This document shows, one piece after another, positions 1 through 48,908 of a stretch of 48,908 bases of DNA (its first letter is position 1; every line of letters starts with the position of its first letter). The notes beneath the pieces are model-generated. The model made no database searches. It was given only the letters and a program-made list of their open reading frames with translations, and had not been told where the DNA came from. Origin of the DNA: Candidatus Methylomirabilota bacterium (GTDB lineage Bacteria > Methylomirabilota > Methylomirabilia > Rokubacteriales > CSP1-6); NCBI GenBank assembly GCA_036001065.1, contig DASYUQ010000001.1:1-48908 (forward strand). The letters run 5' to 3'. Position numbers and translations under genes: made by a program.

Positions 1-22
1 GGCCAGGCCGAGGAGCTTGGCA

Positions 23-1294
23 ATGGGCGGTGATGCGGGAGCGCCCAGAATGGACCTTGACGCCGCGACGATCATCGCCAATGCCCCGGATCCCGTGTTC
101 GTCTCCGACCTCCACGGCAAAATCTTGCAGGTCAACGACGCCGTCTCCCAGCTCCTGGGCTTCCGCCCGGACGAGGTGCTCGAGCAGTCCCTCTCGCGCT
201 TCATCAGCCCTCAGGAGACCCGGGAGTTCACCGCCGCGCTGCGCGAGGTCGTCGAGCGCGGCGTCACCCGCAACGCCCGCCTCAACCCTCGCAGCGCCAG
301 CGGGGAGGTCATCTCCACCACCCTCAACGCCTCCGCCCTCCGCGACTCCGACGGCAAGGTCATCGGCGCCATCGGCATCCTGCGCGACATGCGCGAGCTC
401 GACAAGGCCCGCGCCTACGCCGAGAGCCTCATCAAGAACGCCCCCGACCCCGTCTTCGTCTCCGACCTCGAGGGCAAGATCCTCCAGGCCAACGACGCCG
501 TCTCCCAGCTCCTCGGCTTCCGCCCGGACGAGGTGCTGGAGCAGTCGCTTTCGCGCTTCATCAGCCCCGAGGAGACCCGCGAGTTCACCGCCGCCCTGCG
601 CGAGGTCGTCGAGCGCGGCGTCACCCGGAACGCCCGTCTCAACCCCCGCAGCGCCAGCGGCGAGGTCATCCCCACCACCCTCAACGCCTCCGCCCTCCGC
701 AACCCCGACGGCAAGGTCATCGGCGCCATCGGCATCCTGCGCGACATGCGCGAGCTCGACAAGGCCCGCGCCTACGCCGAGAGCCTCATCAAGAACGCCC
801 CGGACCCCGTGTTCGTCTCCGACCTCGAGGGCAAGATCCTGCAGGCCAACGACGCCGTCTCCCAGCTCCTGGGCTTCCGCGAGGACGAGGTGCTCGAGCA
901 GTCCCTCTCGCGCTTCATCAGCCCCGAGGAGACCCGGGAGTTCACCGCCGCCCTGCGCGAGGTCGTCGAGCGCGGCGTCACCCGCAACGCCCGCCTCAAC
1001 CCCCGCAGCGCCAGCGGCGAGGTCATCCCCACCACCCTCAACGCCTCCGCCCTCCGCGACCCCGACGCCAAGGTCATCGGCGCCATCGGCATCCTCCGCG
1101 ACATGCGCGCCTACGAGCAGGTGGTTCGCGACCTCGAGAAGTCCAAGACCGAGCTGCAGGAGAAGATCCTGGACCTCGAGAAGTTCGAGGAGGTGGTTGT
1201 CGGCCGCGAGCTCAAGATGATCGCCCTCGAAAAGGAGCTGGAAGGCCTGCGGAAAGAGCTGGAGAGGCTGAAGGTGGAGCGGCAGCAGATCTGA
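23..1294 (+). CDS. Triple-PAS sensor protein without a kinase domain
   Basis: Likely signal-input partner for the kinases that follow. Residues about 18-136, 137-255 and 256-362 are three PAS domains (core NAPDPVFVSDL, then N-D-A-V-S-Q-L-L-G-F) in an exact 119-residue (357-bp) period. Repeats 1 and 2 differ at 7 positions, 2 and 3 at only 3, and the DNA is almost as similar, so the duplications are recent or homogenised. Residues 363-423 form a charged coiled coil containing VGRELKMIALEKEL, a dimerisation helix common in PAS sensors. There is no transmitter, receiver or catalytic domain. AGGAG at 11-15 lies 7 nt before ATG 23, so that start is preferred to TTG 17; the frame is open to the window edge, so an N-terminal extension cannot be excluded. 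The stop overlaps the next start (TGATG). The ligand is unknown. Confidence 0.85.
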   Translation: MGGDAGAPRMDLDAATIIANAPDPVFVSDLHGKILQVNDAVSQLLGFRPDEVLEQSLSRFISPQETREFTAALREVVERGVTRNARLNPRSASGEVISTTLNASALRDSDGKVIGAIGILRDMRELDKARAYAESLIKNAPDPVFVSDLEGKILQANDAVSQLLGFRPDEVLEQSLSRFISPEETREFTAALREVVERGVTRNARLNPRSASGEVIPTTLNASALRNPDGKVIGAIGILRDMRELDKARAYAESLIKNAPDPVFVSDLEGKILQANDAVSQLLGFREDEVLEQSLSRFISPEETREFTAALREVVERGVTRNARLNPRSASGEVIPTTLNASALRDPDAKVIGAIGILRDMRAYEQVVRDLEKSKTELQEKILDLEKFEEVVVGRELKMIALEKELEGLRKELERLKVERQQI

Positions 1295-2442
1295 TGGGGC
1301 GGAGCGGCGATCGCCGGCCGGAAGCAGCGGCGCCGGACGACCGGCTCGAGTCCCAGGCCGGTCTCCACGAACATGTCAAGATGCTGGAGCTGCGCCTGCG
1401 CAAACGCGACGAGCAGCGCCGCGCCATGCTTCACATCATGGGCGACCTCAACGAGGTCAACAAGCGCCTCGGCAACCAGCGCAAGGCGACGCTCCACATC
1501 CTGGGGGACTACGAGAAGGACCGCAGCCGGCTGGCCCGCCAGACCGAACGGCTCGACAACTCGCGGCGCGCCCTGCTGCACATCCTCCAGGACTCGCACC
1601 GGTCCAACCTGCGCCTGGAGGATAGCCGCAAGGCCATGATCCACATCATGGGCGACCTGCAGGACACGACCGCCGAGATCCAGCGTGGCGAGCAGGAGCT
1701 GCGCGACAAGCAGGAGCAGCTCGTCCAGGCCGCCAAGCTGGCCACGCTCGGCGAGCTCACGACCGGGGTCGCCCATGAGCTCAACAACCCCCTCAACAAC
1801 ATCGGGCTGTTCGTAGGCAACGCGACCGATCTCATCGAGCTCGGCGTATTGGACGGCGAGCGCATCGTGCGTGAGCTGCGGAACGCGATGCGGCAGGTCG
1901 GCAAGGCCACCGAAATCATCTCGCACCTTCGCACGTTCGGACGGGTGGCGTCGGTGAGCCGCCAGCCGGTCTCCATCACTCAGGTGATCGAGCGGGCCCT
2001 GTCGCTCATGCAGGAGCAGCTCCGGCTTCGTGACATCGAGGTCGCGCTGGACCTGGGGCCGGCGCCGGCGGTGGTGATCGGGAACGCCATTCAGCTGGAG
2101 CAGGTCTTCATCAACCTGCTCACGAACGCGCGCGACGCGATGGCCGACTCGCCGCACAAGCTGGTCCGCGTCTCGGCCCGCGTCGGGGAAGGCCTGGTCG
2201 ATCTGACCTTCTCCGATACGGGGCCGGGCATCCCGGAGGGCCTCGAGCAGCGCATCTTCGACCCGTTCTTCACCACCAAGGAAGTGGGGCGAGGCACCGG
2301 CCTGGGCCTGTCCATCACGTACGGGATCATCAAAGACCACGGCGGCACCATCGCCGTCGCCAACCGACCGGGAGAGGGGGCCACGTTTCTCATCGAGCTC
2401 CCCCGAGCCCCCGACGATCGGCCGGCGCCGCCAGCGGTATGA
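1294..2442 (+). CDS. Sensor histidine kinase with HIMGD-repeat coiled coil
   Basis: Cytoplasmic histidine kinase of 382 aa, without membrane segments. Residues 24-145 are a long helix carrying four copies of an A-x-(L/I)-H-I-(M/L)-x-D motif, with the His at 47, 68, 96 and 117. The spacings 21, 28 and 21 are all multiples of seven, so a coiled-coil register is kept. HisKA follows with the phospho-acceptor in VAHELNNPLNN (His161). The HATPase shows the N-box (NLLTNARDAM), G1 (DTGPGIPEG) and G2 (GRGTGLGLSITYGII). It is a short soluble kinase that presumably takes its signal from the PAS protein encoded just upstream (1-nt overlap) and hands phosphate to receivers downstream (4-nt ATGA overlap). 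Pairing with those neighbours is inferred from operon structure. Confidence 0.9.
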   Translation: MGRSGDRRPEAAAPDDRLESQAGLHEHVKMLELRLRKRDEQRRAMLHIMGDLNEVNKRLGNQRKATLHILGDYEKDRSRLARQTERLDNSRRALLHILQDSHRSNLRLEDSRKAMIHIMGDLQDTTAEIQRGEQELRDKQEQLVQAAKLATLGELTTGVAHELNNPLNNIGLFVGNATDLIELGVLDGERIVRELRNAMRQVGKATEIISHLRTFGRVASVSRQPVSITQVIERALSLMQEQLRLRDIEVALDLGPAPAVVIGNAIQLEQVFINLLTNARDAMADSPHKLVRVSARVGEGLVDLTFSDTGPGIPEGLEQRIFDPFFTTKEVGRGTGLGLSITYGIIKDHGGTIAVANRPGEGATFLIELPRAPDDRPAPPAV

Positions 2443-5201
2443 GCGCGGCCCGGGTGCTCATTGTCGACGACGATATCGCCCTGTTGCGGGCGCTTCCCGA
2501 AGCCCTGCGGCTGCGAATCGACGCGGTGACGGTGGACACCTGCGACACCGCGTCAGAGGCGCTGAGCCAGATCGCAGCCACCGACTACGACGCCATCATC
2601 AGTGACATCAAGATGCCGGGCATGGACGGCCTGGCCCTCCTCGCCGAGATCCGGGCCCTGCGGCCGGACACGCCGACGTTGCTGATCACCGGCCACGGGG
2701 AGCACGACCTGGCCGTGCAAGCGTTGCGTGGGGGTGCCTACGACTTCATCCAGAAGCCCATCGACCGGGAGTACTTCGTGGCCTCGCTGAGCCGGGCGGT
2801 CCAAATGCGGCAGCTGAGGCGCCGCGTCAAGGAGCTCGATCAGCTCAAGACGCAGTTCTTCGCCGACGTGAGCCACGAGCTCCGGACGCCGCTGGCCTTG
2901 ATGCTGGGGCCAACCCAGAAGCTGCTGGCGGTGGGCGGGCTGACCGAGGAGCAGCACCACGACCTGGAGGTGATCGACCGCAATGCGCGGACGCTGCTCA
3001 AGCGCGTCAACGACCTGCTCGACGTCGCCAAGCTGGATGCCGGACAGGTGGGCGTCAACTACGCCGAGGTCGACCTGGGGCGGCTCCTACGCCTCACCGC
3101 CGCCCACTTCGAGGCATTCGCGCAGGAGCGCCGGATCTCCTTCTCGGTCCGGACACCGGGGAGCGTCATCGTCCAGGCCGATCTCGAGAAGCTGCAGCGG
3201 GTCTTCTTGAACCTCCTGTCCAACGCCTTCAAGTTCGTCCCCGACCTTGGTCGCGTGAGCCTGGAACTCCGCGTCGACGGCCAGCACGCGCTGGCCACGG
3301 TCCAGGACAACGGCCCCGGGGTGAAACCCGAGCTCCGCGAGGCGATCTTCGAGCGCTTCCGGCAAGGCGAGAGCGGCTCACGTCGCGGCTTCGGCGGTAC
3401 CGGCCTGGGGCTGGCCATCGCCAGGGAGTTCGTGGCGCTGCACGGCGGGACTATCACCGTCGGCGACGCCCCCGGAGGTGGCGCGCTCTTCAGCGTGGCC
3501 CTGCCGCTGGTGGCGCCGGCGGGCGCCAAGGTCGACACCGCGGCCGAGGGCGCCGACGATGGTGTGGACGTCGCGCGCCAGACCCTGGAGGAACTGCGCC
3601 AGAGTCGCCCCGCCGGCGGGAAGCCGGATCGGGCGGAGACCCCGCCGCCCGCGCCCCGCGCTCCGGCTGGGGGGACGGGCCCGGAGCCGCCGCGCCCGCT
3701 GGTGCTGGTCGTCGAAGACAATCAAGAGATGAACAGGTTCATCGCGGAAACCCTGGCCCGCGACTATCGCGTCGCCACGGCCTTTGATGGCCAGGAAGGT
3801 CTCGAGAAGGCGCGCGCGCTCGGTCCGGACCTGATCCTCAGCGACGTCATCATGCCGCGGCTGAGCGGCGATGACCTCGTGCGCGAGGTCCGCCGGCATC
3901 CCGAGCTGGACACCGTGCCCCTCGTCCTTCTCACCGGGAAGGTCGACGACGAGCTGCGGGTGAAACTGCTTCGCGAGGGCGCCCAGGACTACCTCACCAA
4001 GCCCTTCTCAGCCGAGGAGCTGTGCGCGCGGACCCGAAATCTGGTGATGATGAAACGCGCCCGCCAGACGCTCCAGGAAGAGCTCGCCACCCAGAGCGAC
4101 GACCTGGCGGCCCTGGCCGCCGAGGTCACCGCCCGCCAGCGCCAGCTGCAGGCCGCGCTGGCCGCGCTGCGCGACAGTGAAGAGCGCTCCCGTCTCCTGG
4201 TGGAGAGCGTCAAGGACTACGCGATCTTCATGCTCGATCCCGACGGGCGCGTCGTCAGCTGGAACGCCGGGGCCGAGCGCATTACCGGCTATGCCGCCGA
4301 CGAGATCATCGGCCAGCCCTTCGCCCGCTTCTATCCCCCCGACGCCGTCCGCCACGGGGCGCCCGAGCACGACCTGAACCGAGCGGGTGCCGAAGGGAGA
4401 TTCGAAACCGACGGCTGGCGCGTGCGCAAGGACGGGACATCGTTCTGGGCCAACGAGATCCTCGCTCCACTGGGCGATGCCGCCGGCCATCACCGTGGCT
4501 TCTCCATCGTCACCCGCGACGTGACCGAGCGCCGGCGGGCGGAGGAGCAGATCAGGACCTCGCTCAAGGAGAAGGAGGTCCTCCTCAAGGAGCTTCACCA
4601 CCGCGTCAAGAACAACCTGCAGGTCATCTGCAGCCTGCTCAACCTCCAGTCCCTGAGGATCAAGGATCGCCGGGCGCTCGAGCTGTTCAAGGCCAGCCAG
4701 AACCGGGTCAAGTCGATGGCGCTCATCCACGAGCAGCTGTATCAAGCCGGTGACCTGGCCACGATCGACTTCGCCGAATACGTCCGGCGCCTGGCCGTCA
4801 ACCTGTTCCGTTCGTACGGGATCACCACCGATGCCGTCCGCCTCACGCTGAATCTCGACACCGTCGCGCTGGGGATCGATACGGCCCTTCCTTGCAGCTT
4901 GATCATCAACGAGCTCATCACGAATTCGCTCAAGCACGCCTTCCCGCCCGGCAAGGCCGGCGAGATCCGCATCGGCCTCCGCGCCGGCCCCGACGACGCT
5001 TGCGAGCTCAGCATCAGTGACAACGGCGTCGGGCTCCCGCCCGATTCCGCGCTCTCCACCGCGCCGTCATCGGGTCTGCAGCTCGTGGCCACCCTCACCA
5101 GTCAGCTGGGAGGCACGATCGAGGTCCAGCGCAACGCCGGCACTCGATTCACGATCCGAGTCCCGGGAGAGACCGCCAACGAAAGGGGGGGTCGACGATG
5201 A
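2439..5201 (+). CDS. Hybrid REC-HK-REC-PAS-HisKA_2 kinase
   Basis: A 920-aa protein with two complete transmitters. Order: REC 1 (residues about 5-120, phospho-acceptor Asp56 in ISDIKMPGMDG, conserved Lys106); HisKA (DVSHELRTPL, His146) with HATPase (about 245-365, NLLSNAFKF, DNGPG, GTGLGLAIA); a Pro/Ala-rich linker; REC 2 (about 427-545, Asp469 in ILSDVIMPRLSGDDL); a coil; PAS (about 585-705); HisKA_2 (ELHHRVKNNLQ, His720/721) with a second HATPase (INELITNSLKHAF, SDNGVGLPP). The N-terminal REC may be phosphorylated by the kinase encoded upstream; the HisKA_2 module belongs to the class that usually phosphorylates a stand-alone receiver like the one encoded next. ATGA overlaps join it to both neighbours. 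Carrying a classical and a HisKA_2 transmitter in one chain is uncommon. Confidence 0.92.
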   Translation: MSAARVLIVDDDIALLRALPEALRLRIDAVTVDTCDTASEALSQIAATDYDAIISDIKMPGMDGLALLAEIRALRPDTPTLLITGHGEHDLAVQALRGGAYDFIQKPIDREYFVASLSRAVQMRQLRRRVKELDQLKTQFFADVSHELRTPLALMLGPTQKLLAVGGLTEEQHHDLEVIDRNARTLLKRVNDLLDVAKLDAGQVGVNYAEVDLGRLLRLTAAHFEAFAQERRISFSVRTPGSVIVQADLEKLQRVFLNLLSNAFKFVPDLGRVSLELRVDGQHALATVQDNGPGVKPELREAIFERFRQGESGSRRGFGGTGLGLAIAREFVALHGGTITVGDAPGGGALFSVALPLVAPAGAKVDTAAEGADDGVDVARQTLEELRQSRPAGGKPDRAETPPPAPRAPAGGTGPEPPRPLVLVVEDNQEMNRFIAETLARDYRVATAFDGQEGLEKARALGPDLILSDVIMPRLSGDDLVREVRRHPELDTVPLVLLTGKVDDELRVKLLREGAQDYLTKPFSAEELCARTRNLVMMKRARQTLQEELATQSDDLAALAAEVTARQRQLQAALAALRDSEERSRLLVESVKDYAIFMLDPDGRVVSWNAGAERITGYAADEIIGQPFARFYPPDAVRHGAPEHDLNRAGAEGRFETDGWRVRKDGTSFWANEILAPLGDAAGHHRGFSIVTRDVTERRRAEEQIRTSLKEKEVLLKELHHRVKNNLQVICSLLNLQSLRIKDRRALELFKASQNRVKSMALIHEQLYQAGDLATIDFAEYVRRLAVNLFRSYGITTDAVRLTLNLDTVALGIDTALPCSLIINELITNSLKHAFPPGKAGEIRIGLRAGPDDACELSISDNGVGLPPDSALSTAPSSGLQLVATLTSQLGGTIEVQRNAGTRFTIRVPGETANERGGRR

Positions 5202-6073
5202 GCCCGACCCGGATTCTCGTCGTGGAGGACGAGGCGATCGTCGCCAAGGACATCGAAACCGCCTTGCACGGCCTGGGTTATTCGGTGCCCGCCGTGGCCG
5301 CCTCCGGGGAGGCCGCCATCGAAAAGGCCGAGGCCCTGCATCCCGACCTCGTGCTGATGGACATTCGGCTGAAAGGGCAGATCGACGGCGTCAAGGCCGC
5401 CGGTGAGATCAGCGGGCGCCTGGGGATCCCCATCGTGTACCTCACCGCTCACGCGGACCAACAGACCTTACGGCGCGCCAAGACCACGCAGCCGCTCGGC
5501 TACATCCTCAAGCCGTTCGACGAACGCGATCTCAGCGCGGCCATCGAGCTGGCGCTGCACCGGCACCGGGCGCAGCTGACCCTGCGCAGCCTCGCGCTGG
5601 TCGACGAGCTCTCCGGCCTCTACAACCGGCGCGGGTTCTTCACCGTCGCCCGCCAGCACGTCAAATTCGCTCGCCGGACGAAGCAGGGGTTCTGGCTCCT
5701 GTTCATCGACGTGGACCGTCTCAAGCAGATCAACGACGTCTTCGGACACCAGGAAGGCGACGCCGCCCTGGTCACCACCGCCGAGATCCTCAAAAAGACG
5801 TTTCGGGAGTCGGACGTGCTGGGACGCCTAGGCGGGGACGAATTCGTCGTGCTGGCCATCCACGCCTCGGAGGACAGCGCGGCCTCGATGATGGCTCGCC
5901 TGGAGGAGAATCTCGCCGAGCGCAACCGGCAGCGGGCGGGCGGCTACGAGCTGGCGCTGAGTGTGGGGATCGCGCGGTTCGAGCCGGAGAGCAGCGCCTC
6001 CATCGAGGAGCTCCTGGCCAAGGCCGACGAGGCCCTGTACGAGCACAAGCGGACCAAGCGGAAGAGAACCTGA
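5198..6073 (+). CDS. Response regulator diguanylate cyclase (REC-GGDEF)
   Basis: Terminal output of the phosphorelay: makes cyclic di-GMP from two GTP. The REC domain (residues 5-120) has acidic residues E10/D11, phospho-acceptor Asp55 in LVLMDIRLKG and the KPF motif. The GGDEF domain (about 130-288) has an intact active-site loop GGDEF at 212-216. An allosteric inhibitory site RESD lies at 203-206, exactly five residues before it, as in product-inhibited cyclases. The enzyme is therefore predicted active and feedback-inhibited. The receiver type (MDIRLKG-x-IDG) is the kind that pairs with HisKA_2 kinases. The start ATG overlaps the stop of the hybrid kinase (ATGA). No EAL or PilZ protein is in the window, so the downstream target is unknown. 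Confidence 0.92.
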   Translation: MSPTRILVVEDEAIVAKDIETALHGLGYSVPAVAASGEAAIEKAEALHPDLVLMDIRLKGQIDGVKAAGEISGRLGIPIVYLTAHADQQTLRRAKTTQPLGYILKPFDERDLSAAIELALHRHRAQLTLRSLALVDELSGLYNRRGFFTVARQHVKFARRTKQGFWLLFIDVDRLKQINDVFGHQEGDAALVTTAEILKKTFRESDVLGRLGGDEFVVLAIHASEDSAASMMARLEENLAERNRQRAGGYELALSVGIARFEPESSASIEELLAKADEALYEHKRTKRKRT

Positions 6074-6079
6074 CCCGGG

Positions 6080-6099
6080 CCGGTCGCCGGGGCGACCGG
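6080..6099. terminator. Hairpin between convergent operons
   Basis: CCGGTCGCC-GG-GGCGACCGG is a perfect 9-bp inverted repeat between the ends of the GGDEF gene (+) and the LigA-like gene (-). It has no U-tract on either side, so it is a hairpin with terminator-like position rather than a canonical intrinsic terminator. Confidence 0.5.
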
Positions 6100-6375
6100 T
6101 CAGAAGTACTCGAACGTGGTCTCGCCACGCTCCATCCGCAGCCGCAAGTCGGCCATGAAGACCAGATAGGGGTGGGCGCCGCGCGCCAGCAGCGCTTCCC
6201 GGTCGCCGGCCAGCAGGGCGCCCTGCTCGTCCTCGGCGAGACCCATCTGGCGCAGGGCGGCGGTGGCATCGGCCAGGAACCGCGCCCGGAAAGCTGGATC
6301 GGACTTGAGCGCGTAGAGGCAGCGGTTGAGCCGGTAGGCGCTGGCCGGCGGAAACCGGTAGTGAGCCTCGTCCAT
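6100..6375 (-). CDS. LigA-like small subunit of an extradiol dioxygenase
   Basis: A 91-aa all-helical protein resembling the alpha (LigA) subunit of protocatechuate 4,5-dioxygenase-type enzymes. Recognisable elements are an N-terminal YRLNRCLYALKSDPAFRARF stretch and a central region with QMGLAEDEQGALLAGD. In the family this subunit has no metal and closes the active site of the LigB-type subunit. It lies directly downstream of a LigB homologue. The chosen ATG (6375) overlaps, as TGATG, the stop of a 9-codon minigene that itself starts in the LigB stop (ATGA). There is no clear Shine-Dalgarno, so translation probably depends on coupling. The substrate cannot be read from sequence. Confidence 0.8.
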   Translation of the reverse strand: MDEAHYRFPPASAYRLNRCLYALKSDPAFRARFLADATAALRQMGLAEDEQGALLAGDREALLARGAHPYLVFMADLRLRMERGETTFEYF

Positions 6376-6404
6376 CAGAGGAGCCGCTCGATCGCGGTCG
6401 TCAT
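6375..6404 (-). other. Nine-codon bridging ORF between LigB and LigA genes
   Basis: ATG 6404-6402 overlaps the LigB stop (ATGA), encodes MTTAIERLL, and its TGA (6377-6375) overlaps the LigA ATG (TGATG). It could act as a re-initiation bridge coupling the two subunits. Alternatively it is a relic of an N-terminal extension altered by an indel or a sequence error. Confidence 0.35.
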
Positions 6405-7186
6405 ATCGGCCACTCGACCACCGCGTTGCCGTGGTGCCAGGAGGGCTCGTAGCAGTAGACGTCGGCCTTCGCATCGCCGACCGCGCCCAGGACCGTGATC
6501 CACGTGCGCAGCTCGATGTTGCCGACCTGGTCCAGCTCCTCGCCGGTGACCTCCGCCAGCTCCCCGCCGCGGCCCCCCGCCAGCTTGTCGAGCACGCGCC
6601 GATCCCAGTCGAACTCCGGCGAGGCGTAGCGGTCGGTGCCGGGGAAGTGCGACATCCCGCCCGACGCCATCAGGACGACGCGCTCCGGGCGCGCGCGCAC
6701 GATCTCCCCCACCACCCGCCCCCACTCGTGACAGCGCCGCGGGGTCGGTTGGGGCGGCAGGTAGACGTTGACATGGAGCGGCACGATCGGCACCGCCGGC
6801 TCGGGCATCGTGAAGTGCAGCGGCACGAAGAACGCGTAGTCGAGCGGCGCCTCTTGCGTGTAGAAGAGGTCGAAGCCGCGCTCGACCCCGTGCGCGACCA
6901 GGGCGCGGGCCAGCGGCTCGTGGATGAGGAAGCGGTAGCGGTAGGGCCCGAACGCGCCCGCGCACTCGACGCCCACGTACACGGCCAGCGCCGGCACCGC
7001 GTCGAGGAAGAACGCCTCGATATGATCGCCGGCGACGATCACCAGCGCGTCGGGCCGCAGCTCGGCCAGGCGCCGCTGGACGCGCGCGAAGGCGGCGTGC
7101 ACGCGCAGCACCAGGTCGCGGTCTTCGCTCTCCGGCCGCGCCAGGAGCTGGGGCGTGTGGGCGCAGGCGAAGGCGCCGACCAGCAT
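6401..7186 (-). CDS. LigB-type extradiol ring-cleavage dioxygenase
   Basis: A 261-aa class III (LigB) extradiol dioxygenase catalytic subunit, which opens catechol-like rings using non-haem Fe(II). Family features visible: an early His (ACAHTPQLL), VIVAGDHIEAFF with the His usual in the metal site, the central VPLHVNVYLPP, MASGGMSHFPGTD with a conserved Ser-His, and a C-terminal ELRTWITVLGAV helix typical of protocatechuate/gallate 4,5-dioxygenases. It has a 1-nt TGATG overlap with the upstream acetamidase gene and is followed by a LigA-like subunit gene, so an alpha/beta enzyme is likely. The neighbouring amidase suggests the ring may carry or derive from an amide, but the substrate is inference. 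Confidence 0.85.
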   Translation of the reverse strand: MLVGAFACAHTPQLLARPESEDRDLVLRVHAAFARVQRRLAELRPDALVIVAGDHIEAFFLDAVPALAVYVGVECAGAFGPYRYRFLIHEPLARALVAHGVERGFDLFYTQEAPLDYAFFVPLHFTMPEPAVPIVPLHVNVYLPPQPTPRRCHEWGRVVGEIVRARPERVVLMASGGMSHFPGTDRYASPEFDWDRRVLDKLAGGRGGELAEVTGEELDQVGNIELRTWITVLGAVGDAKADVYCYEPSWHHGNAVVEWPI

Positions 7187-8085
7187 CAGCGCCCGGCCGC
7201 CGCCACCAGCACCGCCCGCGGAATGATGAGCCGCGCCGCCATCACCGGCCGGGGGGACGTCCCGATGCGCAGCTCGCCGACGATGGAGAGCAGCATGTAG
7301 GCCTCCCGGCGGTCCAGGCCGGTCCGCGCCACGAAGAAGTCGACGGCGCCCCGCGCGGCGTCCTCCGTCGCGATCTCCACGGTGGGGCCGAAGCCGAGCA
7401 CCTGCACCGTGTCGTCGACCTCGATGATCGGCCGGTCGAGGGCGCGCTGCTTGTCCAGCGCCACCCGCGCCCGGACGGTGGCATCGCACTCCACGCCGGT
7501 GCCGCTGATGATGCCGTCGCTGATCGCCGCGTGGGGATCGGCGAAGAAGAGCAGCGCGCCCTCCACCATCACCGGCAGGTGGACGCGGGCGCCGGCGCGC
7601 ACGTCCTTCTGGTCGAAGTCGCCCCCGTAGGGTCCGGCGTAGGCGGGCTTGTAGCCGTCGGGCGGCATGGTGGAGACGGTGCCCAGGTTCGGATTGAGCG
7701 GGAGGGGAATGCGCCCGCCGAACCACGCGTAGCCGTCCTTCACGGGACAGCCGACGGCGGTCGGCTCGCCGAACTCCGCCCGCAGCACGCCGAAGTCGCG
7801 GACGATCGCCGTCTTGCCGTCGCCGTGGGGCGTGATCTCGAGCAGGTCGACGACGACGGCGTCGCCCGGCTCGGCCCCGCGCACGCGCACGGGCCCGGCG
7901 ATCGGCGCCAGCGGGTGGCCGTCACAGGCGGGCGTGAACGGCGTGGGGACCAGCCGGATGTCGGGCACGTCGGCGAAGGCGCCGCGGACCTCGAGCGTGA
8001 ACTCCTCGCCCGGCGCCACCTCGAGCGCGGGCGGGGTGGAGGGGTTGACGTCGAAGAGGTACCAGGTCTTCACCGCGGTCGTCAT
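7186..8085 (-). CDS. Acetamidase/formamidase family amidohydrolase
   Basis: A 299-aa member of the FmdA/AmdA family (short-chain amide to carboxylate plus ammonia, or related C-N hydrolysis). Diagnostic stretches include GPVRVRGAEPGDAVVVDLLE near residue 65, RIPLPLNPNLGTV, an acidic and His-rich block in FFADPHAAISDGIISGTGVE, and the terminal ARTGLDRREAYMLLS. Many family members are about 300 aa, so length is normal. The start ATG overlaps the stop of the selenoprotein gene (ATGA) and its stop overlaps the LigB start (TGATG), placing it in the middle of a fully coupled operon. Real substrates of this family are diverse; formamide or acetamide is not proven. Confidence 0.88.
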   Translation of the reverse strand: MTTAVKTWYLFDVNPSTPPALEVAPGEEFTLEVRGAFADVPDIRLVPTPFTPACDGHPLAPIAGPVRVRGAEPGDAVVVDLLEITPHGDGKTAIVRDFGVLRAEFGEPTAVGCPVKDGYAWFGGRIPLPLNPNLGTVSTMPPDGYKPAYAGPYGGDFDQKDVRAGARVHLPVMVEGALLFFADPHAAISDGIISGTGVECDATVRARVALDKQRALDRPIIEVDDTVQVLGFGPTVEIATEDAARGAVDFFVARTGLDRREAYMLLSIVGELRIGTSPRPVMAARLIIPRAVLVAAAGR

Positions 8086-8615
8086 GTGGTCAGCCTCCGC
8101 ACGATCTCATCGAACGCCTTGTCCGCCAGCGCCCGCACCTCCTCGCGGGTGAGCGGCTGGATCGGATGCGGGACCACGACGGTCCGGTAGTCGCGGGCGC
8201 CCAGCGCCTCGGCCTGGGCGCGGGCGGCGTGGACGAACTCGGAGGAGACGACCGTCGCGGTGGGAATGCCATGATCCTCGAAGAACACGCCGTCGTGCAC
8301 ACTGCACGTGGTGCACGACCCTCAGTCGGCGAGCGCTTCGATGAGAACGTCGGTGCGCCCCACGATCTCCTGGCGCAGGGGGTCGGGCGCCGGCCGCGCG
8401 AACGTCGGCTTCTTCTTGCGCACGATCGCCTGGGGCCGCGCCCGCTCGCGCAGCAGCTCCTCGATGCGGTCCAGCAGGTGGTCGCCCTTGGCCTTGGAGA
8501 TGTCGAGCAGGGTGATCACCGTGCCCTCGAGCGTCGCCGGCCGGCGCGCCGTCTGCCGGGGAACGGCCACCGAGTCGGTCGGGTCCAGATACTCGTCGGG
8601 CGGGTTCGCGGACAT
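8082..8615 (-). CDS. UGSC-family selenoprotein, in-frame TGA = Sec98
   Basis: Read through TGA 8324-8322, the frame gives a continuous 177-residue protein. Residues 1-97 end in ...LIEALAD, then U98-G-S-C101-T-T-C104-S-V-H-D-G-V-F-F-E-D, and a typical C-terminal half (PTATVVSSEF, VVVPHPIQPL). This is the signature after which the UGSC (seleno)protein family is named, so the TGA is read as selenocysteine rather than as a stop. U98/C101 would form a selenenylsulfide-type redox pair, with C104 close by. The start is ATG 8615 with AAGGAGG 5 nt upstream; GTG 8630 would precede that site. The two halves would otherwise be a 97-aa ORF and a headless 80-aa ORF, both well conserved in character. A 9-bp hairpin follows the TGA. 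It overlaps the acetamidase start (ATGA). The biochemical role of the family is unknown to me. Confidence 0.88.
8292..8319 (-). promoter_or_regulatory. SECIS-like hairpin just after the Sec codon
   Basis: Starting 2 nt after TGA, the minus strand reads GTCGTGCAC, a 10-nt loop CACGTGCAGT, then GTGCACGAC: a perfect 9-bp stem inside the coding sequence. Bacterial selenocysteine insertion elements are hairpins right downstream of UGA with G/U in the apical loop; this loop contains GU. The loop begins only about 11 nt after the UGA, closer than in the usual bacterial consensus, so the active fold may differ. Confidence 0.55.
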
Positions 8616-8626
8616 GGGGTCCTCCT

Positions 8627-9697
8627 TCACGGGATGTGGATCTTCCTGAAGACCAGGCTGGAACCCTTGGAAAACGTCCAGCCGGGGACGATCGCCGAGA
8701 ACCGCCCGGCGGTGCCGCCGGCGACGACGATCTTGAGGTTCTCCGGCGATCGGAACTTGGGAACGAGGGTGTCATCGTCCTCGGGCCGCGCGAACTTCCG
8801 CAGCACGTGCTCGGGCAGCCCCTCGCCGCCGTCCTTGCCGGGGACGAGGTCGCGCACCGGGCGCCGCAGCCGCTCGAAGAGGTAGCCGCGGATGTCCGCC
8901 TTCGTCCACCCGTCGCCCGCGATGGTCCGGGCGTGTTCGGGCGACAGCACCAGGAGCGTGTCGCCCCAGTGCGTCATCTTGTGGTTGGCCACCACGGCCA
9001 GGCTCGGCGCGATGGTCGCCAGGAGGTCGGCGGCCCGCCGGCTCCGCTGGTCGTACACGCCGAGCGGCGCGTCCGCCGCCAGCACGGCGACCGTGCTGTC
9101 CTGGGGTCCGAACCCGTGCTCGACGGCCAGCGACGGCCACGGGCTCACCTCTTCGTATTCGCCGATGCAGTAGGTGTAGCGCCCGGGATGCGCGAGGGTC
9201 GACATGCTGATGGCCCCGGGTCGCGCGCCCCCGACGTTCACGCACACCAGTCTGAGCGCCCGGCCGATGGTGGCGTTGGCGCGCCGGCCCGAGCCGAAGA
9301 CTCCGGCACCGCAGTTGACGTCGAGCGCGGTGCGCGCCGGCCCGTTCACGATCACCAGCGGGCTAGGGGCGTTCGTCGTGGCGGAAACACCGTGGAGGTC
9401 GAAGGCCTCGTCGCACACCGCCTCCACCGCTGCGATGACGACGGGCAGGTACTCCGGCCGGCAGCCGGCCATGACGGCGTTGACCGCGATCTTCTCGACG
9501 GTGGCGCGGCCGTAATTGGGCGGGACGAGGGCCACGAGGTCCTGGCCGTGGCGGCCGCAGCCCTCGACCGCGCGCCGGACCCGGTCGGGCGTCGGCGGTA
9601 CCACGGGCAGCCCGTCGGTGACGCCCCGGGCGTGGAGCGCCTCGATGGGGTCGGCCTCGGTTTCCGGCTCCACGATTGGTCGGCCTCCCGGCGGCAT
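8627..9697 (-). CDS. Conserved protein of unknown function, UGSC partner
   Basis: A 356-aa protein that I do not recognise as a named enzyme. Conserved-looking features: an N-terminal GVTDGLPVVPPTPDRV segment, KIAVNAVMAGCRPEYLPVV, a Cys in DVNCGAGVFGSGRRAN, a His/acid-rich middle, and C-terminal VAGGTAGRFSAIVPGW. There is no signal peptide or membrane segment. It ends 11 nt before the selenoprotein ATG, whose ribosome site overlaps its stop, so the two are probably made together and may work as a pair. ATG 9697 lacks a ribosome site; GTG 9673 has GGGAGG 10 nt upstream and may be the true start, which would remove eight residues. Confidence 0.75.
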   Translation of the reverse strand: MPPGGRPIVEPETEADPIEALHARGVTDGLPVVPPTPDRVRRAVEGCGRHGQDLVALVPPNYGRATVEKIAVNAVMAGCRPEYLPVVIAAVEAVCDEAFDLHGVSATTNAPSPLVIVNGPARTALDVNCGAGVFGSGRRANATIGRALRLVCVNVGGARPGAISMSTLAHPGRYTYCIGEYEEVSPWPSLAVEHGFGPQDSTVAVLAADAPLGVYDQRSRRAADLLATIAPSLAVVANHKMTHWGDTLLVLSPEHARTIAGDGWTKADIRGYLFERLRRPVRDLVPGKDGGEGLPEHVLRKFARPEDDDTLVPKFRSPENLKIVVAGGTAGRFSAIVPGWTFSKGSSLVFRKIHIP

Positions 9698-9748
9698 GCC
9701 AGGAGGCTAGCACAGCTCAATCGCCGACGGGCCCCGTGGACCACCCCG

Positions 9749-9803
9749 TTTCGAGCGCCGGCTCCGCCGGCGCCACCTTTGGGGGAGGCTCGGAGGGGGG
9801 CCG
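9749..9803 (+). repeat. GC-rich intergenic repeat, copy A
   Basis: TTTCGAGCGCCGGC-TCC-GCCGGCGCC palindrome followed by a purine-rich tail (GGGGGAGG...GGAGGGGGG-CCGT). An imperfect copy in the same orientation lies at 10638-10695. The two bracket the DUF3047 gene. Confidence 0.6.
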
Positions 9804-9827
9804 TGAGGCCTCCCTTCGACCATGAAT

Positions 9828-9860
9828 TCGGAGGGGGGCCGTAACGCCCGTCCCCTCCGA
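9828..9860. terminator. GC-rich hairpin
   Basis: TCGGAGGGG and CCCCTCCGA form 9-bp arms around a 15-nt loop. It sits between the DUF3047 gene and the operon ending at 6100. There is no T-run; the TCGGAGGGG motif recurs at 39175 and 44732. Confidence 0.4.
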
Positions 9861-9865
9861 TTCGA

Positions 9866-9955
9866 CTAGTGCCGTTCCAACTTGTTGATACTAAATCTGT
9901 CCACGAACGACGTACACGGTGCCTTCCTAGGCGCGAATAGTTGGAACGGCACTAG
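9866..9955 (+). mobile_element. 90-bp inverted-repeat element, copy 1
   Basis: Begins and ends with the 17-bp terminal inverted repeat CTAGTGCCGTTCCAACT. The 56-bp core is identical to copies at 32329-32418 (opposite orientation) and 42858-42947 (same orientation). The terminal CTAG may be a duplicated target (CTAG or TA) or part of the repeat. It encodes no protein, so it would be a non-autonomous MITE-like element. Its right end supplies the TAG stop of the DUF3047 gene. Confidence 0.8.
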
Positions 9956-10626
9956 CTGCGGCAGACCCGGAAGTTCGCGTAGTCGCCCCGCGCGCTCGAC
10001 TTGGTGTCGTCGGAGTCCGTGAGCACGGCGATGCCGGCGGGCTTGGGCACCTCCTTCTCCTCGAAGAACTTCAGAAAGTCATCGCGCGTGTTGACGCGCT
10101 CCTCCACCCACTGGCCCTTCCGGTCGGAGCCGCTGCGGAGCACGCGCACCTGCGTGAGCCCGTTGTTCGAGGTCAGATGGACGCCCACCGGGACCTTCTC
10201 GCTCCAGACGTACTTGACCGCCTTTGGCCCCACGATGCGGGAGTAGGGCACCAGCATGTATACGGCCAGCGCGCTGTCGTTCTTGCCGTCCTTCTCGTCG
10301 GCCCCCCGCGGGAACTCCTGCGGTCGCCACGACCAGGCCAGGACGGGATAGGCGTCGAGGTTCCACTCGTGCTGCTTGGCCGCCTGGATGCCGAGCCCCT
10401 TGGAGTGGGCGCGCAGGAAGCGGAGCCCGCCATCCTCCTGCACCGAGTAGACCGCCTTGCCCGCGTCCTTCCGCGCCTCCCAGTCCGCCGGGAACTCGCC
10501 GACCTTCGCCTGGGCGAAGTCCTCGACGATCTTGCAGGCATCCGGCGCCTGGGCCGGCACCGGCGGCGGGGGAACGACGAGCGCCATGACCAGCGCGAAT
10601 GCCAGGGACAGCCACGACCACTTCAT
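9952..10626 (-). CDS. DUF3047 family exported protein
   Basis: A 224-aa protein with a Sec signal peptide (MKWSWLSLAFALVMALVV, cleavage probably after AQA near residue 27) and then a DUF3047-like beta-rich domain: EDFAQAKVGEFPADWEARKD, AWSWRP, DDTKSSARGDYANFRVC. Two Cys (ACKI and VCRS) bracket the mature domain and could form a disulfide in the periplasm. ATG 10626 has AGAGGT upstream. Function unknown; family members are often predicted periplasmic or surface carbohydrate-binding-like proteins. The stop TAG lies inside the 90-bp element, and GC-rich repeats lie on both sides. It stands alone, 110 bp downstream of the CoxE-like gene. Confidence 0.8.
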   Translation of the reverse strand: MKWSWLSLAFALVMALVVPPPPVPAQAPDACKIVEDFAQAKVGEFPADWEARKDAGKAVYSVQEDGGLRFLRAHSKGLGIQAAKQHEWNLDAYPVLAWSWRPQEFPRGADEKDGKNDSALAVYMLVPYSRIVGPKAVKYVWSEKVPVGVHLTSNNGLTQVRVLRSGSDRKGQWVEERVNTRDDFLKFFEEKEVPKPAGIAVLTDSDDTKSSARGDYANFRVCRS

Positions 10627-10637
10627 GAAGGCACCTC

Positions 10638-10695
10638 TTTCGAGCGCCGGCCTTGCCGGCGCCCTCCTTCCTGGGGGAGGTTTGGGAGGGGGCCG
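10638..10695 (+). repeat. GC-rich intergenic repeat, copy B
   Basis: TTTCGAGCGCCGGC-CTT-GCCGGCGCC palindrome plus purine-rich tail GGGGGAGG...GGGAGGGGGCCGT, an imperfect copy of 9749-9803 in the same orientation. It lies upstream of the DUF3047 gene. Confidence 0.6.
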
Positions 10696-10736
10696 TCGCG
10701 CCCTGTGGGCGCGCCTGTGAATCGCCCTCTCCCACG

Positions 10737-12146
10737 TTAGCGTCCCCGGCGCCACCAGTGATGCACGAGGTTGTCCACGACCTCGCCGAGCTGGCCGATC
10801 GTCCGGCACTCGCGGACGAGGTCGCAGGCCGGCGCGTACAGCGGCATCACGCTGTCGCCGACGCCCCAGCCCCACTGACCCTCGGGGTTCAACCAGATGA
10901 TACCCTTCACCCGCTCGCGTATCATTCTGAGCGCCCAGGCCTGCGGGTCGTTGTAGTTGTTCCGGGCGTCGCCCAGGACGAGGATCGTCGTCCGCCGGTC
11001 CAGGGTGTCCAGCTCCGTCCGCACGAACTGGCTGAAGGCGTACCCGAAGTCCGAGCGGCAGTGGTAGTCGACGGGCGCGGCCTTGAGCGCCCACTCGATG
11101 GCGCGTTCCACCGGGTAGGTGCTGAAGGCCTCGGTCACCTCGGCCACCTCCGAGACGAACACGAACGAGCGCACGCGGCTGAAGCACTCCTGGAGGCTCC
11201 AGACGAGCTGGAGCATGAAGCGGGAAGCGTTGCGGACGGAGTCGGACACGTCACAGACGGTCACCAGCTTGGGCTTGTCGCGGTGGCGCCGGCGGAGGAA
11301 GACCTCCATGGGGACCCCGTCGTACTGCAGGCTCTTGCGGATCGTGCGCCGGGTGTCGAGGCGGCCTCGCTGCTCCTGGCGCTGCCGCAGCACCAGCGCG
11401 TCCTTGATCTTGCGGGCCAGGCGCGCCACCACCGTCTTCATCTGCGCGACCTCGTCCGCGGTCAGCGCGAAGAGGGGCTTGTCGGCGAGCGTCTCGCGCT
11501 GGAGCCTCTCGCCCTGGCGCCAAGCCCGTCGCTCCAGCTCCCGCTCGACGTGCTGGCGGATCAGGCGGCGAAACGCCTCCAGCCGGAGCTCCAGATAGTT
11601 GCGGATGCGCGCCAGCTGCCCGGGGTCCAGCCCGCGAGCCTCCAGCAGCCGGAGGATCTGCTCGAGATCGCGCTCGATGGCGGCGACGTCGAGGCGGTCG
11701 GCGAGGCGGAGCGAGAAGTAGCCGACCTGCAGGAAGTACATGAGGCGCTCCAGCCCGACGTTGCGTCCGCCGGAGCGGATGGTCATCTCCATCTCCGCCC
11801 CTTGCCCGCGCAGCAGCAGCTCCGTGAGCTCGTCGAGATCCAGGCCCTCGTCGGCGACGAGCTGGTCGAGGAAATCTTGAAGATGGGGATCCTCGGGCCC
11901 GACCGCCTTCTTGAGACCTTCCCCCAACGCCTGGAGATCGAGGAAGTACAGGTCGAAGAGCCGGTCGAAGGTCGCGCGGTCACGCCCTTCCTTGACGAGC
12001 GTGGTGGCCAGGGCGGTCTTGAACGTCTCGCGGTCCCGGAGCCCGACTTCGGCGGCGGCGGCCAGCGCGTCTAGCGCCTCTGACGGCGAGATGCGGATCT
12101 CGGCCCGGCGGAGGTCGCCGATGAACTCGAGGATCCGCTGGTCCAC
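10737..12146 (-). CDS. VWA domain protein, CoxE-like
   Basis: A 469-aa protein with an N-terminal helical, charged region (EFIGDLRRAEIRISPSEALD start) and a C-terminal von Willebrand A domain. The MIDAS motif is in VTVCDVSDSVRNASRF (D-x-S-x-S), with the conserved Asp in ILVLGDARNNYNDP. Family members (CoxE and relatives) act with MoxR AAA ATPases in cofactor insertion or maturation of partner enzymes. It starts at GTG 12146, 2 nt after the stop of the MoxR-like gene, so the two form one unit. No carbon monoxide dehydrogenase or molybdenum enzyme is encoded in the window, so the client is not known. Confidence 0.87.
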   Translation of the reverse strand: MDQRILEFIGDLRRAEIRISPSEALDALAAAAEVGLRDRETFKTALATTLVKEGRDRATFDRLFDLYFLDLQALGEGLKKAVGPEDPHLQDFLDQLVADEGLDLDELTELLLRGQGAEMEMTIRSGGRNVGLERLMYFLQVGYFSLRLADRLDVAAIERDLEQILRLLEARGLDPGQLARIRNYLELRLEAFRRLIRQHVERELERRAWRQGERLQRETLADKPLFALTADEVAQMKTVVARLARKIKDALVLRQRQEQRGRLDTRRTIRKSLQYDGVPMEVFLRRRHRDKPKLVTVCDVSDSVRNASRFMLQLVWSLQECFSRVRSFVFVSEVAEVTEAFSTYPVERAIEWALKAAPVDYHCRSDFGYAFSQFVRTELDTLDRRTTILVLGDARNNYNDPQAWALRMIRERVKGIIWLNPEGQWGWGVGDSVMPLYAPACDLVRECRTIGQLGEVVDNLVHHWWRRGR

Positions 12147-12148
12147 GC

Positions 12149-13057
12149 TCAGTCGGCGAGGACTTTGTCGAGCGCCCCCCGGACACGCTCGAGGTCCTTC
12201 TCGTACTTCACCAGCATCGTCAGCGTGGACTCCACCAGCGCGGGATCGAGCGTCTGGGCGTTGAGGATCACCAGCGAGCGCGCCCAGTCCAGGGACTCCG
12301 AGACCGACGGCGACTTGCGCAGGTCCATCGCCCGGATCCTCTGGACTGCCGCCACCACCGCCTTGGCCAGCCGCTCGGGGATCTGCGGCACCTTGAGGCG
12401 GATGATCTCGAGCTCCTCGGCCGGCGTCGGGAAGTCGATGAACAGGTGCAGGCAGCGCCGCTTGAGGCCGTCGCTGAGCTCCCGCGCGTTGTTGGACGTG
12501 AGCGCCACGAACGGGATGTGCCGGGCGCGGATCGTCCCCAGCTCCGGCACCGAGACCTGGAAGTCGGAGAGCACCTCCAGGAGGAACGCCTCGAACTCCG
12601 GCTCGGCCTTGTCGATCTCGTCGACGAGGAGGACGACCGGCGTGTCCGCCAGGATCGCCTGGAGCAGCGGGCGCGGCGAGAGGAACCGGAAGGAGAAGAA
12701 GGCGTCCTCCTGCCCGGCGATCTTGGTGACGGCGTCGGGCAATGACATCGCGTCGGTGATCAGCTCACCAATCCGCTCTCGCAGTAGTTGCGAGTAGAGC
12801 AACTGCTTCGCATATTTCCATTCATACAGCGCCTTGCCCTCGTCCAGCCCCTCGTAGCACTGCAGGCGGATCAGCGGGCGCGCGGCCACGTCGGCCAGCG
12901 TCTTGGCCAGCTCGGTCTTGCCCACCCCGGCCGGTCCCTCGATGAGCACGGGGCGGCCCATCCGGGCGGCCAGGAACACGACGGTGGAGATCCGCCGGCT
13001 CGCGATGTAGTTCGCGGCGCGGAACCGCTGCTGGACGTCGTCGACCGATTCGAACAT
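12149..13057 (-). CDS. MoxR family AAA+ ATPase
   Basis: A 302-aa ATPase with Walker A GPAGVGKTE, Walker B VVLLVDEIDKAE, sensor-1 FVALTSNNARE and arginine-finger region LKRRCLHLFIDFP. These are typical of MoxR/CoxD proteins, which remodel partner complexes together with a VWA protein. ATG 13057 is chosen because GGAG lies 8 nt upstream and the family starts near V-D-D-V-Q-x-R; a longer open frame upstream has no coding character. It is the first gene of the pair with the CoxE-like protein. The region up to the divergent gene at 13145 is short. Confidence 0.9.
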   Translation of the reverse strand: MFESVDDVQQRFRAANYIASRRISTVVFLAARMGRPVLIEGPAGVGKTELAKTLADVAARPLIRLQCYEGLDEGKALYEWKYAKQLLYSQLLRERIGELITDAMSLPDAVTKIAGQEDAFFSFRFLSPRPLLQAILADTPVVLLVDEIDKAEPEFEAFLLEVLSDFQVSVPELGTIRARHIPFVALTSNNARELSDGLKRRCLHLFIDFPTPAEELEIIRLKVPQIPERLAKAVVAAVQRIRAMDLRKSPSVSESLDWARSLVILNAQTLDPALVESTLTMLVKYEKDLERVRGALDKVLAD

Positions 13058-13086
13058 GGACGCTCCTGTCGGAGAGAAGTCGGCCG

Positions 13087-13115
13087 CTGAACTTCGAGTC
13101 ATTGTAACGTAGAAT
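13087..13115 (+). promoter_or_regulatory. Possible sigma70-type promoter for the PEP-mutase-like gene
   Basis: CTGAAC (13087-13092), 17-bp spacer, TAGAAT (13110-13115). It would start transcription near 13122, ahead of the ribosome site at 13132. Confidence 0.35.
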
Positions 13116-13144
13116 GCAGCATCCGCGAGCCGGGAGGAGTCTGC

Positions 13145-14017
13145 ATGAGCCGCCGTCGCACCCTCCGCACCCTGGTCGAGCAAAAGGCCGGTCTCGTCGT
13201 GCCCGGCGCCTACGACGGCGTGTCGGCGAGACTGATCGAGCACGGCGGCTTCCCCGCCGTGTACATGACGGGTTACGGCGCCTCGGCCTCCCGGCTCGGC
13301 CTGCCCGATCTCGGCTTCACCGGGCTCGCCGAGATGGCCGACCACGCGCGCAACCTCGCCGCCGCGGTCCAGATCCCGCTGATCGCCGACGCCGACACCG
13401 GGTACGGCAACGCCCTCAACGTTCGCCGCACCGTCCAGGCCTACGAGGCCGCCGGCGTGGCGGCGCTCCACATCGAGGACCAGGCGGCGCCCAAGCGCTG
13501 CGGCCACCTCGCGGGCCATCAGGTGATCCCGCGCGGCGAGTTCGCCGGCAAGATCCGCGCCGCGGTCGAGGCGCGCAGCGACCCCGACCTCCTGATCATC
13601 GCGCGCACGGACGCCATCTCCGCCGTCGACTTCGACGAGGCCCTCCGGCGGGGCGAGGCGGCGGCGAAGGCCGGGGCCGACGTCCTCTTCATCGAGGCGC
13701 CTCGCGCCGAGGCGCAGGTGGAGCGGATCGCGCGCGAGTTCGACACGCCGCTGCTCTACAACTACGCTCCCGGCGGCCGGTCACCGCTGCTTCCCTTCGC
13801 GCGGCTCCGCGAGCTGCGCTACGCGATTCTTCTGCTGCCCGTGGACACGCTCTTCGTCGCGGCCAAGGCGGTGGCGGACTTCCTGCGGGACCTCAGGGCC
13901 GGGGACGACGCGCGGTCGCTCGCTGACCGCTACATCGCCTTCCGCGAGTTCAACGACCTGATCGGCGTGACCGCTCAGCTCGCGCTGGCCGAGCGCTACC
14001 GGGACGACGGCCGCTAG
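13145..14017 (+). CDS. Isocitrate lyase/PEP mutase family enzyme
   Basis: A 290-aa TIM-barrel protein of the isocitrate lyase/phosphoenolpyruvate mutase superfamily, which makes or breaks C-C or C-P bonds next to a carboxylate using Mg2+. Seen: PGAYDGVSARLIEHGGF, the metal site ADADTGYGN, HIEDQAAPKRCGH (the K-x-C-G-H catalytic-loop motif) and RTDAISAVDFDEA. The Cys in KRCGH fits 2-methylisocitrate lyase, oxaloacetate decarboxylase or carboxyphosphonoenolpyruvate mutase-like members; I cannot choose between them. The start ATG 13145 has GGGAGGAG 6 nt upstream. Divergent from the MoxR-like gene. Confidence 0.88.
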   Translation: MSRRRTLRTLVEQKAGLVVPGAYDGVSARLIEHGGFPAVYMTGYGASASRLGLPDLGFTGLAEMADHARNLAAAVQIPLIADADTGYGNALNVRRTVQAYEAAGVAALHIEDQAAPKRCGHLAGHQVIPRGEFAGKIRAAVEARSDPDLLIIARTDAISAVDFDEALRRGEAAAKAGADVLFIEAPRAEAQVERIAREFDTPLLYNYAPGGRSPLLPFARLRELRYAILLLPVDTLFVAAKAVADFLRDLRAGDDARSLADRYIAFREFNDLIGVTAQLALAERYRDDGR

Positions 14018-14152
14018 CGTTCGGCGGAGTGCCCGACATCGGGCATAGTGCCCGCCTTCCGAGCCCTCGGCACCGCTACAAGCCGCTGATTTCCTTGATC
14101 CCACCCCTGGCATGCCGCCTGCTCTGTCTCGGTGCCGAGGGGGGAGTTGGAA

Positions 14153-14296
14153 ATGACGGACATCTGGTACGACCTGACGCTGAGAGAGCTGAGCGGACGT
14201 GACGACATCAGCGCTGAGCGCGTGAAAGAGGCGCAGGCAGCGCAGGCGTCCGCCTCCGACGAGAAGTCCCGAGAGCCAGCGGCCGAATCCCGCTGA
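14153..14296 (+). CDS. Possible small protein, 47 aa
   Basis: ATG 14153 is preceded by GGGGGGAG about 7 nt upstream and opens a 47-codon frame starting MTDIWYDLTLRELSG and ending in an acidic, Ala/Glu/Ser-rich tail. There is no known domain. It lies alone between the PEP-mutase-like gene and the broken kinase. Support is only the ribosome site and amino-acid composition; it could be chance. Confidence 0.4.
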   Translation: MTDIWYDLTLRELSGRDDISAERVKEAQAAQASASDEKSREPAAESR

Positions 14297-14310
14297 CGCC
14301 GGCGCCCTCG

Positions 14311-14958
14311 TCAGGCCGCCTCGCTGGCCAGACCCGCCGGCAGCGTCACGACGAACGCCGCGCGGCCGCCGGCAAACTCGGCGCCGACGTTGCCGCCGTG
14401 CTTCTCCACGATGCGGCGCGCGATGGCCAGACCGAGCCCTCACCGCCCGGAGCTTCTCCCACGGTCCGCACCGTGATCTGCGGGTGCCCGTGCGCCTGCT
14501 CGAGGCGAACCTCGATGCACCCGCCGACGGGCGCGGCCATGGCGGCGGTGGCTAGCACGTTGGCGACCGCCCGCTGCAACCGATCCAGATCACCGACGAA
14601 GGCGGCGGCAGCAGGATCGAGCGTCGCCTCCACCCGAATCGCCCGGGCATCGACCGCCAGCCGGGCCACCGTGATCGCGTCCCGGATCAGCATGACGAGA
14701 TCCAGCGGACGGAGATTCAGGCGGACCTTGCCGGTCATGACCTCCGAAACCTCCCGGAGGTCGTCGATGACTTGCACCTGCGCCAGCGCGTTGCGCTCGA
14801 TCGCCTCGAGCGCACGCCGGCACGTGTCCTCGTTGAACGCGCGCGCTCGAAGCACGCGCGACCAGCTGAGGATCGCGGTCAGGGGCAGTCCGCAACTCGT
14901 GCGAGAGCATGGCCAGCAGCTCGTCGAGCCCGATGTCCGCCAGGGAATCCTTCTCCAT
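14311..14958 (-). pseudogene. Broken histidine kinase
   Basis: Pieces of one kinase occur in different frames. Frame one starts MEKDSLADIGLDELLAM and runs through the phospho-acceptor box LSHELRT. A one-base insertion near 14890 (CGGACT-G-CCCCTG) shifts the rest (PLTAILSWSRVLRARAF, VIDDLREVSEVMTGK) to another frame. A second lesion near 14440 moves the tail (LGLAIARRIVEKHGGN, ending LASEAA, stop 14313-14311) to a third. The ATPase G1 motif is not recognisable, so decay seems real rather than a single sequence error. No sensor domain remains. Confidence 0.75.
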
Positions 14959-15052
14959 GCCCAAGATCGCCTGACGATGCAAACAGCCTACCGACCGGGA
15001 CGCGCGATTCGAATGTAACTCTTGCTCGGCCGTGGCCTCGAGCGCCCGCCGG

Positions 15053-15976
15053 CTACAGCTTCGGAGCGAGCTCAGAAGCGAATCGCTCGAGGTGGTCGAG
15101 CTCGTCGAAGACCGGATTGAGGAGGATCAGGCGGGCTCCACCGGCCATCACCCGCGCGAGCCCGTCGAGGCACTCCGGCCCGTCGCCCCAGACGGCCGCT
15201 TGCTCGGCCAGCGCGGGCCGGCCGTAGAAAGCGCCGAACCACTCGGCGAGCCGACGACCGGCCCGCCCGCGGTCGCGATCGACCGCGATGTAGACGCGCT
15301 TGCCGATCGGAAAGCGCGCCGGATCGCGTCCGGCCTGGGCGAGCAGTTGGCGGAGCGTTTTCACCTCTTCGGTGAACTGCGCCGTAGAGATCGAGCCGGC
15401 GCCGATGAAGCCGTCGCCCAGCTCGGCGGCGCGTTTGAGCGCGTTGGGATGGTGGGCCCCGAACCAGACGGGTGGGTGCGGCTTCTGCAGCGGCTTCGGC
15501 TCCATCGCCGCGTTCTCGAGCTTCCAGAAGGCGCCCGTGAACGTGACGCGCGGCGCGGTCCAGAGCAGCTTCATCACGCGGATGGACTCGGCGAAGCGCG
15601 CGGCCCGGCGTTCGGCGGTGATGCCGAAGGCGGGATAGATCTTGGCGTTGCCGCCCAGCCCGACGCCGACGATCAGGCGGCCGCCGCTCAGGTGGTCGAG
15701 CGTGGCCAGGCTCTTGGCCAAGTGCACGGGACTGCGGAGCGCCGTGAGCAGAACCGCCGCGCCCAGGCGCAGGCGCTCGGTGACCGCCGCCGCGTAGGCG
15801 AGGAGCTCCACGGGCTCCAGGCTCGGAATTCCTCCGAGGATCTGCTCGACGACCCAGGCGCTCCCGAAGCCGAGGGCCTCGGCGCGGCCGAGGAATTCCC
15901 GGAGGCGCGGCTGATCGATCTGCCCTTCGGGAAACGTCTGGGGAATCGCGACGGCCAGCTCGACGCGCGTGCTCAC
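15053..15976 (-). CDS. LLM-class flavin/F420-dependent oxidoreductase
   Basis: A 307-aa luciferase-like monooxygenase superfamily TIM barrel. Features: GFGSAWVVEQILGG, LRLGAAVLLTALRSPVHLAKSL, DHLSGGRLIVGVGLGGN and KPHPPVWFGAHHPNALKRAAELGDGF, the conserved cofactor-binding pattern of FMN- or F420-using members. It starts at GTG 15976. The substrate is unknown; members oxidise or reduce many small molecules. A second, distinct member lies at 25160-26149. The gene points away from the PPOX-fold gene, with a tandem repeat in between. Confidence 0.87.
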   Translation of the reverse strand: MSTRVELAVAIPQTFPEGQIDQPRLREFLGRAEALGFGSAWVVEQILGGIPSLEPVELLAYAAAVTERLRLGAAVLLTALRSPVHLAKSLATLDHLSGGRLIVGVGLGGNAKIYPAFGITAERRAARFAESIRVMKLLWTAPRVTFTGAFWKLENAAMEPKPLQKPHPPVWFGAHHPNALKRAAELGDGFIGAGSISTAQFTEEVKTLRQLLAQAGRDPARFPIGKRVYIAVDRDRGRAGRRLAEWFGAFYGRPALAEQAAVWGDGPECLDGLARVMAGGARLILLNPVFDELDHLERFASELAPKL

Positions 15977-15995
15977 TCTCGCACCTATTTTTCTA

Positions 15996-16179
15996 TAGGC
16001 TCGCCTCGGACGCCGGGGCCCCAGCCCCTGGCCGCCCTGCGGCTCGCACGACCTTACTTAGGCTCGCCTCGGACGCCGGGGCCCCAGCCCCTGGCCGCCC
16101 TGCGGCTCGCACGACCTTGCTTAGGCTCGCCTCGGACGCCGGGGCCCCAGCCCCTGGCCGCCCTGCGGCTCGCACGACC
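15996..16179. repeat. 63-bp tandem repeat, nearly three units
   Basis: Units start at 15996, 16059 and 16122 (TAGGCTCGCCTCGGACGCC...). They are almost identical, differing at the T-T-A/T-T-G junction, and the third lacks its last bases. Each unit holds the GC-rich palindrome GGGGCCCC. It fills most of the region between two divergent genes. The repeat is open on the minus strand (a 21-aa period rich in Ala, Gly, Pro, Arg), but no start or ribosome site suggests a gene. Confidence 0.9.
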
Positions 16180-16272
16180 ACCGTCGATCACGAGACGCGC
16201 GCATCGTACCATACGTGACCGGCACCTGGTGGCGCAGGCCCACCGGACGTGACTCGAGTGGAGGTCAAGCAC

Positions 16273-16692
16273 ATGAAACGTCGACGACTGACGCCCAGGG
16301 AAACCGCGTTCCTCCAGCGGGAACGGGTCATCCGTGTTGCCACCGTGGGCCGCGACGGCACGCCGTGGGTCGTGCCCGTTTGCCACGCGGTCGAGCGTGG
16401 GGCCATCTACTTCGGCAGCGACAAGGACGGCCGGAAGGTGCGGAACATCGTGAAGACGAAGCGCGTGAGCCTGGTCGCCGACCGCTACAGCGACAACTGG
16501 GGGCGTCTGCGCGGCGTGGCCGTGGCGGGGCGGGGCGAGATCCTCACGCGCGGCCCGGCCTTCGCGCGCGCCGTGCGGCTGCTCTACCGGAAGTACCGGC
16601 AGTACGAGAAGGTGGCGGCGCTCGAGCCCGGGGAGTCCGTCATCGTGCGCGTGCGACCCAGCCAGGTCATGAGCTGGAATTACGCGCAGTGA
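16273..16692 (+). CDS. PPOX-fold (pyridoxamine phosphate oxidase-like) protein
   Basis: A 139-aa split-barrel flavin or F420-binding protein. Seen: RETAFLQRERVIRVATVGRDGTPWVVPV, the usual first strands of the fold, YFGSDKDGRKVRNIVKTKRV (phosphate-binding strand) and the closing PSQVMSWN. Length and motifs fit PPOX-class F420-dependent oxidoreductases. ATG 16273 with GGAGG 8 nt upstream is preferred to the earlier GTG 16249. It lies 39 bp before the first M20 gene and may share its transcript. Confidence 0.82.
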   Translation: MKRRRLTPRETAFLQRERVIRVATVGRDGTPWVVPVCHAVERGAIYFGSDKDGRKVRNIVKTKRVSLVADRYSDNWGRLRGVAVAGRGEILTRGPAFARAVRLLYRKYRQYEKVAALEPGESVIVRVRPSQVMSWNYAQ

Positions 16693-16731
16693 TATAGTGA
16701 GCCCGCCGATCATCACCCCAGGAGAACCCTG

Positions 16732-17901
16732 ATGAGCGCCGTCAAGGACGACATCGCCAAGGCCGTGGACCGCCTGGCCGACGACCTCGAGCGCCTGTCC
16801 CGCAAGATCCACGACAATCCTGAGCTGGGCTACCAGGAGGTGAAGGCGTCCGGCTGGCTGGCCGAGTTCCTGGCCGCCCAGGGCTTCAAGGTGGAGCGCG
16901 GCGTGGCCGGGGTCGAAACGGCGTTCCGGGCGACGATCGAGACGGGCGAGGGACCCACGATCGCCATCCTGTGCGAGTACGACGCCCTTCCCGGCATCGG
17001 CCACGCCTGCGGTCACAACGTGATCGCCGCCGCCGGGGCGGGCGCCGGCGCCGCGCTGGCGGCCCTGAAGCAGCAGCTCCCGCAGGGCCGCATCCAGGTG
17101 GTCGGCACGCCCGCGGAGGAAGGCGGCGGCGGCAAGGTCCGGCTCGTCCACGGCGGGGTCTTCAAGGGCGTGGACGCCGCGATGATGATCCACGGCTGGG
17201 ACAAGTGGATCTCCCACCAGGATCTACTCGGCATCGTGCGGGTGGGCTTCGAGTTCACCGGCCGGGCCGCCCACGCCTCGGCGGACCCCTGGGAGGGCGT
17301 CAACGCGCTCGACGCCGTCATCCAGACCTTCAACAACGTCAGCATGCTCCGCCAGCAGGTGAGGCCCGAGTACCGCATCCACGGCATCATCACGCACGGC
17401 GGCGCCGCGCCGAACATCATCCCGGAGTTCGCGGCCGCGACCTTCTACGTGCGCGCGCCGAAGCTCGACGAGATGTGGGCGCTCCACCGGCGGGTGGTCG
17501 CCGGCGCCGAGGGCGCCGCCAAGGCCACCGGCTGCACGCTCAAGGTCGTCGAGCAGGACAACACCTACGAGCCCATGAAGCGCAACCAGACGCTGCTGGA
17601 CGCCTTCCGGGCGAACATGGCGCGGCTCGGGCTCCTGGAAGCTCCCGCGGTGAAGGACCGGCTGGGCTCGTCCGACGTCGGCAACGTCAGCCAAGTCGTC
17701 CCCACCATCCAGCCGCTCGTCAAGATCGCGCCGGACGGCACGCCCATCCACTCTCGCGCCTTCGAAGCCGCCGCCGTCAGCCCGCTGGCCCGTCAGGGCC
17801 TGCTGGCCGCCGCCAAGGTCATGGCGATGACGGCGCTCGATCTCCTGGCCGAGCCCGGCCTGCTGGCCCGAGCCCACCAGGAGTTCGCGGCGCCGAAATG
17901 A
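16732..17901 (+). CDS. M20 family amidohydrolase, copy 1
   Basis: A 389-aa zinc metallopeptidase-like amidohydrolase of the M20D group (HipO/AbgB-like), which hydrolyses N-acyl or p-aminobenzoyl-type amides. Metal-site motifs: CEYDALPGIGHACGHN (about residues 83-98), GTPAEEGGGGK with the catalytic Glu pair, FTGRAAHASADPWEGVNALDAV for the dimerisation lid, and the terminal PIHSRAFEAAA His. No signal peptide; cytoplasmic. AGGAG lies 9 nt upstream of ATG 16732. Its stop overlaps the start of a homologous gene (ATGA), suggesting a heteromeric enzyme or a recent duplication with shifted substrate. Confidence 0.92.
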   Translation: MSAVKDDIAKAVDRLADDLERLSRKIHDNPELGYQEVKASGWLAEFLAAQGFKVERGVAGVETAFRATIETGEGPTIAILCEYDALPGIGHACGHNVIAAAGAGAGAALAALKQQLPQGRIQVVGTPAEEGGGGKVRLVHGGVFKGVDAAMMIHGWDKWISHQDLLGIVRVGFEFTGRAAHASADPWEGVNALDAVIQTFNNVSMLRQQVRPEYRIHGIITHGGAAPNIIPEFAAATFYVRAPKLDEMWALHRRVVAGAEGAAKATGCTLKVVEQDNTYEPMKRNQTLLDAFRANMARLGLLEAPAVKDRLGSSDVGNVSQVVPTIQPLVKIAPDGTPIHSRAFEAAAVSPLARQGLLAAAKVMAMTALDLLAEPGLLARAHQEFAAPK

Positions 17902-19115
17902 GCGCTCCTGTGTCAACCCAAACGTCCGCCGACTCCATCAAGCCCAAGATCGCCGAGGCGGTTGATCGCCTCGCCGACCAGCTGGAAGCCCTATCGCACC
18001 AGATCCACGACCATCCCGAGCTCGCGTTCAAGGAGGAGAAGGCCCACGCCTGGCTCACCGAGTTCCTCGAAAAGCAGGGCGTGCGCGTCGAGCGCGGCGT
18101 CGGCGGCCTGCCGACCGCCTTCCGGGCGACCCTCCCCGGGACCGGGGCGGGGCCCACCATCGCCATCCTGTGCGAGTACGACGCGTTGCCCGGCATCGGG
18201 CATGCCTGCGGCCACAACGTCATCGCCACCGCCGGCGCCGGGGCCGGCGCGGCGCTGGCGCGCGCGCTGGGGACGCTGCCGTTCCCCGGTCAGATCCAGG
18301 TGATCGGCACGCCGGCGGAGGAAGGCGGCGCGGGAAAGGTGAAGCTGCTGGAGGCGGGCGTGTTCCGAGGCGTGGACGCCGCGATGATGATCCACGGCCG
18401 CTGCGGCACCCGGGTCTGGCGTCCAAGCCTGGGCATCATCAAGGTCGAGGCCGAATTCTTCGGCAAGGCGGCCCATGCCTCGTCCTGGCCGTGGCGCGGC
18501 GTGAACGCGCTGAACGCGGTCATCCAGCTCTTCGTGGCCATGGACGCGATGCGCCAGCAGCTCCGTCCCGACGCGCGCGTGCACGGCATCATCAGCCAGG
18601 GCGGGGCCCAGCCCAACATCATTCCCGAATACGCGAGCGCGGAGTTTTACCTGCGCTCGCTGGACAAGGCGTACTGCTACGAGTTGCTCCGCCGCTTCCA
18701 GGCCTGCTGCGAGGGCGCCGCGGCGGCGACGGGCTGCCAGGTGAAGGTGACCCCGGAGCCCACCGTTCACGAGCCGCTCAAGCCGAACGTCACGATGGCG
18801 CGTCTGTTCGCCAGGAACCTCGAGCTGATCGACTGCCCGGAGGATCCCGAGGACGGCCAGGCCGGCTACGGCTCGACCGACTGCGGCAACGTCAGCCAGG
18901 TCATCCCCACGATCCATCCCTACGTCCGGATCTCGCCGGACGGTGTGCCAGGCCACTCGCGCGAGTTCGCCGAGTGGGCGCGCTCGCCGCTGGCCCGCGC
19001 CGGGATGCTGGCCGGGGCCAAGGCGCTGGCGATGACGGCCCTCGATCTGCTGGCCTCGCCCCCCGTCCTCCACCAGGCCCAGGAAGACTTCTCACGCGGA
19101 GGAGGCATGTCATGA
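17898..19115 (+). CDS. M20 family amidohydrolase, copy 2
   Basis: A 405-aa paralogue of the preceding protein, sharing the same order of motifs: CEYDALPGIGHACGHN, GTPAEEGGAGK, FGKAAHASSWPWRGVNALNAV, GGAQPNIIPEYA and PGHSREFAEWA. It differs by a short insertion before YGSTDCGNVSQ (acidic, E-D-P-E-D). The shared 16-residue metal motif shows a gene duplication in place, as in AbgA/AbgB-type two-subunit amidohydrolases; that comparison is inference. It starts within the stop of copy 1 (ATGA), and its own stop overlaps the start of the superoxide dismutase gene (ATGA). Confidence 0.92.
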   Translation: MSAPVSTQTSADSIKPKIAEAVDRLADQLEALSHQIHDHPELAFKEEKAHAWLTEFLEKQGVRVERGVGGLPTAFRATLPGTGAGPTIAILCEYDALPGIGHACGHNVIATAGAGAGAALARALGTLPFPGQIQVIGTPAEEGGAGKVKLLEAGVFRGVDAAMMIHGRCGTRVWRPSLGIIKVEAEFFGKAAHASSWPWRGVNALNAVIQLFVAMDAMRQQLRPDARVHGIISQGGAQPNIIPEYASAEFYLRSLDKAYCYELLRRFQACCEGAAAATGCQVKVTPEPTVHEPLKPNVTMARLFARNLELIDCPEDPEDGQAGYGSTDCGNVSQVIPTIHPYVRISPDGVPGHSREFAEWARSPLARAGMLAGAKALAMTALDLLASPPVLHQAQEDFSRGGGMS

Positions 19116-19690
19116 CAGCGCTGAGCCTGCTGGCCGTCCTCTCGCTCCTCGCCGCCGGCTGCGCGGGCATGATGCAGCCCACAGTTGCGACCGCGACCGC
19201 GCAGCTCAAGAATGCCACCGGCGACGTGGTCGGCACCGCCACCTTCACCGAGGTCAGCGGCGGCGTGCGCATCGTGCTGGAGACGCGCGGCCTGCCGGCG
19301 GGCGAGAAGGGTGTGCACATCCACGAGGTCGGCCAGTGCGACCCGCCGGCGTTCACCTCGGCGGGCGGGCACTTCAATCCCGGCAAGCGGCAGCACGGGC
19401 TGCAGAATCCCCAGGGGCCGCACGCCGGCGATCTACCGAACATCACCATCGCCGCCGACGGCACCGGTCGCCTGGAGACCACGACGAACCGCGTCACGCT
19501 GAGTGGCGGCGACACCTGGCTCCTCGACGCCGACGGCAGCGCCCTGGTCGTCCACGCGGCGCCGGACGACTTCAAGACGGACCCCACCGGCAACAGCGGC
19601 GCGCGGATCGCCTGCGGCGTGATCGGTCGCGGCCAGTCCGCGTCGCGCCCGGAGCCGCCCCGGGCGCGACCCCTGATGGGCGGGTACTAG
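19112..19690 (+). CDS. sodC: Cu/Zn superoxide dismutase lipoprotein
   Basis: A 192-aa protein that converts superoxide to peroxide and oxygen in the periplasm. It has a lipoprotein signal with lipobox LLAAGC (Cys17). Copper ligands are H69, H71, H87 and H148; zinc ligands are H87, H95, H104 and D107 (GGHFNP...HAGDLPN). The disulfide Cys76 and the Cys in ARIACGVIG are present. All metal residues are intact, so it should be active. It starts inside the stop of M20 copy 2 (ATGA), an unusual coupling of an antioxidant lipoprotein to cytoplasmic amidohydrolases. The stop lies 4 nt past the end of the convergent thioesterase gene. Confidence 0.95.
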   Translation: MTALSLLAVLSLLAAGCAGMMQPTVATATAQLKNATGDVVGTATFTEVSGGVRIVLETRGLPAGEKGVHIHEVGQCDPPAFTSAGGHFNPGKRQHGLQNPQGPHAGDLPNITIAADGTGRLETTTNRVTLSGGDTWLLDADGSALVVHAAPDDFKTDPTGNSGARIACGVIGRGQSASRPEPPRARPLMGGY

Positions 19691-20100
19691 GCGTCCGGTC
19701 GGAGGTACGTCACCGTGTGGTGCGTCAGCAGTCGCCCCTGGCTAGCCACGCACTCCGCGACGCCATAGATCATGCGCCGTCCCAGCTTGAGGATCCTGGC
19801 CGTGCAGAGGAAGTCCTCGCGCCGGGCGGGGCTGAGAAACGTCGTCTTCAGCTCGGCGGTGACCGACCGGTCGTCCGGCCCCAGCCTCGTCGCGATCGCG
19901 AGCCACATGGCGATGTCCGCCGCCGCCATGAAGGCCGGCCCGCCGACGAGTCCCCCGGGCCGCTCGAGACCGGCCCGGAACGGGACCTGCACGGTGCACT
20001 CGCCGTCCCCAAAGGCGTGAAGCCTGAAGTCGTAGTCGCGGGCAAAGACCGCCTGCGCCATCAACTCCCGCAGCTCACCCTCGGTCGCGGCGAGCGTCAC
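19687..20100 (-). CDS. PaaI-type thioesterase (hotdog fold)
   Basis: A 137-aa hotdog-fold protein, probably hydrolysing an acyl-CoA. Seen: RPGGLVGGPAFMAAADIAMWLA (the central helix with the family Gly and Asp), DDRSVTAELKTTFLSPAR and the final VTYL strand. GTG 20100 overlaps the stop of the DinB-fold gene (GTGA), which supports that start. Convergent with sodC. Substrate unknown. Confidence 0.8.
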   Translation of the reverse strand: MTLAATEGELRELMAQAVFARDYDFRLHAFGDGECTVQVPFRAGLERPGGLVGGPAFMAAADIAMWLAIATRLGPDDRSVTAELKTTFLSPARREDFLCTARILKLGRRMIYGVAECVASQGRLLTHHTVTYLRPDA

Positions 20101-20666
20101 AGGGCCGCCCGGACCTTCTTGGCCTGGTTGAGATGATCGAGCGCGTGCAGGCGCCAGACGATGGCGTACGCCTTCCAGTCCAGCTCCTCCACCCAGTGGA
20201 GCGGGACCAATTCCCCCCCGTCGCGCGGCACGTTGACGACCATGACCAGCGGCGCCCGAGCCTCGGTCTGGAAGTCCTCGCGGACGCGGGCGAGCGTGTC
20301 GACGATGTCGCCATGGACGCGTTTCAGCTCGCTGCGCAGCCACGGCCACGGGCGCAGCAGGGGCGCCTTGGACTGGAGGCTGGCCGGGATCGGCTCCCCC
20401 GGCGGGCGCTGGCCAGCCAGCAAGCAACGCAGCTCGTCCAGCCCAGGCCGGTGCGTCTCCACGAGATGGTCGACGACCTCCTGGATCGTCCACTCGCCGG
20501 CGATCGGGCGGCGCGCGACCATCTCGGGCGGGACCGAATCCAGGAAGCTCTCCAGCGCCGCGAAGGCCGCGGCGACGCGCTCCTGGATGGCCGACGGCGC
20601 CACCAGCGTCCCCCGTGCTCGCAGGTACTCGCGCGCCTTCTGCCGAGCCTCGGCCTCGTGATCCAT
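20097..20666 (-). CDS. DinB-fold (DinB/YfiT-like) protein
   Basis: A 189-aa four-helix-bundle protein of the DinB superfamily. It shows the usual histidines for a metal site: EWTIQEVVDHLVETH and a C-terminal RLHALDHLNQ. Family members include thiol-dependent S-transferases; the reaction here is unknown. ATG 20666 has AAGGAGGGG 5 nt upstream. It lies between the TetR-type regulator and the thioesterase and is probably co-transcribed with both. Confidence 0.8.
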   Translation of the reverse strand: MDHEAEARQKAREYLRARGTLVAPSAIQERVAAAFAALESFLDSVPPEMVARRPIAGEWTIQEVVDHLVETHRPGLDELRCLLAGQRPPGEPIPASLQSKAPLLRPWPWLRSELKRVHGDIVDTLARVREDFQTEARAPLVMVVNVPRDGGELVPLHWVEELDWKAYAIVWRLHALDHLNQAKKVRAAL

Positions 20667-20692
20667 GGACCCCTCCTTCTTCGTCGGACCCG

Positions 20693-21340
20693 TCAACGAG
20701 CGAGATACCGCTCGAGGGCCTCCTCGCAGAACCGTGCCGCCGCGCCGACGCTGAACGCCTTGGGATCGAACGTGAGCTGGAGCGCGACGCCGTCGAGCAG
20801 GCCCAGGACGACCGCGGCGGCCTGGGCCGCGCCGACGCGCCGGTACCGTCTCGTCCGGATCCCCTGGGCGACCAGCGCGGCGAGGAGCCTCCGCAGCCGG
20901 ATGTAGAGCTCCGCGTTGATGGCGCGCAGCCGCCTGTCGTGCATCATCTCGCCCCAGAACTCGACGAAGACGATCCAGACCTCGCGCGCCTCCACGGCCG
21001 CCTCCAGGCTCGCGCGGATGAGCGCGCGCAACCGCCCCCGGGGGTCCGCGCCGCTTCGGGCCTGGGCCGCCGCCACCCGCCGGTCGAGGTCGGCCATCAC
21101 CGTCTGCAGCGCGGCCACCAGGATCGCCCGCTTGTCGGCGAAGTAGTAGTGCAGGATCCCCTGGCTCACCCGCGCCTCGCGGCTCACCTTCTTCATGGTG
21201 AGGCCCGAATACCCTTCGCGGGCCAGGCACCGGATGGTCGCGCGCACGATCTGCTCGCGCCGCAGCGGAGCGACGCCGACTTTCGGGCTCAGGGAAACCG
21301 TCTCCTTCGGGTATGGGCTGTTTCTTGATTGGCCGACCAA
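20693..21340 (-). CDS. TetR family transcriptional regulator
   Basis: A repressor-type protein with an N-terminal helix-turn-helix: REQIVRATIRCLAREGYSGL, then KVSREARVSQGILHYYFADK, the classic TetR recognition helix. A ligand domain follows with the EVWIVFVEFWGEM and LGLLDGVALQL helices seen in BetI-like members. No ATG or GTG opens the frame: TTG 21340 lies within a predicted operator and upstream of the predicted transcription start, so translation may begin at CTG 21292 (AAGGAG 9 nt before). It probably controls itself and the DinB/thioesterase genes downstream. Confidence 0.85.
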   Translation of the reverse strand: MVGQSRNSPYPKETVSLSPKVGVAPLRREQIVRATIRCLAREGYSGLTMKKVSREARVSQGILHYYFADKRAILVAALQTVMADLDRRVAAAQARSGADPRGRLRALIRASLEAAVEAREVWIVFVEFWGEMMHDRRLRAINAELYIRLRRLLAALVAQGIRTRRYRRVGAAQAAAVVLGLLDGVALQLTFDPKAFSVGAAARFCEEALERYLAR

Positions 21341-21369
21341 TTATGTGCGATCGGCGCCGCGTTGGGCAA
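21328..21369 (-). promoter_or_regulatory. Promoter and palindromic operator of the TetR gene
   Basis: On the minus strand: TTGCCC (21369-21364), 18-bp spacer, CATAAT (21345-21340). The near-perfect palindrome ATTGGTCGGCCAAT (21341-21328) covers the expected transcription start. This is the arrangement expected for TetR autorepression. Confidence 0.5.
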
Positions 21370-21478
21370 GGCTCGTTTTCGGAAACGGGCTTACAGTCAG
21401 GCGAACAAGCCGGCGAGCGTGGTGCGGACGTCACCGCGATCGAGAACTTCCACGTAGGCGATCCCGCCGTTCACGCCA

Positions 21479-21887
21479 TCAGCGGCGGGGCCCGTCGCCG
21501 GGCGCCGTGGGGATCTGGATGAGGGCACGGCGCTGCCGCCCATCGTGTACTGGGGCAGCCGGCCGTCTCCGCGCGCCAGGTACTACTGCTGGATCAGCGC
21601 CGGCGTCAGCGAGGAAGCGACCTTGGCGTTGTAGGCGGCCTCGGCTCGCCCTTGAGGCGCAGCGCCTCGGCCACCCCGCGCGCCTCCTCGCGGGCGGCAT
21701 CGCCCTTGCCCTTGGCCGCCATGATCTCCGCCTGGCGCTGGGCCTGGATCAGCTCGTACCGCTGCTGCTCCGCCTTCTGCTCCTCGATCTGCTTGGCCTC
21801 GATCGCCTTTTCGTAGGCCGGATCGGGGCGGATGTTGGCCAGCGAGGCCTCCTTCAGCTCGACGCCGTACTTCGCCAGCCACGTCGC
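21479..21887 (-). pseudogene. SPFH/prohibitin-like C-terminal remnant
   Basis: Starts in the same frame right after the stop of the ThyX-like gene with ATWLAKYGVELKEASLANI and a long charged helix (EAKQIEEQKAEQQRYELIQ, EIMAAKGKGDAAREE) typical of prohibitin/stomatin C-termini. A one-base deletion near 21646 shifts AEAAYNAKVASSLTPALIQQ to another frame, a TAG follows (21585-21583), and a further shift precedes LIQIPTAPGDG. The SPFH domain itself is absent. Non-functional remnant. Confidence 0.75.
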
Positions 21888-23483
21888 TCACTGCTGCGCG
21901 CGGCGGCGCTCGGCCGCGCGCTCCGCCTCCAGGCGCTCGAGCGCCACCGCGGAGTGGTCCGCGAAGGTCATGGCCGCGGCGATGGCGCGGTGGCCCGCGC
22001 GCTCCGCGATCAACCGGTGCATCGCCTGACAGATGCGGCGGTACGACGGATGCCCCTGGGGGGCGCTGCGCAGCTCAATCACGTGCATCGCCTCGCGGGC
22101 GTTCATCTCCATGTAGAAGCGGACGCGGTAGGCCATGGACACGGCGTAGGAGGCGACGTCGGGCAGGCCGGCGGCGGCGAGGGCGTCGTGCAGCGTGGCG
22201 GCCTCGTCCATGACGCGCGCCCAGTCCCCGCGCCCGCCCGCCTCCTCGACGGCGGCCGGTATCAGGTAGCCGTGGCGCGGCGTGAGGCGCTGCCACTCGA
22301 GCGAGAGCAGGCGATGGCGCTGCAGATCGCGGAAGGCGCCGTAATCGCCCAGGATGTCGAAGCGGTAGGACGTCCGCTCGAAGGCGCGGCCCGGCCGGTG
22401 GCGGCGGTTACGGCGCTTGCCGACGTACGCGGTCAGCACGGCCAGACGTTCCTCGTGCGTCATCTTCCGGGCGGCGGCGAGGAGCTGATCGTCGGGCAGC
22501 GCCGCCGCGGCGTAGAGCGCGGCGGCGACCACCTTCACCTCGCCCTCGGGATCGAAGTCGCTCAGCGTCACCTCGTCGCGGGGTTCCGTCTGCATGCCCT
22601 CCAGGAGGCGCTCCGCCACCTCCCGGACGGCCTGGCGCGTCTCCGCCAGATAGGCGGACCAGACGCCGCCCCGCTCCGGGTTGTCCACGCGCCGCAGGAA
22701 CGCCGGGATGACCTTGCGCAGCTCCGTCAGCATGAGGTCGGCGTACGCCCGCACTTCGGCCAGCGGGTGCGTGCGCATGCGGAGCAGGAGCTGCTCGTAG
22801 GCCTGTCCGGTGCCGTAGATCCCGACATTGGAGATCGTCGCCGCCGGCAGGAGCCCGCGCAGGGTGTCCAGCGCCTTGGCCCGGATGCTCAGGCGATGCA
22901 CCTGCTCGGAATCGCCCTCGGCCCGCGGAAACCGCGCCGCGTAGAAGTCGCGCAGGCGCGGCAGCCAGGCGCAGTAGGTCTCAAAGGCGCGGTCGAGCGT
23001 CGCTACATAGCGCTCGCGCAGCGCGCCCGGGAGCTCGGCGGGCACGTGGTACCGGTAGCGGCCGCCGGGGCGGTCGTCGTAGGGGACGTAGCGCGTGGAT
23101 TGCTCGAGATAGGCCATGAGGCGGCCCCACTCCAGCACCTTGGTCAGGATGTTCGACGCGCCCTCACAGGCCAGGTGCACGCCGCCGAGCTGGGCCACCG
23201 AGTCGTCGCCGTACTCGACGAAGACCCGCTCGTAGAGCTGCTCGGCGCGCGCGGTACCGACCTCGCCGGCGCTGGGCCGACCGGCCGCCGGCGGCGCCAG
23301 GCCCGCGGTGAGGAACTCGTCGAGGAACAGCCGGCGGAGCGACTTCGGCGACCGCGAGTACCGCGCGAAGAGCGCGCCCTTGACGACCTCGGGCAGATTG
23401 GTCAGGGCGAAGACGGGCCCATCGAGATTGGTGAAGTACGGCGCGAGCGCGGCCCGCTCCCCCGGCGTGAACGCCTCCGGCAT
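21888..23483 (-). CDS. thyX: ThyX-like FAD-dependent thymidylate synthase, long form
   Basis: At 531 aa it is about twice the classical flavin-dependent thymidylate synthase, and appears to hold two ThyX-like halves. The N-half has LARYSRSPKSL-type sequence, YGDDSVAQLGGVHLACEG and EWGRLMAYLEQSTRYVPYD. The C-half has ERTSYRFDILGDYGAFRDLQRHRLLS, carrying the RHR of the ThyX motif, and FYMEMNAREAMHVIELR. Family function is dUMP methylation using methylene-tetrahydrofolate and FADH2. Whether the long form does this is uncertain because the R-H-R-x7-S motif is only partly kept. ATG 23483. The SPFH remnant follows in the same frame. Confidence 0.75.
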   Translation of the reverse strand: MPEAFTPGERAALAPYFTNLDGPVFALTNLPEVVKGALFARYSRSPKSLRRLFLDEFLTAGLAPPAAGRPSAGEVGTARAEQLYERVFVEYGDDSVAQLGGVHLACEGASNILTKVLEWGRLMAYLEQSTRYVPYDDRPGGRYRYHVPAELPGALRERYVATLDRAFETYCAWLPRLRDFYAARFPRAEGDSEQVHRLSIRAKALDTLRGLLPAATISNVGIYGTGQAYEQLLLRMRTHPLAEVRAYADLMLTELRKVIPAFLRRVDNPERGGVWSAYLAETRQAVREVAERLLEGMQTEPRDEVTLSDFDPEGEVKVVAAALYAAAALPDDQLLAAARKMTHEERLAVLTAYVGKRRNRRHRPGRAFERTSYRFDILGDYGAFRDLQRHRLLSLEWQRLTPRHGYLIPAAVEEAGGRGDWARVMDEAATLHDALAAAGLPDVASYAVSMAYRVRFYMEMNAREAMHVIELRSAPQGHPSYRRICQAMHRLIAERAGHRAIAAAMTFADHSAVALERLEAERAAERRRAQQ

Positions 23484-23594
23484 CCCCTGCGATATTACCC
23501 GAACCGTCCCGCGCCGGCGTGAAAACGCTCGCCACCGCCAACCCGGCGCCCGGGAGCGACTCCCGGGCGTCCGGCGACGTCGCGGTGAGCGACG

Positions 23595-24671
23595 TCAGGC
23601 GATGGCGACCGAATTACCCGGCGATCCGGTCGCCCCCTTGAGCGGCAGGGGGGTGAAGGACCAGGCGAATTCGTAGACCTTGTCCTGCGCGAGGTCTTCG
23701 AGGTACTGGTTCTCGATGTTGTAGATGCCGTTCGTCGTCATCCAGATCGCGTGGCACTCGAAGGGACGATCTTGATCCTCCCCGGGCACCGCCTCGGTCG
23801 CCCAGTTGTCCCCGCCCACACAGGCGATCTTCTTCTCGACGAGCCACTTCGCCACGGTCGCGCCCGGACCGGGCTCGCCCTTGTTGAACTCCACGTTGTC
23901 CTTCTTCCAGAGCTTGATGTGGCCGGTCCGAAAGAGGACGACATCACCTTCGCCCGGCTCGCGGACGCCCTGGCGCCGCAGGGTCTGCATGACGTCGTCC
24001 ATCGTGATGACGTATCCGATCGGCAGGCGATCGCCCCCCTTGTAGGAGAGCACGTCGAGCAGGATGCCGCGGGTGAAGAAGGGCTTGACGTTGTGGATGC
24101 CGAGCTTCTGCAGCCCGTAGGGCCCGCCCACCTGGGCCTGGGTGAAGCCGTTGTAGTAGCGGATGTCGTTACCGACCTTGATGGCGATGTGACCGAGACC
24201 ATCGAACTGGGAGCCGACCTGCCCGATCTCGCCGCTGAACATCTCGTCGTTGTAGTGGAGCTGATGCTTGCCGAACGGTCCGCCCGTCGGCCCGCCGGGG
24301 ATCGTGATGGACACGTGCCGGGCCCCGAAGAGCGGGATGCCGGCCTCCAGGATCATCCCCAGACGATAGACCGTGCCACGCTTGATCAGGCGGGCGGCCT
24401 CGAGCACCTTCGCCGGCGTGATCCGGTTGGAGGCACCCGCCTCGTCTTGCGGACCCCAGGGCGAGGGCCACCAGTCACGCCCCATCGGGTTGACCGCCTG
24501 CGCCTCGGCTTGGCCCACCGCGCCCACGACGGGCCCCGCGGCTATCCCCCCCGCGACGCCAGCCGCGAACCCGGTCTTCACGAAATCTCGCCGCGAGACC
24601 GCGCCTTCCGCCGTCTCGAAGCACCCATCCTCGGGCAGGGTGAAGTATCGCTTCAGCCATTCAGGTTGCAC
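23595..24671 (-). CDS. Tat-exported cyclase family protein
   Basis: A 358-aa protein of the cyclase/kynurenine-formamidase-like family (metal-dependent hydrolases). A twin-arginine signal SRRDFVKTGFAAGVAGGIAA (residues 26-45) sits after a 25-residue leader, so folding and metal loading probably precede export. The family motif appears as SQFDGLGHIAI, with the Asp and His of the metal site, and the later GDVVLFRTGH and GGDNWATEA are typical of the longer subgroup. GTG 24671 has AAGGAGGG 7 nt upstream. It lies 21 nt after the cupin gene and forms a two-gene unit with it. Substrate unknown. Confidence 0.87.
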   Translation of the reverse strand: MQPEWLKRYFTLPEDGCFETAEGAVSRRDFVKTGFAAGVAGGIAAGPVVGAVGQAEAQAVNPMGRDWWPSPWGPQDEAGASNRITPAKVLEAARLIKRGTVYRLGMILEAGIPLFGARHVSITIPGGPTGGPFGKHQLHYNDEMFSGEIGQVGSQFDGLGHIAIKVGNDIRYYNGFTQAQVGGPYGLQKLGIHNVKPFFTRGILLDVLSYKGGDRLPIGYVITMDDVMQTLRRQGVREPGEGDVVLFRTGHIKLWKKDNVEFNKGEPGPGATVAKWLVEKKIACVGGDNWATEAVPGEDQDRPFECHAIWMTTNGIYNIENQYLEDLAQDKVYEFAWSFTPLPLKGATGSPGNSVAIA

Positions 24672-24692
24672 GGTCAGACCCTCCTTCCGTGA

Positions 24693-25058
24693 CTATCCCT
24701 TGCGCATGTAGGCCGGCACCTCGCTCGTCAGGAAGTCCTCCCGGGGCGGCGAGAAGATGTCGACGACCTCGGTGTCCTCCGGGAACCAGGCCTCGTGCTC
24801 GACCCCCCCGGGGATGAGGCCCACGTCGCCGGCGACGCACATGCGCTTCTCGTTGCCGAGGCGGAACTCCATCCGGCCCGAGAGCATCCAGAAAACCTGC
24901 TCGTGCGGATGCTGGTGGGCGGCGGCGTGGGCGCCCGCTCTCATCGACCACCAGACGACCATCTCCTTGTCGCCAGCAAGGACGCGCCGGCTGATCTTGT
25001 CGGTGACCTTCTGCTCGGGCAGGTTCCGGAGCGCGTGAAACCCTTTCATGACGGGCAT
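24693..25058 (-). CDS. Single-domain cupin protein
   Basis: A 121-aa cupin with the metal-binding signature in HAAAHQHPHEQVFWMLSG (several His plus Glu) and VAGDVGLIPGGVEHEAWF (the second-motif His). Such small cupins act as dioxygenases, isomerases or ligand sensors. ATG 25058 has GGAGG 7 nt upstream. It leads the transcript with the Tat cyclase-family gene, suggesting the two handle related compounds. Divergent from the LLM oxidoreductase at 25160. Confidence 0.87.
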   Translation of the reverse strand: MPVMKGFHALRNLPEQKVTDKISRRVLAGDKEMVVWWSMRAGAHAAAHQHPHEQVFWMLSGRMEFRLGNEKRMCVAGDVGLIPGGVEHEAWFPEDTEVVDIFSPPREDFLTSEVPAYMRKG

Positions 25059-25159
25059 GGATGCGCCTCCTTCGCGGGCTCGGGCCACCACCGTAATCAG
25101 GCCTCCGCACGGTGTCAAGGACGCCGGACACGCGCGGAATGCGGTAGCATGAGGGGCCC

Positions 25160-26149
25160 ATGGCCCGACTGAAGATCGGCTTCATCCCCATCGAGGGCGG
25201 TCACTACTACCAGGAGGCGCTCGAGGAGGTCGCCAGGGCCGAAGCGCTCGGCTTCGACTCCGTGTGGATGGAGGAGCATCACTCCGTCACCGATCACTAC
25301 TGGCCGTCGCCGCTGACCGTGCTGGCGGGATTCGCCACTCGCACGTCGACGGTCATGCTGGGCACCGACATCCTCGTCGCCGCCTTCTACCATCCCGTGC
25401 GCCTGGCCGAGGACATCGCCCTCCTCGATGTCATGTCCCAGGGGCGCATCACGCTCGGGATCGCCATCGGCTACAAGCCTGACGAGTTCGCCCTGTACGG
25501 TGTCGACCTCGAGAGACGCGGGGCCCGGTTCGAGGAGCAGCTCGCGATCATGAAGGGCCTCTGGACCCGGGAGCGCGTGAGCTTCGAGGGCCGCTACTAC
25601 GCGCTGGAGGGGCGGCTCGAGCCCAGGCCGGTCACGAAGCCGCACCCGCCCGTCTGGATCGGCGGGTGGGGGGAGCTCACGCTGAAACGGGCGGCGACGC
25701 TGGGCGACAACTGGATCCCCGGACCGACCGCCGACCTCAGGCGCCTGCTCGAGGGCAAGCGGCAGTTTCTCGAGAACCGCAAGGCGGCCGGCCGGACGGA
25801 GCCGATCGCCGAGTGGCCGCTGACCCGCGACCTCATCATCGCCGACACCGACCGGAGGGCCCGCGAGCTGGCCGAGGAGCACATCATGGTCGCCTACCGC
25901 AAGGAGTACGCGGGGGGCTGGCGCCACCCGTTCATCGACGCCAGCATCGCGACGAACCTCGAGAAGCTGATGGAGGATCGGTTCATCATCGGCGGCCCCG
26001 AGCAGTGCGTGCGCCAGATCCGTCGCTTCGTGGAGCAGTACGGCGCGACCCACCTGATCTGCCGCACGTTCTTCCCCGGCATGGCCCACGCCCACATCAT
26101 GCGCGAGCTCGAGCTCATCGCCCGCGAGGTCGTGCCCGCCTTTCGGTGA
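25160..26149 (+). CDS. LLM-class flavin-dependent oxidoreductase
   Basis: A 329-aa luciferase-like TIM barrel. Features: GFDSVWMEEHHSVTDHYWPS (the substrate-side His pair), STVMLGTDILVAAFYHPVRLAEDIAL, DVMSQGRITLGIAIGYKPDEF and KPHPPVWIGGWGELTLKRAA. Compared with the member at 15053-15976 it carries the longer insertion regions of bacterial-luciferase-like monooxygenases, and uses FMNH2 or F420. ATG 25160 follows GGGGCCC with only a weak ribosome site. It stands alone between the cupin gene (divergent) and the dihydroorotate-dehydrogenase-like gene. Confidence 0.88.
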   Translation: MARLKIGFIPIEGGHYYQEALEEVARAEALGFDSVWMEEHHSVTDHYWPSPLTVLAGFATRTSTVMLGTDILVAAFYHPVRLAEDIALLDVMSQGRITLGIAIGYKPDEFALYGVDLERRGARFEEQLAIMKGLWTRERVSFEGRYYALEGRLEPRPVTKPHPPVWIGGWGELTLKRAATLGDNWIPGPTADLRRLLEGKRQFLENRKAAGRTEPIAEWPLTRDLIIADTDRRARELAEEHIMVAYRKEYAGGWRHPFIDASIATNLEKLMEDRFIIGGPEQCVRQIRRFVEQYGATHLICRTFFPGMAHAHIMRELELIAREVVPAFR

Positions 26150-26186
26150 AAGGTCTAACCAAACCCGGGCATGTAGCCTAACTATC

Positions 26187-26195
26187 TGATATACT
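26187..26195 (+). promoter_or_regulatory. Extended -10 promoter
   Basis: TGATATACT is a near-perfect extended -10 (TG-n-TATACT). It lies 44 nt upstream of the proposed start of the dihydroorotate-dehydrogenase-like gene, with no clear -35 box. Confidence 0.4.
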
Positions 26196-26238
26196 GGGGT
26201 TTCACCGGGGGATTCCCGGGGGAAAGGAGTGGAGCCCC

Positions 26239-27291
26239 ATTTCGCAGGCTGTCTACCGGCTCGACCGCTCCTATGCTTGGAACTACGCTCACGCCCCCGC
26301 CCTCCCGCGTGTCCGCCGGCTCCCTCCCGGGCGGGGCGGCCACCTCTTCGATTACTCCCTGAACTCTCCGCTCGGCGTGGCCGCCGGGCCCCTGCTCAAC
26401 TCGAAGTGGGTCGAGGGGTACGCCCGCCTGGGGTTCGACGTGCTCACCTACGCCACCGTCCGTTCCCGGATGCAGCCGGCGCACAGCCTGCCCAACATCC
26501 GCTACGTGGAAACCCGTGACCAGGTGGCGATCGCCGCGCGGCGGTCGCCGGTCGACGGCGCCACCATCGCGTTCTCCCTGGGCCTGCCGTCGATGGAGCC
26601 GGAGGTGTGGCGCAAGGACGTCCGCCGCGCCAAGGAGCGCCTGGGGCCCGGCCAGATCCTGGTCGTCAGCGTGGTGGGCACGCCCGACCAGGAGGCGGGC
26701 ATGGAGGCGCTCATCGACGACTACGCGCGCTGCGCGGTCTGGGCGGCGGAGGCCGGCGCCGACGCCATCGAGGTCCACCTCGCCGTCCCCAACGTCTTCG
26801 GCGAGCCCGGGCAGATGGTGTACGAGCATCTGCCGCTGGCGGCGCAGATCCTTTATCGCATCCGGACCGGCGTGTCGGTCCCCGTGCTGGCCAAGCTCGG
26901 CCTCTTCCGCAGCCCGCGGGCGCTGCACGAGACGGCGACGAAGCTGGCGCCCTGGACGCACGGCTTCGTGCTCGTCCACGGTGTCCCGCGCCGTGTCCTC
27001 GACGAGGACGGCAACGTCGCCTTCGAGGGCAGCGGGCGCGAGTGGGCCTACGTGGTCGGTGCCGCCACCTACCCGGTGTGCTCGCGCCAGGTCGAGGAGA
27101 TGCTGGCGTGGCGCAAGGCGGGCGTCTGGAACCGGGCGGTGCTGGCCGTCGGCGGCGTGACCACGGCCGAGCGCGCGCGACACTTGCTCCAGGAAGGCGC
27201 CGACGCGGTGCTGGTGGCTACCGCCGCGCTCTCCGACCCGCTGTTCGCCACGCGCTTCCGGCAGGCGATGGCGACCTCCGCCGTCGCCTAG
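26239..27291 (+). CDS. Dihydroorotate-dehydrogenase-like FMN barrel, ATT start
   Basis: A TIM-barrel flavoprotein. Seen: FDYSLNSPLGVAAGPLLNSK (the opening strand of the family), VVSVVGTPDQEA, DAIEVHLAVPNVFG (the N-x-S/P catalytic-side loop), VPVLAKLGLF and the FMN-phosphate loop AVLAVGGVTTAERAR. The first standard start in frame is GTG 26377, which would cut into this conserved opening strand. Coding character reaches back to about 26239, where ATT follows AAGGAG by 9 nt. I therefore propose a rare ATT start, giving 350 aa; a sequence error is the alternative. Its role in pyrimidine synthesis is not supported by neighbours. Confidence 0.7.
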   Translation: MSQAVYRLDRSYAWNYAHAPALPRVRRLPPGRGGHLFDYSLNSPLGVAAGPLLNSKWVEGYARLGFDVLTYATVRSRMQPAHSLPNIRYVETRDQVAIAARRSPVDGATIAFSLGLPSMEPEVWRKDVRRAKERLGPGQILVVSVVGTPDQEAGMEALIDDYARCAVWAAEAGADAIEVHLAVPNVFGEPGQMVYEHLPLAAQILYRIRTGVSVPVLAKLGLFRSPRALHETATKLAPWTHGFVLVHGVPRRVLDEDGNVAFEGSGREWAYVVGAATYPVCSRQVEEMLAWRKAGVWNRAVLAVGGVTTAERARHLLQEGADAVLVATAALSDPLFATRFRQAMATSAVA

Positions 27292-27324
27292 CCCGGTCCC
27301 CCGCGCGCTCACGTGGCGACGTAC

Positions 27325-27348
27325 CCCGCGCCGCCTGGACGGCGCGGG
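27325..27348. terminator. GC-rich hairpin after the DHODH-like gene
   Basis: CCCGCGCCG, loop CCTGGA, CGGCGCGGG: a perfect 9-bp stem between two same-direction genes. No T-run follows. Confidence 0.4.
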
Positions 27349-27383
27349 CCATGGTCGCGGCAGCCCGTGCTACGCTACTGGCG

Positions 27384-28415
27384 ATGCGCTGGCTGATCGT
27401 CCTTCCATTCGAGCGGCCGGGGCTCGCGGGAATGGACTTCGCCGACGAGCTGCGCGCCCTCGGCCACGAGGTCCGCACCTTCGCCTACCGCCGCGACAAC
27501 CCCCTCTACAAGAACCGCGGGACCAAGGCGCTCTACCAGCGCTTCATCCTGGGTCGGCTGGAGCGGGCGTGCACGAGCTGGCGACCATCCGTCGTCCTGG
27601 TGGTCAAGGGCGGGCCCATCGCGCCGGGCGCCATCCGACGCGTGAGGGCCCGGATCGATGCGCTCTTCATCAACGTCTTCTTCGACAACCCGCTCTGGAT
27701 GATCCCCTTCGAGTGCATCGAGCCCTACGACCTGTTCTTCACCAAGGATCGTTACGCGCTGGGCAGCCTGCGGCAGGTCGGCCTTACCAACGTCCATTAC
27801 CTGCCGCTCTACTGCATCCCGGCCGACCATCATCCGGTTACGCCCACCGCCGACGAGCGCGCGCGGTACGGCGCGCCCGTCTCGCTCGTCGGCAGCCGCT
27901 ATCCCTACCGCGAGCGCTTCGTGCGCGCGCTGGCCGACTATCCCCTCCGGATCTGGGGCTCCGGCTGGCAGCGGGCGGAGGACCCGATGGTACGACGGAT
28001 GGTCGCCGGCGGCCCGGTGTGGGGCCGGGAGAAGCTGCTCGTCTACTCGGCTTCGACGCTCTCGCTGAATCACCATCATCCGATGAACGACATCGTGGGC
28101 ACCAACAACCGGACGTTCGAGCTCGCGGCGGCGGGCGCTTGCCAGGTGGCCAACTTCAAGGAGGACCTGACGGATCTCTTCAAACCCGGAGAGGAGATCC
28201 TCGTCTACCACGATCTCGGCGAGCTCCGCCGGCACCTCGATTACTATCTCGCCCACCCCCAGGAGGCCCGCGCGATCGGAGAAAACGCCCGACGCCGCGC
28301 CCTGGGCGAGCACACGCTGCGCCACCGCATCGAGGAGATGCTACCGCTCATCGACCAGCGCCTCGGAGCGACGGCCCGAACGTCGGGCGCGGCGGCGCCC
28401 CCCCGGCCAAGATGA
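27384..28415 (+). CDS. CgeB-like glycosyltransferase
   Basis: A 343-aa protein resembling CgeB/spore-coat-type glycosyltransferases. N-half: MRWLIVLPFERPG, VVLVVKGGPIAP and FFDNPLWMIPFECIEPYDLFF. C-half, the nucleotide-sugar domain: VSLVGSRYPYRERFVRALADYPLRIWG, YSASTLSLNHHHPM, NNRTFELAAAGACQV and the terminal HLDYYLAHPQEAR helix. Predicted to move a sugar onto a cell-surface acceptor; donor and acceptor are unknown. The start ATG 27384 is the first in the conserved region. The stop overlaps the threonine synthase start (ATGA). Confidence 0.8.
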   Translation: MRWLIVLPFERPGLAGMDFADELRALGHEVRTFAYRRDNPLYKNRGTKALYQRFILGRLERACTSWRPSVVLVVKGGPIAPGAIRRVRARIDALFINVFFDNPLWMIPFECIEPYDLFFTKDRYALGSLRQVGLTNVHYLPLYCIPADHHPVTPTADERARYGAPVSLVGSRYPYRERFVRALADYPLRIWGSGWQRAEDPMVRRMVAGGPVWGREKLLVYSASTLSLNHHHPMNDIVGTNNRTFELAAAGACQVANFKEDLTDLFKPGEEILVYHDLGELRRHLDYYLAHPQEARAIGENARRRALGEHTLRHRIEEMLPLIDQRLGATARTSGAAAPPRPR

Positions 28416-29641
28416 CGTCGACGGACTCGCTCGCTCAGAACCTCACCTGCATCGACTGCGGCGCCAGCTATCCGCTCGGCTACCGGCTGGAGTGCGCCAA
28501 GTGCCAGGGCCTGCTCGAGCTCCGCTACGACCTCGACGTCCTGCGCGGGCGCGGTCCCGCGCTCTTCACGGGCACCGGACTCTGGCGCTACGCGCCGGTG
28601 CTGCCCATCGCCGATCCGGCGCACCGCATCACGCTCGGCGAAGGCGGCACGCCGCTGCTCGACTGCCCCCGGCTGGCCGCCCAGCTCGGCGTCAGGCGTC
28701 TCCTGATCAAGTTCGAGGGCCCCAACCCGACCGGCACCGTGAAGGATCGGTCCTCGGCTACCGCGATCGCCGCCGCGCGCCAGTTCGGCTTTCGCGCGAC
28801 CTCGGTGGTGAGCTCCGGCAACGCCGGCTCGTCCATCGCCGCCTACTCGGCGCGGGCGGGACTGCGCTCGCTCGTCTTCGCCTACGAGCGCGCCTCGGCG
28901 CCGAAACTCCTGCACATGGCCGCGACCACCACCGACCTCGTCATCTACCGGGGCGTCTACGACGACCTCATCACCCATTGGGACCGGCTGGTGGAGGAGC
29001 GCCTGTTCTTCGACTGCGGGGCCTCTCGCAACGCCTACAAGCACGAGGGCAAGAAGACGCTGGCCTACGAGGTCGCCGAGCAGACCGGCTGGCGGCCGCC
29101 GGACGTCGTGGTGGCGCCCGTCGCCGTGGGCGAGACGTTCATCGCCGCCGCGCGCGGCTTTCGGGAGATGCACGAGGCCGGGTGGATCCCCCGCCTACCG
29201 CTGATGGTCGCGGCCCAGGCGACGGGTGCCAACGCCATCGCCCGCGCGTTCCGCGAGCGGGGGCCGATCACGCCGCTGAAGATCGGCTACACGGTCGCCG
29301 AGGGACTGGCCGCCGGCAATCCCGGCCGCAAGGGCGAGTGGACCCTGCGCCTGCTGCGCCAGCTCGGCGGCCTCGCCGGCGACGCCGGGGACGAGGAGAT
29401 CCTGGCCACCCAGCGCACGCTGGCGCGGACGGAAGGCATCTGGGCGGGGCCCACCGGCGTGGCGGCCCTGGCCGTCCTCACCCGCCTGCTCGCGCAGAAG
29501 CAGCTCGATCCCGCGCAGACGATCTGCGTGATCGTGAGCGAGACCGGACTGAAGACCGAGGCGGAGCCGCCGAGCCGGCAGGGCGTGGCGTTCGACTCCG
29601 AGTCGCTCGAAAAACTCGTCCGCGAGCGTCTCGGCGTCTAG
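28412..29641 (+). CDS. thrC: Threonine synthase
   Basis: A 409-aa PLP enzyme of fold type II that converts O-phosphohomoserine to threonine. The N-terminus has a zinc-ribbon-like pair CIDC...CAKC (residues 13-34), as in many threonine synthases. The PLP lysine is Lys111 in NPTGTVKDRSS, and the phosphate loop is SSGNAGSS. Late motifs GYTVAEGLAAGNPGR and GPTGVAALAVL are typical. Length is as expected. ATGA overlap with the glycosyltransferase gene upstream; its TAG overlaps the GTG of the glycosylase gene (TAGTG). A thrC paralogue-like role cannot be excluded. Confidence 0.88.
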   Translation: MTSTDSLAQNLTCIDCGASYPLGYRLECAKCQGLLELRYDLDVLRGRGPALFTGTGLWRYAPVLPIADPAHRITLGEGGTPLLDCPRLAAQLGVRRLLIKFEGPNPTGTVKDRSSATAIAAARQFGFRATSVVSSGNAGSSIAAYSARAGLRSLVFAYERASAPKLLHMAATTTDLVIYRGVYDDLITHWDRLVEERLFFDCGASRNAYKHEGKKTLAYEVAEQTGWRPPDVVVAPVAVGETFIAAARGFREMHEAGWIPRLPLMVAAQATGANAIARAFRERGPITPLKIGYTVAEGLAAGNPGRKGEWTLRLLRQLGGLAGDAGDEEILATQRTLARTEGIWAGPTGVAALAVLTRLLAQKQLDPAQTICVIVSETGLKTEAEPPSRQGVAFDSESLEKLVRERLGV

Positions 29642-30213
29642 TGCCGCTGCCCCGGCGGTTTTATCTCCGCCCCCCGCGCGCCGTTGCGCGCGGTCTCCTG
29701 GGTTGCATCCTGGTCTCGCGGATCGGCGGCAGGCTGACCGCCGGCCGCATCGTGGAGACCGAAGCCTATCTCGGCCCCGAGGACGCGGCGTCGCACGCCG
29801 CCTTCCGCCCCGGCAGCCATGCGCTCTTCTACGGAGACGGCGGCTTCGCCTACGTCTACCTCAACTACGGGATGCACCACTGCCTGAACGCCATCACGGA
29901 GCGCGCGGGCCGGCCGGGCTGCGTGCTCCTCCGCGCGCTGGAGCCGGTGGCCGGGCTCCGCGCGATGGCCCGGCGCCGCGGCGTCCCCGCGCAGTCGCCG
30001 CGGCTGGCCACCGGTCCGGGAAACCTGACGCGCGCCCTCGGCATCACGGCGCGCGAGAACGGCGCCGACCTCACGCGCGGCCGGCTCACCATCGAGCCGC
30101 CGGACACGGCGCGCGACCTCCGCATCGCTCGTGGTCCCCGCGTGGGCATCACCCGCGCGGCGGACCTTCCCCTGCGCTTCTGGATCGCCCGCAGCCGGTT
30201 CGTGTCGCGCTGA
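29641..30213 (+). CDS. DNA-3-methyladenine glycosylase (MPG family)
   Basis: A 190-aa alkyladenine glycosylase that removes alkylated or deaminated purines in base-excision repair. Motifs: ARGLLGCILV, the catalytic Glu in IVETEAYLGPEDAASHA, YGDGGFAYVYLNYGMHHCLN (DNA-intercalating Tyr region), VLLRALEP, GPGNLTRALGI and the closing GPRVGITRA. GTG 29641 overlaps the threonine synthase stop and is the only start that keeps the N-terminal RRFYLRP. Complete. Last gene of the coupled run from 27384. Confidence 0.92.
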   Translation: MPLPRRFYLRPPRAVARGLLGCILVSRIGGRLTAGRIVETEAYLGPEDAASHAAFRPGSHALFYGDGGFAYVYLNYGMHHCLNAITERAGRPGCVLLRALEPVAGLRAMARRRGVPAQSPRLATGPGNLTRALGITARENGADLTRGRLTIEPPDTARDLRIARGPRVGITRAADLPLRFWIARSRFVSR

Positions 30214-30474
30214 CCCACCAAATCGGGGGCTCGCAGAACTCTTGAGCCTTGACCTGGGTCACGAGGGCAATGGCTCCTTCCGCCCTACGTCCTCCTGGTA
30301 CGCGTTGATCTCCGCGTCCATCTTGACCTCAAGGAACGCTGGCGTCTGCCGGATCAGTTGCACCCTCCAGCTCTCGTCGGACCGTCGAGGGCATCCGGCG
30401 CCCTCCCCGCTCGAGCGGGTCAGTCCAGAAGCGGCGCACGCTCCGTCCGCCGCGCCCGGATCACTCGGGGCCGG
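30214..30474. other. Intergenic stretch, no gene seen
   Basis: Between the convergent glycosylase and PQQ dehydrogenase genes. No coding character, hairpin or repeat of note; composition is lower in GC than the flanking sequence on the left. Confidence 0.5.
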
Positions 30475-32259
30475 TCATTCATTCTCCTTCTCCGGTAGCG
30501 AAAACGCGATGATGGCATCTCCGACGGGGTTGGGCGGGAAGTTGTTTCTATCCGGCACGTTTCCACCAAAGGCATTCACGATGAACTGGCGGCCCTTCAC
30601 CACGTAGGCGATCGGAGAAGCTGCGGCTCCACCAGCGTTCGCGACACGCGCGGGTGCATCGAAGGTAAACAGGATCTTGCCCGTCTCGGCATTCGCGGCG
30701 TGGAACTTACCGTTGCCCTCCCCGAAGAACACCAGATCGCCGGCGACCACCACCCCTGATTTGGCCGGCTGATCCACCTCGATCTTCCAGACCACCTTGC
30801 CGGTCCTCGTGTCGGTTGCGCCGAACAGGCCAAAGGGATTCGAACCGGGAACCCGGTTGATGAAGCTGGAGCCGAGGAAGAGCCCTGCCGCATTGGGGCC
30901 TCGATTGTCCGGTCTCGTCTGAAAGAGCGTGGGCTCGTACCTGGTGCCATAGTAAACGAACTTGGTACGCGGGCTAAAGGCTGCTGGATTCCATTCGCAT
31001 CCCCCGTCATCGCCCGGCACGATCAGGCGCAACGTCTCATCGGGCGGGGTGTACTGCGGCGACAGCGTAATCGGCTCGCCGTTAAAGTGCGTGGGAGTAG
31101 GCCTGACGAAAGTCAACGGCGTCAACGGCTCGACGGAGGACACGGGCTGGGTCGGCGCGGCATGCTGGAAAGCAGGACCTGGCGGGACCGGTACCTCGGT
31201 CACCGGAAATATCGGCTGGCCAGTGATTCGGTTGAGGATATAGTAGTTACCGTTCTTGCTGCAGTGGCCCAGCGCCTTGAACTTTTCCCCATCCTTTTCG
31301 AGCGGGAACAGGACTGCCGGTTGGGCGCTGTCATAGTCCCAGATGTCGTGGTGCACTGCCTGGAAGTGCCACCGGGGCCGACCCGTTCTCAGGTCGAGAG
31401 CCACGATCGAAGCAGAAAACAGATTGTCCCCGGCTCGGTCCTGGCCGAGGACATCCGGCGCAGCATTCCCGGTGACGACGAAAATCAGTCCCAATTCCGG
31501 ATCGATGGCGGGCGGGTTCCATACTGCCGCGCCCCCTCTCCGGAATGAGTCCCCGGCAAAGCTCTGGGGCTGCGTGGTAAAGAAGCGCCACACTTGTCTG
31601 CCGGTCTTCGCGTCCAAGGCGATCACCTGGCCTCGCACCTCGAACTCGCCCCCCGATGGGCTAACGATGACCAACCCATCCACAAACTGCGGGGCATTGT
31701 TGATGACAAAGCGTTGCCTGAAGTCGACGACCGTGTTCTTCCACACGACCGCGCCCGTGGCCGCGTCCAAGGCCACGACCACGCCGTCGAGCCGGCCATG
31801 GAAGACCTTGTCGTCTCCGACAGCAACACCCTTGTTGTTCCGGCCGCAGCAGACCGAAAACTGCTCAAGTGGCGGCATCTCGTTCGGAATCTCCAGGGGC
31901 TTAAAGGACCAGATCTCCTGGCCCGTCGCCGCATCCAGGGCGAACAGGTTATCGTGCCCGTCGGTGACGAAGAGCCGGCCATCGACGGCGATTGGCGAGA
32001 CCTGCAACTCCGCTAGGGGGTCAAGGACACCAGTGTGGAACACCCAGGCAACCTTCAGCTTGTGGACGTTGTGCCGATTGATCTGGTCGACCGGCTGGAA
32101 TCGCGTGTTGGCCAGGTCGTTGCCGTAGTGAGGCCAATCGAGGTTCTCCGCAGCTTTGACCAAGGGCAGGTACGGGAGGAGCCACAACGCCAAGACGACA
32201 ACGAAGACCAGCGCAATGCCTAGCCGAACCGGGTAGGACGCGAGTCTCTTCCCTCTCAT
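30475..32259 (-). CDS. PQQ-dependent dehydrogenase, membrane-anchored
   Basis: A 594-aa eight-bladed propeller quinoprotein that oxidises an alcohol or sugar in the periplasm. One N-terminal anchor (LGIALVFVVVLALWLLPYLP, about residues 13-32) precedes DWPHYGNDLANTRFQPVDQI. PQQ-site features: vicinal Cys pair in SVCCGRNN, the catalytic Asp in HHDIWDYDSAQPA, and repeated D-x-x-T-G-x-x-x-W blade motifs. A second Asp follows two residues after the catalytic one (W-D-x-D), as in lanthanide-type alcohol dehydrogenases but also in glucose dehydrogenases, so the metal is open. There is no C-terminal cytochrome c (no CxxCH). ATG 32259 with GAGAGG upstream. Lower GC than neighbours and an adjacent 90-bp element suggest transfer. 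Confidence 0.88.
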   Translation of the reverse strand: MRGKRLASYPVRLGIALVFVVVLALWLLPYLPLVKAAENLDWPHYGNDLANTRFQPVDQINRHNVHKLKVAWVFHTGVLDPLAELQVSPIAVDGRLFVTDGHDNLFALDAATGQEIWSFKPLEIPNEMPPLEQFSVCCGRNNKGVAVGDDKVFHGRLDGVVVALDAATGAVVWKNTVVDFRQRFVINNAPQFVDGLVIVSPSGGEFEVRGQVIALDAKTGRQVWRFFTTQPQSFAGDSFRRGGAAVWNPPAIDPELGLIFVVTGNAAPDVLGQDRAGDNLFSASIVALDLRTGRPRWHFQAVHHDIWDYDSAQPAVLFPLEKDGEKFKALGHCSKNGNYYILNRITGQPIFPVTEVPVPPGPAFQHAAPTQPVSSVEPLTPLTFVRPTPTHFNGEPITLSPQYTPPDETLRLIVPGDDGGCEWNPAAFSPRTKFVYYGTRYEPTLFQTRPDNRGPNAAGLFLGSSFINRVPGSNPFGLFGATDTRTGKVVWKIEVDQPAKSGVVVAGDLVFFGEGNGKFHAANAETGKILFTFDAPARVANAGGAAASPIAYVVKGRQFIVNAFGGNVPDRNNFPPNPVGDAIIAFSLPEKENE

Positions 32260-32677
32260 GGTTTCCTCTCCTCTCCTGTGCGAAGATCATCTGCCGACAG
32301 CCCAGCCGCGGTCCGCATCTGCATATGGCTAGTGCCGTTCCAACTATTCGCGCCTAGGAAGGCACCGTGTACGTCGTTCGTGGACAGATTTAGTATCAAC
32401 AAGTTGGAACGGCACTAGTCCAATCCCACGGATCGTTCGAACCAGCGTGGCGCAGTCCATTTCAGGGGCATGGCTGCTTCCCCTAAGGGCCGGACGGTTG
32501 GGTCTGACGACACGGGAGCCTAGCCCCGAGCCGTTATGGCTGTCAATCGGGTGAAGTGTCTCGGCGAGGTTGACCTCCCTTGCCTTGACTGGCAGCTGGG
32601 CGGGGCCGGGGACGGCACCGGCGGGGCCGGCCGCGAGCCGACAAGGTGAATCGAATACGGTCACCCTCTCGCGCGCA
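32260..32677. other. Non-coding stretch holding the 90-bp element
   Basis: A 418-bp gap between the PQQ dehydrogenase start and the MBL hydrolase stop. Apart from the element at 32329-32418, I see no gene, hairpin or repeat. GC is lower than average, like the dehydrogenase gene. Confidence 0.6.
32329..32418 (-). mobile_element. 90-bp inverted-repeat element, copy 2
   Basis: Identical, base for base, to copies 1 and 3 but inverted, with the same 17-bp ends CTAGTGCCGTTCCAACT. It lies 70 bp upstream of the PQQ dehydrogenase start, so it could affect that gene's expression; it touches no stop codon here. Confidence 0.8.
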
Positions 32678-33457
32678 CTACAACGGGTACGGCACGAACT
32701 CCTGGGCGATCTCCACCGGCCCCCCGAAGGCCTTCCCCGCCTCGTCGGCGAGGGCCTCGAGCTCGTCGTGGTAGTCGGCCTCGATGTGGGCGAGGATCAG
32801 CCGGCGGACGCCGGCGCGCGCGGCCACTTCGCCGGCCTCCCGGCCCGTCGAGTGCACGCCGAAGCGGCCGCGGTCGCGGTGGGGAAACGTGGCCTCGTGG
32901 ATGAGCGTGTCGGCGCCGCGCGCCAGGACGACGACCCGGTCGCAGGGCGCGGTGTCCGACGAGTAGACGACGCCGCGCCCGCCACCCGACGCGGCGTCCA
33001 CGCGGACGGCGAAGTTGGGCATGGAACCGTGATCGTTGGGCGTGGTGCTCACGCTCAGCGGCCCCAGGACGAACGCCCGTGCCCCCTCCTCGAGCGCGAT
33101 CCCGGCGAGGTCGAGTGGGAACATGCCGGGGCGCTCCCAGAGACGGAAGACGCTCAGCACCTGGCGGAGAGGCTCGACGTGCTCCGGTCGGCAGCGGACG
33201 GTCAGCGGGCGCTGCCGCCCGAGGAGGATCAGGTTCTGCAGGAGGGCGGGGAGGCCATAGGCGTGATCGGGATGGATGTGCGTGATGACGACGTGCGTGA
33301 GCGCGAGCGGGTCCGCCCCCGCGCGCCGGAGCCTGGCCACCGGGCTGCCCCCGCAGTCGACGAGCATGGCGCCCTCGGGCGCGACGAACACCAGCGACGT
33401 CGTGTCACGCGCCGGCGATGGAATCGCGCCCGCGGTGCCCAGGAACGCGAAATGCAC
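32678..33457 (-). CDS. MBL-fold hydrolase, RNase Z-like
   Basis: A 259-aa metallo-beta-lactamase-fold protein with the complete metal motif THIHPDH (residues about 58-64), VDCGGSPVARL, YSSDTAPCD and a late HIEADYH. The order resembles RNase Z/arylsulfatase-like members and small phosphodiesterases; the exotic arm of true RNase Z is not evident. It starts at GTG 33457, directly abutting the stop of the LolA-like gene with no gap, so translation is probably coupled. The substrate could be an RNA end, a cyclic nucleotide or a lactone. Confidence 0.85.
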   Translation of the reverse strand: MHFAFLGTAGAIPSPARDTTSLVFVAPEGAMLVDCGGSPVARLRRAGADPLALTHVVITHIHPDHAYGLPALLQNLILLGRQRPLTVRCRPEHVEPLRQVLSVFRLWERPGMFPLDLAGIALEEGARAFVLGPLSVSTTPNDHGSMPNFAVRVDAASGGGRGVVYSSDTAPCDRVVVLARGADTLIHEATFPHRDRGRFGVHSTGREAGEVAARAGVRRLILAHIEADYHDELEALADEAGKAFGGPVEIAQEFVPYPL

Positions 33458-34210
33458 CTAGCGTCCCCGGCGCAGCGCCTCGGGGTCGAACAGCTCGTCG
33501 GGCAGGTTGGCGTTGACGGCGACGGAGCGGACGATGACCAGCAGCACCATGCGGCCGTCGGCGAAGAGTTCCTGGCGGTAGGGAAAGAAGAGGCCGTCCA
33601 GCAGCGGCCGGTGTTCGGACAGCGTCAGATCGACGAGCCGGACGCCCTTGAGCAGGCGCTCCCGGGTGATGACGCGGATCACGCCGTACTGCTCGTCGAG
33701 CCACACCGCCGGGCTCGCCGGGTCGCTGGGCCCGGCGCCGATGATGGTGACGGGGCGTCCCCGCACGCGCACGGCGTGGCTCACGTCTTCGCGCACGCCC
33801 AGCCCCCTCCACTCGGCCAGCAGATCCGCGGCGCTGCGGCGGAAGGGCGCGAAGAGAGACGTCCGGTCGCGCCCGCCGGTGGTCGGCGTCTGCACCGTCG
33901 TGCCGTCGGGCTGGCGGACCCACGTCCGGTCGTCGACCGTGAGCCGGATTTCCCGCTGGCCGTCGAGCGTCTGCTCGAGCCGCTGGCGCCGCGGGGGCTT
34001 GATGTAGAGTTGCTGCTCGCCCGTCGATTGCGGGTGGCGTCCGTCGGGGTGATAGACGGTGAGCGTCTGGCGGAGGGCGAGGTCGGTCACCGGGGTGCCC
34101 GGGAGGCGGCGGACGTACGCTTCGACAGCGCGGCGCGCGTCGGAGGCGTCGGCCCCCGGCGCCAGCACGGCGGCGAGGGCGAGGAGCAGCGGGCCGAGTG
34201 CGCGGGCCAC
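33458..34210 (-). CDS. LolA-like outer-membrane lipoprotein carrier
   Basis: A 250-aa exported protein with Sec signal ARALGPLLLALAAVLAPGADA, then a beta-rich domain in LolA/outer-membrane-lipoprotein-sorting style: STGEQQLYIKPPRRQRLEQT, REIRLTVDDRTWVRQPDG and PYRQELFADGRMVLLVIVRSV. LolA-type proteins shuttle lipoproteins across the periplasm; the match is by pattern only. GTG 34210 is preferred to TTG 34246 because it gives a normal signal peptide and coincides with the predicted transcription start. Divergent from the Tol-Pal operon, which makes a role in the envelope plausible. Confidence 0.65.
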   Translation of the reverse strand: MARALGPLLLALAAVLAPGADASDARRAVEAYVRRLPGTPVTDLALRQTLTVYHPDGRHPQSTGEQQLYIKPPRRQRLEQTLDGQREIRLTVDDRTWVRQPDGTTVQTPTTGGRDRTSLFAPFRRSAADLLAEWRGLGVREDVSHAVRVRGRPVTIIGAGPSDPASPAVWLDEQYGVIRVITRERLLKGVRLVDLTLSEHRPLLDGLFFPYRQELFADGRMVLLVIVRSVAVNANLPDELFDPEALRRGR

Positions 34211-34216
34211 GGATCG

Positions 34217-34246
34217 GTTATACGGGCGCTGCGCGCGGAAAGTCAA
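34217..34246 (-). promoter_or_regulatory. Strong sigma70-type promoter of the LolA-like gene
   Basis: On the minus strand: TTGACT (34246-34241), 18-bp spacer, TATAAC (34222-34217). The expected start of transcription, about 7 nt on, falls at or next to GTG 34210, so the mRNA may be leaderless. Confidence 0.5.
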
Positions 34247-34295
34247 CGAATGGCGGAGATTTTGGTACTATCGAAGAAACGCATGAGGAGCCGCC

Positions 34296-35015
34296 GTGTC
34301 CCCTACTGATGCCCTGCACACCGGGGTCTTCGAGCTCGTTCTCAGCGCCGGACCGGTTGCCAAGATCGTCCTCACCATCCTGCTGTTCTTCTCGGTGGTG
34401 AGCTGGGCGCTGATCGTCGAGAAGTGGTGGCAGTTCCGGCGCGTGCGCCGCCAGACGCTCGCCTTCCTCAAGCTGTACCGCGAGAGCCGCCGCTCGGCCA
34501 CCGTGCACGCGGCGGTGAAGAAGTACCGGGAGAGCCCGCTGGCGCAGCTCTATGCCGCCGCCTATCAGGAAGTCGGCGGACTGGACGAGCCACTCGAGGA
34601 GCTCGACGAGGGCCGCGGCTCCGAGCGCGTCGAGCTGGCCCAGCGGGCGCTGCGCCGGGCCGCCACCCACGAGATCGCGCGCCTGGAACGCTACCTGCCG
34701 TTCCTGGCGACGACGGCCAGCGCGACACCCTTCATCGGCCTCTTCGGGACCGTGTGGGGCATCATGGCCGCCTTCCATGGGATCGGCCAGCAGGGGTCGG
34801 CGTCGCTCGCCGTCGTCGCGCCCGGCATCTCGGAAGCGCTGATCGCGACGGCGTTCGGCCTGGGGGCGGCTATTCCGGCGGTCATCGCCTACAACTACTT
34901 CGTCAACCGCGTGAAGCACTGGGCCGCCGAGATGGAGGGCTTCACGCTCGATCTGCTGAACGCCCTGATGCGCCCCGTTCCCAAGGTGGCGCGCACCGCC
35001 AAAGATGGCCTTTAA
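34296..35015 (+). CDS. tolQ: TolQ inner-membrane motor protein
   Basis: A 239-aa member of the MotA/TolQ/ExbB family, part of the proton-driven TolQR motor that energises outer-membrane invagination during division. Three membrane segments: AKIVLTILLFFSVVSWALI (about 22-40), TTASATPFIGLFGTVWGIMA (about 143-162, the conserved proton-path Thr/Gly-rich helix) and LIATAFGLGAAIPAVIAYN (about 184-202). GTG 34296 has GAGGAG 6 nt upstream. Its end overlaps the tolR start by 11 nt. First gene of a complete Tol-Pal operon. Confidence 0.95.
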   Translation: MSPTDALHTGVFELVLSAGPVAKIVLTILLFFSVVSWALIVEKWWQFRRVRRQTLAFLKLYRESRRSATVHAAVKKYRESPLAQLYAAAYQEVGGLDEPLEELDEGRGSERVELAQRALRRAATHEIARLERYLPFLATTASATPFIGLFGTVWGIMAAFHGIGQQGSASLAVVAPGISEALIATAFGLGAAIPAVIAYNYFVNRVKHWAAEMEGFTLDLLNALMRPVPKVARTAKDGL

Positions 35016-35433
35016 ACTGGACGACGCCGACGGCTCCCGCCGCATCGGCACCCCGCTGGCCGAGATCAACATCATCCCGCTGGTCGACGTGGTGCTGGTG
35101 CTGCTCCTCATCTTCATGCTCACCGCGCCGATGATGTACCGCGGTATCGACGTGAACCTGCCCCGGGCGGCCTCCAAGCCGACCGCGGTCGAGGAGCGGA
35201 TGGTCCTCACGCTGACCAAGGACCAGGGGCTGTTCCTGAACGAGCGTCGGCTCACGGCGGGCGGGCTGGAGGCGGCGCTCCGCGACGCCTTCAAGAACCG
35301 GAAGGAGAAGACGCTCTACCTCAAGGCGGACGCCGGCCTCTCCTACGGCGCGGTCGTCGAGACCATGGACCGCGTCCGTCGGGCCGGCATCGAGCGGCTC
35401 GGCATGGTGACGGAGCCCGTCCGCGAACGCTGA
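35005..35433 (+). CDS. tolR: TolR (ExbD family)
   Basis: A 142-aa ExbD/TolR protein with one membrane helix, EINIIPLVDVVLVLLLIFML (about residues 16-35), holding the essential proton-carrying Asp in PLVDVVLV. The periplasmic domain follows, with the usual LTLTKDQGLFLNERRL-type strand. It partners TolQ in the motor and passes force to TolA. It starts within the last codons of tolQ (11-nt overlap). Complete. Confidence 0.95.
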   Translation: MAFKLDDADGSRRIGTPLAEINIIPLVDVVLVLLLIFMLTAPMMYRGIDVNLPRAASKPTAVEERMVLTLTKDQGLFLNERRLTAGGLEAALRDAFKNRKEKTLYLKADAGLSYGAVVETMDRVRRAGIERLGMVTEPVRER

Positions 35434-35434
35434 G

Positions 35435-36250
35435 ATGTCCACGGCGGCGATGACGCTCCGGTGGCGCCCGCGACACGGCCCTGCGCTTCGACGCGGGCCG
35501 GTGCCCTTCCTGCCCCTGGCATTGTCGGCCAGCGCGCATGTGGCGCTGATCGTCGCCATGATCGTGGGCGCCGCCGCCTGGCGCGCGGCCCAGCCGAAGA
35601 CCTACGTGGTGAACCTGGTACCGGCGATCGCCACGGTCGGCGCCCCGCAGGGGCGCCCCACCCCGGACCTGCCCCCGCGCGCCGCGGAGCTACCGCCGGC
35701 GAAGCCGGCGCCCAAAGAGCTGCCGGCGCCGAAGGATCTCCCGCCGCCGACGCGCGAAGCGGCGCTGCCCGAGCGCGCGCTCCCCTCGCGAGCGCCGGCC
35801 CTGCCGCGACCGGGCGACAAGGAGCTGCCGACGGTGGCGAGCGCGCCCACCCCGCGCGTGTCGCCCACGCCCACGGCGGCCGCGCCACCGCCCCCTCCCG
35901 CGCCGCCCCTGGGCCAGCCTTCCGGTTCGCCGCAGGGCGCGGGGACGGTCACGCTGAACGTGTCGGACTTTCCCTTCGCGTACTACATCCAGATCATCGG
36001 ACGCAAAATCCAGGAGCAGTGGGAGGGCCGCGCGCTTCCGGGCCGGCAGCCGGAAGTCATCTTCGAGATCGCGCGCAACGGCCAGATCCGCCGGCTCGCT
36101 GTCGGCCGGAGCTCCGGCAACCCCGCTTACGACCAGATCGCGCTCCGGGCGATCGCTGACGCCAATCCGTTTCCGGAGCTCCCCAAGGAATTCACGAAGC
36201 CCACGCTCACCGTGGGTCTGCAGTTCGTTTACGATCCCCGCACGAGGTAA
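35435..36250 (+). CDS. tolA: TolA/TonB-type energy transducer
   Basis: A 271-aa protein with an N-terminal membrane anchor (ALSASAHVALIVAMIVGAA, about residues 29-47, with the conserved S-x-x-x-H), a long Pro/Ala-rich periplasmic arm (about 65-170), and a C-terminal TonB/TolA domain (YYIQIIGRKIQEQWEG...RSSGNPAYDQIALRAI). It bridges the TolQR motor to TolB and Pal. The arm is proline-rich, closer to TonB than to the helical arm of enterobacterial TolA. Starts 1 nt after the tolR stop. Confidence 0.9.
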   Translation: MSTAAMTLRWRPRHGPALRRGPVPFLPLALSASAHVALIVAMIVGAAAWRAAQPKTYVVNLVPAIATVGAPQGRPTPDLPPRAAELPPAKPAPKELPAPKDLPPPTREAALPERALPSRAPALPRPGDKELPTVASAPTPRVSPTPTAAAPPPPPAPPLGQPSGSPQGAGTVTLNVSDFPFAYYIQIIGRKIQEQWEGRALPGRQPEVIFEIARNGQIRRLAVGRSSGNPAYDQIALRAIADANPFPELPKEFTKPTLTVGLQFVYDPRTR

Positions 36251-36256
36251 TTTCAC

Positions 36257-37585
36257 GTGAGACGACCGCTCAGCGCTCTCGTTCTCGGCCTCTTGGTCGT
36301 GACGCTCATCGCGCCGGGGGGCTCGCCGCCGGCTTCCCGCGCGCAGGGCGTGGACGTCTACATCAACGTCACCGGGGGGGGCGCCAAGAAGCTGAACATC
36401 GCGATCCCCGAGTTCAGCGTCGTGGCCGGCACCGACGCGGGCGGCGTGGCCAAGCTGCTCGCCACCGTGGCGGGCCAGGACCTCGCCTTCTCCCAGCTCT
36501 TCAGCGTCGTGGCGGCCACCGGCTCGATCCCGCCCAACGATCCCGCCGCGCTCCGGCAATCGTGGACGGAGTTCGCCGCGGCCGGCGCCCACGCCGGCGT
36601 GCACGGTCTGCTGGCCATCCGGGGCGCCCGGCTCGAAGCCGAGATGCGGCTCTACGATCTGACCACGCCCGAGCAGAAGCTCATCGGCACCAAGACGTTC
36701 GAGATGCCGTCGGACCAGGCGCGGCGGCTGGCCCACAAGATCGCCGACGAGATCGCGCTCCAGTTCACCGGTGAGCGGGGGATCGCAGACACGAAGATCG
36801 CGTACGTCGTCGGGCCGCGGGGCGCCAAGGAGATCATGGTCACCGACTACGACGGGTTCGGGCCGCGCCCGGTCACCCGGAACGGCTCCATCAATCTGAT
36901 GCCGGTCTGGAGCCCCGACGCCCGATCACTGGCGTATCTCTCGTACAAGAACGGTTACCCCGACCTGTTCCGCGCCTTCCCGTTCGAGCGCCGGCCGGAG
37001 CAGACGCTGGCCGCCTTCATCGGGATCAACTCCTCGCCGGCCTGGAGCCCGGACGGGCGCTCGCTCGCGCTGACACTTTCGAAGGACGGCAACCCCGAGA
37101 TCTACGTGCTCATCCTCGCCACCGGCGTGTTCCGGCGCCTGACGCGTCACGCCGGCATCGACACCGACCCCACCTGGTCGCCCACCGGACGCGAGATCGC
37201 GTTCGTTTCCGACCGAGCGGGAAGTCCGAGCGTCTTCGTCATGGACCCGGAGGGCGCCAACCAGCGGCAGCTCACCACCGGCGGCTATCACACGCAGCCG
37301 CGCTGGTCGCCCAAAGGCGACACGATCGCCTTCACCTCTCGGCAAGTGACTCACGACCTCTGGGCGATCAGCCCCGACGGCTCCAACGTGCGGCGGCTCA
37401 CCGCCGGCCCCGGAGACAACCAGGGTTCGTCGTGGGCGCCCAACGGGCGCCATCTCGCCTTCCAGTCGAACCGCCTGGGCGCCTGGCACATCTACGCGAT
37501 GCTCGCCGACGGCTCCGAGCAGACGCCGGTCACCCGCAGTCCGGGAGAGCAGACAAGCCCCTCCTGGTCCTCGCGGCTACCGTGA
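36257..37585 (+). CDS. tolB: TolB periplasmic beta-propeller
   Basis: A 442-aa protein. Signal peptide RRPLSALVLGLLVVTLIAPG, then the N-terminal TolB domain (KKLNIAIPEFSVV), then WD40-like PD40 blades: PVWSPDARSLAYLSYKNG, PAWSPDGRSLALTLSKDG, PTWSPTGREIAFVSDRAG and PRWSPKGDTIAFTSRQ. TolB docks between TolA and Pal in the periplasm. GTG 36257 starts 6 nt after the tolA stop. Normal length; complete. Confidence 0.95.
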   Translation: MRRPLSALVLGLLVVTLIAPGGSPPASRAQGVDVYINVTGGGAKKLNIAIPEFSVVAGTDAGGVAKLLATVAGQDLAFSQLFSVVAATGSIPPNDPAALRQSWTEFAAAGAHAGVHGLLAIRGARLEAEMRLYDLTTPEQKLIGTKTFEMPSDQARRLAHKIADEIALQFTGERGIADTKIAYVVGPRGAKEIMVTDYDGFGPRPVTRNGSINLMPVWSPDARSLAYLSYKNGYPDLFRAFPFERRPEQTLAAFIGINSSPAWSPDGRSLALTLSKDGNPEIYVLILATGVFRRLTRHAGIDTDPTWSPTGREIAFVSDRAGSPSVFVMDPEGANQRQLTTGGYHTQPRWSPKGDTIAFTSRQVTHDLWAISPDGSNVRRLTAGPGDNQGSSWAPNGRHLAFQSNRLGAWHIYAMLADGSEQTPVTRSPGEQTSPSWSSRLP

Positions 37586-37643
37586 TACGATGAGGCGTTG
37601 CTCCTGTCTGCCGTCCTATCGCGAAGCGGAAAAAGGAGGAGTC

Positions 37644-38249
37644 ATGCTAAGCCGTCGTTGGAGTGGCATGGTCGTGTCGCTCCTGGTGCTTTCGGTGGTC
37701 CTGGCCGGCTGCGCCAAGCGTCCCGCGACGACTCAGGCGTCGGCACCGGCGCCCGCCGGAGCTGCTGCCGGAAGCGCGCCCAGCGGCACGAGTAGCGGCG
37801 CCGGCGCGGCCGGCCCCGTGGCTCAGAGCGGCCCGAGCGCCGGGACCCAGCCGAGCGGACCCGCCGCCGCGGCCCCCGCGTCCCGGCCCGCGCCCAAGGA
37901 GTTCACCGCGATCCCCGATCTCAGGGACATCAACTTCGACTTCGACAAGTATGACGTCCGGCCCGGCGACGCGAAGATTCTCGACGCCAACGCGGCCTGG
38001 CTGAAGAGCAACCAGGGCTATCTGGTCTTGATCGAGGGCCACTGCGACGAGCGCGGCACCAACGAGTACAACCTCGCCCTCGGCGAGCGCCGCGCCAAGG
38101 CGGCCATGAACTATCTGGTCTCTCAGGGTGTGCCGGCCAGCCGGATCACGATCATCAGCTACGGAGAGGAGCGGCCGCTCTGCACGGAGCACAGCGAAGG
38201 GTGCTGGGCCAAGAATCGGCGCGACCATTTCCTCGTCAAGCCCCGCTGA
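37644..38249 (+). CDS. pal: Pal peptidoglycan-associated lipoprotein
   Basis: A 201-aa outer-membrane lipoprotein. Lipobox VVLAGC (Cys near residue 22), then an Ala/Pro/Gly/Ser linker of about 70 residues, and a C-terminal OmpA-like domain binding diaminopimelate in peptidoglycan: NFDFDKYDVRPGDAKILD and HCDERGTNEYNLALGERRA, with the conserved Asp and Arg. ATG 37644 has AAAGGAGG 4 nt upstream. The 58-bp gap after tolB is the largest in the operon. Confidence 0.95.
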   Translation: MLSRRWSGMVVSLLVLSVVLAGCAKRPATTQASAPAPAGAAAGSAPSGTSSGAGAAGPVAQSGPSAGTQPSGPAAAAPASRPAPKEFTAIPDLRDINFDFDKYDVRPGDAKILDANAAWLKSNQGYLVLIEGHCDERGTNEYNLALGERRAKAAMNYLVSQGVPASRITIISYGEERPLCTEHSEGCWAKNRRDHFLVKPR

Positions 38250-38263
38250 GAGCCATCCCCACG

Positions 38264-39157
38264 ATGGTGAGGCGGGCGCTCTACCTCGTCGCTGTCCTGC
38301 TGCTTTCCGGCGGTTGCGCGAGTGTGGCCGAGGTCACCGGCACCGCGACGCAGGACGACCTCGTCCAGCTGCGCGCTGACGTCGCCGCGCTCCAAAACTC
38401 CATCCGCCAGATCAAGACCCAGGTCGACACGCTGGCCCCGCAGGCGGAGGGGCGGCAGCGCGACGCGGAGAACGAGCGGCAGGCAGCCGGGCTGAGGCAG
38501 CGGCTCGACGGACTGGCGACGACGCTCACGACGCTGTCGACGCGCCTCGACGATCTGAGCGCCCGGATCGAGGCGTTGAGCCGCCAGCCCCGCGGCGCCA
38601 CCTCGCCGCCCGCGCCTGGCGCATCTCCGACGGCGACGCCACCGCCCGCGTCGGCACCCCCCGCTGTGTCGACGGCGCGACCGGCACCACCGTCACCCAC
38701 GCCGCCGGCCGGCGCCCGATCGGCCACGGGCGCCGTCCAGCCACAGGATCTCTACCAGGCGGCGTACATCGACTTCAGCCGGGGCAGCTACGCCCTCGCC
38801 ATCACCGGGTTCCGGGAGTTCCTGCGGCGCCACCCCGACCATGAGCTGGCCGCCGGCGCACAGTACTGGATCGGCGAGGCGCAACTGGGCCTGGCCCGCG
38901 GCTACGCCGACGCGGGCCAGACGGAGGAGACGACCAAGGCCCTGCAGCAAGCGGTGCAGGAGTTCAGGAAGGTGCTGGCGAATTATCCGCGGGGCGACAA
39001 GGCGCCCGCGGCGCTCTACAAGGAAGCGATCACGCTCATCGAGCTCAAGCAGCCCACGCTGGCCCAGGCGCGCCTGCAGTACCTCGTCGACAATTTCCCC
39101 CAGGCCGAGGAGACCCCGCTGGCGAGGGAACGACTCGCTGCGCTCAAGGAGCGCTGA
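38264..39157 (+). CDS. cpoB: CpoB/YbgF Tol-Pal coordinator
   Basis: A 297-aa protein with a short signal ending in lipobox-like LLSGGC, so probably a lipoprotein, unlike E. coli CpoB. An N-terminal coiled coil follows (DDLVQLRADVAALQNSIRQI through SARIEALSRQ), then a Pro/Thr/Ala-rich linker and TPR repeats (YQAAYIDFSRGSYALAITGF, GAQYWIGEAQLGLA, AALYKEAITLIELKQ). Coordinates peptidoglycan synthesis with Tol-driven constriction. Last gene of the operon; a hairpin follows. Confidence 0.92.
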   Translation: MVRRALYLVAVLLLSGGCASVAEVTGTATQDDLVQLRADVAALQNSIRQIKTQVDTLAPQAEGRQRDAENERQAAGLRQRLDGLATTLTTLSTRLDDLSARIEALSRQPRGATSPPAPGASPTATPPPASAPPAVSTARPAPPSPTPPAGARSATGAVQPQDLYQAAYIDFSRGSYALAITGFREFLRRHPDHELAAGAQYWIGEAQLGLARGYADAGQTEETTKALQQAVQEFRKVLANYPRGDKAPAALYKEAITLIELKQPTLAQARLQYLVDNFPQAEETPLARERLAALKER

Positions 39158-39175
39158 GGCGAGACGCTAGCTCAT

Positions 39176-39202
39176 CGGAGGGGGCCTCGACGGCCCCCTC
39201 CG
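39176..39202 (+). terminator. Hairpin at the end of the Tol-Pal operon
   Basis: CGGAGGGGGCC, loop TCGAC, GGCCCCCTCCG: an 11-bp perfect stem just past cpoB, without a real U-tract (GCGGTGTTT). 39175-39195 recurs exactly at 44732-44752. Confidence 0.6.
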
Positions 39203-39226
39203 AGCGGTGTTTACTCCGACGCGCAC

Positions 39227-39712
39227 CTATTCCAGGCCGAAGACCCAGACGACGGCCATATCCTGCTCGGCAGGCGCGTACACCATGACCGTGCCGCCCG
39301 GGTACTCCGTCCTCGCCGACCTGACGATGACCGCCGCCTCGGGCACCGGAGGCGAAGACAAGGCCTGCCAGAGCGTCAGTGAAACCAGGACCGCCGCGGC
39401 CAGCGCGCCGCCGAACGCCAGGCGTGGCCGCCACCGGAGCCGGCAGGATGGCCACGCGGCAGGCGCCGGGGCGGCGCGGCGGTCGGCGTCGAGCCCCCGC
39501 GCCACGCCCGCCCAGAAGCCGGTCCAGTCCGGGGCGGGAGGCGTCGGGACAGCGCCGCGCAGGAGGGTCCGGAGGCGACGCAACTCGTCGGCCTCGTGCC
39601 GGCACCGGGCGCACTCCGAGAGGTGAGCGGCCGTCGAGCGCGCCTGTCGGTCGCCCAGAGCGCCGTCGAGCCAGGCGCCGATGCGCCGTCGCGTCCGGTA
39701 GTGGATCAGCAC
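39227..39712 (-). CDS. Anti-sigma-factor-like zinc-finger membrane protein
   Basis: A 161-aa protein. The N-terminus has the zf-HC2 / anti-sigma zinc motif HLSECARCRHE (H-x3-C-x2-C) with the preceding Gly-Ala-x-L-D-G. One membrane helix (LAFGGALAAAVLVSLTLW, about residues 99-116) leads to a short periplasmic domain ending VVWVFGLE. This is the layout of an anti-sigma factor for an ECF sigma factor, but no sigma gene lies next to it; it may be an orphan regulator. GTG 39712 without a clear ribosome site. Convergent with cpoB. Confidence 0.75.
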   Translation of the reverse strand: MLIHYRTRRRIGAWLDGALGDRQARSTAAHLSECARCRHEADELRRLRTLLRGAVPTPPAPDWTGFWAGVARGLDADRRAAPAPAAWPSCRLRWRPRLAFGGALAAAVLVSLTLWQALSSPPVPEAAVIVRSARTEYPGGTVMVYAPAEQDMAVVWVFGLE

Positions 39713-39717
39713 ACCCG

Positions 39718-39747
39718 TTGGACGGACGAACCACCCATCTGTATTCT
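39718..39747 (+). promoter_or_regulatory. Possible promoter of the alpha/beta hydrolase gene
   Basis: TTGGAC (39718-39723), 18-bp spacer, TATTCT (39742-39747). Transcription would begin about 3 nt before ATG 39757, so the mRNA would be almost leaderless. Modest match. Confidence 0.3.
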
Positions 39748-39756
39748 CTGCTGCGT

Positions 39757-40437
39757 ATGATACCCGAGCGGGCGGTGACCCTCGCGGCCAGCGACGGCGC
39801 GGCCCTCGAGGCCCGCCTTGGCCTGCCCGCCGCTCCGTCGGGCGGGATCGTGATCTGCCACCCCCATCCCCTCTACGGCGGTGACATGGACAACCCCGTG
39901 GTCGTCCGCGTCGTCGAAGTCTGCGGGGAGCTCGGTTTCGCGACCCTGCGCTTCAACTTCCGGGGCGTGGGCCGCTCCACAGGGATCCACGGCGGGGGAC
40001 GGGACGAGCAGCGCGACATCGAGGCGGCCGTGACCTCTCTCCGCGAGGCCACCGGCGCCGGCCTTCCACTGGCGCTCGCCGGGTACTCCTTCGGCGCCAC
40101 CGTCGCCGCCCAGGTCGTGGCCCGGCAGGACGCGGACGCGGCGGTCACCGGGCTGGCGCTGATCGCCCCCCCGGTCGCCGTCATGGGCGACGCGCCCTTC
40201 CTGGCGCTGGCGGCCATCGACGTGCCCCTGCTCATCGTCGCCGGCAGCCGTGACGAGTACTGCCCGCGCGACGCGCTCGAGGCGCTCCGGCGGAGCCTGC
40301 CGCGCGCCGCCTTCACCGTCATCGACGGCGCGAACCATTTCTTCTTCGGCAAGCTCTTCCCCCTGGGCGAGGCGGTGGCGGGCTGGGCTCGCCGGCTAGA
40401 AGCGCGGCAGGCGAGCCGGCGTGGCGGTGCCGGCTGA
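39757..40437 (+). CDS. Alpha/beta hydrolase
   Basis: A 226-aa cytoplasmic alpha/beta hydrolase close to the short dienelactone-hydrolase/YdeN-type group: ICHPHPLYGGDMDN (oxyanion strand), LRFNFRGVGRSTGIH, the nucleophile elbow LAGYSFGATVA (Ser in G-Y-S-F-G), an acid in GSRDEYCP and the His in DGANHFFFG. The catalytic triad is complete. Substrate unknown. The last 42 bp overlap the 3' end of the convergent DUF502 gene. Confidence 0.87.
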   Translation: MIPERAVTLAASDGAALEARLGLPAAPSGGIVICHPHPLYGGDMDNPVVVRVVEVCGELGFATLRFNFRGVGRSTGIHGGGRDEQRDIEAAVTSLREATGAGLPLALAGYSFGATVAAQVVARQDADAAVTGLALIAPPVAVMGDAPFLALAAIDVPLLIVAGSRDEYCPRDALEALRRSLPRAAFTVIDGANHFFFGKLFPLGEAVAGWARRLEARQASRRGGAG

Positions 40438-41001
40438 GAGGATGATCCGGATGCCTTCCTCGACGGTCAGCCCGGTCGGCATGACGTCGGCGCGCGGGAC
40501 CAGCACGACGTCGCCCAGATACAGGTTGTTGGTGGGAACGAAGGTGGTCACCATCTCCACCTTGCCGGTCGGCGTATCGACCATGACCTCGCTGGTCACG
40601 AACCCGAAGGCGTACCCGCCTTCACGGGGATGCTGGACGAGGACCACCGCCTTGAAGGCGCTGCGGCGCTCGGGCGAGAAGGCGTCCACCAGCGTCTTGA
40701 CCGATGGGTAGAGCCGGCCGAAGACCGGGACCTTGAGGAGCAGCAGCTCCCCCCAGGCCAGCACGCGCCGGCCGGCGACGTTCCGGGCGATGATGCCCAT
40801 CAAGAGAATCACGACCACCGCGGTGAGGAAGCCCAGCCCCCGCACGGGATGGCCGAAGATGCGCTCGTACATCGGCGTGAAGATGTCGTCGATCCCGCTC
40901 CAGAAGACCCACAGGAGCCAGGCGGTGGCCACCGCGGGCACGGTCACGAAGAAGCCGGTGATGAGCCGGCCCTTCAACCAGTTCCGCACGCCGGTAGACA
41001 T
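40396..41001 (-). CDS. DUF502 membrane protein
   Basis: A 201-aa inner-membrane protein of the DUF502 family. Two membrane helices: LITGFFVTVPAVATAWLLWVF (about 13-33) and GLGFLTAVVVILLMGIIARN (about 55-74). The conserved VPVFGRLYPSVKTLVDAFSP and TTFVPTNNLYLGDVVLVPR follow, which are diagnostic. Function unknown. ATG 41001 lies only 9 bp from the divergent SDR start at 41011, so both promoters must lie inside the opposite gene. Confidence 0.88.
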   Translation of the reverse strand: MSTGVRNWLKGRLITGFFVTVPAVATAWLLWVFWSGIDDIFTPMYERIFGHPVRGLGFLTAVVVILLMGIIARNVAGRRVLAWGELLLLKVPVFGRLYPSVKTLVDAFSPERRSAFKAVVLVQHPREGGYAFGFVTSEVMVDTPTGKVEMVTTFVPTNNLYLGDVVLVPRADVMPTGLTVEEGIRIILSAGTATPARLPRF

Positions 41002-41010
41002 GACAAATCG

Positions 41011-41754
41011 ATGATGACACCACAGCGGCGCACCCCCGTCAAGAAACGGCGCCGCGCGCTCGTCACCGGCGGCGCCATCCGCCTCGGGCGGGCCATCGCG
41101 CTGACGCTGGCGCGCGCCGGCATGGACGTGGCGATCGGGTACCATCGCTCGACGGGCGACGCCCGCCGGACCCTCGCCGACATCGAAGCCCACGGCGTCC
41201 GCGGCGCCGCGCTGCGGGTCGACCTCGCCGATCCCCGGGCGGCGCGGGAGCTCGTGAAGAGCGCGGCCCGCGTGCTCGGCGGCCTCGACGTCCTCGTCAA
41301 CAACGCGGCGGTCTTCTTCCGCACGCCCTTCGCGGCCACGACCCCGGCCCAGTACGACGCGCTGCTCGACGTGAATCTGCGGGGGGCGTTCTTCTGCGCC
41401 CAGGCCGCGGCCGCCGTGATGACGCGCGGGGGCGGCCACATTGTAAACATCGCCGACGTTGCGGCCGACCGCGCCTGGCCCGGCTACGTGCCCTACGCGC
41501 TCTCGAAGGCGGGCCTCGTCGTCCTCACGCGGAACCTCGCCGTCGCGCTGCGGCCGCAGAAGATCGCCGTCAACTGCGTGGCGCCGGGCGCGGTGCTGAG
41601 GCCCGCCGGCTTCCCGCGCTCGCGCTGGAAGGTGATCGCCGGGGGACACGAGGGCGGCCCCGACGACGTGGCGGCCGCTGTCCTGTTCTTCGCCACCTGC
41701 CCCCGCTACATCACCGGGCAGGTGCTCCGCGTCGACGGAGGGGAGAGCGCGTGA
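41011..41754 (+). CDS. Short-chain dehydrogenase, pteridine-reductase-like
   Basis: A 247-aa SDR. The N-terminal motif TGGAIRLGRAI is the T-G-x3-(K/R)-x-G variant that sets apart pteridine reductases (PTR1/FolM), which reduce dihydrofolate or biopterin with NADPH. NNAAVFFRTPF and the catalytic YALSK are present. The usual catalytic Ser is replaced in HIVNIADVAADR by Asp-containing sequence, again as in PTR1/FolM. A role in pterin or folate reduction is therefore likely, and would fit a ThyX-type genome lacking classical folate reductase, though that is inference. Confidence 0.83.
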   Translation: MMTPQRRTPVKKRRRALVTGGAIRLGRAIALTLARAGMDVAIGYHRSTGDARRTLADIEAHGVRGAALRVDLADPRAARELVKSAARVLGGLDVLVNNAAVFFRTPFAATTPAQYDALLDVNLRGAFFCAQAAAAVMTRGGGHIVNIADVAADRAWPGYVPYALSKAGLVVLTRNLAVALRPQKIAVNCVAPGAVLRPAGFPRSRWKVIAGGHEGGPDDVAAAVLFFATCPRYITGQVLRVDGGESA

Positions 41755-41773
41755 TCGGCGCGGCCGGCCGGGA

Positions 41774-42475
41774 TTACGGAGTGACGATCCGGCTGCCGCC
41801 GCCCATCACTCTGAGGAAGTCGCCCAGCGACGCGAAGCGCAGGAACGGATTCTGGCGCTTCTCGGCGCCGAGGGTGGAGGATGGGCCGCCGTAGTTGTGG
41901 CCGGGCAGCAAGATCGTATCGTCGGGCAGCGCCGCCAGTCGCTGCGTCAGCGAGTAGTACATCTCGCTGGGATCGCTCCCGGGCAGATCGGTGCGGCCAC
42001 AGGAGCCGATGAAGAGCGTGTCGCCCGAGACCAGCCGGCCGTCGACCAGGAAGCACTGAGAGCCCGGCGTGTGGCCGGGCGTGTGCAGAAAGCTCAGCGT
42101 GAGCCGGCCGATCTGGAGCGTGTCGTGGTTGTCCACCTTGACGAGGTCGGAGCCGAAGCCCGTGAGGAACTCGCGCTCGGCCTTGTGCACGTAGACCTTG
42201 GCCCGGACCTTCTCCAGCAGGTCTTCCACGCCGGGAATGCGCCCGGACATTCCCCAGTCCGAGAGACTCCCACCGACGTGGTCCTGATGGGTGTGGGTGA
42301 CCAGCGCGCCCGTGATGGCGAAGCCGTCGGCCTGGGCGGTGTCGACGATCGTGTCGATTTCCCAGGCGGGGTCGACGACGACGCATTCGCGGGCCAGCGG
42401 GTCGCCGATGAAGTAGACGAAGTTCTGCATCGGCCCCAGCTCCATCTGCCTGAGATAGATCGCCCCCTCGTCCAC
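41774..42475 (-). CDS. MBL-fold hydrolase, glyoxalase II-like
   Basis: A 233-aa metallo-beta-lactamase-fold protein with THTHQDHVGG (dinuclear metal motif), HTPGHTPGSQCFL, SGDTLFIGSCGRTDLPG and LLPGHNYG. The last two are typical of glyoxalase II and persulfide dioxygenase (ETHE1) relatives; the longer C-terminal helical domain of true glyoxalase II is short here. It probably hydrolyses a thioester or oxidises a persulfide. GTG 42475. Convergent with the SDR. Confidence 0.85.
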   Translation of the reverse strand: MDEGAIYLRQMELGPMQNFVYFIGDPLARECVVVDPAWEIDTIVDTAQADGFAITGALVTHTHQDHVGGSLSDWGMSGRIPGVEDLLEKVRAKVYVHKAEREFLTGFGSDLVKVDNHDTLQIGRLTLSFLHTPGHTPGSQCFLVDGRLVSGDTLFIGSCGRTDLPGSDPSEMYYSLTQRLAALPDDTILLPGHNYGGPSSTLGAEKRQNPFLRFASLGDFLRVMGGGSRIVTP

Positions 42476-42521
42476 GAGCGATATGGTAGCGCGGCGACCC
42501 CGGGTGCGCTAGACTGGCTCG

Positions 42522-42539
42522 GCTGAACGACCGTTCAGC
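42522..42539. promoter_or_regulatory. Perfect palindrome, likely operator
   Basis: GCTGAACG-AC-CGTTCAGC: 8-bp arms with a 2-bp centre, 50 bp upstream of GTG 42589 and next to the ribosome site at 42540. The size and symmetry fit a TetR-family operator; which regulator binds is unknown. Confidence 0.45.
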
Positions 42540-42553
42540 GGAGGCCAGGGGCG

Positions 42554-42592
42554 ATGACGACGGGACAGCAGGCGGCCGGGCGGCGCGCGTGA
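42554..42592 (+). other. Twelve-codon leader ORF
   Basis: ATG 42554 with GGAGG 9 nt upstream encodes MTTGQQAAGRRA, and its TGA overlaps the GTG of the next gene (GTGA). It may be a coupling leader, or the true N-terminus of the next protein separated by an indel. Confidence 0.35.
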
Positions 42593-42861
42593 CCTACCAG
42601 CTCGAGACGCTCTGGGATTACGACTACGAGCCCACGCATCACGAGCTGGAGACGCTCTACGAGACGGCGAAGAAGACCGTGTGGCAGGAGATGGGCTGGG
42701 ACGGCGACAAGATCTGGCGCGACACCGTGGCCAGTTCGCCCACGACGAAAGCCTTCAACAGCTTCCTCTTCCAGGAGAACCTGATGCCCCGCCTGCAGCG
42801 TCTGGGGCTGATCTCGGAGCGGGTCGCCCCGCGCTACCGGGAGATCGGGCTGCTGAACTAG
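42589..42861 (+). CDS. Small protein of unknown function
   Basis: A 90-aa acidic helical protein (LETLWDYDYEPTHHELETLY, KKTVWQEMGWDGDKIWRD, LMPRLQRLGLI). The opening resembles the start of diiron ferritin-like oxygenases, whose His/Glu ligands further on are missing here, so it may be a truncated copy. No standard ATG: GTG 42589 overlaps a 12-codon leader ORF. The TAG stop is the first part of the 90-bp element, so insertion may have shaped its end. I do not recognise the function. Confidence 0.6.
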   Translation: MTYQLETLWDYDYEPTHHELETLYETAKKTVWQEMGWDGDKIWRDTVASSPTTKAFNSFLFQENLMPRLQRLGLISERVAPRYREIGLLN

Positions 42862-42947
42862 TGCCGTTCCAACTTGTTGATACTAAATCTGTCCACGAAC
42901 GACGTACACGGTGCCTTCCTAGGCGCGAATAGTTGGAACGGCACTAG
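42858..42947 (+). mobile_element. 90-bp inverted-repeat element, copy 3
   Basis: Identical to copies 1 and 2, with the same 17-bp ends. It fills nearly the whole gap between two convergent genes and provides the stop codon of the left one. Confidence 0.8.
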
Positions 42948-42959
42948 CCGCTCCCGGAC

Positions 42960-44726
42960 TCAGCCTCCGAAGTCGTCGGGGACCTTGGGAATCTCGAGCT
43001 GCTTGGGGTCGACGGCGTAGATGGCGGGGGACGTCCTGGTCTTCACGTAGAGCCGCCCGCCTTCCTGCTTGCCGACGAGGACCGTGACGATCTCGGTGCC
43101 GTCGGGCCGGAAGAGCCCCACCTCCGCCGTCGGCGCGTCGAGCCCGTACCGGCCCGCCTCACCACCCGCGGGCGTGACCAGCTCCCTCCACTTGAGGGCG
43201 CGCAACGCCCACAGCAGGTCGTCGACCTTCGTGCTCTTGGCCGCACCCCGGCCGCCCTCGAGGACCTTCCACTCCGTGTCGCTCTTGCGCTCGAGCAGGA
43301 TGGCCTTGCCGCCGCTCTTGACCTCCAGGCGCTTGACGTCCTTGGGTTCGAGCGCGCCGACGAGGCTGCGGTCGCGCAGGTCGTTGAGCGAGCGCCCGAG
43401 CTCGGTAAGGGCGGAGGCCTCCACCAGCACCACCGGGCCGCGCCCGGCGATGGCGGCGTACGCGGTCGCCTGGCCGCCGCGCGTCTCGGGTGAGGGCGCC
43501 AGCAGCACCGTCAGCGGGCCCGGCGCGCCCTCCAGCGTGAGCGTCGCGCGGACCGTGGGGCTGGCGAGGTAGCGCGCGATGCCGGAGGCGTCTTCGGCCA
43601 GGAAGGCCTGGGCCTTGAGCCCCCTGAGCCTCATCAATACGCTTCCCGCCGCCACCTGATCGGCGGGCAGCGCTTGGGGCTGGGTGATCCGCCAGCGGTT
43701 CTGCTCCCGCGCGAGCGTGAGGCGGCCACGGGGGCTCTCGATCTCCAGGCGCGCGACCTTCTCGCGGTCGAACTCGACGATCGCCTTGTTCCGGACGGCC
43801 GCGGTGGTCTTGGGCAGCGCGGTCCAGACGTCCTCCGACAGCAGCAGCACGCTCGGCTCGCCGGGCCGCAGCGCATACACGCCCTTCTTCTTGTCGTCCA
43901 CGTTGCCGAGCAACAGCGTCTTCGTCGCCCGGTCCTGGCCCTTGCCGGTATGGATGGCCACCCGCACCGGCCGCGCGAGCCCGTACGGCTCGAGCGCGCG
44001 GGGCGCCTCGGCGACGAACTCCTTGATGCGGGCCGACGCCAGCTTGTCGAAGAACTCCGCGACCGTGTCGGTGTCGGCCGGGAGCTGGCGGGGGCGGGTC
44101 AGCTTCCACCCGTGCTCGCCCGCTGGCTCCACCGCCAGCGTCTCGGCGCGGGTGACGATCTCCAAGCCCGTCACCTCCTTGCGGTCGAAGGCCAGGACCG
44201 CCTTATTTCTAAAATCGGCGACGGGACGGGTGGCATCGCGCAGCACGCCGTCCGAGACGACGAACACGTTCGGCTTGCCCCGCTCCTGCGCGTACACCCA
44301 GACCCCCGTCGGGTTCTTGGCGCCGAGCAGGAGCCCGACCTGCTTGCCGTCCTTGAGCGTCAGCGTCACCTCCGCCGCCGGCTTGTCGAGGCCGAACTCG
44401 CCCGGGTTGGCGGGCCGAGCGGCGATCTCGCGGTCCATCCGGGTCGTGGCCACCGAAGTGAGCGCCTCCTCGATAGGTCCGCGCTCGCCGCGGCTCCGGA
44501 CGGGCTCGAGCATCTGCCAGCCCTCGCCCTCGCGCTTGAGGCGCACCATCTCCCCGCCGCGCTGGAGGACCAACTCGTTGACGTCGGAGGGCTCCACGCT
44601 GAAGACGCGCCCCTTGCGGCTCTCGGCCTTCTCGCGCTCGGGGCCCAGCCGGATCTCGTAGATGTAGAAGAACGCCCCCAACGCGATCAGGATGACCGCG
44701 AGGGCCGCCGTCGTCTGCCAGCGCAT
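42960..44726 (-). CDS. DUF4340 domain protein of a Gld-type ABC system
   Basis: A 588-aa protein anchored by one N-terminal helix (TTAALAVILIALGAFFYIYEI). It then shows repeated DUF4340 units, each with a strand pattern like V-x-x-L-x-x-x-R-G-G, W-x-x-x-P and LLLG (GLLLGAKNPTGVWVYAQ, KTLLLGNVDDKKKGVYAL, VLVGKQEGGRLYVKT). Such proteins accompany GldA/GldF/GldG-like ABC systems in Gram-negatives. It follows the GldG-like gene by 31 bp. The periplasmic partner is unknown. Confidence 0.87.
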   Translation of the reverse strand: MRWQTTAALAVILIALGAFFYIYEIRLGPEREKAESRKGRVFSVEPSDVNELVLQRGGEMVRLKREGEGWQMLEPVRSRGERGPIEEALTSVATTRMDREIAARPANPGEFGLDKPAAEVTLTLKDGKQVGLLLGAKNPTGVWVYAQERGKPNVFVVSDGVLRDATRPVADFRNKAVLAFDRKEVTGLEIVTRAETLAVEPAGEHGWKLTRPRQLPADTDTVAEFFDKLASARIKEFVAEAPRALEPYGLARPVRVAIHTGKGQDRATKTLLLGNVDDKKKGVYALRPGEPSVLLLSEDVWTALPKTTAAVRNKAIVEFDREKVARLEIESPRGRLTLAREQNRWRITQPQALPADQVAAGSVLMRLRGLKAQAFLAEDASGIARYLASPTVRATLTLEGAPGPLTVLLAPSPETRGGQATAYAAIAGRGPVVLVEASALTELGRSLNDLRDRSLVGALEPKDVKRLEVKSGGKAILLERKSDTEWKVLEGGRGAAKSTKVDDLLWALRALKWRELVTPAGGEAGRYGLDAPTAEVGLFRPDGTEIVTVLVGKQEGGRLYVKTRTSPAIYAVDPKQLEIPKVPDDFGG

Positions 44727-44731
44727 TTTAT

Positions 44732-44752
44732 TCGGAGGGGGCCTCGACGGCC
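44732..44752 (+). repeat. Dispersed repeat, partner of the Tol-Pal hairpin
   Basis: Exact copy of 39175-39195 (TCGGAGGGGGCC...), between the GldG-like and DUF4340 genes. Here the right arm is broken, so no full hairpin forms. Confidence 0.6.
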
Positions 44753-44757
44753 TGCCT

Positions 44758-46311
44758 TTACCTGGTGGCGCGGCGCCGCACGAAGGTCACGATCCCGCCC
44801 ACCATCACGAGGCCGGGCAGCAGGATCACGGGGACGAGGAAGACCACCTGCGCCTGCTGCGAGGTGAGGAAGACCGGCGTCTGCCGCGTGTCCTTCGGCC
44901 GGATCGAGATCTGGTCTTCCTGCTCGGCCAGCCACGAGACCGTGTTCAGGAAGAAGTCTCGGTTGCCCTGCAGATTGAAGAACTGATTGGCGGCGATGTT
45001 CGACGTGCCGTACACGACGATGCGCGCCTTGTCCTTGGTCGCCACCGCGGCGACCGACAGCGGTCCCTTGGGATCCGGCGGGTCCGGCTTCACCTGCCCC
45101 GTCTGGAGCCCGGCGCCATCCGTCTCGCCCCAGCTCTCCGCGCTGGTGCGCGCCAGCGGCTGCGCGCTGACGCCGGCGGGCGGAGTCCTGGCCGGCACCA
45201 CCGTGCGGGTCAGCGGGAAGAGCGTGCTGATGCCGCTCATATCGCGGGTGATCGGGTGCGCCTCGTACTGCTGGATGATGGGCACCTCGGGCCCGATGCC
45301 GAAGAGGCGGCCGAGCGGGTTCAGCTCGATGACGAGGTTGTCGCCCAGGTCGACGCCGTACTTGGCCGCGAACCGCTTGAGCCCCTCGCTCTGCGCGCCG
45401 CCCAGGATCGTCGGGTCGACCATGATCAAGAGCTTGCCGCCGCGGCCGACGTAGCCGTCGAGCGCGTCCAACTCCGGCTGGAGCAGCTCCGTGCGCGGCC
45501 CGGCCACGATGACGACCGCGGCATCGTCGGGGATCTTGCCTTCCCGAGCCAGGGCCAGGGGCTTGACCTCGTAGTTGGCGCGCTCCATCGCGGTCTTCGC
45601 CTCGCTGAAGCCGGGCCGGTCCGTGTTGGCGAGCTCGTGCTCGCCGTGGCCCTGGACCACGTAGACGAGGCGCTTGCCCTCCCGGGTCAGCTTCACCAGC
45701 CCGTTGGTGAGCTTCTCCTCCTCGGCATCCAGCACCTTCTCGGAGCGGTCCTTGGTCTCGAGCACCACGGTGCCGTACGACTCGACCGCGTAGCGGCGGG
45801 CCAGGCCCGGCTCGCGGTCGGGGTCGACCACCTTCCAGGTGAAGCGACCGTTGGAGTAGCGGGCGTACTGCTTGACGAGGTCCTCGGCTACGCGCTTGCC
45901 CGGCTGGTCGCTGCGGAAGAAGGCCACCGCGCTCACGTCGGTCTTGAGCGATTTCAAGAGCTGGATGGTCTGGGGCGAGAGGCTGTGGCGCCGATTCTCG
46001 GTGAGATCGATCCGCGCGTTGTGACGGTAAGAGACGGCCTCGACCAGCCCGATGATGCCCAGCAGCAGCACCACCATGACCGCCGTGTTCAGGCCGTAGC
46101 GGGCCGTCCGGCCGCCCAGCGTCCCCCGGAAGTCGTCGAGATGCCCGGCCGCGGAGGCCAGCACCAGCACGACGCCCGCGACGAGCAGTCCCCACCAGAG
46201 CCAGGCGCCCCGCGGCCCCCCCAGCAGCGGCGAGCGCGTCCAGCTCAGGATCGCCAGCGCCGCCAGGGCGGCGATCCCCACGTAGCCCGCCCAGTCGAGC
46301 AGCCGCTTCAT
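44758..46311 (-). CDS. GldG-like ABC transporter auxiliary protein
   Basis: A 517-aa membrane protein of the GldG/ABC-auxiliary type. Helices at about 13-30, 36-54, 73-94 and near the C-terminus (VVFLVPVILLPGLVMVGGIV), with a large periplasmic domain between. The domain holds NARIDLTENRRHSLSPQTIQLLKSL, the typical opening of the family, and VVIVAGPRTEL and LLIMVDPTILGG. It acts with the ABC permease and ATPase encoded just upstream; ATG 46311 lies 1 nt after the permease stop. Substrate unknown; in Bacteroidetes relatives it is tied to gliding. Confidence 0.87.
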   Translation of the reverse strand: MKRLLDWAGYVGIAALAALAILSWTRSPLLGGPRGAWLWWGLLVAGVVLVLASAAGHLDDFRGTLGGRTARYGLNTAVMVVLLLGIIGLVEAVSYRHNARIDLTENRRHSLSPQTIQLLKSLKTDVSAVAFFRSDQPGKRVAEDLVKQYARYSNGRFTWKVVDPDREPGLARRYAVESYGTVVLETKDRSEKVLDAEEEKLTNGLVKLTREGKRLVYVVQGHGEHELANTDRPGFSEAKTAMERANYEVKPLALAREGKIPDDAAVVIVAGPRTELLQPELDALDGYVGRGGKLLIMVDPTILGGAQSEGLKRFAAKYGVDLGDNLVIELNPLGRLFGIGPEVPIIQQYEAHPITRDMSGISTLFPLTRTVVPARTPPAGVSAQPLARTSAESWGETDGAGLQTGQVKPDPPDPKGPLSVAAVATKDKARIVVYGTSNIAANQFFNLQGNRDFFLNTVSWLAEQEDQISIRPKDTRQTPVFLTSQQAQVVFLVPVILLPGLVMVGGIVTFVRRRATR

Positions 46312-46312
46312 C

Positions 46313-47076
46313 TCAGCCCTTCCACCGTCGAGCCTCCAGCGAGCGCAGCGTGAGGAAGAGCGCGATGATCGTGAAGTCCAGGTAGTACACGACGTCCTTC
46401 GTGTCCAGCACGCCCTTGGCGAAGCTGTCGAAGTGCTCGAGCAGGGAGACGTGCGTCAGGACCCGTCCCACCACGCCGCCTACGTAGTCGGCCGACCACC
46501 CGATGACCCAGAAGATCAGCAGGACCCCGAAGGTGGTGATGGAGGCCACGATCTGGTTCTCGGTCAGCGACGAGGCGAAGACCCCCACGGCCAGGAACGT
46601 CGCGCCCATCAGGAGGAGGCCCAGATATCCCGTCAGCAGCACGCCCCACTCGACGCGCGCGAAGTACAGGACCAGGGCCGGATAGACCAGCGTGGCGGCC
46701 AGCATGACGCCGTACACCGCCAGGGCGGCGAGGTACTTGCCGATCAGCACGGCGCCGTCACGCACGGGATAGGTGAGCAGCAGCTCGATCGTGCCCGAGC
46801 GCCGCTCCTCGGCGAAGAGCCGCATCGTCACCAGCGGCATGAGCAGGAGCAGGATGACGCTGATGTTGGAGAAGAGCGGGCGCAGCACGCTGTCCGTCAC
46901 GTTCAGCTCGCGGCCCATGGCCGGGTTCATCATGGACTGCATCGAGGCCAGCGTGAAGAAGGCGAAGATCGAGTAGAAGAAGTAGCCGGTGATGAGCGTG
47001 AAGATCGTGAGGATCACCCAGGCGATGGGCGAGGTGAAGTAGAGGCGCATCTCCTTCTTGAAGATCGGCCAGATCC

Positions 47077-47080
<4 letters not shown>
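46313..47080 (-). CDS. ABC-2 type permease (GldF-like)
   Basis: A 255-aa inner-membrane permease with six helices, beginning IWPIFKKEMRLYFTSPIAWV, the usual amphipathic entry of ABC-2 permeases. RLFAEERRSGTIELLLTYPV (the conserved cytoplasmic E-R-R-S-G-T-I-E-L-L motif) follows, then FASSLTENQIVASITTFGVL. GTG 47080 overlaps the ATPase stop (GTGA). Forms the membrane core with the ATPase. Confidence 0.92.
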
Positions 47081-48060
<980 letters not shown>

Positions 48061-48090
48061 ACGAGTTCGACCGACGGATTATACACCGGG

Positions 48091-48510
48091 TTACGCACCG
48101 GGCTTCGGCCCCGGCTGAACGACGGCCACGACGTCTCGCAGCCACGGGGGCACCGCGATCATCTTGCTCGTGGCTGGATCCAAGCAGGCGTGGAGCGTCG
48201 ACCCCGTGGCCACCGTCTCGCCTTCCTCGCTCAGGATCTCATAGGCGAACCGAAAGCTCGCGCGCTTGTGCTCACTCACCCAACAGCGGACCTCGAGCAG
48301 GTCGTCGAGGCGCGCGGCGCGGACGTAGCGCACGACCGCCTCGACCACGGGAAGGTGGACCTTCCGGTCCACGACCGACATCGGGAGCCCCTGCTGGCGG
48401 AGGAACTCGACGCGGCCCACCTCGAAGTAGGTGAGGTAGTTGCCGTAGTAGACGACCTGCATGCAGTCCGTGTCCTTGTAGCGGACCCGGATTTTCGTGG
48501 ACACGAGCAT
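48091..48510 (-). CDS. YbgC-type acyl-CoA thioesterase
   Basis: A 139-aa 4-hydroxybenzoyl-CoA-thioesterase-type hotdog protein: RVRYKDTDCMQVVYYGNYLT carries the family motif with the catalytic Asp (Y-x-D-T-D), then FEVGRVEFLRQQG. In many bacteria such a gene (ybgC) belongs to the tol-pal cluster; here it lies far from it, next to an AAA ATPase gene. ATG 48510 starts 1 nt after that gene's stop (TGA-G-ATG), so the two are coupled. The short C-terminal tail is Pro-rich. Substrate unknown. Confidence 0.88.
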   Translation of the reverse strand: MLVSTKIRVRYKDTDCMQVVYYGNYLTYFEVGRVEFLRQQGLPMSVVDRKVHLPVVEAVVRYVRAARLDDLLEVRCWVSEHKRASFRFAYEILSEEGETVATGSTLHACLDPATSKMIAVPPWLRDVVAVVQPGPKPGA

Positions 48511-48511
48511 C

Positions 48512-48908
48512 TCAGAGATACTGACCGTAGCGGATCTTTTCGACCACCCCGCGCACGCCCTTGTAGCCGTCGATCGCCTCGAGCAGGTTCTCGGTGGTCA
48601 CGAGCGACGGCGGTCCGCCCGCGGCGGCCGCGTGCACCTTCGCCTCGAGGGTCCGCCGCATGATCACCGAGATGTCGGCGCCGCTCATGCCCCCCATCAC
48701 CGGGAGCACCTTGCCGTAGTCGATCGGCGCGAAGAGCTGCCGCCCGGCGTTCTTCTCCGTCTCCACGCGGACGAGGTCCAGGATCTCGCGCTGGGCGTCG
48801 GTGTCCGGGAGCGCGATCTCGATCAGGTGGTCGAGTCGTCCCGGGGCGACGAGCGCCGGGTCGAGTGCGTCGGTCCGGGTCGCCGCCGCCACGACGAGGA
48901 CGCGCGTC
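48512..48908 (-). CDS. AAA+ ATPase, C-terminal part (partial)
   Basis: Runs off the right edge; about 131 residues remain. The frame reads VLVVAAATRTDALDPALVAPG, the sensor-1/arginine-finger stretch of classical AAA ATPases (R-x-x-x-L-D-P-A-L). DAQREILDLVRVETEK and GMSGADISVIMRRTLEAK (the sensor-2 G-x-S-G-A-D-I motif) follow. The Walker motifs lie outside the window. It could be an FtsH-, VCP- or proteasome-activator-like ATPase; no peptidase is seen. Confidence 0.8.
   Translation of the reverse strand, partial: TRVLVVAAATRTDALDPALVAPGRLDHLIEIALPDTDAQREILDLVRVETEKNAGRQLFAPIDYGKVLPVMGGMSGADISVIMRRTLEAKVHAAAAGGPPSLVTTENLLEAIDGYKGVRGVVEKIRYGQYL

Follow-up and report, generated by a model that had tools for sequence, protein, structure and literature searches.

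An in-frame TGA in a Rokubacteria gene very probably encodes the selenocysteine of a UGSC-family protein with a conserved partner gene

UGSC is an abundant selenoprotein family with no assigned function (PMC2398784) that also appears in a 2026 review, where a MAG from the phylum studied here is reported to carry 63 selenoprotein genes (PMC13188914). A Trx-like fold has been suggested for UGSC, and in the GOS set the protein is found fused to a domain termed ‘Unknown_1’ (PMC2398784, Fig. S1A). The hairpin of bacterial selenoprotein genes has been captured in a bSECIS model with a 3–9 nt loop carrying a G in its first two positions, a 4–16 bp stem and a spacing of 16–37 nt (PMC13188914). GrdB and PrdB, the selenoproteins of glycine and D-proline reductase (PF07355), belong to systems that co-encode a pyruvoyl proprotein of the GrdE/PrdA type.

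The window analyzed here is a stretch of 48,908 nt (contig DASYUQ010000001.1 of assembly GCA_036001065.1) from a soil bacterium, represented by a MAG within Rokubacteria. The features that concern us are the following:

6100–6384, minus strand: LigA-like subunit (PF07746)
6401–7186, minus strand: LigB-like extradiol dioxygenase gene (PF02900)
7186–8085, minus strand: FmdA_AmdA-like (acetamidase/formamidase) gene (PF03069), overlapping the UGSC stop as ATGA
8082–8615, minus strand: UGSC-family gene, very probably for a selenoprotein (177 aa, among them a single Sec); stop codon TGA, 8082–8084; NF041046 and PF24696 above cut-off on read-through
8294–8308, minus strand: core of the putative bSECIS hairpin, CGUGC-AGUGU-GCACG, 18 nt after the UGA; supported by covariation, a synonymous freeze and the published model
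8322–8324, minus strand: in-frame TGA, the probable Sec codon (U of UGSC); TGA in each of the 38 orthologues and TGC in five homologues at greater distance
8627–9697, minus strand: partner gene ‘UP356’, 356 aa, adjoining 78 of 90 UGSC copies; no Pfam or NCBIfam match

Two minus-strand ORFs, 8630–8322 and 8300–8082, share a common frame with a single TGA (8324–8322) between them, and the preliminary description, which had held that they join without a frame change, proved exact in coordinates, frame and motif. The codons directly 3′ of the TGA, GGG TCG TGC ACC ACG TGC AGT GTG CAC, encode G-S-C-T-T-C-S-V-H, and read-through yields the motif A-D-U-G-S-C-T-T-C-S-V-H-D-G, in which Sec is residue 98 and residue 97 precedes the UGA. 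The better and likely start of the gene is ATG 8615, shortly 3′ of an AGGAGG. Its neighbors are intact and coupled, as had also been proposed, with UP356 ending at 8627 and the FmdA_AmdA-like gene starting at 8085 within the ATGA overlap. Scanning the window for other in-frame TGA candidates, we judged none credible.

The read-through protein matches NF041046 with 164.7 bits (cut-off 125) and PF24696 with 176.3 bits (cut-off 25), so that the search against the UGSC family that had been suggested placed it above both curated cut-offs. Our search of genome contigs returned 80 relatives; the 38 orthologues (loci L100–L137) come from Rokubacteria and Binatia-type genomes at 54–97% identity, and the Sec codon is TGA in every one, which together with the read-through scores excludes chance. 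The nearest named relative, Candidatus Rokubacteria 13_1_40CM_69_27, shows 97–98% protein identity, and the copy in a sister genome is 98% identical. More distant homologues carry a UGSC, USSC or CGSC motif. The five CGSC (TGC) copies, from Nonomuraea, Acidimicrobiaceae, Streptosporangiaceae and a Burkholderiales, occupy two separate positions in the tree, one an actinobacterial clade and the other the Burkholderiales copy, nested among Sec forms. We counted 93 Sec and 5 Cys contexts of distinct sequence at this site, with TGA exchanged for Cys codons only; variation beyond U and C, which had been named in advance as evidence against a Sec codon, is not the case, every homologue examined having TGA or TGC. 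In two Methylomirabilota copies (L139 1318–1827 and L140 6001–6507) USSC, encoded by TGA AGC TCC TGC, replaces UGSC, and both keep the TGA and the SECIS hairpin. We also observed selA over cut-off in genomes with Cys-form UGSC (L138, L146, L152), so loss of the Sec pathway is not what imposed the Cys form. UGSC genes are present in 57 of 57 genomes of the window’s family, with one TGA on every listed copy; the host genome has five copies, and numbers per genome range from 2 to 12 across Rokubacteria. The window gene is thus an addition to an already known selenoprotein family.

Comparison of the window with other Rokubacteria gave dN/dS values of ~0.04–0.2 on both sides of the TGA, indicating that both halves of the gene are under purifying selection. 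Across 30 Rokubacteria, the first 12 codons past the TGA (+1 to +12) have a mean synonymous entropy of 0.23 bits vs 0.86–0.88 elsewhere, a value as low as this occurring in 0 of 100,000 permutations (p<1e-5), and within this nearly frozen stretch the Ser codon is AGT in all 30. Among 18 distinct UGSC sequences, a hairpin with an AGUNU loop has 95% of its cells paired, with covariation at pairs 19–29 (U-A, G-U or A-U) and 21–27 (C-G or G-C); none of 500 shuffles reached its covariation score, slid registers collapse, and the outermost pair (16–32) is A-A in the window’s own subgroup. The window hairpin fits the bSECIS model with its AGUGU loop, a stem of 5–6 bp and the distance of 18 nt from the UGA. 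The energy of the 18-nt core is marginal, at −7.4 kcal/mol vs the model limit of −7.5 (PMC13188914), and 42 nt in an alternative register reach −17.7 kcal/mol, a longer alternative pairing being possible in the window sequence. Since the folding energy of the SECIS region is by itself not significant relative to shuffles, comparative evidence was needed to single it out. The hairpin follows Sec copies and is altered in Cys copies. We propose that the hairpin 3′ of the UGA (8324–8322) would recruit SelB with Sec-tRNA at the ribosome, that Sec would be inserted at the UGA, and that translation would then run on to the TGA at 8084–8082. That such insertion occurs in vivo is suggested by the SECIS and by homology.

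We put the probability that the gene at 8082–8615 encodes a UGSC-family selenoprotein, as the preliminary description had claimed, at about 95%; family HMMs, TGA conservation, U/C interchange, selection on both sides and a covarying SECIS hairpin all bear it out. Standard annotation yields two fragments, and the host’s assembly lacks selA, selB and selC, as might be expected if the TGA came from a sequencing error or had arisen recently as a nonsense mutation in a gene of Cys type. Conservation refutes this reading, with an identical TGA in all 38 orthologues; purifying selection acts on both sides, identity to the sister copy is 96% on one side and 100% on the other, and apart from the TGA there is no further stop or frameshift. 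We consider a pseudogene or error extremely improbable, in line with the earlier judgment that decay was unlikely. The conserved read-through might instead reflect general recoding of TGA, for example as Trp or Cys, or leakage through the stop without Sec. TGA is nevertheless the ordinary stop here, terminating both the UP356 and the UGSC genes, homologues have Cys and never Trp, and the hairpin is altered where Cys replaces Sec, leaving this alternative a negligible share of the probability. An ORF does begin at GTG 8300 (minus strand), 3′ of the in-frame TGA, from which a second peptide could be made after a stop at the UGA, but such a restart would lose the conserved GSCxxC motif, and both parts form one domain in the HMMs and in the predicted fold, making two separate peptides scarcely credible.

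An additional question for the selenoprotein reading is the Sec machinery, since the preliminary description had pointed to selA, selB, selC and selD in the same genome and held that their absence would speak against it. In the host’s assembly (4.46 Mb, 239 contigs, completeness score 100%), selD is present at 342 bits and is itself encoded in the Sec form (L044), with an in-frame TGA at CAGUASK and a SECIS-like hairpin after it. No selA, selB or selC scored over cut-off, and the best eight sub-cut-off matches to tRNA-Sec are ordinary tRNAs. The anticipated absence thus formally holds for these three genes, with a break at a contig end, and does not hold for selD. Genomes of the family mostly carry the three genes over cut-off (selA 50/56, selB 50/56, selC 45/56), usually in one cluster. 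In the sister genome, selC-selA-selB lie at C80:10457–15283; the host’s own contig C80 (7,824 bp) matches the sister flank with 92% identity over 5.6 kb and ends ~0.75 kb before the position of selC in the sister. Apart from a dispersed repeat, nothing in the host’s assembly corresponds to the 12.4 kb that come next in the sister, so that the three sel genes and at least a further 6.7 kb are missing. The last 138 bp of the host’s contig C80 (L090 7083–7220) hold GAAAATGTCATCC twice, at a distance of 26 bp, a sequence found in none of the other loci examined; judged from the sequence, these copies resemble an insertion-sequence terminus. Contig breaks are commonly caused by repeats. Because the gap coincides with a contig end, we conclude that the absence of selA, selB and selC is most likely an assembly gap. 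The same missing segment and repeats could be left by a real, IS-mediated loss of the sel genes, with the UGSC gene now translated only to the UGA as a very recent relic. Against such a loss, the break falls where a contig ends, the usual effect of repeats; the genome keeps five UGSC copies along with a Sec-type SelD, and the cluster persists in the sister genome and almost all of the relatives. In four further relatives selA and selB are both absent, which the fragmentation of MAGs would lead one to expect. We therefore regard a real loss as very improbable and retain the assembly gap as our reading.

Upstream of the UGSC gene lies UP356, which has no match among Pfam, NCBIfam or PDB families. 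A UP356 homologue is found on the same strand within ~700 nt in 78 of the 90 UGSC copies examined, mostly with gaps of −14 to +96 nt as estimated from the motif position; it may precede or follow UGSC and accompanies Sec forms and all five Cys forms. Several of the UGSC copies without an adjoining UP356 lie at contig ends. The association recalls ‘Unknown_1’, likewise a conserved, UGSC-linked domain, and UP356 is possibly this domain. No PDB structure is a convincing relative of the fold predicted for UP356 (pLDDT 88). Its fold matches to class I fumarate hydratase and the Toblerone-fold cyclic amide hydrolases were weak and of low probability, and we rejected both as relatives. The other neighbors are less constant: the FmdA, LigB and LigA genes are found 3′ of UGSC in only part of Rokubacteria, the FmdA-like gene beside UGSC in only some and the LigB-like gene in many orthologues. 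UGSC pairs in other phyla have CoA-transferase, acyl-CoA dehydrogenase, SDR, luciferase-like monooxygenase and FAA hydrolase neighbors, which suggest catabolism without pointing to a single reaction. A CoxE-type VWA protein beside an AAA ATPase (10737–13045), upstream and on the same strand as UGSC, probably belongs to a separate operon. We also observed a GC-rich palindromic REP-like repeat of ~70–104 bp at some 40 places in the host genome, with two copies in the window (9750–9820 and 10639–10694), one of them just upstream of the UP356-UGSC operon; in the sister genome it is found between selA and selB (L085 9253–9356).

The predicted structure of UGSC (pLDDT 91.7) is an alternating beta/alpha, Rossmann-like domain in which the third helix begins with Sec, following a central strand. 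Its PDB neighbors are flavodoxin-like with weak TM-scores, and we predict a flavodoxin-like fold from this model; the thioredoxin fold was rejected, the model having flavodoxin-type rather than thioredoxin neighbors. Profiles of UGSC and UP356 retrieved nothing credible from PDB sequences. The window subgroup, UGSCTTCSVHDG, differs from the UGSC family in an extra Cys (C-T-T-C) and shares with it the HMM match, the motif, the Sec/Cys interchange and the bSECIS. We then compared UGSC with GrdB/PrdB-type proteins of Rokubacteria, each read past its in-frame TGA (UGTS, UGTC, UPVC). The hhalign probability is 93.7% (P 2e-7) with Sec aligned on Sec, and still 56% (P 1e-4) with the UGSC motif masked; these values come from small alignments of this clade, and the motif accounts for part of the match. 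As controls, 40 column-shuffled profiles gave at most 0.6% and a reversed profile 0.3%. The aligned segments are a strand, U-x-x-C, a helix, E..GIPT and HP. This likeness at the profile level is suggestive of homology between UGSC and the Sec domain of GrdB/PrdB. PF07355 itself has no match in the UGSC protein, and neither PF07355 nor PF09338 has one in the host genome.

Unlike the proprotein co-encoded in GrdB/PrdB systems, UP356 is unrelated to GrdE/PrdA: it shows no relation to GrdB, GrdE or UGSC profiles, and its probability against PF09338 is 0.2%. A glycine-reductase-like pyruvoyl mechanism is therefore unsupported. By analogy with GrdB/PrdB, Sec might serve as nucleophile or reductant toward a substrate and not as a thiol donor of the general thioredoxin-like kind. 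The modeled flavodoxin-like alpha/beta domain may have its resolving Cys three residues after Sec, and UGSC and UP356 would probably work together as the two subunits of an enzyme encoded in a catabolic operon. Such a two-subunit, GrdB-like selenolate enzyme is a tentative proposal, to which we give somewhat less than even odds. With similar reserve, we speculate that UGSC-UP356 could be a previously unrecognized two-subunit selenoenzyme in which a GrdB/PrdB-like Sec domain is joined by a partner of new fold replacing GrdE/PrdA, catabolic in role and expanded to 2–12 UGSC copies per genome across Rokubacteria.

An apparent pair of gene fragments is thus best read as one selenoprotein, and automatic annotation may overlook several genes of this kind in each genome of a whole bacterial family. 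More useful still, a selenoprotein that ranks among the commonest of the uncharacterized ones gains GrdB/PrdB as candidate superfamily and a conserved gene as partner, and with both in hand the biochemistry of UGSC would become testable by co-expression.
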